Below, one piece after another: positions 1-55,380 of a DNA stretch of 55,380 nucleotides. Made by a program: the position numbers and the translations under genes. The notes under the pieces are model-generated. The model was not told the DNA's origin. It made no database searches and worked only from the letters and a program-made list of their open reading frames with translations. Location of the stretch: IMG/VR virus record IMGVR_UViG_3300048556_000227, positions 1 through 55,380 of that record; one strand, written 5' to 3'. Every line of letters starts with the position of its first letter. The stretch's first letter is position 1. The stretch comes from a virus.

Positions 1-199
1 GCCACTTGCGTGCCAGCTGGATTTCGCCAAGTGGCACACACCTAAGCCCTTGATCTTACACAGGTTTCCCTTCAAAAAGCGCATTTGCGTGCCATGTGTG
101 CCACCTAAAACAGACCTTGTTTTTTTTTATTTCTTCTTTTCACGTTTTTCTTTTTTTTTCTACTAACCCAATTTTAAGTGGCACACATGGCACACATTT
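1..199. repeat. Terminal direct repeat, left copy
   Basis: Bases 1-199 are repeated at 55183-55380. The copies differ by one base: the T run at 120-128 has nine Ts here and eight in the right copy. This shows that the genome is circular, circularly permuted, or ends in direct terminal repeats. The mismatch in a homopolymer suggests sequencing error between two independently read copies rather than an exact k-mer overlap from assembly. Confidence 0.95.
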
Positions 200-290
200 G
201 GTTTTTGTATATACATCAATGACTTACGTGATTTTCAAGTGGCACACAATCTGGCACACAGCTGGCACACATCGCTGTAAGTGGCACACA
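32..290. repeat. TGGCACACA iteron cluster with T-rich tracts; candidate origin
   Basis: The nonamer TGGCACACA occurs at 32-40, 95-103 (reverse), 179-187, 188-196, 240-248, 252-260, 263-271 and 282-290, with two further reverse copies just across the circle junction at 55158-55166 and 55167-55175. Two long T-rich stretches (118-165) lie between copies. No believable protein is encoded here. Closely spaced iterons beside easily melted DNA are typical of replication origins or of sites bound by an initiator or terminase; which applies here is inference. The cluster lies between the terminator at 55.07 kb and the first small gene at 354. Confidence 0.7.
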
Positions 291-353
291 TTCTCCTCCT
301 TCGTCGTCGAAAGTCGGGGTTGTTTGTGTTTTTTATAACTAGGAGTAATAAGA

Positions 354-497
354 ATGACCTTCCGACTATTTCTTGGGCTGTTGCTTGCAGCAGTCCTGTT
401 TCCTGTAGTTCTAGCCCTGTACTCGGTGCTGTTCTACGTACTCATTGGCGCAGCTGTTATCGGCCTCGCCTACTTCACCCTTAGACCAAGGAAATAG
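354..497 (+). CDS. Small membrane protein (47 aa)
   Basis: A 47-residue reading frame begins at an ATG preceded by AGGAG (341-345) at good spacing. After a short basic start (MTFR) almost the whole protein is hydrophobic, from about residue 5 to 42, enough for two membrane segments joined by a short turn, and it ends in the basic tail LRPRK. It is the first gene after the iteron region and is followed closely by the gene at 502. I do not recognise a family. Membrane location is the only supported inference. Confidence 0.65.
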   Translation: MTFRLFLGLLLAAVLFPVVLALYSVLFYVLIGAAVIGLAYFTLRPRK

Positions 498-501
498 ACC
501 A

Positions 502-756
502 ATGACCTTAGACCAAACAGCTGACTTATTGGCCGCTGCTCGAATGCGCATCGTCGAACTTGAAGACCGCATCAAGTGGCTTGAGGTGTTTGCCCCCAAA
601 CCTTGGGAAACAAAGTTCCCGCACGTTCGGTTCACCGACAAAGTGACCGTTACGTATGGCGATGGACGAAGTGAGACGTTCAAACATCTATACAACTCCG
701 ATTACGACTTAGAAACCGTCGATTGGGACACTGTTGTTAACTGTTACGAGGTATAA
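502..756 (+). CDS. Hypothetical early protein (84 aa)
   Basis: The start is taken at the ATG at 502, which has AAGGA at 488-492 just upstream; a longer frame from 445 would overlap the preceding membrane gene and has no ribosome-binding site. Residues 1-30 (TADLLAAARMRIVELEDRIKWLE) form a likely amphipathic coiled-coil helix; the rest is acidic with aromatic residues and looks globular. I recognise no family. It lies in the leftmost early cluster of short genes. Confidence 0.65.
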   Translation: MTLDQTADLLAAARMRIVELEDRIKWLEVFAPKPWETKFPHVRFTDKVTVTYGDGRSETFKHLYNSDYDLETVDWDTVVNCYEV

Positions 757-794
757 CCCAACACTCAACACTGAGCAGACACTTAGTGTTGGGT
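756..794 (+). promoter_or_regulatory. 10-bp inverted repeat between early genes
   Basis: ACCCAACACT (756-765) is perfectly complementary to AGTGTTGGGT (785-794), with a 19-base loop. It starts at the stop codon of the gene at 502 and ends before the ribosome-binding site of the next. There is no T tract, so it is more likely an RNA processing, stability or regulatory hairpin than an intrinsic terminator. Confidence 0.5.
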
Positions 795-820
795 ATCGAA
801 AAGCTAATAGGAGCTTGACA

Positions 821-1015
821 ATGACCATAGACCTAGACCCTAGACCATTAAACCTAAACATTGAGCATTGGAACGATATCGTTGACAACGATTACACGGA
901 CACTGCTCTTTCAATCGACTTACTTTTGGGGCAAGGTAGTAGCGTTTGTACTATCTTAGACGAATCCTCGTTCCTCGGATCCGAGTCGGTTACATCTGTG
1001 AGCATGACGCTCTAA
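821..1015 (+). CDS. Hypothetical early acidic protein (64 aa)
   Basis: The ATG at 821 is preceded by AGGAG (810-814) and is preferred over the longer frame from 734, which overlaps the previous gene and the hairpin. The protein is acidic (IEHWNDIVDNDYTDTALSID) and has no recognised domain. The first codons contain three near-tandem TAGACC repeats (828, 834, 841). It ends just before the palindrome at 1026. Confidence 0.6.
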   Translation: MTIDLDPRPLNLNIEHWNDIVDNDYTDTALSIDLLLGQGSSVCTILDESSFLGSESVTSVSMTL

Positions 1016-1025
1016 TACAAACTTA

Positions 1026-1042
1026 TAGTACAGGAGGTACTA
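1026..1042 (+). promoter_or_regulatory. Palindrome with embedded Shine-Dalgarno (site 1)
   Basis: TAGTACAGGAGGTACTA directly abuts the ATG at 1043. As RNA it can fold into a 6-bp hairpin whose loop shows AGGAG, the ribosome-binding site itself. The sequence GUACAGGAGGU is close to the CsrA selection consensus RUACARGGAUGU. As DNA it is one of the eleven TAGTA-N7-TACTA palindromes of this genome. Either a translational or a transcriptional switch is possible. Confidence 0.7.
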
Positions 1043-1633
1043 ATGACCACTACGTATGACGCATCACAATCGTTTATTCCCGCTGCAGCTGCTGCCTTGT
1101 CTGACCGCTCAGGCAAGAAGGCAATACTGGCCAAGCACATCGGTAACTTCGAGGGCACCTTCGAAGATCGTGTGTATCAGGCACTGGCTCTCTCGTTCGA
1201 CTCTGACTCGCAGTACATCCCCATTCAGATCCTTGGCTACATGCAGGATCTCATGGACAAAGTATCGTGGAACGCTCGTCGAGTACTCAAGAGCTACCAC
1301 ATCCCCGACGAGGTGTATGGCTGCGACCCCACCGAGAAGGCTCGTGAAGAGACCGGCGTATCGGTCGACCTTGAGCACATCGAGGACGTAGTCGACGCTG
1401 ACTTCAAGACCCTATACCTCATCGTAGCCAACATGCTGCAGTGTGAAGAGGGCCTCGACTTCGAGCTGCACTACTTCAACCCATCCGAGCTTATCGACGG
1501 CCAATGGCTAGACACTCGCACCTGTGACAACTTCAAAGACGCTCAGGTACAGATGGACGACATCGTTGACAAGCTCAACACCGTGAACCCAACCGACGCA
1601 CTCGCTGCCATGCGTGCACGCGCTGCTGCGTAA
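1043..1633 (+). CDS. Hypothetical early protein (196 aa)
   Basis: The start is fixed by the AGGAGG at 1032-1037. The protein is soluble and acidic with an alanine-rich start and end, and mostly helical by eye, without motifs that I can assign. Codon choice (many C-ending codons such as GAC, ATC, AAG) differs from the small genes before it and suggests high expression. It has its own hairpin-controlled start and is followed at once by a strong terminator, so it behaves like a separate, strongly expressed early unit. Function is unknown. Confidence 0.8.
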   Translation: MTTTYDASQSFIPAAAAALSDRSGKKAILAKHIGNFEGTFEDRVYQALALSFDSDSQYIPIQILGYMQDLMDKVSWNARRVLKSYHIPDEVYGCDPTEKAREETGVSVDLEHIEDVVDADFKTLYLIVANMLQCEEGLDFELHYFNPSELIDGQWLDTRTCDNFKDAQVQMDDIVDKLNTVNPTDALAAMRARAAA

Positions 1634-1640
1634 CCAACCA

Positions 1641-1671
1641 AGGGGAATGGCTTCGGCTGTTCCCCTTTTTT
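1641..1671 (+). terminator. Rho-independent terminator
   Basis: AGGGGAATGGC-TTCG-GCTGTTCCCC is a GC-rich stem with a UUCG tetraloop (small internal mismatch) followed by TTTTTT. It lies eight bases after the stop codon of the 196-aa gene and would end transcripts from the left early region. Confidence 0.85.
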
Positions 1672-1718
1672 GTTCCCCGGCTGGAGAACGGTGTGCCTGC
1701 GACAAGGAGAAACAAGCT

Positions 1719-1856
1719 ATGCCAGATGAACTACTTCAAGCGTTGAGAGAATTCATCACCCATGAAATCGACATCATTCACGAAAGTGACTGGTGGAAAG
1801 AACTGATCGATGAGGCTGTAGATCGCAGGCTCGCTGAGCGAGAAGCAGATGAGTGA
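1719..1856 (+). CDS. Small hypothetical acidic protein (45 aa)
   Basis: The ATG at 1719 has AAGGAG (1704-1709) upstream; an in-frame start at 1614 would overlap the preceding gene and read through the terminator, so it is rejected. The product (MPDELLQALREFITHEIDII...) is short, acidic and probably a helical hairpin. No family is recognised. Its end overlaps the possible gene at 1849. Confidence 0.55.
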   Translation: MPDELLQALREFITHEIDIIHESDWWKELIDEAVDRRLAEREADE

Positions 1857-2097
1857 TCAAGAACGACATCGCGTCTGTGTAGTCAGCGCAATCTTAATGA
1901 ACCCGACCATATCGAGCTGGGCTCAGAAGTACTGGACAAAAGTATTAACGCAGTTACTTCTCAACAGTTCAGGGGATGAGGACTTGATTCCTCACTCCGC
2001 AGGTCTGCCCCACCTGTGGTCAAAAACGGGGCATCAACTCAAAAGCAAACTGTCTGGAGGACAGACTTATGACCGTGACCAAACTAAAAACCACTGA
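1849..2097 (+). CDS. Possible hypothetical protein (82 aa)
   Basis: An ATG at 1849 overlaps the end of the previous gene and opens an 82-codon frame that fills an otherwise empty gap of about 210 bases. It overlaps the next well-supported gene by 29 bases and its C-terminal part reads through that gene's ribosome-binding site. No recognisable domain is present, so it may be a chance frame. Confidence 0.35.
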   Translation: MSDQERHRVCVVSAILMNPTISSWAQKYWTKVLTQLLLNSSGDEDLIPHSAGLPHLWSKTGHQLKSKLSGGQTYDRDQTKNH

Positions 2098-2686
2098 GCG
2101 TTTAGCGCCTGCCCCTCGGCCTGGTTCTCATATCGCTGCGATCTACTCCACTGTTGAAGCGCTTGGCGGCAGTGCCACCGTCCGAGAGATACGAGAGCTG
2201 TTGCCTGCAGCCGGTGGTAGAGACTGCAAAACTCACAAAAACACGCACGTATACCTGCGATCCATCGGCATAAACCTTGGCTATCTCGTAAGCGATACCA
2301 AGTTTCCAACAGGGGCTCACTCCTCAATAACTGAGGAAGACTATGCCGCTGTTGTGTACAGCATCAATACCTTTGCAGATTTTGAACGGCAACGGTTGGA
2401 ACGTACTGCCCGCGATCAAAAGAACCGTATTGCCCGCGAAGTAGCCGAGCGAAAAGCAGAAGCTAAAAAGCAAAACAAGCTAGAGCGTGAGCGTGAACGC
2501 ATGGCGACTGCACGTCAAAAACTGGCTCCGGTTAGTACAACACCTACTACTACACCGGCAACAATAGACCCTGCACCTGAGACCATTCACGAAGATCACA
2601 GCACCCGTATGGAGTACGCAATCGTTGCTGCTACGGCGTCTGTCATATCGGTTGGTGTGTACGCCCTGCTTGGTCAGGTGCTGTGA
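2069..2686 (+). CDS. Helical protein with C-terminal membrane anchor (205 aa)
   Basis: The start follows a GGAGG ribosome-binding site (2056-2060). Residues about 20-75 have the helix-strand rhythm of a small winged-helix domain (ATVREIRELLPAAGG), residues about 95-150 are a highly charged lysine/arginine/glutamate helix that looks like a coiled coil, followed by a threonine/proline-rich linker, and residues about 180-205 (YAIVAATASVISVGVYALLG) form a single membrane segment at the extreme C-terminus. This suggests a tail-anchored protein with a cytoplasmic, possibly nucleic-acid-binding head. No named family is recognised. Confidence 0.7.
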   Translation: MTVTKLKTTERLAPAPRPGSHIAAIYSTVEALGGSATVREIRELLPAAGGRDCKTHKNTHVYLRSIGINLGYLVSDTKFPTGAHSSITEEDYAAVVYSINTFADFERQRLERTARDQKNRIAREVAERKAEAKKQNKLERERERMATARQKLAPVSTTPTTTPATIDPAPETIHEDHSTRMEYAIVAATASVISVGVYALLGQVL

Positions 2687-2883
2687 GCGACACACGCGCA
2701 GATCAGATCGTCCAGCAATTACAAATGATTGCTGCACACGCCGAGAACGCTCCTGACATCAGCCCCAATGGCAAGAACCACAGGTACATATCAGCTGTAG
2801 GCCTTGCTGACCTGTTGCTGGAAGCAGCAGACCTGATCGATGAGCAGATCACAAAAACACTAGACCCTAGATCGTGGCACTAG
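2683..2883 (+). CDS. Small hypothetical protein (66 aa)
   Basis: The GTG start at 2683 overlaps the TGA stop of the preceding gene (GTGA), implying translational coupling. The product is short, acidic and helical (ADQIVQQLQMIAAHAEN... GLADLLLEAADLIDEQI). No family is recognised. The end of the gene carries TAGACC repeats like those at 828-846. Confidence 0.6.
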   Translation: MSDTRADQIVQQLQMIAAHAENAPDISPNGKNHRYISAVGLADLLLEAADLIDEQITKTLDPRSWH

Positions 2884-2921
2884 GGCCTAGACCTTTCCCC
2901 TGCCACATTACTGGAGAAGAC

Positions 2922-3140
2922 ATGATGTCTGACATTTTCGTAAAAGTAGTACGCGTCCCTGGCGCTGTAACCGAAGTCGCCTTATCTGCAGGCGCAACCG
3001 TAGCTGACGCTCTGTCCGCTGCTGGTATCTCTTCCACTGGCTCTGAGTCCATACGTGTTGGCGCTGCTGACGCAACCGTGGACACCTCTGTCGGTGACGG
3101 AGATCGCGTTGTGATCGCGCAAGGAGCCAAAGGCAACTAA
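2922..3140 (+). CDS. Ubiquitin-like beta-grasp protein (ThiS/MoaD-type modifier, 72 aa)
   Basis: The protein looks like a ThiS/MoaD or ubiquitin-type beta-grasp domain: an N-terminal beta hairpin (IFVKVVRVPGAVTEVALSAG), the helix with the family phrase GATVADALSAAGI, and the C-terminal GDGDRVVIAQG strand that precedes the conjugation tail. It ends GAKGN, so removal of the last Asn would expose a terminal Gly like that of a mature ubiquitin-like modifier. The start at 2922 (or the adjacent ATG at 2925) follows GGAG at 2913-2916. It heads a cassette with an E1-like enzyme, a JAMM protease and an E2-like protein, which strengthens the call greatly. Sulfur-carrier function in thiamin or molybdopterin synthesis is the main alternative, but no such pathway gene is present. 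Confidence 0.75.
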   Translation: MMSDIFVKVVRVPGAVTEVALSAGATVADALSAAGISSTGSESIRVGAADATVDTSVGDGDRVVIAQGAKGN

Positions 3141-3164
3141 CCGACCACACCACTTTCGGGGTAT

Positions 3165-3186
3165 GGCCCATCAGTAATGGTGGGCC
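3165..3186 (+). promoter_or_regulatory. Hairpin in the gap after the ubiquitin-like gene
   Basis: GGCCCA (3165-3170) pairs with TGGGCC (3181-3186) around a 10-base loop. It lies in the only sizeable gap (3141-3251) inside the conjugation cassette and has no T tract. It may protect the modifier's mRNA end or limit read-through so that the small modifier is made in excess over the enzymes; this is inference. Confidence 0.4.
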
Positions 3187-3251
3187 TCCATCGGACGCTC
3201 GGAGTATGCCAACCCTACTGCCCTGCCCCACCCTTTTAAGGAGACCACGAA

Positions 3252-3422
3252 GTGACAAACCCAAAGCTATTTGTGCTGGGTAGACCTGAAGATTTTACCA
3301 ACCAAGAAGTTGACTGGCTTACCGACCTGATCACAGAAAAGCTCAACGACGATGGCATTGCGCCTGAGTCTTTCGCGTTTCAGATCCGTGTTGAGTACAC
3401 CCCGGCAAAGGAGACCCAATGA
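3252..3422 (+). CDS. Small protein of the ubiquitin-like cassette (56 aa)
   Basis: A GTG at 3252 follows AAGGAG (3239-3244) and opens a 56-residue frame whose TGA overlaps the ATG of the E1-like gene (ATGA). The protein is acidic, starting MTNPKLFVLGRPEDFTNQEVD, and reads as beta-alpha-beta with no known motif. Tight coupling to the E1 gene suggests that it works with it, for example as an adaptor, a specificity factor, or a diverged second modifier. No family is recognised. Confidence 0.65.
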   Translation: MTNPKLFVLGRPEDFTNQEVDWLTDLITEKLNDDGIAPESFAFQIRVEYTPAKETQ

Positions 3423-4108
3423 TGCTCTCAACAATACGTCACGACGCAGTGTTCCGTGCATACGACTACAAGGATTATCCGATCCACATTGTCGGTGCCG
3501 GTGCTACTGGCTCGCGTGTCTTCATGTCACTTGTAGAGTTGGGCCTGACCAACCTGCATGTGTATGACTTCGACAATGTGGAGCCCCACAACCTAGCCAA
3601 CCAAGCGTTCTTGTTCGAGCACGTCGGTATGCCCAAAGTCAAAGCGTTGCAGAACCTAGCATCGCTCAAGCTCGGCGTGCCTGAAGACAAGCTGCCAATG
3701 CGATTCATCAACGAACGCATCGACCAGCGACAGTTCGACGGCTTCCTGTTCTTGCTGACCGATACGATGGCATCGCGTCGCAAGATCATCAGCAATCAAG
3801 ACTTTGGCCCCGACAGTATGTTGTTCCATGTCTTCGAGACTCGTATGGCATCGTCACATGGCAACGTATTCCACTTCTCACCAACCAACCCACACCAACG
3901 TCAAGCGTGGTTCGACTCGCTCATCAGCGACGACGAAGGCGAAGTGTCGCCCTGCGGTACCAGCATATCCGTAGGCGCTACTGCTTCGCTCATTGCCAAC
4001 CTAGCCGTATGGGAGTTCATGAACTTCCTACTCGACGACGGTTGTGCAACAGCACAGCTCGACGTGTTCTTCAAACCCATGCTACTCACGACCAGAGACC
4101 AAATATGA
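3419..4108 (+). CDS. E1-like (ThiF/MoeB/UBA-type) adenylating enzyme (229 aa)
   Basis: This is a stand-alone E1-like Rossmann protein that should adenylate the C-terminus of a ubiquitin-like partner with ATP. The nucleotide-binding loop is GAGATGS (residues 26-32), followed by the acidic strand VYDFDNVEPHNLANQ (48-62, with Asp50 and Asp52), GMPKVKAL (70-77, Lys73 and Lys75), and LLTDTMASRR (112-121, Asp115 and Arg120). The arginine usually found in the NxNRQ motif is replaced (NLANQ). Cys179 in SPCG lies where many ThiF proteins have a functional Cys. It overlaps both neighbours by four bases (ATGA), so it is translated as one unit with the 56-aa protein and the JAMM protease. Confidence 0.88.
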   Translation: MMLSTIRHDAVFRAYDYKDYPIHIVGAGATGSRVFMSLVELGLTNLHVYDFDNVEPHNLANQAFLFEHVGMPKVKALQNLASLKLGVPEDKLPMRFINERIDQRQFDGFLFLLTDTMASRRKIISNQDFGPDSMLFHVFETRMASSHGNVFHFSPTNPHQRQAWFDSLISDDEGEVSPCGTSISVGATASLIANLAVWEFMNFLLDDGCATAQLDVFFKPMLLTTRDQI

Positions 4109-4908
4109 ATTTCTATACCCAACCAAGTGGTGCGGACATCGACAGTTCCTCGATGGATCCCGTCATCACTCCGCTCTATGAAGAGCCCCCCATGCCCGTT
4201 GTGTACTACACACCCAACGTTAAAGCCGTAATCAATCACCTTGTTGCAGTGAACACTGCCGAGGTGGGCTGGCTCGGTCTGGTTAAGCAGGTCAACGACA
4301 ACGACTACTTGGTCTACCAAGTGTACGTGCCCAAGCAAACTGTCCATGCAGCCGAGACAGACATCGACTCCGATGCTATGGCCAATCTTGGTATCGAGAT
4401 CGCAGAAGCAGACATGCCTCCTGAAGATCTTTATTACTGGGGGCACAGCCACGTAAACATGGACGTTTCACCCAGCGCACAGGACGAGTCACAAATCGAA
4501 GAGTTTCTGGAAGCTGGATGCAAGCAGTTTATACGCGGTATATACAACAAGTACGGGCACAGTAAGGTCGATGTCTACGACGTACCGCGCAATGTGATCT
4601 ATCAATGTGTACGTGAAGACGTTGAGGTCAGCTTGACTGCCGAGCAGGTTGAGCGTCTTGACGATCTGATCAAAGCCAACGTCACCAAGAAACCGACTCC
4701 GGTTTATAAAAAGACACACATCAAACGCAATCCTGTCATCAGCAACCTGCCTGCAAACAACTACCACAGCCAACTGCAGCAGCCGTTCTATTACAGCGAC
4801 ACGTTCGATCACCTCGACGACACAGGCCTTGGCAACTATGCCGATGACTTTGACGACGGGGCTGACGATTTCTTAGACGGATACGACCCATCAAGGAGAA
4901 TTCAATGA
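4105..4908 (+). CDS. JAMM/MPN+ (JAB) metalloprotease, putative deconjugase (267 aa)
   Basis: Residues about 38-160 form a JAB domain. The upstream glutamate is Glu53 (AEVGWLG) and the zinc motif HSH-x7-S-x2-D is complete: His114, His116, Ser124, Asp127. Enzymes of this kind cut ubiquitin-like proteins from targets or trim their precursors. The C-terminal 100 residues are outside the domain and include a Tyr/Asp-rich tail. Start and stop overlap the E1-like and E2-like genes by ATGA. In phage tails JAB domains occur fused to NlpC/P60 peptidases; here there is no such fusion and no tail gene nearby, so a role in ubiquitin-like processing is preferred. Confidence 0.88.
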   Translation: MNFYTQPSGADIDSSSMDPVITPLYEEPPMPVVYYTPNVKAVINHLVAVNTAEVGWLGLVKQVNDNDYLVYQVYVPKQTVHAAETDIDSDAMANLGIEIAEADMPPEDLYYWGHSHVNMDVSPSAQDESQIEEFLEAGCKQFIRGIYNKYGHSKVDVYDVPRNVIYQCVREDVEVSLTAEQVERLDDLIKANVTKKPTPVYKKTHIKRNPVISNLPANNYHSQLQQPFYYSDTFDHLDDTGLGNYADDFDDGADDFLDGYDPSRRIQ

Positions 4909-5807
4909 GCTGGTCACATCAACAAGCACTCACACTCAATCCTGGCAAAGAGCTTAAAGCGGAGTTGGAACTTCAACTTGAGCTTGAGAAGACAGAAGCA
5001 GAAATAAAACGCGACATTGTTCGTCTACATAAGCTCAGGTCGCAGCATTCAACCGATCAATGGATTCGAATACGAGACGCTTACAAGCAGCCCCACTCAT
5101 GGCTGGTGTATCAGCTCACGGGTGGTCATACACACTTAAAAGAGCGGATAGAAGTGTTGATCAAGCACTATCACCAAGAAGCGGACGAGCAGTGCCGTGA
5201 CAACTATGAAGCTCTACAAATAGCAGAAGCACGCTACGAAGTCGTCCAAGAGCGAATGGCGCAAGCTGAAATGAGACTCCGCATGGTACGCGATCAAGCT
5301 GACATCGTTGTCAGCAGAGATATGCTCGACACATTTCTGCGCGACAATGCCCACTACACACCTGACTCTTTGCAGTTGTCTTACAACGACGAGCCTATGC
5401 AGCACCGAGTCACCTTCAGCCTACGTGACATCATCGCCACCAACCCTCGTGGTAACAATCCTATTGTTATCCCACCACTGCGTATCGACTTCTATATCTT
5501 CCCGACCGGCAGTCATGACCTTGTGGTTCGTAACGATATCGGTCGCCCTTACTGGACAGATCGGTACAAAGGCTACTCCGAGGTTCCGCTGTTGCACCCA
5601 CACATGACAAGTGAAACGACACTGTGCTTGGGCGACTTTGGTGAAGGTGTTACCGAAGCAATCAGTGAAGGTGACTTCGTTACTGCTATCACAATACTCA
5701 CCATGTTCTTTCAACAATACGATCCAGACGATTCTGCAGGGGCATACCACAATGTGTGGCCTGATGCTGACGAAGACCGTCACATTGCTGACTACGCTGA
5801 CGCTTAG
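4905..5807 (+). CDS. E2-like ubiquitin-conjugating (UBC-fold) protein with coiled-coil N-terminus (300 aa)
   Basis: Residues 15-135 are long charged helices, probably a coiled coil. Residues about 165-275 match an E2 core in outline: strands (HRVTFSLRDII, IVIPPLRIDFYIFP), then HPH-MTSETTLCLG (231-243) with the His-Pro-His turn and the candidate catalytic Cys241 in CLG, then a helix (EGDFVTAITILTMFFQQYDP). This is the order HPN...G-x-x-CLxxL seen in E2 enzymes. It is the last gene of the coupled cassette. The coiled-coil extension could serve substrate choice or replace an E3. Call is from motif and context, not from a search. Confidence 0.75.
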   Translation: MSWSHQQALTLNPGKELKAELELQLELEKTEAEIKRDIVRLHKLRSQHSTDQWIRIRDAYKQPHSWLVYQLTGGHTHLKERIEVLIKHYHQEADEQCRDNYEALQIAEARYEVVQERMAQAEMRLRMVRDQADIVVSRDMLDTFLRDNAHYTPDSLQLSYNDEPMQHRVTFSLRDIIATNPRGNNPIVIPPLRIDFYIFPTGSHDLVVRNDIGRPYWTDRYKGYSEVPLLHPHMTSETTLCLGDFGEGVTEAISEGDFVTAITILTMFFQQYDPDDSAGAYHNVWPDADEDRHIADYADA

Positions 5808-5814
5808 GAAACCT

Positions 5815-5997
5815 ATGATCGACAAAGCAATTCAATTCGCCCTGACCTTTTTGACCATCAAACAATTTTTGCGGGAACTAAACAATGAAACAACTGGAGA
5901 TGAAGCTGACTCTGGAGAACGAGGAGCTAGAACTGTTCACGGAGATAGCACTGCAGATACAGCAGCACCTGAAGACCCTAGCCAATCAACAACCTGA
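5815..5997 (+). CDS. Small hypothetical protein (60 aa), overlaps next frame
   Basis: An ATG at 5815 follows AGGAA just after the E2-like stop. The first 20 residues are hydrophobic (IQFALTFLTIKQF) and the rest is polar and acidic with no clear structure. The second half lies over the 44-aa frame starting at 5885, in another frame, so one of the two may not be real, or they form a nested pair. Confidence 0.45.
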   Translation: MIDKAIQFALTFLTIKQFLRELNNETTGDEADSGERGARTVHGDSTADTAAPEDPSQSTT

Positions 5998-6019
5998 CGA
6001 TGAGGAGGACAAAGACTAA
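5885..6019 (+). CDS. Small acidic coiled-coil protein (44 aa)
   Basis: The frame starts at ATG 5885 behind GGGAA and its TAA overlaps the ATG of the next gene (TAATG), an arrangement used elsewhere in this genome for coupled genes. The product is a single leucine/glutamate-rich helix (MKQLEMKLTLENEELELF) with an acidic tail DDEEDKD. Function is unknown. Confidence 0.5.
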   Translation: MKQLEMKLTLENEELELFTEIALQIQQHLKTLANQQPDDEEDKD

Positions 6020-6303
6020 TGTTCACAGCAGGACTAATCGCAGCAGCAGGCTTACTGTTTCTGTTATTCAAGTTCGGCATCCGCCGAGTCATTACCTATG
6101 ACATCTTCTTTGATGTCGCTATCACTGCCATCTTGATGGTGTCACTTGCTGGCACATTCAGCGGCATGATGGCTGCTCTCTTTGGCGGCCTGATAGTATC
6201 AATCGTACTATTCATCATGAAACGTACGATGCGCCACGAAAAATTATCACTGGTTAAGACCAAATCATTTCCATATCGGAGGTTCGCATGGACGGAACAG
6301 TAA
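6019..6303 (+). CDS. Membrane protein (94 aa, two to three membrane segments)
   Basis: Hydrophobic stretches at residues about 3-18, 28-50 and 52-68 separated by basic loops (FGIRR, MKRTMRHEK) indicate an inner-membrane protein with a basic cytoplasmic tail. The sequence GTFSGMMAALFGG is characteristic of small membrane proteins common in marine phages, of unknown role. Start overlaps the stop of the previous frame. It is far from the lysis genes, so I do not call it a holin. Confidence 0.75.
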   Translation: MFTAGLIAAAGLLFLLFKFGIRRVITYDIFFDVAITAILMVSLAGTFSGMMAALFGGLIVSIVLFIMKRTMRHEKLSLVKTKSFPYRRFAWTEQ

Positions 6304-6779
6304 GAGCACAGGAGTTCGAGACCACCCCCTATCACGCTGTGTGTTGCACACACTGCAACTATGACATGGGCTACGACCACAGAAACACGACGGGCATGAA
6401 GCAATCTGTCGACTATGTAACTTGCCCTGAATGCTTCACAAAGCAATACAAGACCGCTGCTAATTACGCACCTGACAGTTGGTATGAGACCAATGCAGCC
6501 AGCTCCAACATGGCAGATAGAGCTGCCGACTCAGACACCGAGACCTATCAAATTTTAGAAAACGTTTCTGGTTATCGCGTTTATGACTTCGAGTTCCCCG
6601 CCGACTACAGCTGGGATGACGTCAGGCATCACGAGATTGATTGGGGTGTCCAACAAATAAGAATTACGTGGGCTGACAGTACAGAGTCGCGCTTCGACAT
6701 AGGTTATGGCGAATTAGAGGATCTCGAAGATACCGGCGATATCCGAATCCAGAACTGGGATGGAGACGAAGTCTATTGA
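6288..6779 (+). CDS. Zinc-ribbon-containing hypothetical protein (163 aa)
   Basis: The start follows GGAGG. The N-terminal third has CCTHC and CPEC pairs about 26 residues apart (Cys20/Cys23 and Cys46/Cys49), a probable zinc ribbon; the C-terminal part is acidic and beta-rich (QQIRITWADSTESRFDIGYG) and looks like a small separate domain. It overlaps the membrane gene by 16 bases. Function is unknown; the zinc ribbon suggests nucleic-acid or protein binding. Confidence 0.75.
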   Translation: MDGTVRAQEFETTPYHAVCCTHCNYDMGYDHRNTTGMKQSVDYVTCPECFTKQYKTAANYAPDSWYETNAASSNMADRAADSDTETYQILENVSGYRVYDFEFPADYSWDDVRHHEIDWGVQQIRITWADSTESRFDIGYGELEDLEDTGDIRIQNWDGDEVY

Positions 6780-6961
6780 ACACTATCGATGAACCCACCT
6801 GCTGCAACTGCGGCAAGGAATGTATCCCAGTCATACTCGAATGGGACGAACCCGTCGAGTTCTGGGGTATGCGCAGCGTAGAGACCTTCTACACCATCGA
6901 CAGCCATTGTTGTAAAGACGAGGTAGAACTACCTACAAACTTTTCTATTCACGACTATTAG
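6776..6961 (+). CDS. Small cysteine-rich hypothetical protein (61 aa)
   Basis: A TTG start at 6776 overlaps the previous TGA (TTGA) with GGAG upstream at 6762-6765. The protein has the pair CCNCGKEC near the N-terminus and CC at residues 50-51, suggesting a small zinc-binding fold. No family is recognised. It ends at the palindrome at 6959. Confidence 0.6.
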   Translation: MNTIDEPTCCNCGKECIPVILEWDEPVEFWGMRSVETFYTIDSHCCKDEVELPTNFSIHDY

Positions 6962-6975
6962 TACAGGAGGTACTA
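6959..6975 (+). promoter_or_regulatory. Palindrome with embedded Shine-Dalgarno (site 2)
   Basis: TAGTACAGGAGGTACTA is identical to site 1 at 1026 and lies two bases before the ATG at 6978. The ribosome-binding site is in the loop of the possible 6-bp RNA hairpin, with GGA exposed. It also overlaps the stop codon of the upstream gene. Confidence 0.7.
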
Positions 6976-6977
6976 TT

Positions 6978-7187
6978 ATGGATCGAGACGAGTTCCTAGA
7001 TCAAAGCGAGCAAGTCGAAGAGCGACTGTCACGCGACGCAAACTCTTACGACATGCTGGTCTACAACTTTGTGTGGCTCAAAAGCCGCAAGCCCGAACTA
7101 CACGCAGAGCTGATGCGTAAGTTCCAGTCGATTGAATCCAGTGTGTACGCACACAGACAAGAGCAAGACGCTAAGGATCTATTCTAA
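6978..7187 (+). CDS. Small acidic hypothetical protein (69 aa)
   Basis: The start is set by AGGAGG inside the palindrome just upstream. The product is charged and helical (RDEFLDQSEQVEERLSRD...) with no recognised domain. It is the gene directly before the DNA polymerase, with only three bases between them, so the hairpin at its start may also influence polymerase translation. Confidence 0.7.
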   Translation: MDRDEFLDQSEQVEERLSRDANSYDMLVYNFVWLKSRKPELHAELMRKFQSIESSVYAHRQEQDAKDLF

Positions 7188-7190
7188 ACC

Positions 7191-8996
7191 ATGCTAGTAA
7201 CACTAGACTTTGAGACCTATTTTGATCCCAAGGTAAGCCTCACCAAAATGACGACGATGGAGTACGTCAAGCATCCCATGTTCAAAGTGTGGGGTGTTGG
7301 TATCAAATTGGATACCAGCCCAACCGAATGGTTCGGTGAAGACGAAGTGGAAGAAGCGCTTAATGATATAGAGTGGGACAAAGCCCACCTACTCTGCCAC
7401 AACACTCCATTCGACGGCTACATTCTTACTCAACTGTACGAGTTAGTACCCGCCTACTACTTAGACACGGCAGCTATGGCCCGTGGTAGATGGCCAGGGG
7501 AAACGTCTCGACTCAAGGATGTAGCCGTCCGATGCTTCCCAGACGACCCAGACATGCGTAAAGGCGAAGAGCTAGTCACAGCGAAAGGTATCTATGACCT
7601 GCCACCGGACATAGAAGACTCGCTTGCTGGCTACTGCATACAAGACGTCGACCTGACCTATGCAATTTACAACCAGCTACTGCCTGCGTACCCACAGGTA
7701 GAGCTAGATATCATCGATCTCACATGCCGAATGTTTTGTGAGCCGAAGATGACGCTCAACCGATGCAAGCTCGAATCGTTTGTCCAATCCGAACGAGCGT
7801 ACTCGGAGCAGGCCATCGAGAAATCTGGTCTGGATCGTAAGGTCTTGGCCAGTAATCAACAGTTTTCAGCATGGGCTGAAGAGCAAGGGCTGACAGTACC
7901 AACTAAAGTCAGTCCGTCCACAGGCAACAAGATACCTGCCTTTGGTAAAAATGACGCTGCCTACCGGCAGTGGCAACAGCAGCACCCTGAATACAACCAC
8001 GTATGGCAGGGCAGAGAAGCCGTGAAGAGCAGACTCAATGAAACACGAGCACAACGTTTCATTGACTGTGCTAACGCAGGTAGTCGACTACCTGCCCCCC
8101 TTCGCTACTACGCTGCTCATACCGGTAGATTTGGAGGTACAGATAAGATCAACCTTCAGAACCTGCCTCGCAACAGCGAACTACGTAAAGCTATAGAAGC
8201 ACCGTCCGGTGGCTTCCTTTACGTAGCGGATCTATCAAACATCGAGTCTCGTATGCTGGCATGGCTTGCCGAAGAAGATGAGCTACTGCAAATGTACCGA
8301 GACGGCACCGATGTTTACTGTGATTTTGCATCCAAGGTATATGGACGCACGATCACGAAAGACGATGAAGTCGAACGCTTCGTAGGCAAGACCGCGATAC
8401 TAGGTCTAGGTTACGGCATGGGCGCTCAGAAGTTCCAAGCCACACTGAAGCAAGCCAACATAGAGATGGATTTCTTTGAAGCCAAGAATATCGTTGATGG
8501 ATATCGAACGACGTATCCTCACATCCCTGACCTATGGTACCGACTCAACGCTTTACTTATTGAGTCTTCGAACATGGGCAGGGTGCAGGATGACGATTCG
8601 TTTGGTTACGCTTACAGGTGTATCCAAGCGGCTCCCAACGCGATTCTCCTCCCGAATGGGATGTCGCTTAGGTACCCCTCTTTAACCAGCACAAAAGCTG
8701 GTTTGACTTATCAATCTATGGGCAAACCCGTCTCTACCTATGGCGGGCGCATTACCGAGAACGTTGTACAAGCACTCGCTCGCATTGTCTTATGCGATCA
8801 CATGCTGCAAATACAGCGCCGACCAGAATTTGAAGTTGTGCTGACAGTACATGACGAGGTCATTGCTCTAAGTCAGCAGGACAACCCACAAGATAAGCTA
8901 AACAGTATGATCGAGATCATGCGCCAGCCCCCTCAATGGGCCCTTGACTTACCGCTCGATGCAGAAGGCGGTTGGGACGTTAGTTACAGCAAATGA
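7191..8996 (+). CDS. Family A DNA polymerase with 3'-5' exonuclease domain (601 aa)
   Basis: This is the replicative polymerase. The exonuclease has DFETY (residues 6-10), HNTPFDGYIL (70-79) and YCIQDVDLTYAIY (148-160). The polymerase has motif A VADLSNIESRM (345-355), motif B R396-xxx-K400-xxx-L404-xxx-Y408 and motif C LTVHDEV (551-557, catalytic His-Asp-Glu). The position equivalent to E. coli Phe762 is Leu404, a form associated in the marine-virus literature with temperate phages, which agrees with the integrase. At 601 residues it has no large insert such as the DnaJ-type insert described for phage HMO-2011. Its stop overlaps the csrA start (ATGA). Confidence 0.96.
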   Translation: MLVTLDFETYFDPKVSLTKMTTMEYVKHPMFKVWGVGIKLDTSPTEWFGEDEVEEALNDIEWDKAHLLCHNTPFDGYILTQLYELVPAYYLDTAAMARGRWPGETSRLKDVAVRCFPDDPDMRKGEELVTAKGIYDLPPDIEDSLAGYCIQDVDLTYAIYNQLLPAYPQVELDIIDLTCRMFCEPKMTLNRCKLESFVQSERAYSEQAIEKSGLDRKVLASNQQFSAWAEEQGLTVPTKVSPSTGNKIPAFGKNDAAYRQWQQQHPEYNHVWQGREAVKSRLNETRAQRFIDCANAGSRLPAPLRYYAAHTGRFGGTDKINLQNLPRNSELRKAIEAPSGGFLYVADLSNIESRMLAWLAEEDELLQMYRDGTDVYCDFASKVYGRTITKDDEVERFVGKTAILGLGYGMGAQKFQATLKQANIEMDFFEAKNIVDGYRTTYPHIPDLWYRLNALLIESSNMGRVQDDDSFGYAYRCIQAAPNAILLPNGMSLRYPSLTSTKAGLTYQSMGKPVSTYGGRITENVVQALARIVLCDHMLQIQRRPEFEVVLTVHDEVIALSQQDNPQDKLNSMIEIMRQPPQWALDLPLDAEGGWDVSYSK

Positions 8997-9172
8997 GTGG
9001 TCTTGTACTGTCAAGAAAGCTCATGGAGCAGGTACTTCTTGAAATGCAGGACGGCACTGAGGTGCTTATTACTGTCAGTCGGATAGATAAAAACCAAGTC
9101 CGTCTACATTTCGAAGCACCACAACAAGTAAAAATTACTAGGATAAAACGAAACAACATTGACCATAAATAG
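8993..9172 (+). CDS. csrA: CsrA/RsmA-type RNA-binding regulator (59 aa)
   Basis: The 59-residue product follows the CsrA pattern almost from end to end: LVLSRKLME (CsrA LILTRRVGE), an EVLITVSRIDKNQVRLHFEAPQQVKITR stretch, that is, five strands ending in the AP-xx-V-x-I-x-R motif. The two key RNA-binding arginines are present, Arg8 and Arg50 (E. coli Arg6 and Arg44). CsrA dimers bind GGA in RNA hairpin loops and usually block ribosome binding. The ATG overlaps the polymerase stop, so it is co-translated, and the TAG stop is the first three bases of the palindrome at 9170. It probably regulates host or phage mRNAs; phage hairpins at 1026 and 6959 are candidates. Confidence 0.88.
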   Translation: MSGLVLSRKLMEQVLLEMQDGTEVLITVSRIDKNQVRLHFEAPQQVKITRIKRNNIDHK

Positions 9173-9187
9173 TACTAGTTATACTAT
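9159..9187 (+). promoter_or_regulatory. Promoter with overlapping palindromic operator (site 3)
   Basis: TTGACC (9159-9164), 17 bases, then TACTAT (9182-9187) resemble a sigma-70 promoter. The palindrome TAGTA-CTAGTTA-TACTA occupies 9170-9186, covering the spacer and the -10 element, so a protein bound there would block transcription of the primase-helicase gene 27 bases downstream. Confidence 0.6.
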
Positions 9188-9213
9188 CGACAGCCGCGTT
9201 GGAGGAGAACAAT

Positions 9214-11703
9214 ATGCAGCTGAACTTTCTATCTGCCAGTAATGGCTTGCCCCTTACTAAGACTTTCAGCGCTACCGGCTCTACTCCTTACCCACTTGTT
9301 ACCCACGTCGACAGCCATACGTTCTCTGTTGACACGATCTCAGACTTCCATGACACGCTGCGCCAGCAATCACAGCTAGGTCACTGCCTACTCAAAGGTG
9401 ACCTGAAGCAGCCGCTCGTCAATGAGTCCCGCAAAGGCAAATCAAACCGCAACGCTTACACCGATCTGCTTGTCCTCGACATCGACGGCTTGCGCATACC
9501 CAATACAAAGTTCTCAACTGGCCCACTAACTACGGTTCATATCGAGCACATTGCCAACATGATTGTGTCCGCCCTGCCCGATCAGCTTAACGACGTTAGC
9601 TTTATCGCTCAGGCATCCAGTTCTTTTGGCATGAAGTCGGATCGATTCTCTCTGCACCTATTCTTTATGCTGACTGTGCCGCTACCACCTAAGACCGTGA
9701 AGTTATGGCTACAGCACGTTAATCACGCAGATACCTTATTCGAAGAACAGATCGAGCTGTCCGTCAATGGACACTCTCTCAAGTACGTGGTGGACACCAG
9801 TGTTGCTGATAACAGCAAACTGATATTCATCGCACCACCAACGTTTGCTGATAAGACTCTTGACCCGTTTCAAGATTCTGATCAACGGATCGTGTTGGTA
9901 AACAAAGGACAAGAGACCTTAGACCTTGCACCTTTGATGAGTGGCATTAGCCGAGAAGCCATGTTCAGTGTCAGTAGAGCCAAGAAGGACTCGCTGCGTG
10001 ACACGGCTGGCATGAACAGAAAGAAAGAAAAAATACAGATAGCACAAGTTAATTATCGCAACGAAGAAATACTAACCAACCCAGACAAAGTATCGATCAC
10101 AGTATCAGACGACAGTAGCTCGCCGTTCATCCGCTGTAATATCAACGGTGGTGACAGCGGTGCTTACTACTTCAACCTCGATGCTCCGACCTACATGTAC
10201 AACTTCAAAGACGAACCGATCTTTGAGATTGAGAAAGCCGATCCAGACTTCTACCTCAGCATCTTTGAGATGTTTGACGATCACATCAGTGAGTCCGGTA
10301 AGGCTTCCGTTCCTGTAGCAATCCGTGATTTCTACACAGACATCTACTACTGCGGCCTGTTTGACCCAAACATTCAACAGTTCAGTGATAACTACCCACT
10401 AACCCCGTTAGCTAAAGGATCTATCGACAGCTTCATGCTCAGTCATGGACGCCCTGTACCCGACTTCATACCCGACGCCCGAGTTATCTTCGACCCAACG
10501 CAGAAGGAAGAGGCAATACAGCTGCAGAACACGCCGTACCACATCAACATGTATCGACAAACCGACTACATGCTTAACGCAACTGAACCTGATAGGCCTT
10601 TGACCTTAGGCCAAGGGCCAAAGATCCAAGACAAGTGTCCTCTCACCTATAAGTTAATACACCACATACTGGGCAATGGTGACGAAGAGCTTGAACGCTT
10701 CCTTAATTGGCTGGCTTACATATACCAAACACGACAGAAAGCTGGCACCGCTTGGGTGCTGACAGGGGTACCAGGTACCGGTAAGGGTCTGTTCTATAGC
10801 CGCATACTTCGACCGCTGTTTGGTGAAGCGCACGTACCAATGAAGGCGCTGCAGAACATCGAAGAGCAATTCAATTTGTACATGCGCACTGCCCTCTTTC
10901 TCATTGTCGATGAGTTCCACATGAGCAGTGCTAGCCAAGGCACTATTAAGATTGCAGATAAACTCAAGAACCAGATTACTGAGAACACGACCACGATACG
11001 CGCTATGCGTAGCAACCAGACAGAAGTTAAGAACTTTACGAACTTCATATTCCTGACTAACCGGCTCGATGCCGTAAAGATCGAAGACGGAGATCGCCGG
11101 TACAACATCGCACCTCGACAAGAAACCAAGCTCGAAGTCGCTCACCCTGAAGTCATTGAGCGCATCGACGAGCTTCACAAAGAGTTACATGACTTCGCAG
11201 GCATCTTGAAAACATACGAAGTCAACACACGTCTCGTCAGAACCTGCGTCAACAACGATGCAAAAACCGAGATGCGACACGTCAGCATGTCTGTGTTCGA
11301 AGACTTCTGTCGCGCCTTGAAAGAAGGCGAGCTTGAGTTCTTCACCGACGTGTTACAGATAGAAACAACCAACGTCATGGGTAGCGGTGACGTACTACCC
11401 GCTCAACGTTTCGTTAAGAGCTGGTTAGCTAAGAGCAACGAGGAGTACATGATGATCAAAGACGAACATCTACGAGTTGTCTTCCACGCTCTGACCGAAC
11501 AGACACCACGCATCAACGCAAAAGAATTCGGCAAACGTCTTGATCGCAATGGCTTAACCAAGACACGTAAGCGTCAGTCTGGTGCAGACCGCGACGCCAA
11601 TCCAATACGCGGTATCGAAGTGAACTGGAAGATATCCGACGAAAGCCGTGACGAACTGATTGATACCTACTTCAACACCAAAGATAAACAGTTAGTCGCT
11701 TAG
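9214..11703 (+). CDS. Primase-helicase, DUF5906/D5-like SF3 helicase (829 aa)
   Basis: The ATG at 9214 is chosen because GGAGGAG lies at 9201-9207; a TTG at 9199 in the same frame is not needed. The N-terminal half includes LVLDIDGL and a SDRFSLHLFFML stretch typical of archaeo-eukaryotic primase-type domains. The C-terminal half is an SF3-type ATPase: Walker A GVPGTGKG (518-525), Walker B LFLIVDEF (Asp566, Glu567), then a FLTNRLDAVKIEDGDRR motif of the DUF5906 family. It should prime and unwind DNA for the family A polymerase. It has its own promoter/operator and ends before palindrome site 4. Confidence 0.9.
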   Translation: MQLNFLSASNGLPLTKTFSATGSTPYPLVTHVDSHTFSVDTISDFHDTLRQQSQLGHCLLKGDLKQPLVNESRKGKSNRNAYTDLLVLDIDGLRIPNTKFSTGPLTTVHIEHIANMIVSALPDQLNDVSFIAQASSSFGMKSDRFSLHLFFMLTVPLPPKTVKLWLQHVNHADTLFEEQIELSVNGHSLKYVVDTSVADNSKLIFIAPPTFADKTLDPFQDSDQRIVLVNKGQETLDLAPLMSGISREAMFSVSRAKKDSLRDTAGMNRKKEKIQIAQVNYRNEEILTNPDKVSITVSDDSSSPFIRCNINGGDSGAYYFNLDAPTYMYNFKDEPIFEIEKADPDFYLSIFEMFDDHISESGKASVPVAIRDFYTDIYYCGLFDPNIQQFSDNYPLTPLAKGSIDSFMLSHGRPVPDFIPDARVIFDPTQKEEAIQLQNTPYHINMYRQTDYMLNATEPDRPLTLGQGPKIQDKCPLTYKLIHHILGNGDEELERFLNWLAYIYQTRQKAGTAWVLTGVPGTGKGLFYSRILRPLFGEAHVPMKALQNIEEQFNLYMRTALFLIVDEFHMSSASQGTIKIADKLKNQITENTTTIRAMRSNQTEVKNFTNFIFLTNRLDAVKIEDGDRRYNIAPRQETKLEVAHPEVIERIDELHKELHDFAGILKTYEVNTRLVRTCVNNDAKTEMRHVSMSVFEDFCRALKEGELEFFTDVLQIETTNVMGSGDVLPAQRFVKSWLAKSNEEYMMIKDEHLRVVFHALTEQTPRINAKEFGKRLDRNGLTKTRKRQSGADRDANPIRGIEVNWKISDESRDELIDTYFNTKDKQLVA

Positions 11704-11710
11704 ACTTTTA

Positions 11711-11727
11711 TAGTAGTATTACTACTA
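11711..11727 (+). promoter_or_regulatory. Palindromic operator-like site 4
   Basis: TAGTA-GTATTAC-TACTA lies seven bases after the primase-helicase stop and 22 bases before the nuclease ATG. No convincing -35 element is visible. Same arm sequence and spacing as the other sites. Confidence 0.6.
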
Positions 11728-11749
11728 CTTAACGATACATAAGAACTAT

Positions 11750-12496
11750 ATGAACCTTACCCAAGACGAAAGACCAGACCTTGAGAGCTTAACCGCTAAG
11801 CCGGACAAGCTAGGCCTGACGCCTGCGTGGTCATACTCAGCACTAAAAGTATTCGAAGAGTGCCCTTATCGCACATACATCAGCCGCGTTAAGAAAGTAC
11901 GAGAGCCATCAAGCCCCGCTGCAGACCGTGGTACAGCCATTCACCAAGAAGCTGAAGACTATGTCTGCGGCAAGTTAGGTGAAATGCCAGACTCGCTGAA
12001 GAAGTTTGAAGACGACTTCGAACAATTACGTGCGATGTACGCCGACGCCAAGGTCGAACTAGAAGGTGAATGGGGCTTCGATCTTGACTGGCAACCCGTC
12101 GGTTGGATGGAACCTAAGACGTGGGCACGCATCAAGCTCGATGCTCTCGTCAATGAAGACGAGCAATCTTGCCGCGTCATCGACTACAAGACCGGCAAGA
12201 AATGGGGCAACGAGATAACGCACGGACAGCAGTGCTTGTTGTACGCCATCGGCACCTTCTTCCGTTACCCGCACATCGAGTTCGCACAAACCGAACTGTG
12301 GTATCTCGACAAAGGCGAAAAAACAATCAAGCAGTTCACCCGTGCAGAGGCAATGGAGTTCGCTCCGGGCTTCTACAAACGCGCTGTCGCTATGACGACG
12401 TGTACGGATTACGAACCCAAGCCCAGTAAGAACAATTGTAAGTGGTGCTCGTACAAGAAAGGCGAGCCACCTGAGTGTTATTGGGGCGTTAGCTAG
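11750..12496 (+). CDS. Cas4/RecB-like PD-(D/E)XK nuclease, probable Fe-S protein (248 aa)
   Basis: The fold is indicated by SYSALKVFEECPYRTY (29-43), His65 in GTAIHQEAED, Asp131 in IKLDAL, the catalytic VIDYKTGK (143-150, Asp145 and Lys147) and the GQQCLLYA motif (159-166). Cys38 together with Cys230, Cys233 and Cys243 is the layout of an iron-sulfur cluster in Cas4 and AddB nucleases. It is likely a 5'-3' single-strand exonuclease used in replication or recombination. It sits between the primase-helicase and the SF2 helicase genes. No CRISPR genes accompany it. Confidence 0.9.
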   Translation: MNLTQDERPDLESLTAKPDKLGLTPAWSYSALKVFEECPYRTYISRVKKVREPSSPAADRGTAIHQEAEDYVCGKLGEMPDSLKKFEDDFEQLRAMYADAKVELEGEWGFDLDWQPVGWMEPKTWARIKLDALVNEDEQSCRVIDYKTGKKWGNEITHGQQCLLYAIGTFFRYPHIEFAQTELWYLDKGEKTIKQFTRAEAMEFAPGFYKRAVAMTTCTDYEPKPSKNNCKWCSYKKGEPPECYWGVS

Positions 12497-12503
12497 ACCG
12501 ATC

Positions 12504-12574
12504 ATGCAGCCCTAGCCAGCACCCTCCTCCTCCGGTGTCTGGGCCCCCTTCCCGCCCTACGGCTAGGGCTGCAT
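12504..12574. repeat. 14-bp perfect inverted repeat with GC-rich loop
   Basis: ATGCAGCCCTAGCC (12504-12517) is repeated in inverse orientation as GGCTAGGGCTGCAT (12561-12574), separated by 43 bases that are C-rich on the plus strand and G-rich (GGAGGAGGAGGG) on the minus strand. It fills the gap between the nuclease and the next gene. There is no T run. It may be a structured RNA, a weak terminator or a protein-binding cruciform. Confidence 0.7.
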
Positions 12575-12588
12575 CCCAAGGAGTGTTT

Positions 12589-12831
12589 ATGGAAATGTTT
12601 TATTGCGAAGGCAACGCAGTCATCCAGTACTCGTTGAAGACCGACCCACCAGAAGCAATGTATTGGTCAACGTACCGACTCAAGAAATCTCACATCGTTA
12701 TCCATAACCGTATGGATCGATCTGAAAAAGCCGCTTGGCGTACAAAAATACTGAAGAGCATTACTTATGACGAAGCAGTTCCTCGCAGCAATACGAGCAC
12801 AGGAAACAGTTCAAAAGTTGAACTGGGTTAA
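12589..12831 (+). CDS. Hypothetical protein (80 aa)
   Basis: The ATG at 12589 with AAGGAG (12578-12583) is preferred over a GTG/ATG at 12535 that would lie inside the inverted repeat. The product starts MEMFYCEGNAVIQYSLKTD and appears beta-rich in its first half with basic residues (RLKKSHIVIHNRMDRSEK). No family is recognised. Its end overlaps the following gene by 65 bases in another frame. Confidence 0.6.
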   Translation: MEMFYCEGNAVIQYSLKTDPPEAMYWSTYRLKKSHIVIHNRMDRSEKAAWRTKILKSITYDEAVPRSNTSTGNSSKVELG

Positions 12832-13018
12832 ACCCACCTCGTTTTTCTGGGACACGGGTAAACCTAGAAGCCCGTCATTGACCATTGAACAAAAAATCAA
12901 GATCTATGACCTACGAGATCAAGGTCTTGGCTACAGAGACATAGCCGCCAAGCTAGGCCACTCCTACTACATGGTTTACAACACGATTTACCGCCGTGAA
13001 CACGGTGAAAAACTATGA
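12767..13018 (+). CDS. Helix-turn-helix DNA-binding protein (83 aa)
   Basis: The C-terminal part, LTIEQKIKIYDLRDQGLGYRDIAAKLGHSYYMVYNTIYRR (37-76), has the spacing of a resolvase- or transposase-type helix-turn-helix that reads DNA with its last helix (SYYMVYNTIYRR). It may be a small transcription factor for the early region or an accessory of replication. The start overlaps the preceding gene and the stop overlaps the next ATG (ATGA). Confidence 0.7.
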   Translation: MTKQFLAAIRAQETVQKLNWVKPTSFFWDTGKPRSPSLTIEQKIKIYDLRDQGLGYRDIAAKLGHSYYMVYNTIYRREHGEKL

Positions 13019-13197
13019 CTCGGTTCACAGATGTTCAAGGTGCAGTCGAAGAAGCCCACTTCATACAAGACAAGCTGAAAGAAACAGCGCTAATAACGAT
13101 GGATAAACAGGGCAACTTGTACGTCATAACGCGTAACCAATACGAATCAGCAGAGCACAACACAAATACAGTGTTGGAAATTTGCAATAACGATTAG
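13015..13197 (+). CDS. Small hypothetical protein (60 aa)
   Basis: The ATG overlaps the TGA of the helix-turn-helix gene. The product, MTRFTDVQGAVEEAHFIQDK..., is short and mixed alpha/beta and has no recognised domain. It is followed by about 195 bases without a gene. Confidence 0.6.
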   Translation: MTRFTDVQGAVEEAHFIQDKLKETALITMDKQGNLYVITRNQYESAEHNTNTVLEICNND

Positions 13198-13338
13198 GGG
13201 TAACGAGCTGCAAGGTGCGTGCTGGCATCAGGCAGTGTCAGGTTGGATTCCTGACCTCCGAAATGTGAAATAGGTTAGATGAAGCGGCTCACCCCGTTGG
13301 AAATCATGGGCTCAATCTGATCAACCAGCACAATCTTC
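13198..13338 (+). other. Gene-free stretch with a GGA-loop hairpin
   Basis: No protein is evident. GTCAGG (13237-13242) pairs perfectly with CCTGAC (13250-13255) around the 7-base loop TTGGATT, which shows GGA; further on TTGGAAATC repeats the GGA context. The hairpin resembles a tRNA T-arm in size but no matching acceptor stem or anticodon arm is found, so I do not call a tRNA. A small structured RNA, possibly a CsrA ligand, is conceivable. Confidence 0.35.
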
Positions 13339-13366
13339 TTGAATAAATTAGTACAACATGTACTAT
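13339..13366 (+). promoter_or_regulatory. Promoter with overlapping palindromic operator (site 5)
   Basis: TTGAAT (13339-13344), 16 bases and TACTAT (13361-13366) look like a sigma-70 promoter. The palindrome TAGTA-CAACATG-TACTA at 13349-13365 covers spacer and -10 element. The SF2 helicase ATG is 27 bases further on. Confidence 0.6.
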
Positions 13367-13392
13367 TTACAGCCAATTAAGAATCAATAAAT

Positions 13393-14745
13393 ATGAAACC
13401 ATTCAAACACCAATCAACAACAACTGATTTCATCGTCGACAAAAAGCAATGCCTAATCACATCAGATCCAGGCACCGGCAAGACCCGTAGCGTTATCGAC
13501 GCCTACGTCAAGTTGCCAGCAGACAGACGTAAGATGCTCGTTATCGCCCCGCTTTCGATACTGCAAGCGTCATGGGGTGACGACATCGACAAGTTCCAGC
13601 CCGAACTTACGTACGAAATTGCGTACGCCAAGAACAGAGCCAAAGCCTTTCAAAGCCACGCAGACGTCATCTTGACAAATCATGATGCGGTTAAGTGGCT
13701 GCTCAAAAACATCAGCGTCTTAAAACAGTTCAATACCATCTGCATCGATGAGTTCACTGCGTTCAAGAACAAAGACAGCCAACGTAGTAAGGCGATGGCC
13801 AAGATCATCGACTGGTTTGACTACCGTGTGGCGATGTCAGGCACACCCAACAGCAACACCATCCTCGATATCTGGCACCCCACCTACCTTATCGACGGTG
13901 GCGAGCGATTGGGGCGTAGGTTCTACGGCTTTCGTAACTCTGTTTGCACTAGCCGTTTCAATGGATTCGCTAATGAGTGGATAGATCGTGACGATGCAGA
14001 GCAGATCGTTGCGTCCCAATTGCACGACATCAACATTCGATTCGCGCTCGAAGAGTGCATCGATATGCCGGAGCAAACAGTCTCAACCAAGCTGACACGC
14101 CTGCCTAAAGACATCATGAATCAGTACCTTGTGCTTGCCGAAGACTCTGTCTTGCACACCGCGCAAGGCACGATCAACGCAGTACACGCTGGGGCCAAGG
14201 TTAAGAAGCTACTACAGCTGTGTACCGGTGCTATGTATGACAACGAAGGCAGTGTTATCGGCGTACATAACGACCGCTATGACCTTGTCCTACAGCTTGT
14301 AGAGCAGCGTGCTCACAGTCTTGTTGCTTTCAACTGGTCACATGAGAAGGCTCACCTTGTAGAGCAGTGCGAGAAACGTGGCATCAGCTACGGCGTTATC
14401 GACGGCACTACACCGCCACACAAACGCAACGACATCGTCGACCGTATGCAAGCAGGACAGCTGCAAGTTGTCTTCTGTCACCCACAGTCTGCAGGTCATG
14501 GGCTCACCATGACAACAGCAACCACCGTGATCTGGGCGTCTCCAACCTACAACGCCGAGCACTACCAACAGTTTAACCGCCGTATCTATCGCGCAGGGCA
14601 GACCAAACGAACTGAGGTCATACGCATTGCCGCAGAGGGTACGTGGGAAACCGATGTGTTCGACAAGCTAGAAGGCAAGTTGGCCCGTATGGAAGACCTG
14701 CTCACAACACTCAACAACCTAAACAATCTAAGGAAATCAGCATGA
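13393..14745 (+). CDS. SNF2-type SF2 DNA helicase/ATPase (450 aa)
   Basis: The first helicase domain has Walker A SDPGTGKT (24-31), motif Ia (LVIAPLSIL) and the DEAH-box equivalent CIDEF (117-121) followed by AFKNKDSQRSKAM; the SGTPNSN motif III follows. The second domain contains VFCHPQSAGHGLTMT and the arginine-finger motif QQFNRRIYRAGQTKRTEV, typical of SNF2-type phage helicases. It probably acts in replication or recombination. The ATG lies behind its own promoter/operator. Its TGA overlaps the start of the DUF2958 gene. Confidence 0.92.
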   Translation: MKPFKHQSTTTDFIVDKKQCLITSDPGTGKTRSVIDAYVKLPADRRKMLVIAPLSILQASWGDDIDKFQPELTYEIAYAKNRAKAFQSHADVILTNHDAVKWLLKNISVLKQFNTICIDEFTAFKNKDSQRSKAMAKIIDWFDYRVAMSGTPNSNTILDIWHPTYLIDGGERLGRRFYGFRNSVCTSRFNGFANEWIDRDDAEQIVASQLHDINIRFALEECIDMPEQTVSTKLTRLPKDIMNQYLVLAEDSVLHTAQGTINAVHAGAKVKKLLQLCTGAMYDNEGSVIGVHNDRYDLVLQLVEQRAHSLVAFNWSHEKAHLVEQCEKRGISYGVIDGTTPPHKRNDIVDRMQAGQLQVVFCHPQSAGHGLTMTTATTVIWASPTYNAEHYQQFNRRIYRAGQTKRTEVIRIAAEGTWETDVFDKLEGKLARMEDLLTTLNNLNNLRKSA

Positions 14746-15077
14746 AGCTAATCACCAAAGAAATTGAATCGAAACTGCGCGAGAACGAATCGTTGCCTGA
14801 AGAGCTACGTATGCCGCACCTCAAGCTATTCAACCCAGTTGGATCAGGCACTTGGCTCGTCTCCGAGATCGAGTCCGGCAGCGTAGAAGACGGCACCGCA
14901 ATACTGTTCGGTCTTGCTCATGTCCATGAGCCTGAGATGGGCAGCTTCTCATTAGCTGAACTCACCTCACTGCACTTGCCACTCGGCCTGTCCATTGAAC
15001 GCGACCGAACTTGGCGGCCGACTAAAACACTTATCGAGTATGCACAAGACGCTCGCTCACAGGGGTACCTCCAATGA
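14742..15077 (+). CDS. DUF2958-family protein (111 aa)
   Basis: The ATG at 14742 overlaps the helicase stop (ATGA) and has AAGGAAA upstream; the longer in-frame start at 14643 would be nested in the helicase. The sequence, with PHLKLFNPVGSGTWLVSEI, GTAILFGLAHVHEPEMGSFS, and LPLGLSIERDRTWRPTKTL, follows the DUF2958 pattern, a family of phage and mobile-element proteins of unknown function. It is coupled to the next gene (ATGA overlap). Confidence 0.8.
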   Translation: MKLITKEIESKLRENESLPEELRMPHLKLFNPVGSGTWLVSEIESGSVEDGTAILFGLAHVHEPEMGSFSLAELTSLHLPLGLSIERDRTWRPTKTLIEYAQDARSQGYLQ

Positions 15078-15436
15078 ATTCAGACGAACTCATAACAGAA
15101 CTCAAGAAAACCAAGGATCAAATCAAAGACCTCAACAACGAGGTAAAAGAACTCAAGGGACGGGAAGATGAACTCGCCCGTTCCCTGATGACAGAGATGG
15201 ATAAAACAGGTCTAAAGCGTATGGCTAACGACCTTGCAACCGTCTCTGTCGCAACTGAAATTGTACCTGACCCTACGGACTGGGATTTGTTTTACCAGTA
15301 CATCAAGGACACAGGTCAATTTGAGTTACTCCATAAACGCATATCTTTGCCAGCTTTTCGTGAGCTGCTTCAGTCACAGGAAGTGCCTGGAATACAAAGC
15401 CGTGAGCTTATGAAACTTAACTTTAGAACTACTTAA
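15074..15436 (+). CDS. Coiled-coil hypothetical protein (120 aa)
   Basis: Residues 1-45 form a charged coiled coil (LITELKKTKDQIKDLNNEVKELKGREDELARSL), followed by a globular part that resembles the small proteins that accompany phage recombination or ssDNA-binding genes (KRMANDLATVSV, TDWDLFYQYIKDTGQFELLHKR). The start overlaps the DUF2958 stop. The position directly before the putative ssDNA-binding gene suggests a replication accessory; this is inference. Confidence 0.7.
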   Translation: MNSDELITELKKTKDQIKDLNNEVKELKGREDELARSLMTEMDKTGLKRMANDLATVSVATEIVPDPTDWDLFYQYIKDTGQFELLHKRISLPAFRELLQSQEVPGIQSRELMKLNFRTT

Positions 15437-15463
15437 TTAACAATTACCAATAAGGATCTAACT

Positions 15464-16129
15464 ATGGCGAATCAAGCCTTAGCCCTCGTCGACAGTTCAG
15501 AACTACCTGCTCACCTCAATATGGAGAGCAGCCGTGGCAACGAGAATGTCGGTGCAAACATCACTATCCCTCGCATCAAGCAGCTGCAGAAGATGTCAAA
15601 CGAGTGTGACAAGCACCACCCAGCACACATCAAGGGCGCTGAGCCCGGCATGTTCTGCAACACTGGTACTGGCGAACTCTACGGTGAAGAGATCTACGCG
15701 ATCTCAATCAACTTCACCACGGCGTTCAAAGTCTGGCGTGCCATCGAGGCTGGTGGTGGCATCGTAGGCGAGTTCCCTACTCAAGCTGAAGCGGAAGCTG
15801 CTATCGACGCAGCCGAAGGCGACAACGGCAACTACACGGCTAACGAGACGCACACGCACTTGTTGATCCTCAAGGATCCCAAGACCGGTGAGCTGTCATC
15901 CCCTGCTCTGATGGACTTCGCTGTATCTAAACTGACGGTATCCAAGCGTTGGAATACAGCAATCCAGATGAAGGGTGGTGATCGTTTCGCTGCACTGTGG
16001 AAACTAAGCACTGTGTCAGTCACATCGAAAGCAGGTAACCAGTACCTGAATATCGATATCGACGCACTGGGTTGGGCACAGAAGGCTGACTACGACGTAG
16101 CAGCTTCACTGTACGAAGCTCACGCCTAG
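15464..16129 (+). CDS. Putative single-stranded DNA-binding protein (221 aa)
   Basis: A good ribosome-binding site (AAGGA) precedes the ATG. The protein is acidic, contains a long beta-rich middle (GELYGEEIYAISINFTTAFKVWRA, THLLILKDPKTGEL) and aromatic residues, and its codon usage suggests high expression. It sits among replication genes where marine podoviruses usually carry an ssDNA-binding protein. No OB-fold motif can be proven by eye, so the call is contextual. Confidence 0.5.
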   Translation: MANQALALVDSSELPAHLNMESSRGNENVGANITIPRIKQLQKMSNECDKHHPAHIKGAEPGMFCNTGTGELYGEEIYAISINFTTAFKVWRAIEAGGGIVGEFPTQAEAEAAIDAAEGDNGNYTANETHTHLLILKDPKTGELSSPALMDFAVSKLTVSKRWNTAIQMKGGDRFAALWKLSTVSVTSKAGNQYLNIDIDALGWAQKADYDVAASLYEAHA

Positions 16130-16135
16130 TACTGC

Positions 16136-16576
16136 ATGAACGAACACAGCTTTGTAAAAGCTGTACATCGGAAACTTCCACCTGAAGTTTACAAGTGGAA
16201 GATTCACGATACGTATACCGGCGGGGTACCAGATGCAATGTATGCTGGCCCTGCTGGTCTATTGTTCGTTGAATACAAATACCTTAAAAGCCTGCCAAAA
16301 AAACCTACCACCCCCATAAAAACGGGGCTGTCAGAACTTCAGCTCAGTTGGCTAGAACGTATGCTTCTTTACAACGTTTTAGTACTGGTTATAATCGGCT
16401 CACCGTCCGGTGCAGTAATACTAACTGCAGACTTCCGACGCACACTTACCCTGTCGAATTTTGACGCAACCCTATCTGCAAGCGAATGTGCGCAGCAGAT
16501 CGTGGAATTAGCAACTAATCATGAAAGAAGAAAACCTACCTATACCTGTCCAGAACCTACGACGGATTTGGGATAA
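16136..16576 (+). CDS. VRR-NUC-like PD-(D/E)XK nuclease (146 aa)
   Basis: GGVPDAMY (29-36) supplies the PD aspartate (Asp33), LLFVEYKYL (42-50) supplies the E-x-K pair (Glu46, Lys48), and LSELQLSWLERM (65-76) supplies the conserved Gln of the VRR-NUC/Holliday-resolvase-like families. It probably cuts branched replication or recombination intermediates before packaging. Its last 56 bases overlap the repressor gene. Confidence 0.82.
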   Translation: MNEHSFVKAVHRKLPPEVYKWKIHDTYTGGVPDAMYAGPAGLLFVEYKYLKSLPKKPTTPIKTGLSELQLSWLERMLLYNVLVLVIIGSPSGAVILTADFRRTLTLSNFDATLSASECAQQIVELATNHERRKPTYTCPEPTTDLG

Positions 16577-17060
16577 CTTCAGAAAAGAACACAAAATAAC
16601 CCAAGCTGAAGCTGCGTCTGAACTCGGCTGGGGCCAGAGCAACTTCAGCCATTACATAGCTAATATCAACAAGCTGAACCCGAACACGATATTCAAGCTA
16701 TCGGTGTTCCTGCAAGTTGACCCGACAGAAATTGACCCTAATTGTTTTGACGAGCTGCCAGAAACTCGATTTGTTCGGACTGAAACAAAGTCAGGCGCTA
16801 AGAAAACTGAGCAACTTTGCGTACTAGGAAAAACCTTAACCGGCAACACCTACGCTTATCACCCAGATATGGGGTATAAACTGCCAATGGGTTGCAAGAT
16901 CGTAGCGGTATCTCCGAATCAAGCCAAAGCAAAACAAAGCAACCTGTTCCTTGTTCGAAAATCCGCAAAAGACCAGTGGCAGCTACTAGAGCATGACTCT
17001 CTACCCCAGCTCCGCAAACTTTATAAAAACATAAAAAGCGTTACAAATATCTACACATAA
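16521..17060 (+). CDS. XRE-family repressor, CI/Cro-like (179 aa)
   Basis: Residues about 10-65 form an XRE helix-turn-helix (ITQAEAASELGWGQSNFSHYIANINKLNPNTIFKLSVFLQVDPTEI). The C-terminal part (about 85-165) has the outline of the LexA/CI S24 domain (MGCKIVAVSPNQ... NLFLVRKS) but lacks the Ser-Met nucleophile motif, so self-cleavage is unlikely. It is the best candidate for the protein that reads the TAGTA-N7-TACTA palindromes. It lies on the plus strand at the end of the early genes, starts inside the nuclease gene without a clear ribosome-binding site, and is followed by palindrome site 6. Confidence 0.82.
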   Translation: MKEENLPIPVQNLRRIWDNFRKEHKITQAEAASELGWGQSNFSHYIANINKLNPNTIFKLSVFLQVDPTEIDPNCFDELPETRFVRTETKSGAKKTEQLCVLGKTLTGNTYAYHPDMGYKLPMGCKIVAVSPNQAKAKQSNLFLVRKSAKDQWQLLEHDSLPQLRKLYKNIKSVTNIYT

Positions 17061-17095
17061 TTAAACATTAATGTTATAAAGCACACGTAACTTAA

Positions 17096-17112
17096 TAGTA
17101 GCATTTCTACTA
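17096..17112 (+). promoter_or_regulatory. Palindromic operator-like site 6
   Basis: TAGTA-GCATTTC-TACTA is in the 86-base gap between the repressor and the excisionase-like gene, 34 bases before the latter's ATG. No good -35 element is seen. It may let the repressor control xis and its own downstream genes. Confidence 0.6.
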
Positions 17113-17146
17113 AATTTATTTCCCCCTACCCGCACTAAGGACTGTT

Positions 17147-17359
17147 ATGCAGCTAATGCTCGAAGAGAAATACGGCCCTTTTATGACGGTTGAAGATCTG
17201 GCCAATCTAGTGAAAACCAACAAACAAACCATCTATAACCGGCTCTACAACGAGACCCTCGGCATACCACACTGGCGTATGGGTAAACGGTACTTGTTCC
17301 CCACCGAAGGTGTAGAAATCTACATCAACAAAAGCATGAGCCCCGCCGCCAATGACTGA
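17147..17359 (+). CDS. Excisionase-like helix-turn-helix protein (70 aa)
   Basis: The sequence MTVEDLANLVKTNKQTIYNRL (13-33) followed by GIPHWRMGKRYLFPTEGVEIYI is the HTH_17/excisionase layout: a winged helix that reads DNA and a short beta hairpin with basic residues. It faces the convergent integrase gene, as excisionase genes often do, and is translated from a good AAGGA site. It could direct the integrase toward excision; a regulatory role like Cox or Apl is possible. Its stop overlaps the next gene. Confidence 0.8.
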   Translation: MQLMLEEKYGPFMTVEDLANLVKTNKQTIYNRLYNETLGIPHWRMGKRYLFPTEGVEIYINKSMSPAAND

Positions 17360-17579
17360 CGGCGACATGGTGCATTCACCTGCGCACTATGCCGAAAGCG
17401 ACATAGAGTGTATCGACGCAATGGTCGCAGCGTTTGGTGCTGAAGCTGTACAGACGTATTGCCGCCTTGCCAGCTTCAAGTATCAATGGCGTGCCGGAAA
17501 GAAGTTCGATGCCGATGAAGACCTTCGCAAATCTATCTGGTACACGCGCTTCGCAATGGGTGACGACCCACGAGCTTAG
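17352..17579 (+). CDS. DUF3310 protein (75 aa)
   Basis: HSPAHYAESDIECIDAM (8-24), YCRLASFKYQWRAGKK (37-52) and DEDLRKSIWYTRF (56-68) match the DUF3310 family, found in many phages and sometimes linked to nucleotide kinases. The function is not settled. It is the last plus-strand gene and its 3' end overlaps the integrase 3' end by four bases. Confidence 0.85.
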   Translation: MTDGDMVHSPAHYAESDIECIDAMVAAFGAEAVQTYCRLASFKYQWRAGKKFDADEDLRKSIWYTRFAMGDDPRA

Positions 17580-18643
17580 AAGTTTTCGGCGTTTAGCTGC
17601 GTATACCGACGCAGCGTTTCCCACTTTTTATGCCCTGAGATGTGCGCTACTTGTGGTATCGAATAGTTGCTTTCTCTGTCTTCGAACAATCGGCTAATAC
17701 CTTCGTGCCGCAAGTCGTGAAACGTCAGATCTTCAATGCCCACCCGCTTACATACCCGAGCAAACCTGTCTGATATTGCCCCACTCGTCGCAGGCTTCCC
17801 AAACACGTGATCAGGCCGTGCAGGCAGTCGAATCCTGTTACGGGTTACCTTGCCAACCTTCTCATATTCACGCAGGAGCACCTCTCTCACGCCCTTTCTC
17901 ATGGGTATTACGTGGTCATTGCCCTGCTTGCGACCTGGAGTTCTTCTGCTTTCTATAGCAATGGTGTGCTTGCCAAAGTCTACATTCGCCCAAGTTAGCT
18001 CATGGATTTCGCGCTGACGCATACACGACTCCACAGCAAACTCGATCATCGGGCTTAACCAGTTGTTCCCAGACTCAGCGTTGTGCTGTCGCCCTACACC
18101 AGCCATCAGTTTTTCCCACTCCCCTTCCTGCAACCGGCGTGTACGGCGTTTGCTGCCTGCGACCATCTTGAGTGAACCGAGCGTAGGCTGTGTAACCACA
18201 ACGGGGTTCGCTGCTATCGGCAGCCTCCAGATCACAATGCCGTAATCGATCACCTGCTTGAGATAGGACATGTCTTTTTGAAGCGTTGATGCGGCGACCT
18301 TCTGACGACGCTGTTTGCCGTAGTTAAGTAGGTACTGTGGGGTCAGGTCACTGAGCGTATCCGCCCCAAACTCACGGGCCATACGGCGTAGGCTTGCGAG
18401 CTTAGACCCAGACACTGGAGCTGTGTCCTTTAGTTCTTCGATGTAGTTGTAGATCAGATCCGACAGGTTGTGGCTGACCTGTGTGCGCTCGTTAACGTAG
18501 ACGCCTGCGTCCATCTGCATCTCGACCTTCATAGCCCATGCTTTCGCCGCAGATTTTGTTTGAAACGTCTTGGTGACCCGTGAATATCTAGCTTTCTTTA
18601 TTGCCGCACGCCACTTATTGCCGCGACGTTCAAATGTAGCCAT
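17576..18643 (-). CDS. int: Tyrosine-family integrase (355 aa)
   Basis: The protein has an N-terminal arm-binding part (ERRGNKWRAAIKKARYSRVTKTFQTKSAAKAWA), a core-binding domain (about 60-155) and the catalytic domain with Arg209 (SCMRQREIHELTW), His309-x-x-Arg312 (HDLRHEG), His338 (ISGHKKW) and the nucleophile Tyr347 (RRYTQL). All are present and length is normal, so it should be active. It is transcribed toward the early genes and its ATG lies 79 bases from the putative attP core, so its own promoter would be within the arm-site region. Confidence 0.96.
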   Translation of the reverse strand: MATFERRGNKWRAAIKKARYSRVTKTFQTKSAAKAWAMKVEMQMDAGVYVNERTQVSHNLSDLIYNYIEELKDTAPVSGSKLASLRRMAREFGADTLSDLTPQYLLNYGKQRRQKVAASTLQKDMSYLKQVIDYGIVIWRLPIAANPVVVTQPTLGSLKMVAGSKRRTRRLQEGEWEKLMAGVGRQHNAESGNNWLSPMIEFAVESCMRQREIHELTWANVDFGKHTIAIESRRTPGRKQGNDHVIPMRKGVREVLLREYEKVGKVTRNRIRLPARPDHVFGKPATSGAISDRFARVCKRVGIEDLTFHDLRHEGISRLFEDRESNYSIPQVAHISGHKKWETLRRYTQLNAENF

Positions 18644-18645
18644 AT

Positions 18646-18877
18646 CCTTGGCCCCCTAAAGTACACCTTTGGGGGAATCGTATTATAATAATTAATAAAA
18701 ACATAGGGTTATATCGGTGACGGAGAGAATCCCTCTCTCTCCGCCATACAATATATTTCCCTTATAAATCAGTAACTTAAAAAGACCAGAGCCGCTTTGG
18801 GGGCCAAAATTAAGTCTTTGTTTTTACTAAGTTTTATAATCTAGCCTAATCCTAAGTACACCAATGGGGGCCGTTAA
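18646..18877. repeat. GGGGG-containing repeats: candidate integrase arm sites
   Basis: Four related sequences flank the attP core: CCTTGGCCCCCTAAAG at 18646-18661 (reverse orientation), CCTTTGGGGGAA at 18666-18677, CTTTGGGGGCCAAAA at 18795-18809 and CCAATGGGGGCCGTTAA at 18861-18877. The shared block is approximately TTTGGGGGCCAA. Two lie on each side of the core, the arrangement of arm-type sites for a lambda-like integrase. The rest of this 230-base gap is AT-rich and without a gene. Confidence 0.6.
18722..18746 (+). other. attP: attP core matching the 3' end of a tRNA-Ser gene
   Basis: GAATCCCTCTCTCTCCGCCA (18727-18746) is what the last 20 bases of many bacterial tRNA-Ser genes look like: end of the T-arm, acceptor strand TCTCTCC, discriminator G and encoded CCA. 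No complete tRNA precedes it. In addition GGAGAGA (18722-18728) and TCTCTCC (18736-18742) are perfect inverted arms around the 7-base ATCCCTC, the arm-overlap-arm size expected for a tyrosine-recombinase core. Lying just behind int, it should restore the tRNA upon integration. Confidence 0.8.
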
Positions 18878-19299
18878 GAACGACGCCTTGGTCGATGACT
18901 TACCTTACGTACTCGGGCTGTCTTCTTCGCTATCTTTTTTGGCTGTGCTGAGAACTGCTTGCCTTTCTTTGTGTCTTCCCGCTTCTTACGGGTAGTGGCA
19001 GCGTACTCCTTGTCTGATAGAGCCGCTCTAGCCTTCTTCGGGAGATACCTTTCACCTGTTGCTTTCTTTCCTTGAGTTGAGTTTTTACCGGACTTCGTGC
19101 CCCACTCTTCTTTTGTCCACTTCGACAGTGACTTTTGGGCCTTAGTCTTGGGGCCTTTATAGCCACCACCGGATTTCTTGTAGCGTTGGGTGGCGATCTG
19201 CGCCTTACGCGCCGACCACTGCCCAGGTTTGCCGCCTGCAGATCCAGCCTTTACAGCCGCAACAATCCGCTTCCACTTAGGCTCGTCGGTTCTAGCCAT
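18874..19299 (-). CDS. DUF5872-family basic protein (141 aa)
   Basis: AGSAGGKPGQWSARKAQIA, QKSLSKWTKEEWG and RYLPKKARAAL are landmarks of the DUF5872 family, seen in phages and some large eukaryotic viruses. The protein is very rich in Lys and Arg (C-terminus VRKVSHRPRRRS) and would bind nucleic acid; condensation of virion DNA is a plausible role. It ends the late gene array. Its ATG overlaps the stop of the upstream 50-aa gene (TAATG). Confidence 0.82.
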   Translation of the reverse strand: MARTDEPKWKRIVAAVKAGSAGGKPGQWSARKAQIATQRYKKSGGGYKGPKTKAQKSLSKWTKEEWGTKSGKNSTQGKKATGERYLPKKARAALSDKEYAATTRKKREDTKKGKQFSAQPKKIAKKTARVRKVSHRPRRRS

Positions 19300-19451
19300 T
19301 ACTTGCTACCGTGTGAGCGCTGCACAGCAAAGTTAGCTGTCTTGCTCGCGCCTTTATGCTTCTTAAAACCTTCTTTGGGATCTTTCATCACCTTCATTGT
19401 CCCGTTCGACTGCTTCATCCAGTGATAACCCTTAGGTGCTGCTACCTTCAT
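19299..19451 (-). CDS. Small basic protein (50 aa)
   Basis: This 50-residue frame reads MKVAAPKGYHWMKQSNGTMK and ends in QRSHGSK. It has a strong ribosome-binding site (GAGGAGGACAG) and both ends are coupled: ATGA with the 34-aa gene upstream and TAATG with the DUF5872 gene downstream. The high lysine content and HWMK... motif are similar in style to small virion or DNA-binding proteins of marine phages; function is unknown. Confidence 0.75.
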   Translation of the reverse strand: MKVAAPKGYHWMKQSNGTMKVMKDPKEGFKKHKGASKTANFAVQRSHGSK

Positions 19452-19552
19452 ACTGTCCTCCTCTTCGTGTAGCCCCGCTTCTTAGTGTTGTTCTTAGCCA
19501 TCTTCTTCATGTTCCGAGGTGGCTGATTGATACAGGGGGTTCCATAGTGCAT
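19448..19552 (-). CDS. Very small basic protein (34 aa)
   Basis: The ATG at 19552 follows AGGAGGTGCTT, one of the strongest ribosome-binding sites in the window, and the TGA overlaps the ATG of the 50-aa gene. The product starts MHYGTPCINQPPRNMKKMAK and ends KKRGYTKRRTV, with a net charge well above +8. It is similar in composition to the 31-aa protein at 45534, which may point to a family of tiny basic virion proteins. Confidence 0.65.
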   Translation of the reverse strand: MHYGTPCINQPPRNMKKMAKNNTKKRGYTKRRTV

Positions 19553-19561
19553 AAGCACCTC

Positions 19562-19885
19562 CTACTTTTTATTAGACCAAGCCTGCGCTCCGAAGAACGC
19601 GGCCAAGATACCGGCAACACTGACGAAGTAGACCGACGCCATGTCACCAAGAATTGATGCCGCTTGCTCTAGCCCAAACATAGTGCTGGCCACTACAAGC
19701 GACGGGTAAAGCAGCATTCCCCACAACGCGAACCAAGACATAGCCCGCTGCGCGTCTGCTCGCTCGTGGCTAATCTTCAGTTCTTGCAGTTCTTTGCTGG
19801 TGTTCAGCTCTTCGTCTGTGACGATCCCGTCACCATCAGCGTCGTAAGCCGCATATTCACTGTTGGGTTCTAAACGTTTGTTCAT
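19562..19885 (-). CDS. EF-hand-like membrane protein (107 aa)
   Basis: Residues 13-25, DADGDGIVTDEEL, form a near-canonical calcium-binding EF-hand loop. A short charged helix follows, then two hydrophobic segments (about 48-70 and 80-100, MSWFALWGMLLYPSLVVAST and VYFVSVAGILAAFFGAQAW). A cytoplasmic calcium-sensing head on a two-span membrane protein is implied. Similar genes occur near tail genes of marine phages. Start overlaps the stop of the upstream gene (TAATG). Confidence 0.75.
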   Translation of the reverse strand: MNKRLEPNSEYAAYDADGDGIVTDEELNTSKELQELKISHERADAQRAMSWFALWGMLLYPSLVVASTMFGLEQAASILGDMASVYFVSVAGILAAFFGAQAWSNKK

Positions 19886-20349
19886 TAGGTAAATGCTCTA
19901 ATCGTGAGATACAACACCGCGACCGCAATGCCGCCCCCAATTACCAACGTCACGCCGCCGACGAGTAGCTGATTCATCAACTTATCCCGCTCTTTTTTCT
20001 TTCGAGCTAGCAAAGCCATGTGCTGCTGACGGGCCTGCTCCTGCTCAGCTTTTGCCCGTTTAAAGTCGTCGAGTAGCTTCGGATCTGCCACTAGCAGGAG
20101 ATCATTTACCGACTGCCAGTGCCGCTCATACTGTCTGCGAAGCATTTGAATCTTGAGTAGGTCGTTCTGACTCAAAGGCTTAAACGTCGATGCTTTTCTA
20201 TCGACTTCAAACTGATTTAGGGCTTCGCCAAAATCTGATATCAGGCCCATAGCCTGCTGAACACCGGATCCCGTTTCGTTAACTTGGCTTATGACCGAGT
20301 TAATCTGACTTAACAGCATCCCAGCGGCGGCTACCGATTCGATAACCAC
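19885..20349 (-). CDS. Coiled-coil protein with C-terminal membrane segment (154 aa)
   Basis: The GTG start at 20349 lies three bases from the preceding stop. The protein has a helical N-terminus, a charged coiled coil (about 60-125, RQHMALLARKKKERDKLM) and one membrane segment near the C-terminus (128-150, LLVGGVTLVIGGGIAVAVLYL). It is coupled with the EF-hand membrane gene; the pair may form a complex in the membrane. Function is unknown. Confidence 0.75.
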   Translation of the reverse strand: MVIESVAAAGMLLSQINSVISQVNETGSGVQQAMGLISDFGEALNQFEVDRKASTFKPLSQNDLLKIQMLRRQYERHWQSVNDLLLVADPKLLDDFKRAKAEQEQARQQHMALLARKKKERDKLMNQLLVGGVTLVIGGGIAVAVLYLTIRAFT

Positions 20350-20351
20350 GA

Positions 20352-20741
20352 CTAACTCGGTGGGTCAGGCCAAACCACATCTTCCAATGACGTGACGTGA
20401 GAATAATCACTAGGTAAATCGCGCAGTCGTTGCCGATACATTTGCCACTCGCTGCGCTGTTCGGCAGTCAGTGGGGAGTCAGGTACTTGTGTCCAATCTG
20501 TACCGTTTAAGCCGAGGTCTCTTTGTTGCCGCAATTCAAACATTACGACGGCTGTTTGTTCAGTTGCGCTCGACTCGGGTTTATCTACAATCACCCCGTC
20601 GACAACGCACTGGATCGCGTCGTTTGCTGCACCCTCCATAATTAATTCGCTGCCGTGACACTGGAGCGCAAACACCTCGTCAGGACAACTACCAGTGCGA
20701 AGAATCGTCCCTTCACTGTTGTAGATAACAAAGCTCTTCAT
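20352..20741 (-). CDS. Tail assembly chaperone-like protein (129 aa)
   Basis: ELRQQRDLGLNGTDWTQVPDSPLTAEQRSEWQMYRQRLRDLP (about 75-116) is the signature of the phage tail assembly chaperone family (TDWTQLPD...YRQALRDLP). Such proteins usually follow a tail-fibre gene and help it fold or carry a short fibre-binding helix. Here the ATG overlaps the stop of the 601-aa fibre gene (ATGA). Confidence 0.85.
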   Translation of the reverse strand: MKSFVIYNSEGTILRTGSCPDEVFALQCHGSELIMEGAANDAIQCVVDGVIVDKPESSATEQTAVVMFELRQQRDLGLNGTDWTQVPDSPLTAEQRSEWQMYRQRLRDLPSDYSHVTSLEDVVWPDPPS

Positions 20742-22543
20742 TTCTTCGTTTCCAATGATCGCAAAAACGTATGCTCTAAAACCTCTTGATAACCCCCTTG
20801 CCCTAGACCCGCGCCAAAATAAATTTTCAGTGTATAGGTGTAAGTACCCGCTGACGGAGTATCTCGGATAAGAAACGGGCCATAAGGAAGCAGATTGGAG
20901 GAGTGATACATAAAGCCGGAGGCAAATAAAAATGTTGTGCCGCGCATAATTGCCACTTTGCCTAGGAAAGCGCTGCCTGAAGTCTGCGCTATGTATGAGG
21001 CAATCAACTCTATGGGTGCGCCAGACGCTGCGTGTGTCACACTTTCAAGTGTGTAATATCCATTTGAATCAGCAGAGCCTAAAGACCCCATAGACACCCC
21101 TGACACAGAGCTTGATCTGCTGCGTTGGGCTGCTGTGCTGGCTGAAACAGGGAACGTAACCGCTTGGTCTTGGATTTTTAGCGTACTGACCGCTAGGTTT
21201 TGAATCTTCGCGTTACCGACACCAAGATCTTTAATAATTACTGTTGGAACACCACCTATGTTTTGGGACGTAATCGTCGAGTTATCGAGCCTGATCTTGG
21301 AAGCATCAATGGTGTTTGTGCCGATTCGATTTGCTGAAATAGTTCCTGCGGTAATCTTGTCCGCATTTAGAGCGCCGATCTTTGCAGAAGCAATTGACCC
21401 GTTCTTGATGAAAGCATCAGCCATGTAAACGCCTGCGGCGACTGACTCACCGTTCAAAGTCGTAGCACTAGCCTGTACAACAAACGGTACAGTCGCAGTA
21501 GCGGTATTTGACCCGCCTCGCATAATCGCAAACCGATCAGCGTTGACGATGAACTCGCTTATGATATTTCCCGCTGAATTAGCCGTACTCGCTAATCCAT
21601 ATCCAGCTACTGCGCCGTTGTTGTCGATCTTCACAACATACTTAGCCTCAAGACCATTAATGCTGGAGGCTTGTGTACTAATCGAGGCAGTGTTCGTGCC
21701 GACAGTAGTTTGTAGAGTGGTAATCGAGCTGCTCAAAGCTGAATCCGCACTGGCTCTTGTTGTTTGCTCTGAACTGAGTTGAGCCGAGGTAGCCGCGCCG
21801 TTAGCCGTTGTTTCTACAGCGCCCATGCGCGTCAGTAAGCTGTTACCGCTGTAGGTACTTGAGTATCCAGTAAATGTTGCAAGCGGATCGATCTTCGCAA
21901 TCGGAGTGGAGAGCGAACTTGCTAGCTCGCTAGTAGTAATCGCCCCAGCCAAGATCCCCAGCTGATGGGCTACATCTGTAGCCGTAGCCGCTACCGTTCC
22001 AGAAGCAGAGTTAAACGGCCCCGCAAGACCGTCAGTGTTTACGTGCCGCACCCAATAATAACGAGTCTGACCTGAGCCAACTGGGTCAACAAAAACTCTA
22101 CCAGTCTGAATGCCTAACAAAGTAGCGTCGCCAATCACATCAGACGTATGCACATGTACTTCGGTGTGAGAATGATTGGAGTAAGCGGGGTAACTCCAAT
22201 TCAGAATAATCTGGCTGTATGCGCCGTTAGCAGTAAACCCAGTCGGGGCTGGTGGGACAGCTAGATCAACCAAAGACGCTCCGGGCTGCACAAAACCGAC
22301 GTTTCCGCTGCGGTTCGGGTCAAATGGTGACGATGCCAGCTCTGTAGCCAGACCGCTATCGATCAATTCCCGCATCGTTACAGCACGATCTCGGGGGTCA
22401 CCGCGACGACCAAGACGGATCGAAACCACCTGCGATAACGTTTCAAGGTATTTACGTAGTTCCGGCGAGGCACCCGCTGGGATAGCAGGCAGCGCTGGGA
22501 CTTGGGTAGGCGTATTTGTACGTGTGTTGCTGTTAGCTCCCAC
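20738..22543 (-). CDS. Tail fibre / host-specificity protein with FnIII and DUF1983-like parts (601 aa)
   Basis: The GTG start at 22543 overlaps the end of the 572-aa gene. A fibronectin-type segment (about 92-190, PTGFTANGAYSQIILNWSYPA... YYWVRHVNTDGLAGPFN) is followed by a helical region with SLSSSITTLQTTVGTNTASISTQASSINGLEAKY repeats and then AGYGLASTANSAGNIISEFIVNADRFAIM... and ADKITAGTISANRIGTNTIDASKI, the pattern of the lambda gpJ C-terminal DUF1983 region. This is a receptor-binding tip style known from siphophages, used here as a side or tip fibre. Confidence 0.85.
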   Translation of the reverse strand: MGANSNTRTNTPTQVPALPAIPAGASPELRKYLETLSQVVSIRLGRRGDPRDRAVTMRELIDSGLATELASSPFDPNRSGNVGFVQPGASLVDLAVPPAPTGFTANGAYSQIILNWSYPAYSNHSHTEVHVHTSDVIGDATLLGIQTGRVFVDPVGSGQTRYYWVRHVNTDGLAGPFNSASGTVAATATDVAHQLGILAGAITTSELASSLSTPIAKIDPLATFTGYSSTYSGNSLLTRMGAVETTANGAATSAQLSSEQTTRASADSALSSSITTLQTTVGTNTASISTQASSINGLEAKYVVKIDNNGAVAGYGLASTANSAGNIISEFIVNADRFAIMRGGSNTATATVPFVVQASATTLNGESVAAGVYMADAFIKNGSIASAKIGALNADKITAGTISANRIGTNTIDASKIRLDNSTITSQNIGGVPTVIIKDLGVGNAKIQNLAVSTLKIQDQAVTFPVSASTAAQRSRSSSVSGVSMGSLGSADSNGYYTLESVTHAASGAPIELIASYIAQTSGSAFLGKVAIMRGTTFLFASGFMYHSSNLLPYGPFLIRDTPSAGTYTYTLKIYFGAGLGQGGYQEVLEHTFLRSLETKK

Positions 22544-24251
22544 GGATCTCGTCCATGCTTTGCGCTAAACAGATCTCGTTGATTGTCACGGCTCCAGAAA
22601 CTTCCACCTCCCACTCGGTAGCAACGGTGGCGGGCAGCCTCATAATAGGCTCGCGTAGCGTGCCATTAGCAATCCCACTGGGAGTGCTCGTAACTTGAGT
22701 GTAAACACCGGAGGATTCGGACAGTTGGTAGTGCGCGATCAAAGCCCCGTCACCATACACTTTGATTGTCACAGGATAGTTTTCAGCGTGAACAGACACC
22801 CACGCCATACTCACTGGACTAGGTGTAGTGTACTTCTTGGTCTTAAACGTCAGGGTCTTGCTATCTGTACCACCACGGTACTTGCGGATTTTGTTACCCT
22901 CGATGACATACAGCTGCCCAGACTTCGGATCTTCAAACCCACCGCGTATCTCATTTGACAGCGTGATTGTGGCGAACGCTGCTTCGCTTGCACGAGGGTC
23001 ATACACCCAGCCGCCGAGCGTGCTTCCGTCTTTGTAGAAAGCAACATACGTACCTTCGTGTCGAAATGCGCGGATCAGCGTTGGGCGGAAATCGTTGTTC
23101 CACTGCTCAACCGAGATTAGACCGCGTGACACAACTTCGCCCGTCGTACTAGAAACGGCGACCAGCCCGTCGGGGGCTGCGTATAAAACGTACTCCCCCA
23201 TATCAACAACCGAGTTCTTGTTGACGCACGCTTGGGCCAAGTCCACGCGAATAGGAGTTAGAGCCGCTGGATCGGTACCCGTGATGAAGTACGGGGTGCC
23301 ATTTGTCAGCGCAACCACACCATTACCTGTTGCGGCTATGTCGACAATGTCTTCTTCTAATGTAATCCGATACTGAATCGGCCATGCGTGAGGCAAGAAT
23401 GGCTCACTAAGACAGAAACGTTTACCAGAAAAGCCGGCCATAACCCCGTTACCAACTGCTGTGAGCCCTAACATCGGGCCATCGGGGTAAAGAGAAGTGT
23501 CATCGTCGGGTGGCCCGATCCAAGTGCCACTGGGCAATACCTCGGCCAAAGCCGAAGAAGCCGTTGTGTCGCTGTAGGTTATAGAGGACAGCCCAACTTC
23601 AGCTACAAACTGAAAGTCAGTAAATTGCGAACCGGTATTGCTTCGGTATATCCGCTTCTTTGCTGCTGCGCCGAAAAAGTAATTACCTGAAGGTGTCGCG
23701 CTCGTCGGCATACTTACCGTCACCGTCTCGCTGCTTGTGACGTCTAGTGTGGTCGAAGCAAGACTCGGCGGGCCTTCTTCCCCTAAGTCCGTTACTAATG
23801 TGTACACATAAGCACGAGTCTCGGGCGTTTCGGCTCCCGACACAGAACCGCTTTTGGCTATGGTTGGCGCGGCTGTTGGTGCCGGAACTCCAAGCCTGTA
23901 GCTCACCACAGGGTATCCACTGCCGCCACTGATCATAGAAGCGACCGTTCCCACCCGAGGGTAATCGTCACCAGTAAAATACAGGCGCTCGTTAGTGTCG
24001 TTAGGGATGGGGCCAGGGACTACATCAACACCGTCTTCTGACCACTCAAGCCAGTTTGTATCGCGGTAGTAATAGATCGAACGGCGAGAGCCGTTCTGCA
24101 GGGTGTACGTATCGCTGTCCTGCTTAATAGGAACAAGCCGACCGGACTCAAAATCTATGTTTTGAGAAGTCTGCCCAAACTGTTCGCTTATCAATCTGGG
24201 AGCTACCCCAGGCGCGATACCCGAAAAACGTGTGTTCTTAAAATACGCCAT
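22533..24251 (-). CDS. Structural tail/hub protein (572 aa)
   Basis: The protein starts MAYFKNTRFSGIAPGVAPRL and is beta-rich with many GGSG, TGD and DGT turns, in the manner of P22 gp10 or T7-type tail tubular B proteins that plug or extend the portal channel (NTRFSGIAPGVAPRLISEQFGQTSQNIDFESGRLVPI is the usual opening). In a phage without a long tail it probably forms part of the tail hub between adaptor and fibres. Family assignment is by overall appearance. Confidence 0.6.
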   Translation of the reverse strand: MAYFKNTRFSGIAPGVAPRLISEQFGQTSQNIDFESGRLVPIKQDSDTYTLQNGSRRSIYYYRDTNWLEWSEDGVDVVPGPIPNDTNERLYFTGDDYPRVGTVASMISGGSGYPVVSYRLGVPAPTAAPTIAKSGSVSGAETPETRAYVYTLVTDLGEEGPPSLASTTLDVTSSETVTVSMPTSATPSGNYFFGAAAKKRIYRSNTGSQFTDFQFVAEVGLSSITYSDTTASSALAEVLPSGTWIGPPDDDTSLYPDGPMLGLTAVGNGVMAGFSGKRFCLSEPFLPHAWPIQYRITLEEDIVDIAATGNGVVALTNGTPYFITGTDPAALTPIRVDLAQACVNKNSVVDMGEYVLYAAPDGLVAVSSTTGEVVSRGLISVEQWNNDFRPTLIRAFRHEGTYVAFYKDGSTLGGWVYDPRASEAAFATITLSNEIRGGFEDPKSGQLYVIEGNKIRKYRGGTDSKTLTFKTKKYTTPSPVSMAWVSVHAENYPVTIKVYGDGALIAHYQLSESSGVYTQVTSTPSGIANGTLREPIMRLPATVATEWEVEVSGAVTINEICLAQSMDEIRGS

Positions 24252-24253
24252 GC

Positions 24254-24490
24254 CTACCTCAAAAGTAACGTGACGATGATGCCGGCCATACCAGCCATAA
24301 GGCTAAAAGCAGCTACAAACATATTGCTGCTGATAGTTGCTAACTGCGACTCTATGGATTCCAACCGATTAAAAATTGTTTTCGACCGTTCTTCACACAT
24401 AGCTTCATGCGCGGTTAGCCGCTGTACAGCCTCAAAATATCGTTCATCGTCACGTTGCGTCGGCATAGGAGTCGGCATCAGTTTCTTCAC
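24254..24490 (-). CDS. Small coiled-coil membrane protein (78 aa)
   Basis: The GTG at 24490 is used; an internal ATG at 24478 with GGTGA upstream is an alternative. Helix residues 20-50 (AHEAMCEERSKTIFNRLESIESQLATI) are followed by one membrane segment (55-77, MFVAAFSLMAGMAGIIVTLLL). The layout is that of haemolysin XhlA-like or holin-accessory proteins. It overlaps the end of the upstream 82-aa gene by 41 bases in another frame. Confidence 0.6.
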   Translation of the reverse strand: MKKLMPTPMPTQRDDERYFEAVQRLTAHEAMCEERSKTIFNRLESIESQLATISSNMFVAAFSLMAGMAGIIVTLLLR

Positions 24491-24698
24491 CTTCTTTCAA
24501 AGAAGTTGAAATCATATTTGCCAGTGACTTCATAGAGACCTCATGGATCGTAGCGCTGCGACGGGCCGCTAACATTGCTTCCATCGCTTCGTTATGAAGT
24601 GCAATAAGCTCTTTTACCTGATCGCTCAGGCCAGACACTGGATAGGACACGTTGTCCACAATGATCGTTGTTTCTTGTTCGGTGCTATCTTCAGCCAT
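24450..24698 (-). CDS. Small hypothetical protein (82 aa)
   Basis: It starts behind an AGGAAAG site and 28 bases after palindrome site 7. The N-terminal part IIVDNVSYPVSGLSDQVKELIALHNEAMEAMLAARR appears to be a strand pair plus long helix, a pattern common in small genes near marine phage tail fibres. No function is known. Confidence 0.7.
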   Translation of the reverse strand: MAEDSTEQETTIIVDNVSYPVSGLSDQVKELIALHNEAMEAMLAARRSATIHEVSMKSLANMISTSLKEGEETDADSYADAT

Positions 24699-24726
24699 AT
24701 CAACTTTCCTAGTTTTTGATCCGCAA

Positions 24727-24743
24727 TAGTAGCATTTGTACTA
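24727..24743 (-). promoter_or_regulatory. Palindromic operator-like site 7
   Basis: TAGTA-GCATTTG-TACTA lies in the 60-base gap between the 85-aa and 82-aa genes, 28 bases before the ATG at 24698. This is inside the late gene array and marks a possible extra transcription start for the distal tail genes. Confidence 0.6.
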
Positions 24744-24758
24744 TTTGTCGTACATAAA

Positions 24759-25016
24759 TTAAAGAACTACTTCCGTCTGTGCAGCGTTATAAGCTGCTAT
24801 AGCTTCTGTTGTGTGGAACGTATTGCACATGGCTTGAACCTCTGTGCTTTCACCTGACCAATCGTCAGTGGGTGATACAACGTGGCGATGAAAGGATCTG
24901 CTGATCTCTACATCATCTCTGCTGATAATAGTAGCTGTACGGACTTGGATAGCTTTCCAGCCTCCGCAGTCCACTACTTCAATCTTGTCTTCTACTGTTG
25001 CTTCTGAAAGTGCCAT
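24759..25016 (-). CDS. Small hypothetical fibre-linked protein (85 aa)
   Basis: The product starts MALSEATVEDKIEVVDCGGWKAIQVRTATII. The form 'WKxIQVRTATxI...DG..IS.S.HR' is familiar from short genes that accompany tail fibres in marine phages. It directly follows the 390-aa fibre gene. Function is unknown; it may be a fibre chaperone or decoration protein. Confidence 0.7.
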   Translation of the reverse strand: MALSEATVEDKIEVVDCGGWKAIQVRTATIISRDDVEISRSFHRHVVSPTDDWSGESTEVQAMCNTFHTTEAIAAYNAAQTEVVL

Positions 25017-25025
25017 ATTTTATCC

Positions 25026-26198
25026 CTACGCCGTGAAATATGTGAATGAAACCAACCAATCATAGGAACCGTTGACTTGATTAGATGAGACTGCTTGGAA
25101 ATTACCGCCATTTGTTTTGTAAAAACTAACAACGTTACCATTGTTGGATATATGCGTGCTCATCGCTGCGTCACCAAAAACCTGAGTTCCTGAGAAAAAA
25201 ACTAGTCCTGTTCTTGCCGCACCGGTGGTGTTGTCAGATTGGAAAGGCAGAGTAAAACCTATGGAGGCGGCGGTGTTTGCAGTGCCTGTCCACTGCACTC
25301 TTAGATCACAAGAAACCAAACGTCCAACCTTTGTGTAGTCAGCAACCCCTATGTTGTATCCCGATCCGTTAATGTTTTGTCCGACAGGAGTCCAAGTCCC
25401 TTCTTCATAGTCATCCAGCTTGTTGGCTGCTCCTGTGCCGCCTAGGTATGCACCGCCTGACAGGTAGAGGTCTTTCCAACGATGTGTAGATGTACCGTCG
25501 TCGTAACCAAGATCCACAGTTCCATCGGTGTCTGCACCATTTAATCTTGGTAATATACTACTCGCTTGAAAACGGATGCCTGAGTGGTTTGCTGGCCCGT
25601 TTATATTAAGGTCGCCAGAGCCAGCACCAATACTACCTACGCTTGTGCCGTCTTTGCGAAAGTCTGCAATAGTTCCATCAGTTCCTGTTCTATTCAGGAA
25701 TAACGTCTCATTATTAGCTCGTTGTACTTGTATATTATCAGTCTTAATTGCAACACCGTCGTCTCCTGTGGTGTTGTAAATATTTGCGCTAGTAGTACCC
25801 ACCAAGAGATTACCGCTAGAATCTATGCGTGCGCGTTCCGTTGCTGTTGTATCTGGAAACGGTGAAGTTCCAAAAATTAAACCAACGCTTGTTCCAGAAC
25901 TATTTTCTGCAAAGGCTTGAATTGTCGCTTTTTGTCCAGTGCCGCCGGTAGACCCGTCATTTCCATAAAAGTCTATCTGCCCAAGAACGTCATTAGTTGT
26001 TAGTGAAGTATCAGAGTTCTCAAGTGTTAGGATTGGGCCTTGGCCTGAGTTGTTTGCGGAAAGATTGAGCGTTGTTTTAGGCAAACTAGTACCAATACCA
26101 ACCTGTTCACTACTATCAATCGTGATCGCAGTAGCATTGGAGTTGTCAACGATCCCCGGAGTACTTGATAGTTCTATTGGGACTTGTGTTAAAGCCAT
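25026..26198 (-). CDS. Tail fibre, paralogue A (390 aa)
   Basis: The N-terminal module MALTQVPIELSSTPGIVDNS... ATAITIDSSEQVGIGTS is shared with the fibres at 26512, 27552 and, more distantly, 29243. The middle has repeats of the S74-fibre type (GIGTS, NLLVGTTS, RIDSSGN) and the end is the domain beginning YEEGTWTPVGQNINGSGY, common in marine phage fibres, instead of an S74 chaperone. It is one of several receptor-binding variants in tandem. ATG overlaps the TGA of the 91-aa gene. Confidence 0.85.
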   Translation of the reverse strand: MALTQVPIELSSTPGIVDNSNATAITIDSSEQVGIGTSLPKTTLNLSANNSGQGPILTLENSDTSLTTNDVLGQIDFYGNDGSTGGTGQKATIQAFAENSSGTSVGLIFGTSPFPDTTATERARIDSSGNLLVGTTSANIYNTTGDDGVAIKTDNIQVQRANNETLFLNRTGTDGTIADFRKDGTSVGSIGAGSGDLNINGPANHSGIRFQASSILPRLNGADTDGTVDLGYDDGTSTHRWKDLYLSGGAYLGGTGAANKLDDYEEGTWTPVGQNINGSGYNIGVADYTKVGRLVSCDLRVQWTGTANTAASIGFTLPFQSDNTTGAARTGLVFFSGTQVFGDAAMSTHISNNGNVVSFYKTNGGNFQAVSSNQVNGSYDWLVSFTYFTA

Positions 26199-26473
26199 CA
26201 GTTGTTCTCCGCTGCGTCCCGTTCACTACGGGTTAGATAGTCTTCTCTAGCAGTTACAAGAGCTACAAAATCTGCTTGGTTGCTAGGTATAGAGTCTGTG
26301 AAGCTATCGTCATTCATTAGCTTTGTAGTCCACTCCTGTTGCATACGCTTCCAACAGTTAGCTTTCTTTCCATTCATTGCAGCTTGAAGCCATTCATCAA
26401 TGTCTAACAAATCATTTAGCAAGATTGCTTGTTCTGTATCTGTTACTTCTACTGTTAATGTAATTGTTGCCAT
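26198..26473 (-). CDS. Small fibre-associated protein (91 aa)
   Basis: MATITLTVEVTDTEQAILLNDLLDIDEWLQAAMNGKKANC... is an alpha-rich acidic protein. Related frames lie between tail-fibre genes in other marine phages. The end AAENN with TGATG copies the junction used by the fibre genes on either side, so it belongs to the same exchangeable cassette. Function is unknown. Confidence 0.7.
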   Translation of the reverse strand: MATITLTVEVTDTEQAILLNDLLDIDEWLQAAMNGKKANCWKRMQQEWTTKLMNDDSFTDSIPSNQADFVALVTAREDYLTRSERDAAENN

Positions 26474-26511
26474 CTTTATCTCCTTTAAGATACGTTATTT
26501 CGCGTGGTTGT

Positions 26512-27552
26512 TTACGCTACTAGGTAGCCTGAAAAATAACTTACGGGGTTAACATCCATCTGCGCTGTCCCACTATTTGGTAACTGAAATTCAAGAGTAG
26601 CGGTGTCACCTGCATCCATGTCTGCTAGTACACTCAAAGGAAAGCTCATATAAAAAGCGTCTTGGCTAAGAGTATTAGTGCTAAAAATGTAGTAATAAAG
26701 TCTATTAGAAGTCCTCAAAGCAAGTTGAACATACTCAGTCGCACTATCTACAGTTAAGCAGTATATAGCTGCGTTAAATTGATACCTTCCCGTAACTGGC
26801 GCAGTAAACGTATTACTTGCAAAATTACCGCCTTGGTCAAAAACTTCAGTACCAAAAATTACAGTTCTATTTCCATTAATAGGGAGATTGTTTTGGCTTG
26901 ATGAAGGTCTAACTGAAAACGCAGGTTGAGAAGGCATTGTCACACGGCCGCTGGCATCTATGCGCATGGTTTCGCTGAAGGTTAAAGCAGCACCAGCAGA
27001 CCCCGAAGCAGCATTTGCGAATTCAGTAATACCCGCTGTCTGACGGATTATCGAGGCTGCCGCTGTCGTCTGGTACGCATAAGCTCCTGTGTCAGCATCG
27101 ATATAAGCATTGTCAGATATGCTTATGCCGTCTATACCACCGGCACCATTTTCACTAATAATCGCGCCTTTTTCGCCGATGATTAGGTGATTCCAAGTGT
27201 TGTGAAGATCTGTAGGCGTAGATTTTCCGATTAAGACCGATCCACCGCTGTCTATGATGAGGCGTTCTGTGTTGTTTGTTTTGAAATGTAATGCTCTTGA
27301 GCCAATGGCTTGCATGCCAAAAACAGTTGTTCCATCAGCATACAGTTCGCCGGTATGAGTTTCATTAACCTCAAAGTCCAACAAACTACCGGTAGTGCCA
27401 TTAAGGGTTAATGTGGTGTAACCGCTATATGTGTTAGGCGAATCAGTACCAATACCTACATTTTCACTACTATCAATAGTAATAGCCGTGGCATTACCGT
27501 TGTCTACAATACTTGTACTAAGGAGTCCTCTGGATACTTTAGTTAAAGCCAT
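26512..27552 (-). CDS. Tail fibre, paralogue B with C1q-like tip (346 aa)
   Basis: The N-terminal module MALTKVSRGLLSTSIVDNGN matches paralogue A. The central part has VGIGTDSP, LIIDSGGSVLIGKST and MRIDASGRVTMPSQPAF repeats. The last 130 residues (SVRPSSSQNNLPINGNRTVIFGTE... SNTFTAPVTGRYQFNAAIYC) look like a C1q/TNF-type beta-sandwich, known from phage fibre tips and suited to trimeric ligand binding. No S74 domain is present. Confidence 0.85.
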   Translation of the reverse strand: MALTKVSRGLLSTSIVDNGNATAITIDSSENVGIGTDSPNTYSGYTTLTLNGTTGSLLDFEVNETHTGELYADGTTVFGMQAIGSRALHFKTNNTERLIIDSGGSVLIGKSTPTDLHNTWNHLIIGEKGAIISENGAGGIDGISISDNAYIDADTGAYAYQTTAAASIIRQTAGITEFANAASGSAGAALTFSETMRIDASGRVTMPSQPAFSVRPSSSQNNLPINGNRTVIFGTEVFDQGGNFASNTFTAPVTGRYQFNAAIYCLTVDSATEYVQLALRTSNRLYYYIFSTNTLSQDAFYMSFPLSVLADMDAGDTATLEFQLPNSGTAQMDVNPVSYFSGYLVA

Positions 27553-29243
27553 CAGTTGTTCTCCAGTTGTGTGATACGCGCTTCTAACGCCGTGATTATT
27601 GCTTGTTGTTCTTGGATTGCTCCTATCAAGCGAGTAATTACTTCATCACTTGCGTAGGCTAGTGTTTGTAGCTTGTCCGAGCCTACGGCTACTTCGGCAG
27701 TGCCATCATCGATGTCTGCCTGTGTGTAGACAGCATCTTTAGCACCTGTCACGGCATTAGGAATATGTTCTGCAAACTCGTGCGCAATGAAGCCCACCTG
27801 TGTTTCGGTACTCTTTCCCAATCCTGCCTTGTATGTATAACTGCGAGGTTGAAGACCGTTGATTATATCTAGTGAACCAGTAAGGTCAGCTATGTTCTCT
27901 TTTACCCTATGATCAGAGACGTTACTGATCTCGAGACCATCGCCGTCTCCAATTATAGAACCCTCTACCACACCCGCAGTACGATACTGCAGTACCATTG
28001 CTGTTCCACCGCTGATTCGGTTATTTATAAGAAGAATCTCAGCCCCACTACTGTTGTAGTTCATTCCTATCTGAACCGTACCAAGGGGGAGAAGCTTTAT
28101 CCCATCAACACTATTATAGCTATATGAATTCGTAATTATGTCGCCGCTCGAAGCTATGCGCATGCGTTCTGTGCCGCTTCCACTGCCAGTGATGAACCTC
28201 ATGCCGTTTTGTCCACGCATGAAAGAACCGTCAACTGTTGAGTCATAACCTACTGCGTGTGAAGTGTCACCTACTCCATTAAATCGCACTGAGCCAGAAG
28301 AGCCTATACCAACACTGCCTGACAGGTAGAGGTGTTTAAAGCGAGCGCCAGAACGTCCAAGATCAATTGAGTTGTCAGCAGCAGAACCGTTTCTGACAGG
28401 ATCTATCGCACCGTTTGTAGGGTGAAAGCGAAAGCCAGACCCTGAAGTGGTGCCTGATTGGATATAGAGAGAATCGCCGCCTTCGCTACCAATAGTACCT
28501 ACGGTTGTATCGTCTTTGCGGAATTGAACAATATCACCATCAGAAGTTGTACGATTAAATCTTGCTGTCTCTGAACCTGATACTGTTGCCGCTATTTTTC
28601 CTGTAGATAAAACTTGAAAGCCTACTGTGTCACTGCCGGCGGAAGTCTTCCCCACCAAGAGATTACCGTTGGAGTCGATGCGCGCAGCTTCAGAGCCATC
28701 TTTGTACCATTGATGCGTCAGGCTAGTACCATTACTATTAATAGTGTAGCCATTAGATACACCACTTTGCCCTGCTTGGAATATCGCTTGAGTCCCCGCA
28801 CCTGCGAGTACATTCAACTTATATGAAGGCGAACTAGTACCAATACCAACGTTGCCTGATGCGGTTATGGTCACGTTATCTACCCAAGTAATAGCACCAT
28901 TAGCACTTCCACTGACGGCACTACTAAAGACAGTATCTCCTGTGCTATTTGAGTTTATTTTAGCCGCTACACCAGACGTCTTATATTTCCAAGCCCCGTC
29001 GTAGTAACCATTACCTGAAAGGTAGAAGCCGTTGTTATACCCAAATAAACCAAGACCATTTTGTAAATCTATACTTTTTGATAAAGTGTTTGCGTAAGGG
29101 GTAACACCAATACCAACGTTTCCAGATACCAAAATGTCATTAGCGAAGGTTACGTTTTCTGAACTGTCAATTGTGATCGCAACGGCGTCAGCACTGTCGG
29201 AGACTGTACGGCTAAGCTCTGCAAGCTCTCTGGCTTTACTCAT
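27552..29243 (-). CDS. Tail fibre, paralogue C with S74 chaperone (563 aa)
   Basis: The N-terminal module AITIDSSENVTFANDILVSGNVGIGVTP is shared with the neighbours. The C-terminal 120 residues (from about 444, SDHRVKENIADLTGSLDIINGLQPRSYTY... VGFIAHEFAEHIPNAV) are a peptidase S74 intramolecular chaperone with the Ser-Asp cleavage site, which helps the beta-helical trimer fold and then cuts itself off. It ends in ITQLENN at the common junction. Confidence 0.92.
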   Translation of the reverse strand: MSKARELAELSRTVSDSADAVAITIDSSENVTFANDILVSGNVGIGVTPYANTLSKSIDLQNGLGLFGYNNGFYLSGNGYYDGAWKYKTSGVAAKINSNSTGDTVFSSAVSGSANGAITWVDNVTITASGNVGIGTSSPSYKLNVLAGAGTQAIFQAGQSGVSNGYTINSNGTSLTHQWYKDGSEAARIDSNGNLLVGKTSAGSDTVGFQVLSTGKIAATVSGSETARFNRTTSDGDIVQFRKDDTTVGTIGSEGGDSLYIQSGTTSGSGFRFHPTNGAIDPVRNGSAADNSIDLGRSGARFKHLYLSGSVGIGSSGSVRFNGVGDTSHAVGYDSTVDGSFMRGQNGMRFITGSGSGTERMRIASSGDIITNSYSYNSVDGIKLLPLGTVQIGMNYNSSGAEILLINNRISGGTAMVLQYRTAGVVEGSIIGDGDGLEISNVSDHRVKENIADLTGSLDIINGLQPRSYTYKAGLGKSTETQVGFIAHEFAEHIPNAVTGAKDAVYTQADIDDGTAEVAVGSDKLQTLAYASDEVITRLIGAIQEQQAIITALEARITQLENN

Positions 29244-32062
29244 CAGTTGTTCTCCAGCGCTGTTAGTCTTGTAGTCAGGTCAGTTATTGCTGCTGCCTGT
29301 GCTTCAATTGTTTCTTGTTGTTCTTGGATGGCTTTCAACAGCAGCGGAATCGTTTCCGTATACGCCATAGCTTTAACAGGCGTGGTGCTATCTGAATCAT
29401 CATCAGTGCCAACAGTTCCATCGTCTTCTAAGACAAGATGTTCATTTTCATCAACAACCTCTGGGAACGCTGATTGCCAATCCTGCGCGATGAAACCAAT
29501 TTTTGTATCTGATGGATTGCTTATGAGGTTATATTTTACACAGCGCATATTCATCAAAGACGGTAGAACTGTACCAACATCAGTAATGTTTTCTTTAATA
29601 CGTTCATCTGAGTGAGCAGTCCAAGATTGACCGCCGTGACTCAAATAAACGCCAACATTGCTTTCGTTAATTACATAAAAAACTGCGTTACTACCCGTTG
29701 CGCCCCCACCAAAACCCCATCGTTTGGAGCTATCAGCGGTTGCTGTTGTCATAGTAATGTCGTTTCTGGTGTTTGCACCCGCTCCAAAAAACCCTGTTGT
29801 GCCGCCTGATAGAATGCGCATGCGTTCTGAGGCAGGATCGCCACTATAAAATCTCATCGTGCCACTAGAAATAACATTCATGTTATCAGTGCCATGGTCG
29901 TAACTGATGTATCCTCTGTACTGTTGACTACCAGAGGTGCCATCAGCAAACATCAAGTATGCGTGGTGCGCAGGGTCAGAAACAATCGTAATGCCACCTT
30001 CGTCAGCCGCCGCTACTACAAGGTTTTCAGCGTAATAAGCATTTGGATTTGGGACACCAATACCAACACGGCCTGCTGAGTCTATGCGCATGCGTTCTTG
30101 CCACGTTATAGTAGCATCAGCGGTACCTGAAGCAGCCGTAGACCATGTGTGTATTCCGTTATTGGCATCCATCAGATATTGAGTTGCAGGTATAGCGTTT
30201 ATGTACTTCCAGCCGCCGGCATAGTACGCATTGTTGGACAAGCGACTATCACCATTAGTGTATCCTGCCAATGACGCTAGCCGGACTTGCAGTGCAGTAT
30301 AGGTATCCCATGCTTCTGGCGAGACACCAATACCAACATTGCCAGATGCGTCTAGCACCATTTTCTGAGTATTTCCACCAGTCGTAAACTTGATGGAACC
30401 CGTGCCACCGTCTGACATAATTGAAATATCATTGTCATAGGTGTAAAGGAATGCAGCACCTGCGGCGGTAGCACCATAGGCTGTAGCGCCTTGTTTACCA
30501 ACATTTGTGGTATACACATTTTGGGCATTACCAACTTTGATTGTTGCATCACCACTGCCTGATTCATCTATCTCTAATTGACTACTAGGCGAAACAGTAC
30601 CAACACCAACACGGTTGTTAGTTGCATCTACATACAACGTGTCTGTGTCAAAGTAAAAATCTCCAGAAGCAATCTTGGCTGGAGTTATAGTTCCATCAAC
30701 AGGAACATTAATATCCGTCTGAGTCATTGTCATAACTTCTACAGCACTTCCATTCGGTGGAGCCGTAGAGAATGTTAGAGTAGATCCTGAGATCGAGTAG
30801 GTGTCTTTGTTTTGGTACACGCCGTCGATGAAAACCTGCGTGTTATTCTCTGAGACGGGGATGATCGACAGCGTCAGCGTAGTATCCGATCCGTCGCCAG
30901 TCATCAAGTCGATGTTCAGATTGCTGCCAGACACAGCAGCTGCAATCGAGTAGATGAGGATCTTGTTACCGTTAGCTGGTGCCGACACAAAGGTGAGTGT
31001 GTTGCCAGACAGGACGTAAGCGTCTTGTTGCTGAAAGATACCCTCGATGAAAACGATCAGATTGTTTTCACTGGTTACGCTCTGGCTCAGAGCATATGCC
31101 GTGGTTGACCCATCACCTGTGTAAGAATCCACGCTGAACGCCGAGGTGGCACCTCCGCCACCACCCCCTGACCCAGCCAACGCGCCCCAAGAGCTTGAGT
31201 AGCCCTCGAACTGATTGCTGGTTGTGTTGTAACGAAAAGAACCAGCAGACGGGCTGCTCGGTCTTTGCGCAGTAGTACCGGCGGGGACTTGTAGAGAGGT
31301 GGTTGCGGTCAGATCAGAGAATGATCCGGCAGCTTGAGTAGTGCCACCAATCGCAGTGTTATTGATCGTGCCGCCACTAATAGTACTGTTGTTGCTCACA
31401 AAGGTGTTGAGAGTCGCGGTTCCACTAGCGCCAAGCGTGGTTGCCGTGATCTCCGTACCAGTAATCGAACCGCCTGTAATCGAGACCGCTGCGCCGGATT
31501 GACCCGTGAAGTTTCCGTAAACCTCGACATCAATAATATCGGACGTAGTAGCGCCGGTGGTTAACGTGATCGTATTGTTTGCCGCGCTCGCTGTGTAATC
31601 CGTGCCTTGGACGAGTCTGACGCCGTTCATGTAGACGTTTACTAAGCCAGATTGGTTGATGACCAGTGTGTTGCTTGAATTATCCGCCCCAGAAAAAACC
31701 GTCTGACCGGCAGTTGGTGTGTACTGAAAATTGGATTTCACACCTTCGACAGTAGCAGCATCAATCACATCAGTTAGCAGCGCAGCAGTCATCCGCAACT
31801 CAACAATATCACCCGCTGACCAAGTGCCAGCCGTAGTACCGTCTTGCGCTCGGGTTATAGTGAACGTATCGGTAGACAGCGCCGTCGCCTTCACAACCTC
31901 TCGACCAGTCCCTGTCGCTTGCTGAATAGTCAAATAGCAATAATCGTCAGCACCCGCCAACTGCGGGAACGCAGAAGCGGACGCCACAGTCAACGAGGTC
32001 GCTGACGTATTTATGCCTGTAGCAACAGTGGTCGAAGCGTTGTTCGTAAACTTAACTGTCAT
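29243..32062 (-). CDS. Main tail fibre with S74 chaperone (939 aa)
   Basis: The N-terminus (TVKFTNNASTTVATGINTSATSLTVASASAFP) is the virion-binding style found in many marine phage fibres. It is followed by phage-fibre segments (two copies of SENN...VFIDGVYQ/VFIEGIFQ), S74-type repeats and, from about residue 817 (HSDERIKENITDV), an S74 chaperone with the Ser-Asp cleavage site. It is the longest of the fibre set and likely the main receptor-binding fibre. A C-terminal LENN leads into the junction repeat. Confidence 0.92.
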   Translation of the reverse strand: MTVKFTNNASTTVATGINTSATSLTVASASAFPQLAGADDYCYLTIQQATGTGREVVKATALSTDTFTITRAQDGTTAGTWSAGDIVELRMTAALLTDVIDAATVEGVKSNFQYTPTAGQTVFSGADNSSNTLVINQSGLVNVYMNGVRLVQGTDYTASAANNTITLTTGATTSDIIDVEVYGNFTGQSGAAVSITGGSITGTEITATTLGASGTATLNTFVSNNSTISGGTINNTAIGGTTQAAGSFSDLTATTSLQVPAGTTAQRPSSPSAGSFRYNTTSNQFEGYSSSWGALAGSGGGGGGATSAFSVDSYTGDGSTTAYALSQSVTSENNLIVFIEGIFQQQDAYVLSGNTLTFVSAPANGNKILIYSIAAAVSGSNLNIDLMTGDGSDTTLTLSIIPVSENNTQVFIDGVYQNKDTYSISGSTLTFSTAPPNGSAVEVMTMTQTDINVPVDGTITPAKIASGDFYFDTDTLYVDATNNRVGVGTVSPSSQLEIDESGSGDATIKVGNAQNVYTTNVGKQGATAYGATAAGAAFLYTYDNDISIMSDGGTGSIKFTTGGNTQKMVLDASGNVGIGVSPEAWDTYTALQVRLASLAGYTNGDSRLSNNAYYAGGWKYINAIPATQYLMDANNGIHTWSTAASGTADATITWQERMRIDSAGRVGIGVPNPNAYYAENLVVAAADEGGITIVSDPAHHAYLMFADGTSGSQQYRGYISYDHGTDNMNVISSGTMRFYSGDPASERMRILSGGTTGFFGAGANTRNDITMTTATADSSKRWGFGGGATGSNAVFYVINESNVGVYLSHGGQSWTAHSDERIKENITDVGTVLPSLMNMRCVKYNLISNPSDTKIGFIAQDWQSAFPEVVDENEHLVLEDDGTVGTDDDSDSTTPVKAMAYTETIPLLLKAIQEQQETIEAQAAAITDLTTRLTALENN

Positions 32063-32086
32063 CGCATTGTCCTATAACAATTGATT

Positions 32087-32515
32087 TTAACTAGCGGTCA
32101 CAGTCCAGGTGATCGTCATGCTGTCTGACGCACCTTTGTTTACCACCGGGAAAACCGTGCGGCAAAGCATCGTGCCGCTAGAGCTTGCGTTGAGAACGGC
32201 AGCTTCGGTTAGCGCTGCTGTGCCTGTACCCGCACCAAACGTCGCGACGTACACAACATCGGCTCCAGATACAGTGGTCGAGGTTAAAGCCACTCGTGCA
32301 GACTCGCTGCCCAGCGCTGTATCACCAGCAGCGGCGGCAGTACTGCCCGTGCCAACCGCCATGTGGGACATCGCAGTGGCAGTAGCATCTTTCATCCGAG
32401 ATGCGACATAGCCCTTGCCTGTTGTTACTACCAAGTTGTTAATTTCTTGAACGACCTCGTCGTTGATTACGATGGTCAAACGGCCTTGCATCGAGAGTCC
32501 TGAGTTAAAATCCAT
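32087..32515 (-). CDS. Beta-rich structural protein (142 aa)
   Basis: The protein is low in charge and rich in Ala, Thr, Ser and Gly (AVGTGSTAAAAGDTALGSESARVALTS) with alternating strand pattern, like small phage tail or fibre-collar proteins preceding fibre genes (the phrase MAVGTGSTAA..DTALGSE is frequent there). Probable virion protein; exact role unknown. Confidence 0.7.
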   Translation of the reverse strand: MDFNSGLSMQGRLTIVINDEVVQEINNLVVTTGKGYVASRMKDATATAMSHMAVGTGSTAAAAGDTALGSESARVALTSTTVSGADVVYVATFGAGTGTAALTEAAVLNASSSGTMLCRTVFPVVNKGASDSMTITWTVTAS

Positions 32516-32526
32516 AGTCTTGCTTC

Positions 32527-33333
32527 CTATTGATTGAACGGTGCTGAGTTAAGAGTTGCAGCGTTCATGGCTGCGTTTGAGAACAGAGCGAAACTAAAAC
32601 TTTCAGTAACGCTTACTGTGTCCGTTATTCCTTTGCTTACTGCCAACGAGTCAACAGCATCAGCAAAAGAGAAAGAGTCTGAGGAGGTCTTACCGAACTC
32701 GAGCGCCTGATCGTCAGAAAACCCAAAGATGTTCGTCTTCGTGTTAGCGCTGTCTTTGATCAGGGCGTTTACTGTTGCGGCATCATCCATCGAGAACGCA
32801 TCAGTGAAAGCCCTGTTAAAACTGACGGTGCGAGAAAGGGACTCTGACAGGGCGGTCTGATCGACCAAACCTTTGCTAAAACCAAAAACATCAACGTCTG
32901 AAAGCCCAACCGAATCAGACTTGGATAAGCCGAAACCCTTCGCGTTTGATTCGCTGAGCTGCTGTTGATCAGCGAAGATTGGCTCTACCGCGCTGGCATG
33001 CGTATCACTGAAACTAAACACGTCACTGAACGCTCTTAGCAGTTCCAGCAAGATGTTGATGCTTTCGGACAGGGTGACCGTGTCGGACTTGCCAAGACCA
33101 AATACCATCTGAGAGATGGCTTCATCCAGAGTTACAGAATCGTTGGGATTCTTGCCGACACCAAGGGAAGGCAAATCAGTAAAGGAAAATTGATCGTCTA
33201 ACCATTGGTTCTTTGTGTCAGGGTCGAGCACAAAATCTGCGGATAACAGCGTGGCTGCTACCACAGATTTGACATCCGTTACGGATATATCCCCACGGAG
33301 ATCGGCTACGTTTAAGACAATCTTAGAAGACAT
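32527..33333 (-). CDS. Repeat-containing structural protein (268 aa)
   Basis: The protein is made of about ten imperfect repeats of 20-25 residues with the pattern SD-x-F/V-S/T-L/F-S/A-E/D (for example SDSFSFADAVDSLAVSKGITDTVSVTES and KSDTVTLSESINILLELLRAFSDVFSFSD). Such SES/SDS repeats occur in marine phage tail proteins and may form a fibre or linker. ATG overlaps the TAA of the BppU-like gene. Confidence 0.75.
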   Translation of the reverse strand: MSSKIVLNVADLRGDISVTDVKSVVAATLLSADFVLDPDTKNQWLDDQFSFTDLPSLGVGKNPNDSVTLDEAISQMVFGLGKSDTVTLSESINILLELLRAFSDVFSFSDTHASAVEPIFADQQQLSESNAKGFGLSKSDSVGLSDVDVFGFSKGLVDQTALSESLSRTVSFNRAFTDAFSMDDAATVNALIKDSANTKTNIFGFSDDQALEFGKTSSDSFSFADAVDSLAVSKGITDTVSVTESFSFALFSNAAMNAATLNSAPFNQ

Positions 33334-33707
33334 TAGTCAAAATCGTCCCTGACCTTGAACTTCACAAGGTCGTAAACCGTCTGGATGCCGCCGTTGCTGT
33401 GCGTTATCTCAACCTCGCCTTCATAAGTTCCCGCTGCGCTAAACGTAGTGGTTGAAAAATTAGCCACGCATTCGCCTTGCGCACCGTTCGTGATAGAAAA
33501 AAGTCTAGTGTCTACTATCGCGGAGTTGCCCAGCTCTCGTAGCCGCAGGCGAACAGTGGCACCCGTGATGTCAATCGGTGCCCAACTCGCACTGTTCTCA
33601 GGGTCAAGCACTAACCCTGAAGCAGCAGTATTTCTATCCTTTAGCGTTAAGTTCAACGCCGGTAGCGTATCCCCCACTACTAAATTCAATGTTTCTGAGT
33701 AAGCCAT
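33333..33707 (-). CDS. BppU-like beta-sandwich tail protein (124 aa)
   Basis: The opening LVVGDTLPALNLTLKDRN... PIDITGATVRLRLRELG and the ending YEGEVEITHSNGGIQTVYDLVKFKVRDDFD match the N-terminal domain of phage baseplate upper protein BppU, a small beta sandwich that attaches fibres to the virion. Only that domain is present. The ATG is 24 bases from palindrome site 8. Confidence 0.8.
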   Translation of the reverse strand: MAYSETLNLVVGDTLPALNLTLKDRNTAASGLVLDPENSASWAPIDITGATVRLRLRELGNSAIVDTRLFSITNGAQGECVANFSTTTFSAAGTYEGEVEITHSNGGIQTVYDLVKFKVRDDFD

Positions 33708-33731
33708 CTTCTACCCCAAATTTGGTTATGA

Positions 33732-33748
33732 TAGTACCACTTGTACTA
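33732..33748 (-). promoter_or_regulatory. Palindromic operator-like site 8
   Basis: TAGTA-CCACTTG-TACTA fills the 41-base gap between the M15 peptidase stop and the BppU-like ATG. The spacer is identical to that of site 10 at 47579. It separates lysis genes from the fibre genes and may start a separate transcript. Confidence 0.6.
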
Positions 33749-34096
33749 TCAGTATGCCCAGAGAACTGGCGTCGTTGTTCTTGTATCGACATGCACAAAT
33801 GTCTTTGCCACACCGATCCCAGTAAACCCGAGATAGAAGGCCTGCTTCACAAGCTCTCGTCTCTCAGCACCGCCAGACACTTTGATATCACAAGCAATCC
33901 CCTGCGCATGGGTTCCTGGCTGCGATTTCTTGGCCTCAATACTGTGAGTTGGAGACCTGTAACCTGATGTTACATACAGCGGCCTACCGACAGCTGATCG
34001 AAGCTCGTCGACCTTGCGTATGAACTCAGGATCCATCTCGTTCTCGCCGGTCTCTTGGCAATCGAAATCACTGATTTTGAAGTACAGGTACTCCAT
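33749..34096 (-). CDS. Peptidase M15-type endolysin (115 aa)
   Basis: SGYRSPTHSIE (44-54) and GTHAQGIACDI (61-71) with VHVDTR (101-106) supply the zinc ligands His63, Asp70 and His102 of the D-Ala-D-Ala carboxypeptidase/endopeptidase M15 family (Peptidase_M15_3). It should cut peptidoglycan cross-bridges to release progeny. No signal peptide is visible, so it needs the holin. ATG overlaps the TAA of the holin gene (TAATG). Confidence 0.92.
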   Translation of the reverse strand: MEYLYFKISDFDCQETGENEMDPEFIRKVDELRSAVGRPLYVTSGYRSPTHSIEAKKSQPGTHAQGIACDIKVSGGAERRELVKQAFYLGFTGIGVAKTFVHVDTRTTTPVLWAY

Positions 34097-34473
34097 TACT
34101 TGTCTACTCCCTTGATTCGCTCGTAACTTCTACCGCCGGACAGCCCTAACATGCCAAGAAGCAAAGGCATCATGACGCCTGCATCAGCTTGCGGTATTTC
34201 AACACCGAACCCAGCCGCGATGGGCGCTATTAGAAAGTTCACCATAAGCCCCAGCACACACGTGTAACCGGCTAAGGGACGCCAACTCGATTGAAACCAG
34301 TTGCCTTTTGCATCGAGCTTCAAGATTTCTATCTGCTCTAACGCAATCTCTTGCCCATGTTTCTCGGACATCGTGGCGATCTCGTGAGCCAAAGCCGCCG
34401 CCTTGTCCTTATCTTTGATAACCTTGCCAAGCAGCCCGCTTACAGGGCCTATCAGCTGTCCTACTAAACTCAT
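34096..34473 (-). CDS. Holin, 3-TM GTA-type (125 aa)
   Basis: The hallmark is NWFQSSWRPLAGYTCVLGLMVNFLIAPI (57-84), the WRP-l-x-GW motif of the gene-transfer-agent 3TM holin family, followed by a second hydrophobic segment (MPLLLGMLGLSGGRSYERIKG). A helical cytoplasmic N-terminus with an amphipathic stretch precedes. It is coupled to the M15 endolysin as a two-gene lysis unit. Confidence 0.9.
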   Translation of the reverse strand: MSLVGQLIGPVSGLLGKVIKDKDKAAALAHEIATMSEKHGQEIALEQIEILKLDAKGNWFQSSWRPLAGYTCVLGLMVNFLIAPIAAGFGVEIPQADAGVMMPLLLGMLGLSGGRSYERIKGVDK

Positions 34474-34481
34474 CGTTACTC

Positions 34482-37400
34482 CTAAAGAATTGCGGCCACA
34501 GGCATTAATCTCGACAAATCACCGCGTAGTGCAGCCTCCGCCGACTCAGCCGTTGGGCCAAAGAGGGTTGCAAGACCGGCGGTTGGCCCGTTCCACTGCC
34601 CCGTCTTATATGCCATCGAGAAGATGGACAGCGGGCCATAAATACCAGCGCGATCTACGATCTCGTTCAGGTAGCTGCCCCACTCCATCGTGTCAGTTCG
34701 GAAGTAGTTCTTGTCGCTTTGGCCAAATGTCCCGATAAAAGCGCCAGCAGTCTTGGTGTACTCACGAAGTTCCATGCCTGCCATAGCGAGCGGCAATAGC
34801 GCTACAGCCGACAACGCTAGGACGCCAGTAGCGCCAGCAATCCGAGCATTGCCCTCGCTCTCTTCAATACGAGTTAACGCTTCACGTTTAACACCGCCAA
34901 TGATCTTGGTGTAAAACGCATAGAAGTAAGACTTCAGCTGCCAAACCAAAGCCCAACGGGGATCTGATGCCCAGCTTGGGCGCTCCGCAGCATTCGGTCT
35001 AAGAATCGAGCTTTCAACAAACTTCTGTAGTGCAAACTTTACGTTTCTTGCTTCGGCGGCGTTGATGTTCCGCCCGCCTTTGTCCCAAGCCATTATCTCT
35101 TCGGCAGTAACACCGAGGTCTTCTAGATACCGCTCAGAGCGTGGGTTGTTTGTTTCATTCTTAGCATGTCGAATAAGGAACTGTACGCCCATGCCCGTAG
35201 CAAACGTGCGAGTAAAGTTGGTAAACCACTGCAACCCTGTGTACTTGAAGAACCCATCAGTCCAGTTACGTGCTGCTGTATCCATAAACTCGCGCTCTGA
35301 CACGCTAATCCAGCCGTTGGCGATAGCATCGTCCTGTACTAACCCAATGTCTTCGGCCAGCTCTCTCGACTCCGCAAGACTCATGCGATCTTTGATCTGA
35401 CGGAATGCCATTTCGAAGCCGCCAAACTCTTTGCTATTAATGATCGGCCCTGCCAGTTCAGGTAAAGACCCAATCGCAGCGAGGGGTAACAAGATCGTGT
35501 ACTGCGATGCCAATAAGAAACTTTGAACACGCCGTCTACGCTCTGACATCGGCTCAAAGCCATATCCTAGGTAACTGTTGATGATGTCTAGGGCGTACTG
35601 CTTTCCTTCACCATCAAGCTCATCGAGCAACGGATTTAAGATATCTTCGCCACGCTCATTCTTCGTAGCTTTGTTCCACTCGACACGCCGCACTAGCTGA
35701 CGCTGGTACAACTTGAAGGCTTCCACAGGCGGGAGCAAGAAACCTTCTCTGGCTAGCAACGCACGGTCGGCGTCCTTAGTCAGCTGACGTAACTGCTGCC
35801 TACCTGCGGCTGGATCAATATCGCCATCAACAGGAAGGTCTTGGTTGGTGACGACATCCTGATACTTCACAAGCCGCGCCACGGCCATTTTTATTCGCTT
35901 TCTTGCTTCACTACCTTGAGCCTGTCTCGGCTGACTGAGAAGCAGCCCTTCAAACTGGCTAGAGCGATTACTGACTTCTTGCAGGTTTAATACAACTGGG
36001 AAGAAGTTTTCTTGGAAGCCAATCTTCTTTGAACCAGGGTAGCCCGCCTGACGCGGCTCAACGTAATCTGTGTATATGTCCTGAAGGAATTTACGGATCT
36101 TTTGCGCCGTTTCGTTCTCAAGATCTGCCGTTGCCACATCAGATTGCGCTTCTTCCATAGCTGTCGCGACTTCGTCACTGTCTATTTTGAACCCGACATC
36201 GCGCTCGAACTTGGTCTCGAATTCACGGTTCTGCACGTCAGCTTCTTGCAACATGCCCATACGAGAACCACGGCCTGTCTGCTGAGCTTCGATGTAGAAC
36301 ATCTCTGCAATCGGCTGGCTGATAGAACGAAGCTCTTTATTCGCTGTGCGGAGGACACGTAGCAAAGGCCTTGCCGCTTCTCGGGTTTTGCGAAACGAAC
36401 CAACAGCTGCTTCCTTCATGCGATTGGCTAAGGCTTCAGCGCCCTTGGTCTTCTCTACCTCGACTTCGATAGATCGAACCATCGCTTTCTTTTCGAAGGT
36501 CGAAAATGACTTGGCGACCGAGGCAGCGTCTTGAGCTAGAGAGTTGTTATTGTAGCTGTTGGTTCTGATAACGGACTCGATGAAATCGTTAACAGATACA
36601 TCTATATCGCCCTCGAAGCGTTGCCGTAGCTCGCGGCGGATCGTATTAAAAAGCTCCACAAGTCTGGCAGCAACGCGCTTGAAGACAGACTCTTCCATGT
36701 TCGAAGGGCGTTGGCTCGAATCACGACGAGTTTGTATGTCGACCCACTTAGCGACGTTATCGGCAAACCACTCTTCAAACCCGTGCGGGCCTGAGTACGC
36801 TTTCTCGGATCGATCCCGATTCTTAAACGATTCCCACATCCGATTGAAAATTGGCTTACCAATCAGCCCATTGAACTCTTCTTGGAAGACCGCGTGCCCT
36901 AACTCGTGGGCTGCAATCAAAGTAGATTCGTAATCGTTAGTGGCTTTGGTGTCATCTACGATGATGAAGTGTGCATTCTTGAAACCGACATATCTGCCAA
37001 ACGTGCCTTCCTGATCTTGCAAACTAGATGCTGCTTGTATAAAAGCGCCCGCAACAGTTCGATCACCAAATCGCTCTGCAATCTGACCCTGCGACAGACC
37101 TTGAAGCTGGCTAATGGTCACTAAGCCAATTGGCAGATTCAGCTTTAACTTGCTAGCAGCGCGCATAATCGGCTTTGCAATCACTGCTACAGGCTCCCCG
37201 AACGGGAATGAGATCGGATTGCCGTATATACGGCTGTTACCTGACGGCGTGGTTACACTGTAATTCGCGTAAGGTGGGTCTTCGTCCCGAGTAAACTGGT
37301 TGGGGTTATCAACGCTTTCATCACCAATGAAATCTGGGCGATCAATCAACCCCGCTTCAGCTGCTTCTTGGCGTTCAACTGCTTCAGCAACATCTTCGTC

Positions 37401-40301
37401 TGCCTCAAAACCCGACCCGATACCCTGCTGCTGCCGAGCACGTGCTTCTAAATCAGATTGCCTTCGCGCCTCGGTAGCTTGTTCTTGTTCAACAAGATCC
37501 ATAGCCACTGTAATGCGGGTAAGATTCTTCGCTAACGCCTTGCCCAGCGTGTCTTTTGCAGTACGGCCTACTCGGGTTTTTAATATCGGCTTTAGGAACT
37601 CAGGCGGTTCTGGCCTAGTCTCTGTTTGAGGCAGCAGTTCTCGCTGCGTTGAGTCACCCTCCACGGGCCTCGAATTAGCCAAGAACCAGCTACCTACACT
37701 CTGCTGGTAACGAGCAAGCTCATCGAGGATCGTGCTGCCGCGCTCGTTCCTAGCAGCAATGTCTACGTCTCGCTTAACAGTTCTACCTTGCGCATCACGG
37801 CCTTGTGCTTCGACGGTTATCCGATAGCCGTTAACGATAAGCTCATTCAGCATTTCAATCAGTGCATCGCCATCAGACCCCGCTTCAAAGTCTTGATCTC
37901 TACGAGTTTCCAAGAGACGACGCCCCGCATTGGCAAGGTCAACAAGGTTTACCGGCTGTGGTTCGCCGTCTGGCGCAATGATCTTGAAACCGGAGCCTTT
38001 AGCGAACTGACTCGCAACAGCCATCTGAATCTCTGCCGCCAAGAATTCAGCTAACTCAAGCAATCTCTCAGGGCCATTACGCGGCGTGTGACGGAACTGT
38101 TCTGCCTCTGTAGAAAAGATCTCCAGCCCGTACCTGCCATCAGCTCGACGCTCTGGCGGTATGATTTGGACCTCTCGCCCCCGCTGCCGAAGTGAAACCA
38201 TGTTCTTCAACATAGACTCTGACATGCGGCCCCAAAACGAGTTCGACCAGTCGGCATCGAAGACACCTGCAAACTCTTCATCAAACGCTCGCCGTGCTGC
38301 CTGAGTACCGCCGAATTCACGCTCTGCCGGAGCGAAGTTCCGCTCTTGTAGAAGTACCGCGCTTTGTTCATTAACTGCAGACGTCGGGTCTGCGACAGCG
38401 TCTTCAAATTCGGAATCTGATGGGGTCGTGTCGGCTTGCGCCAACAGGTCTTGCTCGGCGCGAAGCGTAGCTACGATCTCACGCTTGCGATCAATGTCGC
38501 CCTGCCTAAAGTCTCTATTTAACTGCTGTAAACGCTCGTTGTTCTTGTTCTCCGGCGCTCTTGCCAAAGCACTTAGGCGTTTACCTATGGCTTTGAAATC
38601 TTCGGTATCTTCATCTGCGATATCTTGACGTGCTCTTGCAGCTGCAGCTTCTACATCACGATCAGAACGGCTTATCGTGCCATCGGGGGCGACTGATATA
38701 TCCCGTACAACCGGCCCAGCTTCCGCGTTCACTTTCGCCTGACGCTCTGCCAACACATCTTCAGGTGGCTTAACGTCAACACGTCCACCGTCTGGTGCCA
38801 AACCTTGAGCTGCGACAAGCGCAGCCGGAAAGCCATCTTCGTTTGTGGCCTCTTCAGAAATTATATTACCGTCGGCATCTGACACCTGAACAACGCGATC
38901 CGCATCGGCGGGTTTTTCTGCGCTATAGCCAAGAGCCACAGTTAAAATGGCAGGTGACGCGCCACCCCGCACAACCTCTTCAGCTACATCAAAGGTCTTC
39001 GCAACTATTGTCCCTTTGCCGGGAACAAAGGCCACGTAACCCTCTTGCCCATCAATGGATACTTTCTTGATCCCACCACGCTCCGTAGCCCCGTAAGCTG
39101 GGCTGTCTCCTTCTACCCACACGGCTTCTTTGGTGCTGGTGTCGGTATACATAGCGCGGATCTGCGCATCCAAATCAACAGACGGCTCGGGGTTCGTAAA
39201 TTGTGCCCGTTGGGCTTCCGAGGCTGAGACGAAATTTACCGCCGCCTCTTTCCCCTGCTCCAGCATATCGCGAGCTTTGCTTCTGACTTCCTCAGAAACA
39301 GTAATGTTACCGGCCTCACGGACGCCGCCAGCAACAGTCGAACCTGCGGCTCCGAAAGCACCGCCGCCAAAGAACGCGGCAAACGCGGCCTCGCCCAGCC
39401 GCAACTGAGCTTCTTGTGCTGTAAAGGACTCATCCATCTGAGCACGGTTGGCTACAGCTAAACCCTCTTGGGCGACTTCAGTGGTTGCTTCGACAGCACC
39501 ACCCCGTACAAAACCGCCACCAAGGTCTTTAGCAAGCCGACCCATGACAGTGCCTTCGCTACCAGCAGCTAGTTTCTTTGCGCGGTTTCCGACCAGCTTC
39601 AGCAACGCAACTTCGCCGCCAACACCTATCGCGGCTTGCGGAGCACCAACAGCTAAAGCTCTGAACGCCGTCATGGGATCGTTTGGATCCTGCCCTGACT
39701 CGATACCTTCAGAGAAGTTCTGGCCGGATAACGGTGTAAATTCAGCGCCAAACGCGCCTGTTAAAGCGCCACGTCGCGCATCTTTCGCTAAGCTATAAGC
39801 CGCCTCCGCAATCTCTTTCTGATCGGGAGTAGCGGTCTTTTTGGCTACGTTTTCCAGCGATTCACGAACGATCTTCTTTGCCGCGAACTTAGAACCTTCG
39901 GCTACGCCCCTCGCAGCCAATGCAGTACCCGCACCGAAACCGGCACCGAGAACTGACGTGACCGCAAATGGGACTAGTTGACCCGTGCCTTTCGCAACCT
40001 GTGAAATAAACCCGCCAAACGTAGGTTCGTCGATGAACTCGCTAAAGGTCTCCAAGTCTTTTACGACTTCGGATGCTGCGCTTTGATTAGCTCGGGCCTG
40101 CCTTAGACGTTTTTCTACACCTTCTTCATCGCCGATCAGGCTATTACCAAGTGCAGCAAAGTAATCTAAGTCTGCACCAAGACCTTCGGCTCCCGCCTGC
40201 ATACCCCGAGAAAACGTATCCGCTAAATTCTCTTCATCGGTACCCTGAATATATTCAGCCTGTCGGCTACCAAATAAAAAGTCCTCAACGGGATCAGCCA
40301 C
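34482..40301 (-). CDS. Giant internal virion / ejection protein with zincin motif (1939 aa)
   Basis: I choose the GTG at 40301 (VADPVEDFLFG...), which overlaps the previous stop by only eight bases; the in-frame TTG at 40334 has no advantage. The N-terminal third contains Ala/Gly-rich amphipathic segments (AVTSVLGAGFGAGTALAARGVAEG). At about residue 1130 there is a zinc-protease motif, AAHELGHAVFQEEF, with GFEEWFADNVA further on as third ligand. Two hydrophobic stretches near the C-terminus (SQYTILLPLAAIGSL and GVLALSAVALLPLAMAGM) could enter membranes. Size, position and composition match podovirus proteins that are injected with DNA and form the trans-envelope channel. The protease may open the cell wall or mature the protein. 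Confidence 0.85.
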   Translation of the reverse strand: MADPVEDFLFGSRQAEYIQGTDEENLADTFSRGMQAGAEGLGADLDYFAALGNSLIGDEEGVEKRLRQARANQSAASEVVKDLETFSEFIDEPTFGGFISQVAKGTGQLVPFAVTSVLGAGFGAGTALAARGVAEGSKFAAKKIVRESLENVAKKTATPDQKEIAEAAYSLAKDARRGALTGAFGAEFTPLSGQNFSEGIESGQDPNDPMTAFRALAVGAPQAAIGVGGEVALLKLVGNRAKKLAAGSEGTVMGRLAKDLGGGFVRGGAVEATTEVAQEGLAVANRAQMDESFTAQEAQLRLGEAAFAAFFGGGAFGAAGSTVAGGVREAGNITVSEEVRSKARDMLEQGKEAAVNFVSASEAQRAQFTNPEPSVDLDAQIRAMYTDTSTKEAVWVEGDSPAYGATERGGIKKVSIDGQEGYVAFVPGKGTIVAKTFDVAEEVVRGGASPAILTVALGYSAEKPADADRVVQVSDADGNIISEEATNEDGFPAALVAAQGLAPDGGRVDVKPPEDVLAERQAKVNAEAGPVVRDISVAPDGTISRSDRDVEAAAARARQDIADEDTEDFKAIGKRLSALARAPENKNNERLQQLNRDFRQGDIDRKREIVATLRAEQDLLAQADTTPSDSEFEDAVADPTSAVNEQSAVLLQERNFAPAEREFGGTQAARRAFDEEFAGVFDADWSNSFWGRMSESMLKNMVSLRQRGREVQIIPPERRADGRYGLEIFSTEAEQFRHTPRNGPERLLELAEFLAAEIQMAVASQFAKGSGFKIIAPDGEPQPVNLVDLANAGRRLLETRRDQDFEAGSDGDALIEMLNELIVNGYRITVEAQGRDAQGRTVKRDVDIAARNERGSTILDELARYQQSVGSWFLANSRPVEGDSTQRELLPQTETRPEPPEFLKPILKTRVGRTAKDTLGKALAKNLTRITVAMDLVEQEQATEARRQSDLEARARQQQGIGSGFEADEDVAEAVERQEAAEAGLIDRPDFIGDESVDNPNQFTRDEDPPYANYSVTTPSGNSRIYGNPISFPFGEPVAVIAKPIMRAASKLKLNLPIGLVTISQLQGLSQGQIAERFGDRTVAGAFIQAASSLQDQEGTFGRYVGFKNAHFIIVDDTKATNDYESTLIAAHELGHAVFQEEFNGLIGKPIFNRMWESFKNRDRSEKAYSGPHGFEEWFADNVAKWVDIQTRRDSSQRPSNMEESVFKRVAARLVELFNTIRRELRQRFEGDIDVSVNDFIESVIRTNSYNNNSLAQDAASVAKSFSTFEKKAMVRSIEVEVEKTKGAEALANRMKEAAVGSFRKTREAARPLLRVLRTANKELRSISQPIAEMFYIEAQQTGRGSRMGMLQEADVQNREFETKFERDVGFKIDSDEVATAMEEAQSDVATADLENETAQKIRKFLQDIYTDYVEPRQAGYPGSKKIGFQENFFPVVLNLQEVSNRSSQFEGLLLSQPRQAQGSEARKRIKMAVARLVKYQDVVTNQDLPVDGDIDPAAGRQQLRQLTKDADRALLAREGFLLPPVEAFKLYQRQLVRRVEWNKATKNERGEDILNPLLDELDGEGKQYALDIINSYLGYGFEPMSERRRRVQSFLLASQYTILLPLAAIGSLPELAGPIINSKEFGGFEMAFRQIKDRMSLAESRELAEDIGLVQDDAIANGWISVSEREFMDTAARNWTDGFFKYTGLQWFTNFTRTFATGMGVQFLIRHAKNETNNPRSERYLEDLGVTAEEIMAWDKGGRNINAAEARNVKFALQKFVESSILRPNAAERPSWASDPRWALVWQLKSYFYAFYTKIIGGVKREALTRIEESEGNARIAGATGVLALSAVALLPLAMAGMELREYTKTAGAFIGTFGQSDKNYFRTDTMEWGSYLNEIVDRAGIYGPLSIFSMAYKTGQWNGPTAGLATLFGPTAESAEAALRGDLSRLMPVAAIL

Positions 40302-42174
40302 TATTGCCTCGCGCTGCCTCGTTGCTGTTCGCAATGTTCACCAGGAGATTAGCGACATCGCTATTTAGTTTCCGCAGCTCGCTAATCTTTACGCCTTCGT
40401 CCTGTCGACGAGAACCCGAGCCAGAGCGAACACCGTAGAAAATCATCTCGCCGTCTGAGCTGATGCCCGAAAGATCAGCATTTATTTGCCCGTCGACCCC
40501 AGGTCTGAATAGCTTTAAGAAACTGTCGACAGCAGTTCCGTAGCTACCGGAAGCCGCCATCTGCTGCATCACTAAACTGAGCGTGGTGTTGCCAAGCCGG
40601 TTTATCGAAGCACGGCTTTCATCTGTCGTAGCAATAGTTGCTTGCTGCTGGATGCGAGGTAAGTATTCATTTGCGAGCTGGAAAATATCGTTTCGACTGG
40701 TCGTCAAGTTGCCGCCCTCATCGAAGTTCGCTTGCAGATCTTTGTACATAGTTTGAACAAACGTATTGTTTGTCTCGTTAATACGCTGGCGATCATTGAA
40801 GAGGTTTCTGGCAAGTTTTTGGTAATCAAGGTCGAGTTGAGCCTGCTGCCGAGCTTCAACCCCACGATCCGATACTCCAGTTTCAAGTATGTTGATAAGC
40901 TGATCCTGAACAGCGCGTCGGTTACCGTCGTTAGGTGTTGACGCAATGATCATCGCGTACGCAAAAGCCTGACGGCGCGGATCTAGCTTGGCTAAATCGG
41001 CGGCGGTCTCTACGCCTTGTTCCCGTAAATCTTGCGCAGCAGCTGCAGCTGTCTCTTGGTCTATTTGTAGGTCGCCGTTATCCACAGCCTCGTCAATCTC
41101 GGCAATAGTTTTGTCCTCGACAACCGGAGCTATCACTTGCTCAACTTTGGCCGGTATCGGTGGTGCCCCTGGTGTCCTAACTGGAGTCGCCAAAATACGA
41201 GACATGAAGCCCTGTTCTTCTGGCTCCGACTCATCTTTAAGGCGTTGGATCTCTGCTCGCTTACGCTCTGCAGCACGCACGTTTGCACGAGATGAACCTG
41301 TCTTACGACCTTCGATAGCGGCCAATTCTTTTTCTAGCTTTGCTATCTGCGCAGAGTTATCCGTGGGCGCAGGTTTAGCCGCTGGCGTAGAAGCCGCTTC
41401 AGGCTCAGGATCGGGTTCGGGTTCGGGTTCAGGAGGGATTTCAACAGCCGGTAGTCCCACATCTTGGCGCAGCTGATTAGTAAGCTCCGCTTCTTCTTCG
41501 GGGGTATCAGAGGCTGCAATAGTAGCTGCTGCCTGCCGCTGCGCTGCTGGATTGCTTTGTAAAGCCGCAAAAAGTTCGCCTTGTCCGTTGGCAATTATAA
41601 GCTCTCTGCTGTTAGCAAAAGAATTTAGGTCAACTGCACGCTGCCCATACAGCACACCGTTACGATCTTGGAAAGCAAACTGTACTTGTTTGAAAAGCTC
41701 GTCACCTCCAAATTGCTTGGCAAGGTCGTTATCGTCGGAAGTGCCCTGTTCAGTCAGTACGCCTCGGCTCCCATCCGCGTTTACACCACCTACTACGAAG
41801 GTAGAGTTGCCGCCTTCATCTTTTATCGTATCAATACGATCTATATTAAACCCATCGGGCACTTTGCCCTGAAGCCCTCGGTTCGCAATATCTATAGCCG
41901 CTTGCTGAGCGATAGCATCACCAGCGGCCAAACGGGTATTAAAATCTTTGGATAACCTGATCCGGGGGTTATCGGCATCGGTATCCACCGTAACAAGACC
42001 CTGATCACGCAACCGTACAAACACATTCGTGTAGTCCTGATCGCGCTCTGATTGTTCAAAATCTGACTGCGCACGCGCTCCCTGTTCTGCGGCCAAACGC
42101 CTAGAAGTCTGGCGGTCAAAGTAGCTGCGAGACCTATTTGCGCCCCTCTGTAAGCCGTCTAATATAGTCGCCAT
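40294..42174 (-). CDS. Internal virion protein (626 aa)
   Basis: The protein is rich in Gln, Ala and Asp with long helices (RQTSRRLAAEQGARAQSDFEQSERDQDYTNVF) and has a proline/glutamate-rich hinge around residue 245 (EIPPEPEPEPDPEPEAAS). No enzyme motif is seen. It lies between two Gln/Ala-rich genes and the giant protein, an order that resembles gp14-gp15-gp16 of T7. Role as an ejection protein is inferred from position. Confidence 0.75.
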   Translation of the reverse strand: MATILDGLQRGANRSRSYFDRQTSRRLAAEQGARAQSDFEQSERDQDYTNVFVRLRDQGLVTVDTDADNPRIRLSKDFNTRLAAGDAIAQQAAIDIANRGLQGKVPDGFNIDRIDTIKDEGGNSTFVVGGVNADGSRGVLTEQGTSDDNDLAKQFGGDELFKQVQFAFQDRNGVLYGQRAVDLNSFANSRELIIANGQGELFAALQSNPAAQRQAAATIAASDTPEEEAELTNQLRQDVGLPAVEIPPEPEPEPDPEPEAASTPAAKPAPTDNSAQIAKLEKELAAIEGRKTGSSRANVRAAERKRAEIQRLKDESEPEEQGFMSRILATPVRTPGAPPIPAKVEQVIAPVVEDKTIAEIDEAVDNGDLQIDQETAAAAAQDLREQGVETAADLAKLDPRRQAFAYAMIIASTPNDGNRRAVQDQLINILETGVSDRGVEARQQAQLDLDYQKLARNLFNDRQRINETNNTFVQTMYKDLQANFDEGGNLTTSRNDIFQLANEYLPRIQQQATIATTDESRASINRLGNTTLSLVMQQMAASGSYGTAVDSFLKLFRPGVDGQINADLSGISSDGEMIFYGVRSGSGSRRQDEGVKISELRKLNSDVANLLVNIANSNEAARGNSG

Positions 42175-42184
42175 ATATATTTAC

Positions 42185-42781
42185 CTAAATGAACGCTGCA
42201 ATTAGCGCAGCACTCGCGAGTGTTCCAACCGTCTGATATGTCTGCGCTTTCGACTGTGCTTTCGCGCTTTTGTACGCTTGCTCTCTGGCACTTTGATCCG
42301 AAGCCGCGCTTGCTAGCTGACTCTGAGAAGATCTATTGACGCCCTGACCGATGTTGATGAGGTCAGCTAGCAGCGTCTGATTGGCTTCTCGCTGAGCAAT
42401 ACGGGCATCGCTGAGAGCCTGTATAGAACCAAGGGCTGTACTGCGTTGAAGTGAACCTTGTTGCTGCTGCAGCTGCGCAGGTGTCAACTGAGTGCCATAG
42501 CGACCGATATTACGATCAGCTACTTGCCCTGATATCTGGCCAGCCATAGCACTATCTTCTCGCGCAGAATCAATCAACGACGTATCGGTTTGCGCCTTCT
42601 TGATTTGCGCCCGTTCAAAGCCTTGATAATCGCGGACGTAATCGTTGTATTCACCGCGAGTGATTCCCGCCATTGTTTCACGGGGGTCGGACACATTTGG
42701 TAAACCGCCAATTGAGTTATACGGATTACTACTGCTTTCGCTGACGCTCATCCCGCCCATATAAGGTTGCATTCTTCCCAT
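42185..42781 (-). CDS. Internal virion protein, small (198 aa)
   Basis: Gln/Ala/Ser-rich helical protein (QLTPAQLQQQQGSLQRSTALGSIQALSDARIAQREANQTLLADL) with a hydrophobic end (TVGTLASAALIAAFI) that could insert into a membrane. Composition and location resemble small podovirus ejection proteins such as T7 gp14 or P22 gp7. It starts one base after the upstream stop. Confidence 0.7.
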   Translation of the reverse strand: MGRMQPYMGGMSVSESSSNPYNSIGGLPNVSDPRETMAGITRGEYNDYVRDYQGFERAQIKKAQTDTSLIDSAREDSAMAGQISGQVADRNIGRYGTQLTPAQLQQQQGSLQRSTALGSIQALSDARIAQREANQTLLADLINIGQGVNRSSQSQLASAASDQSAREQAYKSAKAQSKAQTYQTVGTLASAALIAAFI

Positions 42782-43348
42782 CTAACCCCCCTGCAACGCA
42801 TCGAAGAAACGAGTGCCAAAGTTATCCTTGTTCTTGCCAGCTTTTTTCTGCGAATACTGGTCGAAACCTGTAGCGACGACGTCTGCTACTGCTGCATTGC
42901 GAGCGCCTCTTACGAGCTGATTGTTTTTCGCCCTATCCAGCGCTTCACTGGTTGCTAAACGGGATGCCTGAGCCATGCCACTCTGAGCATCGGAAGCCTG
43001 ACCGCGAGCCGTACCAAGGACGTTCGTCGCCATCTGGTTTTGGATCTTTTTGGCCGACGCGTCAGCAATACCGAGCTGACCACCGAGTGCCTGAGATAAA
43101 TCACCAACAGCTGATACATCTTGCGCCCCCCGAAACGTGGGGTTAGAAGTCAGAGCCTGCATCGTGTCAGCGCTAGCGCGTCCACGAAGAGCCCGTCGAT
43201 TATCTTCGGACTGTGACTGATCGCGCATATCTCGCAACAGCGGTGCGTAGTTCCGCTTGAAAAAATCGTATTGGGCTTTGGCAACGGACGCCGAGGCCTT
43301 CTCTTCGGGAGTAGCTTGGTATTCGCTTTTCTTTGGTTTACTGCCCAT
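42782..43348 (-). CDS. Internal virion protein, small (188 aa)
   Basis: The opening MGSKPKKSEYQATPEEKASASVAKAQYDFFKRNYAPLL followed by Ala/Gln-rich helices is characteristic of small internal proteins that occur after the tail adaptor genes in marine podoviruses. No enzymatic motif. Together with the next two genes it likely makes the ejection complex. It overlaps the upstream gene by 11 bases. Confidence 0.7.
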   Translation of the reverse strand: MGSKPKKSEYQATPEEKASASVAKAQYDFFKRNYAPLLRDMRDQSQSEDNRRALRGRASADTMQALTSNPTFRGAQDVSAVGDLSQALGGQLGIADASAKKIQNQMATNVLGTARGQASDAQSGMAQASRLATSEALDRAKNNQLVRGARNAAVADVVATGFDQYSQKKAGKNKDNFGTRFFDALQGG

Positions 43349-43799
43349 CGCTTAACCTGTACCTGTAAACAATTTGATCTATCTCCCAACCCTGATCTAT
43401 CAGGATTGGTTCCATTTGCCGTACCGTAGTTCGCACCTCAAGTGCCTCTACGCCGATTTCAGAAGCTACCTTCTTGAAGAAGCCCTGATACTTGAGAACA
43501 TTTCTCTGACCCTGCTCATCGGAGTACGCAAGCCAGACAAGGAGGGTCTTCTTGGATGTGAATCCATCCACCTCAATAGTCGTGACAACAAACCCTTCAG
43601 GCGCTTTCCAATAGAGCGCATTCCCTGCAACCACTTCGGCGTAGACATCTTCAGGCCGGAAAGATAGCTGCGGATGAGCCTGTAGGATTGCCTCCACACC
43701 AAGACGAACACGATCCCAGTCTTCACGAATATCACCAAGAACCGGCTCATCCCTTCGAGTACCGCGTTCTTGTAAGTTTGTAGTTTCTACCGACTCCAC
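43338..43799 (-). CDS. Hypothetical virion-region protein (153 aa)
   Basis: The GTG start at 43799 overlaps the upstream gene by 53 bases and no better start is visible. The core, VYAEVVAGNALYWKAPEGFVVTTIEVDG... KKTLLVWLAYSDE, resembles small acetyltransferase-like (GNAT-type) proteins at the equivalent position of T7-like phages, known to be virion-assembly factors. I rate this likeness as weak. Confidence 0.6.
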   Translation of the reverse strand: MESVETTNLQERGTRRDEPVLGDIREDWDRVRLGVEAILQAHPQLSFRPEDVYAEVVAGNALYWKAPEGFVVTTIEVDGFTSKKTLLVWLAYSDEQGQRNVLKYQGFFKKVASEIGVEALEVRTTVRQMEPILIDQGWEIDQIVYRYRLSDGQ

Positions 43800-44427
43800 C
43801 GTACTTCACCTTCCTAGCTACTCTGGTTTCTGATTGCCGTCCGCGCTTCTCTGCTTCGACGAGCTGTTCGTTAAATAGTGATGCGAAAACGCCCGCGCCC
43901 GCATAGTCCGTCCACTCACGCCCAGGCATTCGCAACAAACGTAACAATGCGCCATTGACTATCGTGTCTCGGTAGTCGTTCATGACCTCAGTGCTACATG
44001 AAGTGGATGTGTGCGTAGGCTTTAGTACAGCCCGCATAAGCACGCTAGATACCTTGGTGACATTTGGTACAGGCGCTATGTAAAACAGGCTCTGCGACTG
44101 CTTTACGAAGTACTCAGGCGTGCCCTCGTTCCCAGCCTTACGCCATTCAGGAATACGCTGCTCAAGGAGCGCGGAAGTGATCGGCTCTAAGTCGGTGCCG
44201 TCGTAAGTGGCCCATAAAATCTCATGGACAACAGTGCCGTTTGGCGGCTCAAGGTCATACTCGAACAGATTAGCGATGGTTGTGATCGGGTCTAACTCTT
44301 GTTGATAGACCCCAGATTTTTCACACAGCTCTATCGTAGCCGACCGAATACTGTTCTCGATCAGCGTATCAGGGCACGAAGGCACCATCGGGATAATCTC
44401 AGGCAATAGGGATTCGTAGGTAGCCAT
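43747..44427 (-). CDS. Head-tail adaptor / tail tubular-like protein (226 aa)
   Basis: The sequence starts MATYESLLPEIIPMVPSCPDTLIENSIRSATIELCEKSGVYQQEL, the usual beginning of podovirus adaptor proteins that bind below the portal. A beta-rich middle (VVHEILWATYDGTDLEPITS) and helical end are consistent. It follows the other adaptor-like gene with a three-base gap. Confidence 0.7.
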   Translation of the reverse strand: MATYESLLPEIIPMVPSCPDTLIENSIRSATIELCEKSGVYQQELDPITTIANLFEYDLEPPNGTVVHEILWATYDGTDLEPITSALLEQRIPEWRKAGNEGTPEYFVKQSQSLFYIAPVPNVTKVSSVLMRAVLKPTHTSTSCSTEVMNDYRDTIVNGALLRLLRMPGREWTDYAGAGVFASLFNEQLVEAEKRGRQSETRVARKVKYGGVGRNYKLTRTRYSKG

Positions 44428-44430
44428 ACG

Positions 44431-45138
44431 TTAGCCTGCTGCCTGAGATGGCAAAATTGGGTTTTGTTGGTTCAAGCCGGTGTTAGGCGACGTAACAACG
44501 TCAATCTGAGCTTTGCCAGTTACCGAATTGATGAACAACGCGTAATGCGTGCTCGCTCGCTGGTTGTTACCAGCGTACTCAGCGTCTTTCGTATAGGCAC
44601 GGAAAAGGGCGTAATCAGCGATAGCGTTCGCAAAAATATCAGGTACGCCGAGGTTACCGTTCTGAGCCACCGTCGCAGGATTCGCGGAATAGACTATCTC
44701 TACATAAGAGTCACCCGAAACGCCTGGATATACGTAGAAGTTGCGAGGATTTTGCTCGTCATAGACGTAGTGCTTTACGATATTCGTGTGCGCTGCGTCG
44801 CCCGTAACTGACGGGTCGTGCCAGCTAGGGGTCTGCGCATCAAGTACCTCGCGGGATACTAACCGTATAGAACGGGCTCCTGTGCCATTACTAGCCGCCG
44901 ACATATTGCGCACGACACGAAGCAACCGGTTACCCGCTGCGGGTATATCCTGTTTCGTTCCTGCCACTAAAGTGACCGTCGTATTCACCGCAGTAGCATC
45001 AGGCTTTAGCAACGCTATTTCACGCTGCGCATCGTTAATGAACAAAACGAGTTCACTTACGACCGGCCACCGAATACCCGTAGTGTCCTGTAAGGTCACT
45101 TGGATTCGATCAATTACGCTTTGCACACTTACAGTCAT
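44431..45138 (-). CDS. Head-tail adaptor, DUF6682-like (235 aa)
   Basis: VQSVIDRIQVTLQDTTGIRWPVVSELVLFINDAQREIALLKPDA (4-47) is the typical start of this phage adaptor family, and FANAIADYALFRAYTKDAEYAGNNQRASTHYALF is its conserved C-terminal helix. It probably forms the first ring under the portal. The family name is from memory and not checked. Confidence 0.78.
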   Translation of the reverse strand: MTVSVQSVIDRIQVTLQDTTGIRWPVVSELVLFINDAQREIALLKPDATAVNTTVTLVAGTKQDIPAAGNRLLRVVRNMSAASNGTGARSIRLVSREVLDAQTPSWHDPSVTGDAAHTNIVKHYVYDEQNPRNFYVYPGVSGDSYVEIVYSANPATVAQNGNLGVPDIFANAIADYALFRAYTKDAEYAGNNQRASTHYALFINSVTGKAQIDVVTSPNTGLNQQNPILPSQAAG

Positions 45139-45147
45139 GGTCTACCT

Positions 45148-45531
45148 CTAGGTGTTCAACGCCTCTTGCCATGCGGCCTCACGTTCGGACGTGGCAACGG
45201 TACGACCGGCGGCTTTATTAACCACGGCGGCTTTTGGCGAACCGTCTGCCTTAAAATTCTCTGGATCGCCCTCGTCAATCAGGCCTTCCATTACTGCTAC
45301 AAGACCTGAATCTGGAGCGGCCACCTCTTGCTCGATGACCACTTCTGGCTCATCGGCTACAGCTACTTCTTCTTCGATGGGCGAATTAGCTGCTTTGATT
45401 TCTTTCGCGCCCATCTGCAGGGCAATTAACCCAATCTCGTCAGATACCTCACGTTCAACGCCTGCTTGGAACAGAACGACTGCCCCCGTAAGCGTCGCAA
45501 CCCTGACTTCCTTGTCTGATATAACCTTCAT
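45148..45531 (-). CDS. Small structural protein (127 aa)
   Basis: A compact N-terminal beta part (KVISDKEVRVATLTGAVVLFQAGVEREVSDEIGLIALQMGAKEI) is followed by an acidic linker and FKADGSPKAAVVNKAAG, a phrase shared by small head proteins that follow capsid genes (PKa..l). Likely a capsid completion or adaptor-linked protein. No definite family. Confidence 0.7.
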   Translation of the reverse strand: MKVISDKEVRVATLTGAVVLFQAGVEREVSDEIGLIALQMGAKEIKAANSPIEEEVAVADEPEVVIEQEVAAPDSGLVAVMEGLIDEGDPENFKADGSPKAAVVNKAAGRTVATSEREAAWQEALNT

Positions 45532-45533
45532 GT

Positions 45534-45629
45534 TTAGTACCCTGATCTCCTAGTAGTTCTTCGTGGTGCCGGTGGCATCTTCTTCTTTTTCTTCTTTACC
45601 GTTTTCGTTCGCGTAGTTCCGTAACCCAT
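45534..45629 (-). CDS. Tiny basic protein (31 aa)
   Basis: The ATG at 45629 overlaps the TAA of the upstream basic gene (TAATG) and has GGAG upstream. The product begins MGYGTTRTKTVKKKKKKMPP and ends RRTTRRSGY: over 40 percent Lys/Arg. It is similar in type to the 34-aa protein at 19448. DNA binding in the capsid is a reasonable guess. Confidence 0.6.
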   Translation of the reverse strand: MGYGTTRTKTVKKKKKKMPPAPRRTTRRSGY

Positions 45630-46153
45630 TACTTTTGCTCCGTCGTGTATCGCTTGCCGTTCCATGTGAACGTCTTCTTCCCAGATTTTCGAGCAGTAGC
45701 GAAAGCAGATCTAAAGCTGCCAGCTGCAGCAGATTTCTTTTTGAACGTCTTATAAGTGCCTGCTTTAGTCTTCACGCCGCCCGTAACGTCTCGCTGCATA
45801 CTTTGACTACGAGCACGGGGGTTTCTATTCGTGTTTCGAGGTGCCGCGTCGAAGTCCATATTGGTTTTTGAATCTACTGAACCGCCACTGCGGCCCGTTC
45901 TTGGATTCTTTGATGTTATCGGCTTCTTGGCCGCAACCTTCTTGGTAGAGGGGATGCTCTTTTTCTTTTGCCCGGTTGTCGCAGGGGTCTTTCTCTTCCT
46001 AGATACAGTGTTTAGCCTCTCAGCTTCTTTCTTCGCTTCTTCAGCTCTAGCCGCCTGTCTCTTCGTTTTCATACGAGCCACCGTCGCTTTCAATCGGTCG
46101 CTACGGCTGGTTGTAGGTGAGCTCTTCGGCTTCGCGTAGGGTCTTTTTCGCAT
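45629..46153 (-). CDS. Lys/Arg-rich DNA-binding-like protein (174 aa)
   Basis: Low-complexity basic protein (RLKATVARMKTKRQAARAEEAKKEAERLNTVSRKRKTP... KKKSIPSTKKVAAKKPITSK) with a small ordered end (TFKKKSAAAGSFRSAFATARKSGKKTFTWNGKRYTTEQ) typical of phage histone-like or packaged DNA-condensing proteins. It is separated from the capsid gene by a strong terminator, so it may be expressed less than the capsid protein. Confidence 0.75.
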   Translation of the reverse strand: MRKRPYAKPKSSPTTSRSDRLKATVARMKTKRQAARAEEAKKEAERLNTVSRKRKTPATTGQKKKSIPSTKKVAAKKPITSKNPRTGRSGGSVDSKTNMDFDAAPRNTNRNPRARSQSMQRDVTGGVKTKAGTYKTFKKKSAAAGSFRSAFATARKSGKKTFTWNGKRYTTEQK

Positions 46154-46163
46154 CCTAAATCTC

Positions 46164-46193
46164 CAAAAAAAGAGCCCCCTCCGAAGAGGGGGC
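46164..46193 (-). terminator. Rho-independent terminator after the capsid gene
   Basis: On the minus strand AGCCCCCTC-TTCG-GAGGGGGCT forms a 9-bp GC-rich stem with a UUCG loop, followed by a run of seven Ts. It starts eight bases after the capsid stop codon. Read-through would be needed for the downstream late genes, so it probably sets a high capsid:tail ratio. Confidence 0.92.
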
Positions 46194-46201
46194 TAAACAC
46201 T

Positions 46202-47350
46202 CTACTGAGCAGTGTCGAGTGCGATTACGCCAAAGTCTTCAACGCCACCGTTGTAGTCGCTGTTGTACTTGGGCTTACGCAGACCGAAGATCTTGCCAAT
46301 AGAGATACCGGCTTGGTTTGAGTAGTCGAAGGTGTCTTCAACAATCTCAGGGTTGCCGATGTCAGCCATCGCCAGAGCTTGAGCACCGCAGAACAATGCA
46401 CGAGCACCATTCACATCGGCGTCAGCGCCCCACTTGTAGCCAGCTGCGCCAGCGTTAGCGGAGGTACCAGCGGTAGCACCCTCAGTGCTAAAGACGTGAC
46501 GGAACTCGTGAACCATTACGCCGTCAACCATCAGGCTGCTGGTGCCCGCGAACAGACCGTTTGAAGGGCCTCGGACGCCAGCGTTACGGACGTTCGCCAA
46601 GAAGTCAGCATCCAACTTCAAGGAGGCCATCTGTTGTGGGGTCAAGAACAGGTGGAACACCTCTTCGTTACCGGCACCACGTAGACCACGGATGTAGTTA
46701 TCCTTGGCGTACGCCTTCAGGTTAACGATGCACTCGTAGCTGATCTTGTCAGCAGCGTCAGTCAAAGTAGTGTCACCAGCTACCAAACCGCCAGTTGCGT
46801 CCCAACGACGGTGGCGGTTAGTGGTAGGAGCAGAAACGTCTGAAGCAAACTCCAGATCGACAAGCTCAAGACCAGTGGTGCCAGACGTAGTACGCAGAGC
46901 GCCATTCGTCTTGCTGGTGTAAGCAATACCAGACAGCGTCAAGAACGCCAGCTGATCCATACGATCCGCCATTGCATATGCAAGTGCGTCGCGGGACTGC
47001 TCACGGAAGTTTACAACTGACTTCTGGTCAGCCAATCGACCGGCGATGCGGTTAGCAAAGCGCAGCTGATCCAGCTCAACGGTGATGTCGTAGGCGCGAA
47101 GCGCTTCTTCATTACCTTCCAGAGTGTTGTCGCCGGTTACACCGTCACCAGTCATATCCGCTAGCAAGGTGATTACGGCTTTGGTGCCCTTCTCACTCTT
47201 GGTAAGTTCAGTGATTCGCTGAACCATTGCGTTTTGACCAGATCCTGCGAACTGGTTGATGAAAGACATGTTGCGAGCAACCTGCCAAAAGTCGCGAGAC
47301 CAAGCCGTTAATTGGTTTGAAGTCAGCGACGCAAAGTTAGTAAGAGCCAT
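46202..47350 (-). CDS. Major capsid protein, N4-gp56 type (382 aa)
   Basis: MALTNFASLTSNQLTAWSRDFWQVARNMSFINQFAGSGQNAMVQRI, followed by ELDQLRFANRIAGRLADQKSVVNFREQSRDALAYAMADRMDQLAFLTL, is characteristic of the N4-gp56 family of HK97-fold capsid proteins. A late insertion (KWGADADVNGARALFCGAQALAMADIGNPEIVEDTFDY) is also usual. Codon usage and the flanking structured leader and terminator fit a highly expressed gene. Confidence 0.93.
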   Translation of the reverse strand: MALTNFASLTSNQLTAWSRDFWQVARNMSFINQFAGSGQNAMVQRITELTKSEKGTKAVITLLADMTGDGVTGDNTLEGNEEALRAYDITVELDQLRFANRIAGRLADQKSVVNFREQSRDALAYAMADRMDQLAFLTLSGIAYTSKTNGALRTTSGTTGLELVDLEFASDVSAPTTNRHRRWDATGGLVAGDTTLTDAADKISYECIVNLKAYAKDNYIRGLRGAGNEEVFHLFLTPQQMASLKLDADFLANVRNAGVRGPSNGLFAGTSSLMVDGVMVHEFRHVFSTEGATAGTSANAGAAGYKWGADADVNGARALFCGAQALAMADIGNPEIVEDTFDYSNQAGISIGKIFGLRKPKYNSDYNGGVEDFGVIALDTAQ

Positions 47351-47577
47351 ATCGGTTCCTTAATTGCGTAAATTAGTACTTGTTGTACTTATGTTGGGCA
47401 CAAGCCCGTTCATAGCCGACTTTTGGAGCGGCTAATCCGTTTCCTCGTGTCGTGAGGCGACGAACTAGCGCTTATTAACGAGGGGCGACCTCGGAAGGTT
47501 TAACGCCTTTACAGGCGAATACGTTTTTAACGTGTACGGCACGATCTAATATCGTTTAGATGGACGATTGCTGCAGA
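47351..47577 (-). promoter_or_regulatory. Structured leader of the capsid mRNA
   Basis: The gap before the capsid gene holds a series of perfect short hairpins (plus-strand coordinates): 47396-47407 (GGGC/GCCC), 47413-47434 (TAGCCG/CGGCTA), 47453-47465 region (GTCG/CGAC), 47479-47493 (CGAGG/CCTCG) and 47504-47517 (CGCCT/AGGCG, loop GTAA on the minus strand). No protein is encoded. If the promoter at 47578 is used, the mRNA would have a folded leader of about 220 bases, which may stabilise it or control capsid translation. Palindrome site 9 (47374-47390, one mismatch) is included. Confidence 0.6.
47374..47390 (-). promoter_or_regulatory. Palindromic operator-like site 9 (one mismatch)
   Basis: TAGTA-CTTGTTG-TACTT differs from the consensus at the last base. 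It lies 23 bases before the capsid ATG, the same distance as the other sites, but has no good -35 element. Confidence 0.5.
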
Positions 47578-47607
47578 ATAGTACCACTTGTACTATTCTG
47601 CAAACAA
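47578..47607 (-). promoter_or_regulatory. Promoter with extended palindrome (site 10)
   Basis: On the minus strand TTGTTT (47607-47602), 18 bases and TACTAT (47583-47578) form a possible promoter that reads toward the capsid gene. The palindrome here is extended to perfect 11-base arms (GCAGAATAGTA and its complement, 47573-47601) around CCACTTG. It lies 12 bases after the stop of the DUF6321 gene, so the arms may also act as a transcript-end hairpin. Confidence 0.6.
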
Positions 47608-47612
47608 AAAGA

Positions 47613-47906
47613 TCACCATTTCACCTTATGCGACCAATACCTTGCGCTGAGCTTTGAGGGCTTTGCGTCTTGAGCATTGTGACGGGCGTAATAGGACTTC
47701 TTTCGCGCTTTGTCCTTGGCGGTCTTCGGGTTTTTACCCGCACCGCTTACACCTTGTTGACCAAAGCGAATCAATTTCATCTCGTGCCCTACCGCAGCCA
47801 GCACCATGTGCGATTTCGTCGCGTGGTTTGGGGTGCGTTTCGGTTTATTCACACCCTTCAACCCATGTTTCTTCAGCAGCGCGGCTCTTCTACTCTCGTG
47901 TGCCAT
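47613..47906 (-). CDS. DUF6321-like basic protein (97 aa)
   Basis: VNKPKRTPNHATKSHMVLAAVGHEMKLIRFGQQGVSGAGKNPKTAKDKARKKSYYARHNAQ is the family signature. The protein is basic and occurs in many phages near head genes; its function is not known to me. It lies between scaffold and capsid genes, so a virion or assembly role is likely. Confidence 0.8.
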   Translation of the reverse strand: MAHESRRAALLKKHGLKGVNKPKRTPNHATKSHMVLAAVGHEMKLIRFGQQGVSGAGKNPKTAKDKARKKSYYARHNAQDAKPSKLSARYWSHKVKW

Positions 47907-47913
47907 ATCAAAC

Positions 47914-48948
47914 CTACAAAATATCGCCTCGAAGCCGCTTCAATGTGGCATCTGGTAGCGAATTGAACTCATCTTCAGTCATTGAAGAGATGTCTAGGGG
48001 CTTTTCACCACGGTTAGCGGAGCTTTCTCCAGGCAATTCCGGCGGTTGGGCCTCGGCTGCCTTTAGTTTGCTGGCTACTTGGCGACGTTTCTTTGTAACT
48101 TCGTCTACATTCTTGGCTGCAGGTGCAGTATCTGCGCCCAAAGTGGACGTAGTGGCCGCCGGTTCGACAAGATCGTAGCTCTTGACCACAAAATTAGCCG
48201 CTTTACCTAGCGCTTCTACTGCCCCAAAGCCCTGAGTGATGAACGCATCACGCAGATCTATGACTTCTTGCGTGTATTCCGCGTTGTAAGCCTCAGAATT
48301 CTGGTCAAAGACTGGGAAATTAGCCTCCAACTCGTTGGCAGCGCTCTGCAAAGCAGTCGCTTGCTGGTTCTGAGCTACCGTCTGCGACATTTCCTGACGC
48401 ATTTCGTACGCGATTTGCTCTTTTTCGGCTTTGCGCATGGCATTTCGGAGCGCTGCAGCCTTATCGGCCTCACCATCGAGCACCAATTGCTGATATTCCA
48501 GCTCTTTGGCGTCAAAGTCGTACTCTTCAGGAGCACTTTCGGCTACTTCCTGTGCCGCTTTCATGTCGTCGAGCTGTTTCTGTAGCGCTTTTTGCTTGGC
48601 TAGTACCTCATCTAAGCGAGATTTGGGCACCATTGGCTTCTTACGCGGCGATTGGGGCTCAACTTCTGGCTCTTCTTCAACAATCTCAGTGTCATCTTCA
48701 AGATCTTCGTCGTCTGCCTCGGCAACTTGATCTAATTCCGGCTCCTCGACCTCTTCATCTGCAACTTCAGCTTCCTCCGCAGCCGCTTCTGTCTCTTCGA
48801 CAGCGTCTTCCACCACTTCTTCAGCGGATTCTGCCTCATCTTCTTCTTCTCCTAAGCCGAAATTAAGGTCTAGGGTCTCTTGTACAGGCTCTGGGGTGTC
48901 AGCGCCGGGGAATGGCGTAGCTACTGCGGTATCTTCTTGATCAGACAT
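47914..48948 (-). CDS. Scaffold protein (344 aa)
   Basis: The N-terminal 100 residues are extremely acidic (EEVVEDAVEETEAAAEEAEVADEEVEEPELDQ), then a coiled coil (RLDEVLAKQKALQKQLDDMKAAQE... KALRNAMRKAEKEQ). This composition and its place directly before the capsid genes are typical of internal scaffolds that shape the procapsid. There is no protease motif. Confidence 0.85.
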   Translation of the reverse strand: MSDQEDTAVATPFPGADTPEPVQETLDLNFGLGEEEDEAESAEEVVEDAVEETEAAAEEAEVADEEVEEPELDQVAEADDEDLEDDTEIVEEEPEVEPQSPRKKPMVPKSRLDEVLAKQKALQKQLDDMKAAQEVAESAPEEYDFDAKELEYQQLVLDGEADKAAALRNAMRKAEKEQIAYEMRQEMSQTVAQNQQATALQSAANELEANFPVFDQNSEAYNAEYTQEVIDLRDAFITQGFGAVEALGKAANFVVKSYDLVEPAATTSTLGADTAPAAKNVDEVTKKRRQVASKLKAAEAQPPELPGESSANRGEKPLDISSMTEDEFNSLPDATLKRLRGDIL

Positions 48949-48957
48949 GTCAAAATC

Positions 48958-51075
48958 CTATTGATTTGGGGTGTTTTTCGCGCCGGTTTGCATGGCCGTA
49001 GCGGCAATACGGGCGGCGGCTTGGGTTTGTTGCTGATTTGTCCTGACTTGGTTAGTCAGATCAGCCAACTCTCGACGAAGCTGCAGTTCTTGCATCTTCA
49101 TTTCGATCTTTCCTTGCAGTTCAGCTACCTGAATATCCGGTGCAGCCTGCGTGGTCTGGGCTTTAGCGATATTTACGGCGGCCTCGGAGCCAAGTTTCTG
49201 TACTTCGGCCTCCAATTTCGCCAGTTCTAGCTGGGCTTCCTGCATTTGCATCTGTTGAACCATCATCGCGGCCTCCATCTGCTCTGGTGTCTTCTCAATT
49301 CCGGTCAACATACGGATCCGCTTCGCAAGCTCGCCCTTCTTGGCCAGATGTGAGTACTCAATGATCGCGTCGTCAGGGATAGCCACGCCGACTTGACGCA
49401 GATTTAAGGCTTCTGCGAACTGAACCTCGTCAAACGAGTCACGAGCCGGTGCCGTAGACACCACAACGTCGTATTCACCAAGCGTCAGGTCGTCAATCAC
49501 CTGCCCTTCCGGCGTTACCTCGTTGATCACCATCGCTTCGCGGGGCTTCATGGGATCGGCGTCGTTGGTCACCTGAATAACTCGCGTCTCGGTGTAGAAG
49601 GTTTGCACCAACTCCAAGATCTTTTCCGCCAAGTAGTGGCGGGTCTTTCGCAGGTTATCCAGCGGTACCTGAATCATAATCGCGCCACGATTCTGCTTAG
49701 CTCGGATAGCGATACCAGACACCTCGGCGCTGTCAGTACCCAACATCGACTCGTTGATGCCACTGATCGCTTGGATATTTGCCGCAGCCTTCTGCCCAAT
49801 ACGGTCTAAACCGGTTGGAATTGAGTTCGCTTGAATCTTCGCTGGCGGATTTGTGCCACGGGCGTACTCAATAACCAGACCGGTCTCGGCACCATGCTCT
49901 TCCAAGTCGTCTGGCGTCATACCAACAAGCGATCCGCTCTCTACCATCCAGCCACTGTTGGCGGTGGTGTTAACAATGTGCAGCTCTTGCGAACTGATCT
50001 TGTTGAGCTGCTCTTGCGGTGACAGCAGATTACGCACCATGCCGAACGGACGGCCACGGCGGAAATACGCAAAGTACGGAACAATCGTGAAACCGGCGTA
50101 CGGTGACCAGTCATCGTGCAATACGACCTTGTCACAGGTAACTGTCCAGCGAACCTTCTTCTGAATCTTGCTGATGATCTCTAGGCCGTACTTCTTACCG
50201 AACGCTTTGAGCTTTCGGTCGTTCCAAGCCTCTGGTACCGGTCGCTGGTCACCCGTTTCTGGGTCGACATAGCACTGAACACGGGTAACGCGTTTGTGCT
50301 GACGCTCGATGACGCGCAGTGCTTTTACATTGCGGTACTCATCCTCGTCGTATGCCGCTGCACCTAAGTAATCGTCGGTCGACTCGGTGTCACCATAGCG
50401 GGTCTCTTCGTACTCGACCGAGTCACGGCCAAATGTGTTGCCGTTCTCAGCAATAAACTGCAGCTCTTCCGCCTTCTTGGTGCCGTACATCTCCTCGATC
50501 TCGTCCAAGGTCATCCACTTGGTCTCAAAGATCTCGTTCCATGTCTTGGGGTCATACTCCTTGGCGTCTGGATCAATCAGAATGTCCAAAGGATCCTTCG
50601 CAGTGATGCGGATCTCACCCTCAACGTGATCGCTAAAGTCCATGCGAACGTCAAAGTATCCGCGACCGTCCATAATCAGACCGTCACTAAACACCTGCTG
50701 CTCTACCCAATCGAGCTTGTTGTTGTCAGCAATCTGCATGTACAACTTATTCAGCACCTGAGCGACGTCCTCGCTACCCGCACGACGTGGTTTGAACTGA
50801 ATGTCAGCACGACGGGTGGACTGCTCGCCCAACACGGTGTTGATCGTCGGCAGAATCGTATTAATAGTCAGAGCAGGTCGACCTTCTGCATCGAGCATGG
50901 ACACATCGTCCATATCCCACTGCTCACCCTGATAAAACGCATCACACTTCTTAGCCATGTGGATGTATTCAAGGTGTCCGTTGTCCCGAGCACGCACATA
51001 GCGGTCGTATTGTGTGCTCGCTATTTCCATCTCCTCTGCGGGAGACAGTGATTTCATTTTCTTGTGGTGCGCCAT
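48958..51075 (-). CDS. Portal protein, P22 type (705 aa)
   Basis: YIHMAKKCDAFYQGEQWD, RPALTINTILPTINTVLGEQSTRRADIQFKPRR and ITAKDPLDILIDPDAKEYDPKTWNEIFETKWMTLDEI are hallmarks of the P22 gp1 portal family. The C-terminal 100 residues are a Gln/Ala coiled coil (MQMQEAQLELAKLEAEVQKLGSE), like the barrel of P22. It forms the dodecamer at the DNA-entry vertex. Three bases separate it from terL. Confidence 0.94.
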   Translation of the reverse strand: MAHHKKMKSLSPAEEMEIASTQYDRYVRARDNGHLEYIHMAKKCDAFYQGEQWDMDDVSMLDAEGRPALTINTILPTINTVLGEQSTRRADIQFKPRRAGSEDVAQVLNKLYMQIADNNKLDWVEQQVFSDGLIMDGRGYFDVRMDFSDHVEGEIRITAKDPLDILIDPDAKEYDPKTWNEIFETKWMTLDEIEEMYGTKKAEELQFIAENGNTFGRDSVEYEETRYGDTESTDDYLGAAAYDEDEYRNVKALRVIERQHKRVTRVQCYVDPETGDQRPVPEAWNDRKLKAFGKKYGLEIISKIQKKVRWTVTCDKVVLHDDWSPYAGFTIVPYFAYFRRGRPFGMVRNLLSPQEQLNKISSQELHIVNTTANSGWMVESGSLVGMTPDDLEEHGAETGLVIEYARGTNPPAKIQANSIPTGLDRIGQKAAANIQAISGINESMLGTDSAEVSGIAIRAKQNRGAIMIQVPLDNLRKTRHYLAEKILELVQTFYTETRVIQVTNDADPMKPREAMVINEVTPEGQVIDDLTLGEYDVVVSTAPARDSFDEVQFAEALNLRQVGVAIPDDAIIEYSHLAKKGELAKRIRMLTGIEKTPEQMEAAMMVQQMQMQEAQLELAKLEAEVQKLGSEAAVNIAKAQTTQAAPDIQVAELQGKIEMKMQELQLRRELADLTNQVRTNQQQTQAAARIAATAMQTGAKNTPNQ

Positions 51076-51077
51076 CG

Positions 51078-52724
51078 TTAGGAACTCATCGCTGATTTAG
51101 ATTTAGGGGTCGCTGTTAGATAATCGAGCCGGTCTCGCCAAGACGGTTCTTTGTAAACGGGTGTGTGATAGCTGGCGAACTCCGTCATCATCAAACCAAG
51201 CCATGCCAACGCATCAACTTGGTCGTCGTGGACACCGTTGGGGAAACGCAACATCTCAGCCACTAACGGGCCGGTGAACACTTCGTCCTTGGGAAACCAC
51301 ACCATGCCCTGCTGCATCCGGCCTTGAATGGCGCGGGCTCGGGCTTCTTTATCGCGACGTCCTGTCTTCAGGTCTTTGATGAATGCTTCATACAGACCGC
51401 GCTCTCGGATCCGTTTCTCTAGGAACGGGCCTAGCGCCATCTCGATATGACCTTTCTCAATGCCGATCATCGAGGGCTTCCACTGCTCATAGAGATCTAG
51501 GATCCGCTCGACAATCTCAAAGCCGTCAAAGCGTCCGCGTACAACGTCCACAATGAACAACTCGTCAAATTCGTTTACGCCAATGACCATGCCGACCGAA
51601 TAGTCGTTACGGTCGTTTTTACCAATGGCTAAGTCCCATGCGCAGTAGTAACGCATGGCGTCAAAGTCGACATCATCCGACTCGTAGTACTGGATCATGT
51701 CGCGAGTAAAGTAGTCACCGTCATCTGCGACGGGATTCTGCTGATACAAAGCCGACCAATCTCTAGGGCCTACGGCCTTTCGTATACGGTCTAGTGATAC
51801 AACGTCGTAACGCTCTGGGTGCAAGGCCTCACCAGAATCGCGGAACTCTTCGTCCTCTTCAGCAATCGCGGGGTAACGGACAACCTCCCAGTCGTCTCCA
51901 CCCTCGGTGGTGGCCTTTAATAAACGACCTGCAAGATCATCGTCGTGCCAGCGAGTAAGAATGACCAGAACACCGCCGCCGGGAGCCAAGCGGGTATACG
52001 CCGTAGACGTATACCAGTCCCAGTTAGCATCTCGATTATTTTGGCTTTCAGCATCTTCACGGTTCTTAACTGGATCATCGATTACTAATATGTGTGCGCC
52101 CTTACCAGTGATACCACCGCCCACACCAGCAGCAACAAAGCCACCGCCGTTAGTAGTGAGCCAAGCCTCTGCGGACTGAGATTCTGGATCCAGGCGCGTA
52201 TCGAAGGCTGTTTTGTAACTAGGCTCTCTAAGTAGTCCACGAACTTTTCGACTGAATCCCATAGCAAGCGAACCCGAGTACGAACATGAAATAAACTCGT
52301 GCTGTGGGTTCCTGCCAAGGTGCCAAGCCGGAAACGCAATCGACGCCAAAGTTGACTTGCCGTGTCGCGGAGGTAAGAAAAGCATGAGCCGAGGAGACTC
52401 CTTCGCCACAACCTTCCTACTAAATTCTTCAAGTCTTCTACAGACATCCTTATGCACCCATCCCGCTTGATAGTCGGGGCTGAACCGCTCAACGAACGGT
52501 AACAACCGCTTTCGAGTTAGGAACCGTAGTGCTAGCTCGGCTCTTGCTTTGTCTTCAACCGATTGCGCCTCTGTTACTTCTTCTTCTACAGGCGCAGCGG
52601 CAGCCGGTATCGACTCAACCTCGTCGGCCTTGCAGTAGACACAAAATCCATCTCGCCCTGAGTACAGGGTCTCGGGGTGCAGGTTCTTGCACCGCTTACA
52701 TTCCTGCATTGGAATGTCAGTCAT
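51078..52724 (-). CDS. terL: Terminase large subunit with N-terminal zinc ribbon (548 aa)
   Basis: The ATPase has Walker A PPRHGKS (118-124) and Walker B LVIDD (213-217); the nuclease has Asp364 in CAWDLAIGK, an IGIEKG motif, and VHDDQVDALAW near the end. An unusual feature is an N-terminal Cys9-x2-Cys12...Cys28-x2-Cys31 zinc ribbon linked by an Ala/Pro/Glu segment to the ATPase; it could contact the small subunit, HNH or DNA. ATG overlaps the previous stop (ATGA). Confidence 0.95.
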   Translation of the reverse strand: MTDIPMQECKRCKNLHPETLYSGRDGFCVYCKADEVESIPAAAAPVEEEVTEAQSVEDKARAELALRFLTRKRLLPFVERFSPDYQAGWVHKDVCRRLEEFSRKVVAKESPRLMLFLPPRHGKSTLASIAFPAWHLGRNPQHEFISCSYSGSLAMGFSRKVRGLLREPSYKTAFDTRLDPESQSAEAWLTTNGGGFVAAGVGGGITGKGAHILVIDDPVKNREDAESQNNRDANWDWYTSTAYTRLAPGGGVLVILTRWHDDDLAGRLLKATTEGGDDWEVVRYPAIAEEDEEFRDSGEALHPERYDVVSLDRIRKAVGPRDWSALYQQNPVADDGDYFTRDMIQYYESDDVDFDAMRYYCAWDLAIGKNDRNDYSVGMVIGVNEFDELFIVDVVRGRFDGFEIVERILDLYEQWKPSMIGIEKGHIEMALGPFLEKRIRERGLYEAFIKDLKTGRRDKEARARAIQGRMQQGMVWFPKDEVFTGPLVAEMLRFPNGVHDDQVDALAWLGLMMTEFASYHTPVYKEPSWRDRLDYLTATPKSKSAMSS

Positions 52725-53119
52725 CGTGGCGCATCACTTAGTGAAGGCTTATAGAAGTCAAAGCTCACCGAGTTTCGATCCGCCTTCACGTTTTTGTGAT
52801 TTTTTCTGGCGTAAAGATTGGCGAAATGGATACCGGTCTTAGCATCTACGCCCGCTTTGCCCGCCGGAAGCCCTTTGACGCGCCCTGCTTCGATATCCGG
52901 CAGGTACTTCTTGTACGCTTCAGAGTCACTTAGCTCTTTGCCCGTCTCTCGGTCATAGCCTGGGACGGTATAGATCATCCCTTTATGCTCTACGCCCTTC
53001 GCATTAACCGTCATCACTCGGCCATCCGATGTACGCGCTGCTTTTTTAGCGCGGACAGTGTCTGAGTGATATTGATTCACAAACGACATGTACTCTTCCA
53101 TCGAAGGCAAACTACTCAT
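52721..53119 (-). CDS. Hypothetical packaging-region protein (132 aa)
   Basis: The ATG at 53119 (MSSLPSMEEYMSFVNQYHSD) overlaps the terS stop by eight bases and is preferred to a longer frame starting at 53158. The protein is basic and polar (GKAGVDAKTGIHFANLYARKNHKNVKADRNSVSFDFYKPS). No family recognised. Its location between terS and terL suggests a packaging accessory. Confidence 0.65.
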   Translation of the reverse strand: MSSLPSMEEYMSFVNQYHSDTVRAKKAARTSDGRVMTVNAKGVEHKGMIYTVPGYDRETGKELSDSEAYKKYLPDIEAGRVKGLPAGKAGVDAKTGIHFANLYARKNHKNVKADRNSVSFDFYKPSLSDAPR

Positions 53120-53627
53120 CGGCTTGTGGCTCCAGATACGACGTATCCTTGCCCGCAATCTTCAACAGATCTTCGTCCGACATACGCTCCAACTGCTTGG
53201 GCGTAGCGTCTATGTTGATATTTACCTGCGTCGCGTTGTCTGGGGTACTTAGACCATGCAACTTGACCAGACTGTCCACGGTATTCTTCATCTCAGTAGC
53301 AGTAGCCGACGCCTGATACGCGTCCATGTACATCACGTGGGCGTTTGCGGCGGTGAACTTCACCTCTTCACGCATCTGCTCGCGAAAATACGCCAGTGCT
53401 TTGGCAACATTGGGCCGTTTGACCGTGTCATACACAGCATTGGCGCTGGTATACCCCGCACCACGGCCCGCAGCGGCAAGCGTCATCCCACTCAGGACAA
53501 GCATGACTAACTTCTCTTGCTGAACAGTAAGCTCTCCCATCTCCAAACCCATGTAGGGCATATGAGATTCGAACTCAGCTACATCAGTGATAGGTTCTTG
53601 CGGCTGTTTGCTCAGCGATTTCTCCAC
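53112..53627 (-). CDS. terS: Terminase small subunit (171 aa)
   Basis: After an acidic start, LTVQQEKLVMLVLSGMTLAAAGRGAGYTSANAVYDTVKRPNVAKALAYFREQMRE (34-88) forms the helix-turn-helix of small terminases, followed by the oligomerisation helices and a tail. GTG start with GAGGAT upstream. It should recognise the packaging site and load TerL. It overlaps the upstream 82-aa gene by 44 bases. Confidence 0.82.
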   Translation of the reverse strand: MEKSLSKQPQEPITDVAEFESHMPYMGLEMGELTVQQEKLVMLVLSGMTLAAAGRGAGYTSANAVYDTVKRPNVAKALAYFREQMREEVKFTAANAHVMYMDAYQASATATEMKNTVDSLVKLHGLSTPDNATQVNINIDATPKQLERMSDEDLLKIAGKDTSYLEPQADE

Positions 53628-53832
53628 TAAGATCCTCGTCTAAAAATACGAATAGCGGGGCATAGTCTGCGAACCCCTCTTCGGTAAGATTTTCCAGTAC
53701 GTCATCGACCGAAAACTGTGTTTCGACCAAACGTGCGTCATAGACCAGCACCTCTTCCCCCGTAGGGCCGATACCAGTGCCAAGAAGCGCGTGTTCCATA
53801 CCTTCAATGGATATCATTTTGACCTTGGACAT
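53584..53832 (-). CDS. Hypothetical acidic protein (82 or 77 aa)
   Basis: The frame has ATGs at 53832 and 53817; the second follows AAGGT and lies at a normal distance from the presumed transcription start just after TACTAT at 53839, so 53817 (77 aa) is likely the true start. The protein is acidic and beta-alpha-beta-like (VLVYDARLVETQFSVDDVLENLTEEGFADYAPLFVFLDED). Function unknown; it is first of a coupled set with terS. Confidence 0.65.
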   Translation of the reverse strand: MSKVKMISIEGMEHALLGTGIGPTGEEVLVYDARLVETQFSVDDVLENLTEEGFADYAPLFVFLDEDLSGEIAEQTAARTYH

Positions 53833-53838
53833 TGGCGA

Positions 53839-53867
53839 ATAGTACTAGTTGTACTATTTAGTCACAA
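53839..53867 (-). promoter_or_regulatory. Late promoter with palindromic operator (site 11)
   Basis: On the minus strand TTGTGA (53867-53862), 17 bases and TACTAT (53844-53839) form a plausible promoter for the terminase and downstream late genes. The palindrome TAGTA-CTAGTTG-TACTA (53840-53856) overlaps it completely. Thus the late operon could be held silent by the same protein as the early sites. Confidence 0.6.
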
Positions 53868-54502
53868 GACTTTTCATAGACGCTCTTAATCCAGAAATAG
53901 AATTCACCCTCGTCCATTTTGTGCTTCATGATATTGACCGCATAACAGACTAAACGGATGTTATCGACGGTGTAGCCGATACGGGGGTTTATACGGTCGA
54001 CGCTGGCGTTGAAATCTTTGTGCCCCGAACCGTCACGGTGGTGCGTCATCACTAAACCCGTAGCTTCGCACCTGCCATTTTGGGCTTCCCACAGGTCTAT
54101 AAGATCTTGGACGTTGATCTCCCATGTGAACCCCGCTTTGACGCGGACATGCTTGGAACTGGCGTGCAGTTTAGTAAGGAATGCGCGGTAATTAGAGCTA
54201 CCGTTTTCACGTGCAGTGGCCTGAGTGCATGTCTTGCACTTGGATCGTGGTTTTATACCGGACGTTGTCTTGTCGGTATAAAAACGTTTTAGAGGCATAT
54301 GCTGCTTGCACACCCTGCAGTAATACAGGTCTTCGTTGTTGCTGTCGGTAGTCATGTACGCCTTGGTCAGTGGCCGGTTGCATATAGTACATAAACTACT
54401 GTTTTTTCTGCTGAAAAATTTTTTTGAAAATTTATTCCAGAATCGCTCACACACTATCTCCCCATCGCTGCACCAGCCACCCCCATCCCCCGGATCGCAC
54501 AC
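53858..54502 (-). CDS. HNH endonuclease with zinc-binding N-terminus (214 aa)
   Basis: The C-terminal half has GRCEATGLVMTHH... DFNASVDRINPRIGYTVDNIRLVCYAVNIMKHK, a typical HNH/treble-clef nuclease (ASVDRI...NI-x-L). The N-terminal half has four Cys pairs (CTIC, CRVC, CKTC and others), suggesting two small zinc fingers. HNH proteins next to terminase genes assist genome cutting at packaging. The GTG start at 54502 has poor signals; GTG 54454 behind GGGGAG is an alternative (198 aa). Confidence 0.82.
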   Translation of the reverse strand: MCDPGDGGGWCSDGEIVCERFWNKFSKKFFSRKNSSLCTICNRPLTKAYMTTDSNNEDLYYCRVCKQHMPLKRFYTDKTTSGIKPRSKCKTCTQATARENGSSNYRAFLTKLHASSKHVRVKAGFTWEINVQDLIDLWEAQNGRCEATGLVMTHHRDGSGHKDFNASVDRINPRIGYTVDNIRLVCYAVNIMKHKMDEGEFYFWIKSVYEKSCD

Positions 54503-54609
54503 TGGAACCTTGTTTCGTATTACAAACTTGGAACCTTAGATCTGGTACCCCTCCTCGTTCCTCGTCGGCAGTCGGTTGTATTGATGTCATTAACCATAGG
54601 AGAAAGACA
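54503..54609. promoter_or_regulatory. Divergent intergenic region
   Basis: Late minus-strand and early plus-strand genes separate here, so promoters for both directions are expected within about 107 bases. AGGAG at 54599 serves the gene at 54610. I see no clear -35/-10 pair and no TAGTA palindrome in this gap; the nearest late promoter candidate is at 53839. Confidence 0.45.
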
Positions 54610-54819
54610 ATGGCACTAGCAAAAGTATCGATGGTTCGAGTAGGCAAGAAGAACAAAACAGCCATCTATATTCAGTCAGCTTCAGGCAACGTATATCGCC
54701 TGCATCCACAAACGGTACGCGAGCAAGTCAAATGCGGTCGCACCATCGAGCAGATGATCGCCCACATCACCACTCGGGCAACCATCAACACCAAGTTCTA
54801 CACCAAGGTTAGGGGGTAA
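54610..54819 (+). CDS. Small basic early protein (69 aa)
   Basis: The ATG at 54610 follows AGGAGAAAG; a longer frame from 54424 would run through the divergent control region and is rejected. The protein, MALAKVSMVRVGKKNKTAIYIQSASGNVYRLHPQTVREQVK..., is basic and probably beta-rich. It is the first early plus-strand gene upstream of the circle junction. Function unknown; nucleic-acid binding is possible. Confidence 0.7.
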   Translation: MALAKVSMVRVGKKNKTAIYIQSASGNVYRLHPQTVREQVKCGRTIEQMIAHITTRATINTKFYTKVRG

Positions 54820-54823
54820 TTCT

Positions 54824-55066
54824 ATGAGCTTCAATCTTAAAGCCAGAGCACTGGCACTAAAGACCAAGTACGTAACCGACGCCAACATCGCCAAGGTCAA
54901 AGACGCCTCCGACAAGGCTGTTCAATACGCCAAGGACAATCCCTCCGACATCATGGTGGGTCTCATCACCCTCATGGTCATGGACATGGACGATTCAATC
55001 GACGCTATCGAGCAATCGACTGACATCTCTGCATTCGTAGACGCCGACGCGTACTACCGACGCTAA
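54824..55066 (+). CDS. Small early protein with hydrophobic middle (80 aa)
   Basis: Starts four bases after the preceding stop, with GGGGG nearby as ribosome-binding site. A basic, Lys/Ala-rich helix (FNLKARALALKTKYVTDANIAKVKDASDKAVQYAK) is followed by a hydrophobic stretch (SDIMVGLITLMVMDMD) and an acidic end. It may associate with membranes. No family recognised. It is followed by a terminator. Confidence 0.65.
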   Translation: MSFNLKARALALKTKYVTDANIAKVKDASDKAVQYAKDNPSDIMVGLITLMVMDMDDSIDAIEQSTDISAFVDADAYYRR

Positions 55067-55068
55067 CC

Positions 55069-55094
55069 AAGGGGCCTTCGGGCCTCTTTCCTTT
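55069..55094 (+). terminator. Rho-independent terminator
   Basis: GGGGCC-TTCG-GGCCTC (one G-T pair) with CTTT...TTT following lies three bases after the stop at 55066. It would insulate the iteron region from upstream transcription. The same UUCG loop type is used at 1641 and 46164. Confidence 0.8.
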
Positions 55095-55182
55095 AACCTA
55101 GCTGGCCAACGACGTGCCACTTCTCCTGTGACAACGGCGTCGTGCCCCCCGTGCAAGTGTGTGCCATGTGTGCCACGTGCGT
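55095..55182. repeat. Gene-free end region with reverse iterons
   Basis: No gene is visible between the terminator and the terminal repeat. TGTGTGCCA, the reverse of the iteron, occurs at 55158-55166 and 55167-55175, and shorter GTGCCA/GTGCCAC copies lie nearby. When the circle is closed this continues directly into the cluster at 32-290. Confidence 0.6.
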
Positions 55183-55380
55183 GCCACTTGCGTGCCAGCT
55201 GGATTTCGCCAAGTGGCACACACCTAAGCCCTTGATCTTACACAGGTTTCCCTTCAAAAAGCGCATTTGCGTGCCATGTGTGCCACCTAAAACAGACCTT
55301 GTTTTTTTTATTTCTTCTTTTCACGTTTTTCTTTTTTTTTCTACTAACCCAATTTTAAGTGGCACACATGGCACACATTT
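55183..55380. repeat. Terminal direct repeat, right copy
   Basis: Copy of bases 1-199 with eight instead of nine Ts in the first T run (55302-55309). It marks the point at which the sequence begins to repeat; the non-redundant genome is therefore 1-55182. Confidence 0.95.

Follow-up and report, generated by a model that had tools for sequence, protein, structure and literature searches.

In bacteria, the conjugation of ubiquitin-like proteins is familiar chiefly as a defence against phages. The locus described here raises the question of what the genes for such chemistry are doing in a phage. The window (the whole stretch of 55,380 nt analysed) is a podovirus-like, probably complete genome. 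Five consecutive open reading frames on its plus strand encode a ubiquitin-like (Ubl) modifier, the small protein p56, an E1-like enzyme, a JAB/JAMM protease and an E2-like protein (Table 1). ATGA overlaps at the p56/E1, E1/JAB and JAB/E2 junctions link the last four genes. The cassette lies in the early/replication arm near genes for DNA polymerase, helicase, primase and SSB, and we infer that it is likely expressed together with the replication genes. An integrase gene (17576-18643) suggests that the phage may be temperate.

An earlier, sequence-only reading had listed the five frames at 2922-5807, the ATGA linkage and the placement of Ubl-E1-JAB-E2 in an early phage operon. All three claims held, the last on fold, motif, profile and gene-association evidence. 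That p56 belongs to the cassette held only in part, since it is not a core component and is absent or replaced in several relatives. The data thus support a phage-encoded Ubl-E1-JAB-E2 conjugation set, the chemistry of which is inferred.

Table 1. Coordinates of the cassette features in the window.
Feature	Position	Strand	Evidence
72-aa beta-grasp Ubl modifier ending in GAKGN	2922..3140	+	AlphaFold2, Foldseek
C-terminal tail GAKGN, conserved, candidate E1/JAB site	3123..3137	+	Marine Ubl comparison
Ubl-p56 intergenic region with hairpin GGCCCATCA..TGGTGGGCC	3138..3251	+	Folding energies
p56, 56-aa accessory protein, optional, GTG start	3252..3422	+	ORF and relatives
Stand-alone E1-like adenylating enzyme, ThiF/MoeB superfamily, 229 aa	3419..4108	+	Pfam, PDB profiles
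E1 nucleotide-binding GAGATGS	3494..3514	+	G26, G28, G31 kept 62/62
E1 candidate catalytic Cys179	3953..3955	+	Kept 60/62
JAB/JAMM metalloprotease, 267 aa	4105..4908	+	Weak family matches, conserved motif
JAMM motif HSH-x7-S-x2-D (H114, H116, S124, D127), E53 upstream	4444..4485	+	Conservation
E2-like protein, 300 aa: coiled-coil hairpin and UBC-like domain	4905..5807	+	AlphaFold2, motif, profile
Hypervariable coiled-coil module of E2 (residues about 15-130), candidate for target recognition	4947..5294	+	dN/dS, mosaic identity
UBC-like catalytic domain of E2	5295..5771	+	dN/dS 0.14-0.20; AlphaFold2 topology
E2 active site HPHMTSETTLC (H231, P232, H233, C241)	5595..5627	+	Conservation

The Ubl modifier and p56

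The Ubl gene is preceded by a ribosome binding site (GGAG, approximately 10 bases 5′ of the start). The AlphaFold2 model of its product (pLDDT 88.5) gave its best Foldseek matches to archaeal ubiquitin, SUMO, NEDD8, TtuB and SAMP1. As far as a model can predict, the beta-grasp criterion of Ubl conjugation systems is therefore met. The sequence-only reading had claimed this fold and had named a wrong fold as a refutation; for the Ubl, the claim held.

A di-glycine end, which is common though not universal in Ubl systems, was not present in the window Ubl. Its tail GAKGN was invariant among 10 distinct marine Ubls, while other relatives ended in KGN or KGA followed by variable tails or tandem junctions. 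In distant relatives the penultimate residue was not always Gly (KSN, KSA and DNA ends), and in a Xanthomonas phage the Ubl ended in SGG with no recognisable JAB gene adjoining. We concluded that -KGN, and not -GG, is the typical tail of this phage Ubl family, a new feature. Also new is that some relatives encode tandem poly-Ubl precursors. Tailed and tandem Ubls were found at the loci L061, L074, L189, L191 and L215, and a processing protease is therefore implied.

Every marine relative possessed a hairpin in the Ubl-p56 intergenic region, though of a sequence differing from that of the window. Except for L015 and L008, the folding energies were only modestly better than those of shuffled sequences. 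Scans of p56 against four family libraries (Pfam, PHROG, NCBIfam and PADLOC) gave no match.

The enzymes and the variable E2 coil

The E1 protein matched Pfam ThiF with E = 2.8e-18, and its PDB profile matches included UBA5. The ThiF domain and the conserved Cys179 meet the E1 criterion of an ATP-binding loop plus a catalytic cysteine; catalysis itself is inferred. The window JAB protein alone gave weak family matches (Pfam Prok-JAB, 0.055; PADLOC JAB, 1.1e-3) and a profile search of the PDB yielded none. The JAMM/JAB criterion, a Glu plus H-x-H-x7-S-x2-D, is met, and E53, H114, H116, S124 and D127 were each kept in 72 of 73 relatives. Hence, the stand-alone E1 with GAGATGS (by Pfam ThiF and conservation) and the full JAMM motif (complete and conserved), both proposed from sequence alone, were confirmed.

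In the E2-like protein, P232, H233, C241 and G243 were kept in 33 of 34 sequences; gut relatives exhibited NPH...C, and the H and C were kept in 34/34. The HPH-x7-C spacing equals the HPN-to-Cys spacing of eukaryotic E2s, and the AlphaFold2 model of the UBC-like domain has the order helix-strands-loop-helices. Comparison of the E2 profile with eukaryotic UBCs gave an E value of 0.0018 (controls 0.2-0.5) with an alignment centred on the catalytic HPN-C motif, at a UBC profile probability of just 14.7%. This comparison is indicative only. The profile also matched gut-phage E2s, and there were fold matches to uncharacterised caudovirus proteins. No match to the E2 was obtained in Pfam, PHROG, NCBIfam and PADLOC, apart from one chance-level NCBIfam line (E 0.36), nor by single-protein tblastn in named phages. 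A sequence profile of the UBC-like domain did not match the PDB, and a PDB Foldseek search with the whole E2 model returned coiled-coil proteins only and no UBC. Thus, the proposed E2-like UBC protein with a candidate catalytic cysteine held in part: motif, conservation and topology are supportive, the fold is not decisive.

The N-terminal coil of E2 evolves differently from the rest. Its dN/dS of about 0.95-1.06 is near-neutral, whereas purifying selection acts strongly on E1, JAB and the UBC domain (0.05-0.2); the coil values of gut relatives were lower (0.26-0.39). The window and L001 were about 99% identical except at about 4950-5300, where identity was 69-79%, and the pair L002/L004 disclosed the reverse pattern. 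Judging from this mosaic profile, the coil has likely been exchanged by recombination between close relatives. A dN/dS near 1 fits relaxed constraint equally well as diversifying selection. Nevertheless, the fast, near-neutral evolution and the apparent exchange suggest that the target differs between strains. This behaviour of the coil, a new feature, also suggests a replaceable target-recognition module that probably selects the target, a role that is inferred.

Spread among phages and relation to known systems

A scan of viral contigs with E1 only gave 80 loci, at which JAB was present in 76, E2 in at least 65 and Ubl in at least 69. Vice versa, E1 was found at 71 of 73 JAB-seeded loci. The profiles behind the counts at the E1-seeded loci were trained partly on relatives from the JAB scan, and those for E2 and Ubl were iterated, so some E2 and Ubl hits may be weak; the gut-Ubl profile was built with a length filter to avoid an upstream 130-aa gene. 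Co-occurrence of the four genes exceeds chance. The same parts appeared in several gene orders, which indicates that the association is maintained despite rearrangement. Homologues scattered without association would have refuted the sequence-only reading; among the relatives the association held, and the set proved to be more widely spread than it had guessed. MAG-derived loci also turned up among genome contigs, outside the comparison made here.

Divergent cassettes recur, so far unrecognised, in many phages unrelated to one another. Crass-like gut phages, Flavobacterium phages and Xanthomonas jumbo phages are among them, and the cassette mostly adjoins replication genes. Their genes are annotated as 'thiamine biosynthesis', 'metalloprotease' or hypothetical, and the catalytic residues are nearly invariant across cassette relatives. 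A viral scan with the Xanthomonas E1 gave no relative. The open-licence full-text literature searched contained no description of phage-encoded cassettes of the same kind, which does not prove novelty, and the crAss-like phage papers searched mentioned neither ubiquitin nor ThiF.

Bil (bacterial ISG15-like) anti-phage systems consist of Ubl, E2, JAB and E1. The phage cassette has the same four part types and so meets the operon criterion. It differs in being phage-borne and in its single Ubl domain (in the window), its distinctive coiled-coil E2 and the KGN end. The relationship in sequence was judged through PADLOC, in which Ubl and E2 had no match while E1 and JAB gave only generic hits.

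PRTRC corresponds to operon type 6d of Iyer 2006 (PMC1779556) and to the NCBIfam PRTRC families. A plasmid-copy Ubl (L025) ends in GTKG, close to the phage GAKG-N. Membership was rejected: the window E1 is only weakly similar to PRTRC_ThiF (TIGR03736; 31.8 bits, cut-off 144.75), the 55 kb genome has no ParB-domain (PF02195) match, and Ubl, JAB and E2 do not match the NCBIfam PRTRC C, A and B models. Moreover, in type 6d no His precedes the Cys of the E2, and the JAB carries an additional domain at its N-terminus (PMC1779556), whereas the phage E2 has HPH ahead of its Cys. Gene order differs as well, and PRTRC resides on plasmids, not phages. That the cassette works like Bil and PRTRC systems is an inference.

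Type II CBASS Cap2/Cap3 shares the E1, E2 and JAB chemistry. In the phage, however, E1 stands alone instead of being fused to E2 as in Cap2, and there is a separate Ubl. As the genome also gave no match to the SMODS CD-NTase (PF18144), CBASS membership was rejected. Of the two systems to which the cassette had initially been likened, CBASS failed these tests and Bil matched in its set of parts. 6A-MBL Cap2-3 and other fused E1-E2 proteins (PADLOC E1-E2) have a similar E1 nucleotide-binding region, but the alignment covers only about 60 residues, and the phage encodes its E2 separately. The ubiquitin systems of eukaryotes and archaea (e.g., Caldiarchaeum) share the Ubl fold, the E2 His-to-Cys spacing and the JAMM protease; the phage differs by HPH for HPN, the lack of a recognised E3 gene and a modifier that does not end in GG. 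Lambda/T1 tail assembly protein I with JAB (PMC1779556, row 5) likewise combines a phage Ubl domain with JAB. It belongs to tail-assembly genes without E1/E2, while the cassette lies in the replication arm, the wrong region, and a tail assembly role was rejected.

Proposed mechanism and rival readings

The analysis shows which genes are present and in what order, their folds or motifs, how far they are conserved and associated, and how their rates of evolution contrast. We consider it likely that the cassette is a self-contained phage ubiquitin-like conjugation system, probably tagging a host or rival target; chemistry, transfer order, coil role and target are inferred. E1 would adenylate the Ubl C-terminus, either GAKGN or a JAB-trimmed form, and the Ubl would pass to Cys179 and then to Cys241 of E2. 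Acting instead of an E3, the N-terminal coil of E2 would present the target, to which an isopeptide bond would attach the Ubl. JAB may mature tailed or tandem precursors, remove the tag, or both. A protein of the host (defence) or of a rival element would be a more likely target than an unchanging protein of the phage itself. Our favoured reading, in which the function is inferred, is that the cassette covalently tags such a fast-evolving target early in infection. The purposes first suggested for the cassette (modifying host or phage proteins, protecting from or copying a defence system, blocking competing phages) are inferences only.

A possible alternative is that the cassette tags a DNA-replication/repair protein, of the phage or of the host, and regulates phage replication instead of attacking host defence. 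SUMO and ubiquitin act on PCNA, and PRTRC may act likewise on plasmids. In unrelated phages the cassettes adjoin genes for DNA polymerase, helicase, primase, SSB or uracil-DNA glycosylase, and E1, JAB and the UBC domain are strongly conserved by purifying selection. A fixed phage target, however, does not predict a fast-changing, exchanged coil, and early phage regions commonly hold counter-defence genes too.

Superinfection exclusion, in which the cassette would tag the structural proteins of rival phages in the way that Bil modifies phage tail proteins, is unlikely. The part types shared with Bil speak for it, as does the integrase, which hints at a temperate phage, when exclusion pays. On the other hand, the phage's own virions must be spared, the cassette lies among replication genes, the crAss-like and jumbo carriers are not generally regarded as temperate, and Ubl and E2 had no PADLOC match.

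A sulfur-carrier (ThiS/MoaD-like) system, in which E1 makes an Ubl thiocarboxylate for cofactor or nucleoside thiolation, would suit the ThiF/MoeB superfamily of E1 and the resemblance of Ubl to TtuB, SAMP and Mth1743. It is very unlikely, as it leaves the JAMM protease and the E2-like protein with its invariant His and Cys unexplained and the Ubl does not end in GG. No thiolation or cofactor gene was identified in the searched parts of the window, and cofactor biosynthesis was rejected; for these parts, the earlier statement that no nearby tail or cofactor gene explains the cassette held. Less likely still is chemistry like that of MccB, which resembles E1 and adenylates the MccA peptide at its C-terminal Asn: modification of the KGN end to an adenylylated or succinimide product without a conjugate would fit its invariance in the marine set, but relatives end in KGA, KSA or DNA, and neither E2 nor JAB would be needed.

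Returning to the tagging of host or rival proteins, a bolder version would place a conserved E1/E2/JAB/Ubl engine broadly among tailed phages, marine podoviruses and crAss-like gut phages alike, with an exchangeable, fast-evolving E2 coil for target recognition and a -KGN modifier that breaks the di-glycine rule. During infection it would both tag and disable changing host-defence or rival proteins. We put this forward tentatively, the balance leaning slightly against it. If phages do hold such a set, complete, widespread and for the most part mis-annotated, the chemistry would be seen at work on the side of the virus. Cultured carriers (Flavobacterium Fpv phages, the Bacteroides crAss-like phage DAC17 and Xanthomonas jumbo phages) make the cassette testable, and the variable E2 module gives direct access to the question of what selects targets in a system without E3. 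The KGN end and the tandem Ubl precursors bear on the evolution of modifier maturation.

Conservation of the cassette across phages

All five open reading frames proposed by the sequence-only reading (the ubiquitin-like modifier Ubl, the accessory protein p56, the activating enzyme E1, the JAMM protease JAB and the putative attaching enzyme E2) were confirmed, as were the three ATGA overlaps it had reported. The survey of gene order in related marine phages that it had called for showed that Ubl, E1, JAB and E2 were kept in order in 15/15 close marine relatives found by E1, p56 being optional. When viral contigs were scanned with JAB as the seed, 73 loci emerged, 71 of them with E1 adjoining JAB. 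By an E1-seeded scan 218 relatives were obtained, the best 80 of which contained JAB in 76 cases, E2 in at least 65 and Ubl in at least 69. These counts are based on iterated profiles, and the loci are mostly metagenomic contigs. Since several gene orders occurred, the linkage survives rearrangement.

In Flavobacterium phage Fpv1, crAss-like Kolpuevirus, DAC17, cr128_1 and Dulem virus 41, the order Ubl-E2-JAB-E1 is flanked by replication genes. Profiles linked this group to the marine cassettes by JAB (84% probability, E 8e-6) and E2 (58%, E 1e-4), but not by Ubl (E 0.29), which was assigned by position and a KSG[AG] or VSSG motif. Xanthomonas phage PhiXhv-12 encodes a Ubl ending in SGG, a protein of 893 aa that contains HPHM...CLG, and E1; no JAB was recognised between these genes. 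The gut-type Ubl is preceded by a conserved gene coding for about 130 aa, possibly an extra cassette member.

In its putative mode of action and kinds of parts the cassette resembles Bil, to which it may or may not belong, and PRTRC (type 6d in PMC1779556), though it lacks the features tested for PRTRC and for CBASS. The open-licence papers searched contained no account of phage cassettes like these.

Coordinates of the cassette and of associated features
Feature	Locus	Position	Strand
Probable terminal repeats	window	1-199; 55181-55380	
Ubl	window	2922-3140	+
RNA hairpin region	window	3138-3251	
p56	window	3252-3422	+
E1	window	3419-4108	+
JAB	window	4105-4908	+
E2	window	4905-5807	+
Integrase	window	17576-18643	
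Gene of about 130 aa	L020 and gut loci	2572-2997 (L020)	
Reverse transcriptase (example)	L020	6834-8171	
Apparently split JAB	L022 (Fpv1, KU599877)	2704-4996 (halves 2704-3057; 4052-4996)	
Adjacent Ubl genes or extra multi-Ubl protein	L178	3473-3989	
Same	L069	9994-10731	
Same	L179	9237-9902	
Two neighbouring ORFs matching E2 profile	L185, L194, L196, L199, L200, L203, L211, L223		

The modifier and its enzymes

Structure prediction, likewise suggested by the earlier reading, gave a Ubl model (AF2, pLDDT 88.5) with a ubiquitin-family fold, for which Foldseek returned Caldiarchaeum ubiquitin, SUMO, NEDD8, TtuB and SAMP1 at probability 1.00 (best E 1.7e-3; TM about 0.6-0.74). In 10/10 distinct close marine Ubls, GAKGN is C-terminal or separated from the C terminus by a single residue. 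Ubls of wider relatives carry KGN or KGA and 0-24 further residues, and three loci (L189, L191, L215) encode Ubl repeated in tandem, two or three copies long and bearing KGN at every junction, resembling polyubiquitin genes. Because of these tails and repeats a processing protease is implied, with JAB as the candidate, an inference from sequence for which nothing biochemical was tested. PRTRC_C ends in GTKG, whereas some cassette relatives lack Gly at that place; either Asn or the preceding Gly may be the one activated.

At some loci, two Ubl genes lie side by side, or a further multi-Ubl protein is encoded at a distance from the cassette. An RNA hairpin, differing in sequence, separates Ubl from the enzyme genes in every marine relative examined and might keep Ubl in excess over these enzymes.

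E1 matched Pfam ThiF (2.8e-18), and its profile search returned UBA5 among the matches. GxGxxG, D50, N58, Q62, K73 and D115 are near-invariant in its relatives, and C179 is conserved in 60/62. The window JAB alone gave weak family matches; E53, H114, H116, S124 and D127 are conserved in 72/73 relatives. In Fpv1, JAB looks split, as by an inserted intron: its N-terminal half is separated from an IHSH...S-x2-D half by an ORF for a LAGLIDADG-type homing endonuclease, encoded on the other strand.

E2 had no match in family libraries. In its AF2 model (pLDDT 86), an extended hairpin of helices leads into a helix, strands, an active-site loop and helices, the order seen in UBC proteins, and the His-to-Cys distance in HPHMTSETTLC equals that of HPN...C in eukaryotic E2s. 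In a profile comparison of E2 against four UBC sequences, which is indicative only, it was precisely these motifs that came into register (E 0.0018, probability 14.7%; negative controls E 0.2-0.5). The only residues conserved in 34/34 gut relatives are the H and C of NPH...C, and marine-type and gut-type profiles align with 97.7% probability. From sequence and model, the UBC assignment is likely, albeit unproven. Eight loci contain two neighbouring ORFs both matching the E2 profile.

The variable module of E2

Compared with L001, another cassette locus, the window proteins E1 and JAB are 100% and 99% identical and E2 residues 131-289 are 97.5% identical (dN/dS 0.14), whereas residues 1-130 are only 65% identical (dN/dS 0.95). 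Several other marine pairs gave the same contrast (0.86-0.96 versus 0.15-0.27), which was weaker in gut pairs. The DNAs share about 99% identity except at roughly 4950-5300 (69-79%); against the loci L002 and L004 the pattern is reversed: identity reaches 91-100% in that stretch but only about 75-90% across the JAB and UBC parts. Localised exchange of the module is the simplest reading of this mosaic. Judged by its evolution, the module may serve target recognition; relaxed constraint is the main alternative.

Genomic setting and possible function

The window is an entire IMG/VR record. As about 199 bp, one-base indel apart, are common to both ends, the genome is probably complete with direct terminal repeats. 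It resembles a podovirus in its genes, which code for a family-A DNA polymerase, a primase-like protein, a helicase, an exonuclease, portal, terminase, major head and internal virion proteins, and additionally an integrase. Rightward replication genes fill the left third, the cassette lies upstream of the polymerase, and structural genes are on the opposite strand. The integrase is of the tyrosine type (phrog_1, 1.4e-45), which could point to lysogeny.

Among 134 neighbouring ORFs at 36 diverse loci, DNA polymerase, helicases, DnaB/primase and SSB recurred, in the gut group also reverse transcriptase; the 25 most frequent families included no structural one. We lean towards the view that the cassette would covalently tag host-defence or rival proteins in counter-defence or takeover, because its location may indicate early expression and the variable module perhaps a changing partner. 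Both points are inferred from gene position and sequence, and nothing biochemical was tested. The main rival, a replication-linked role, is one we are slightly inclined to doubt. At 41 gut-type viral loci, a gene for a reverse transcriptase is no more than about 6 kb away from the cassette.
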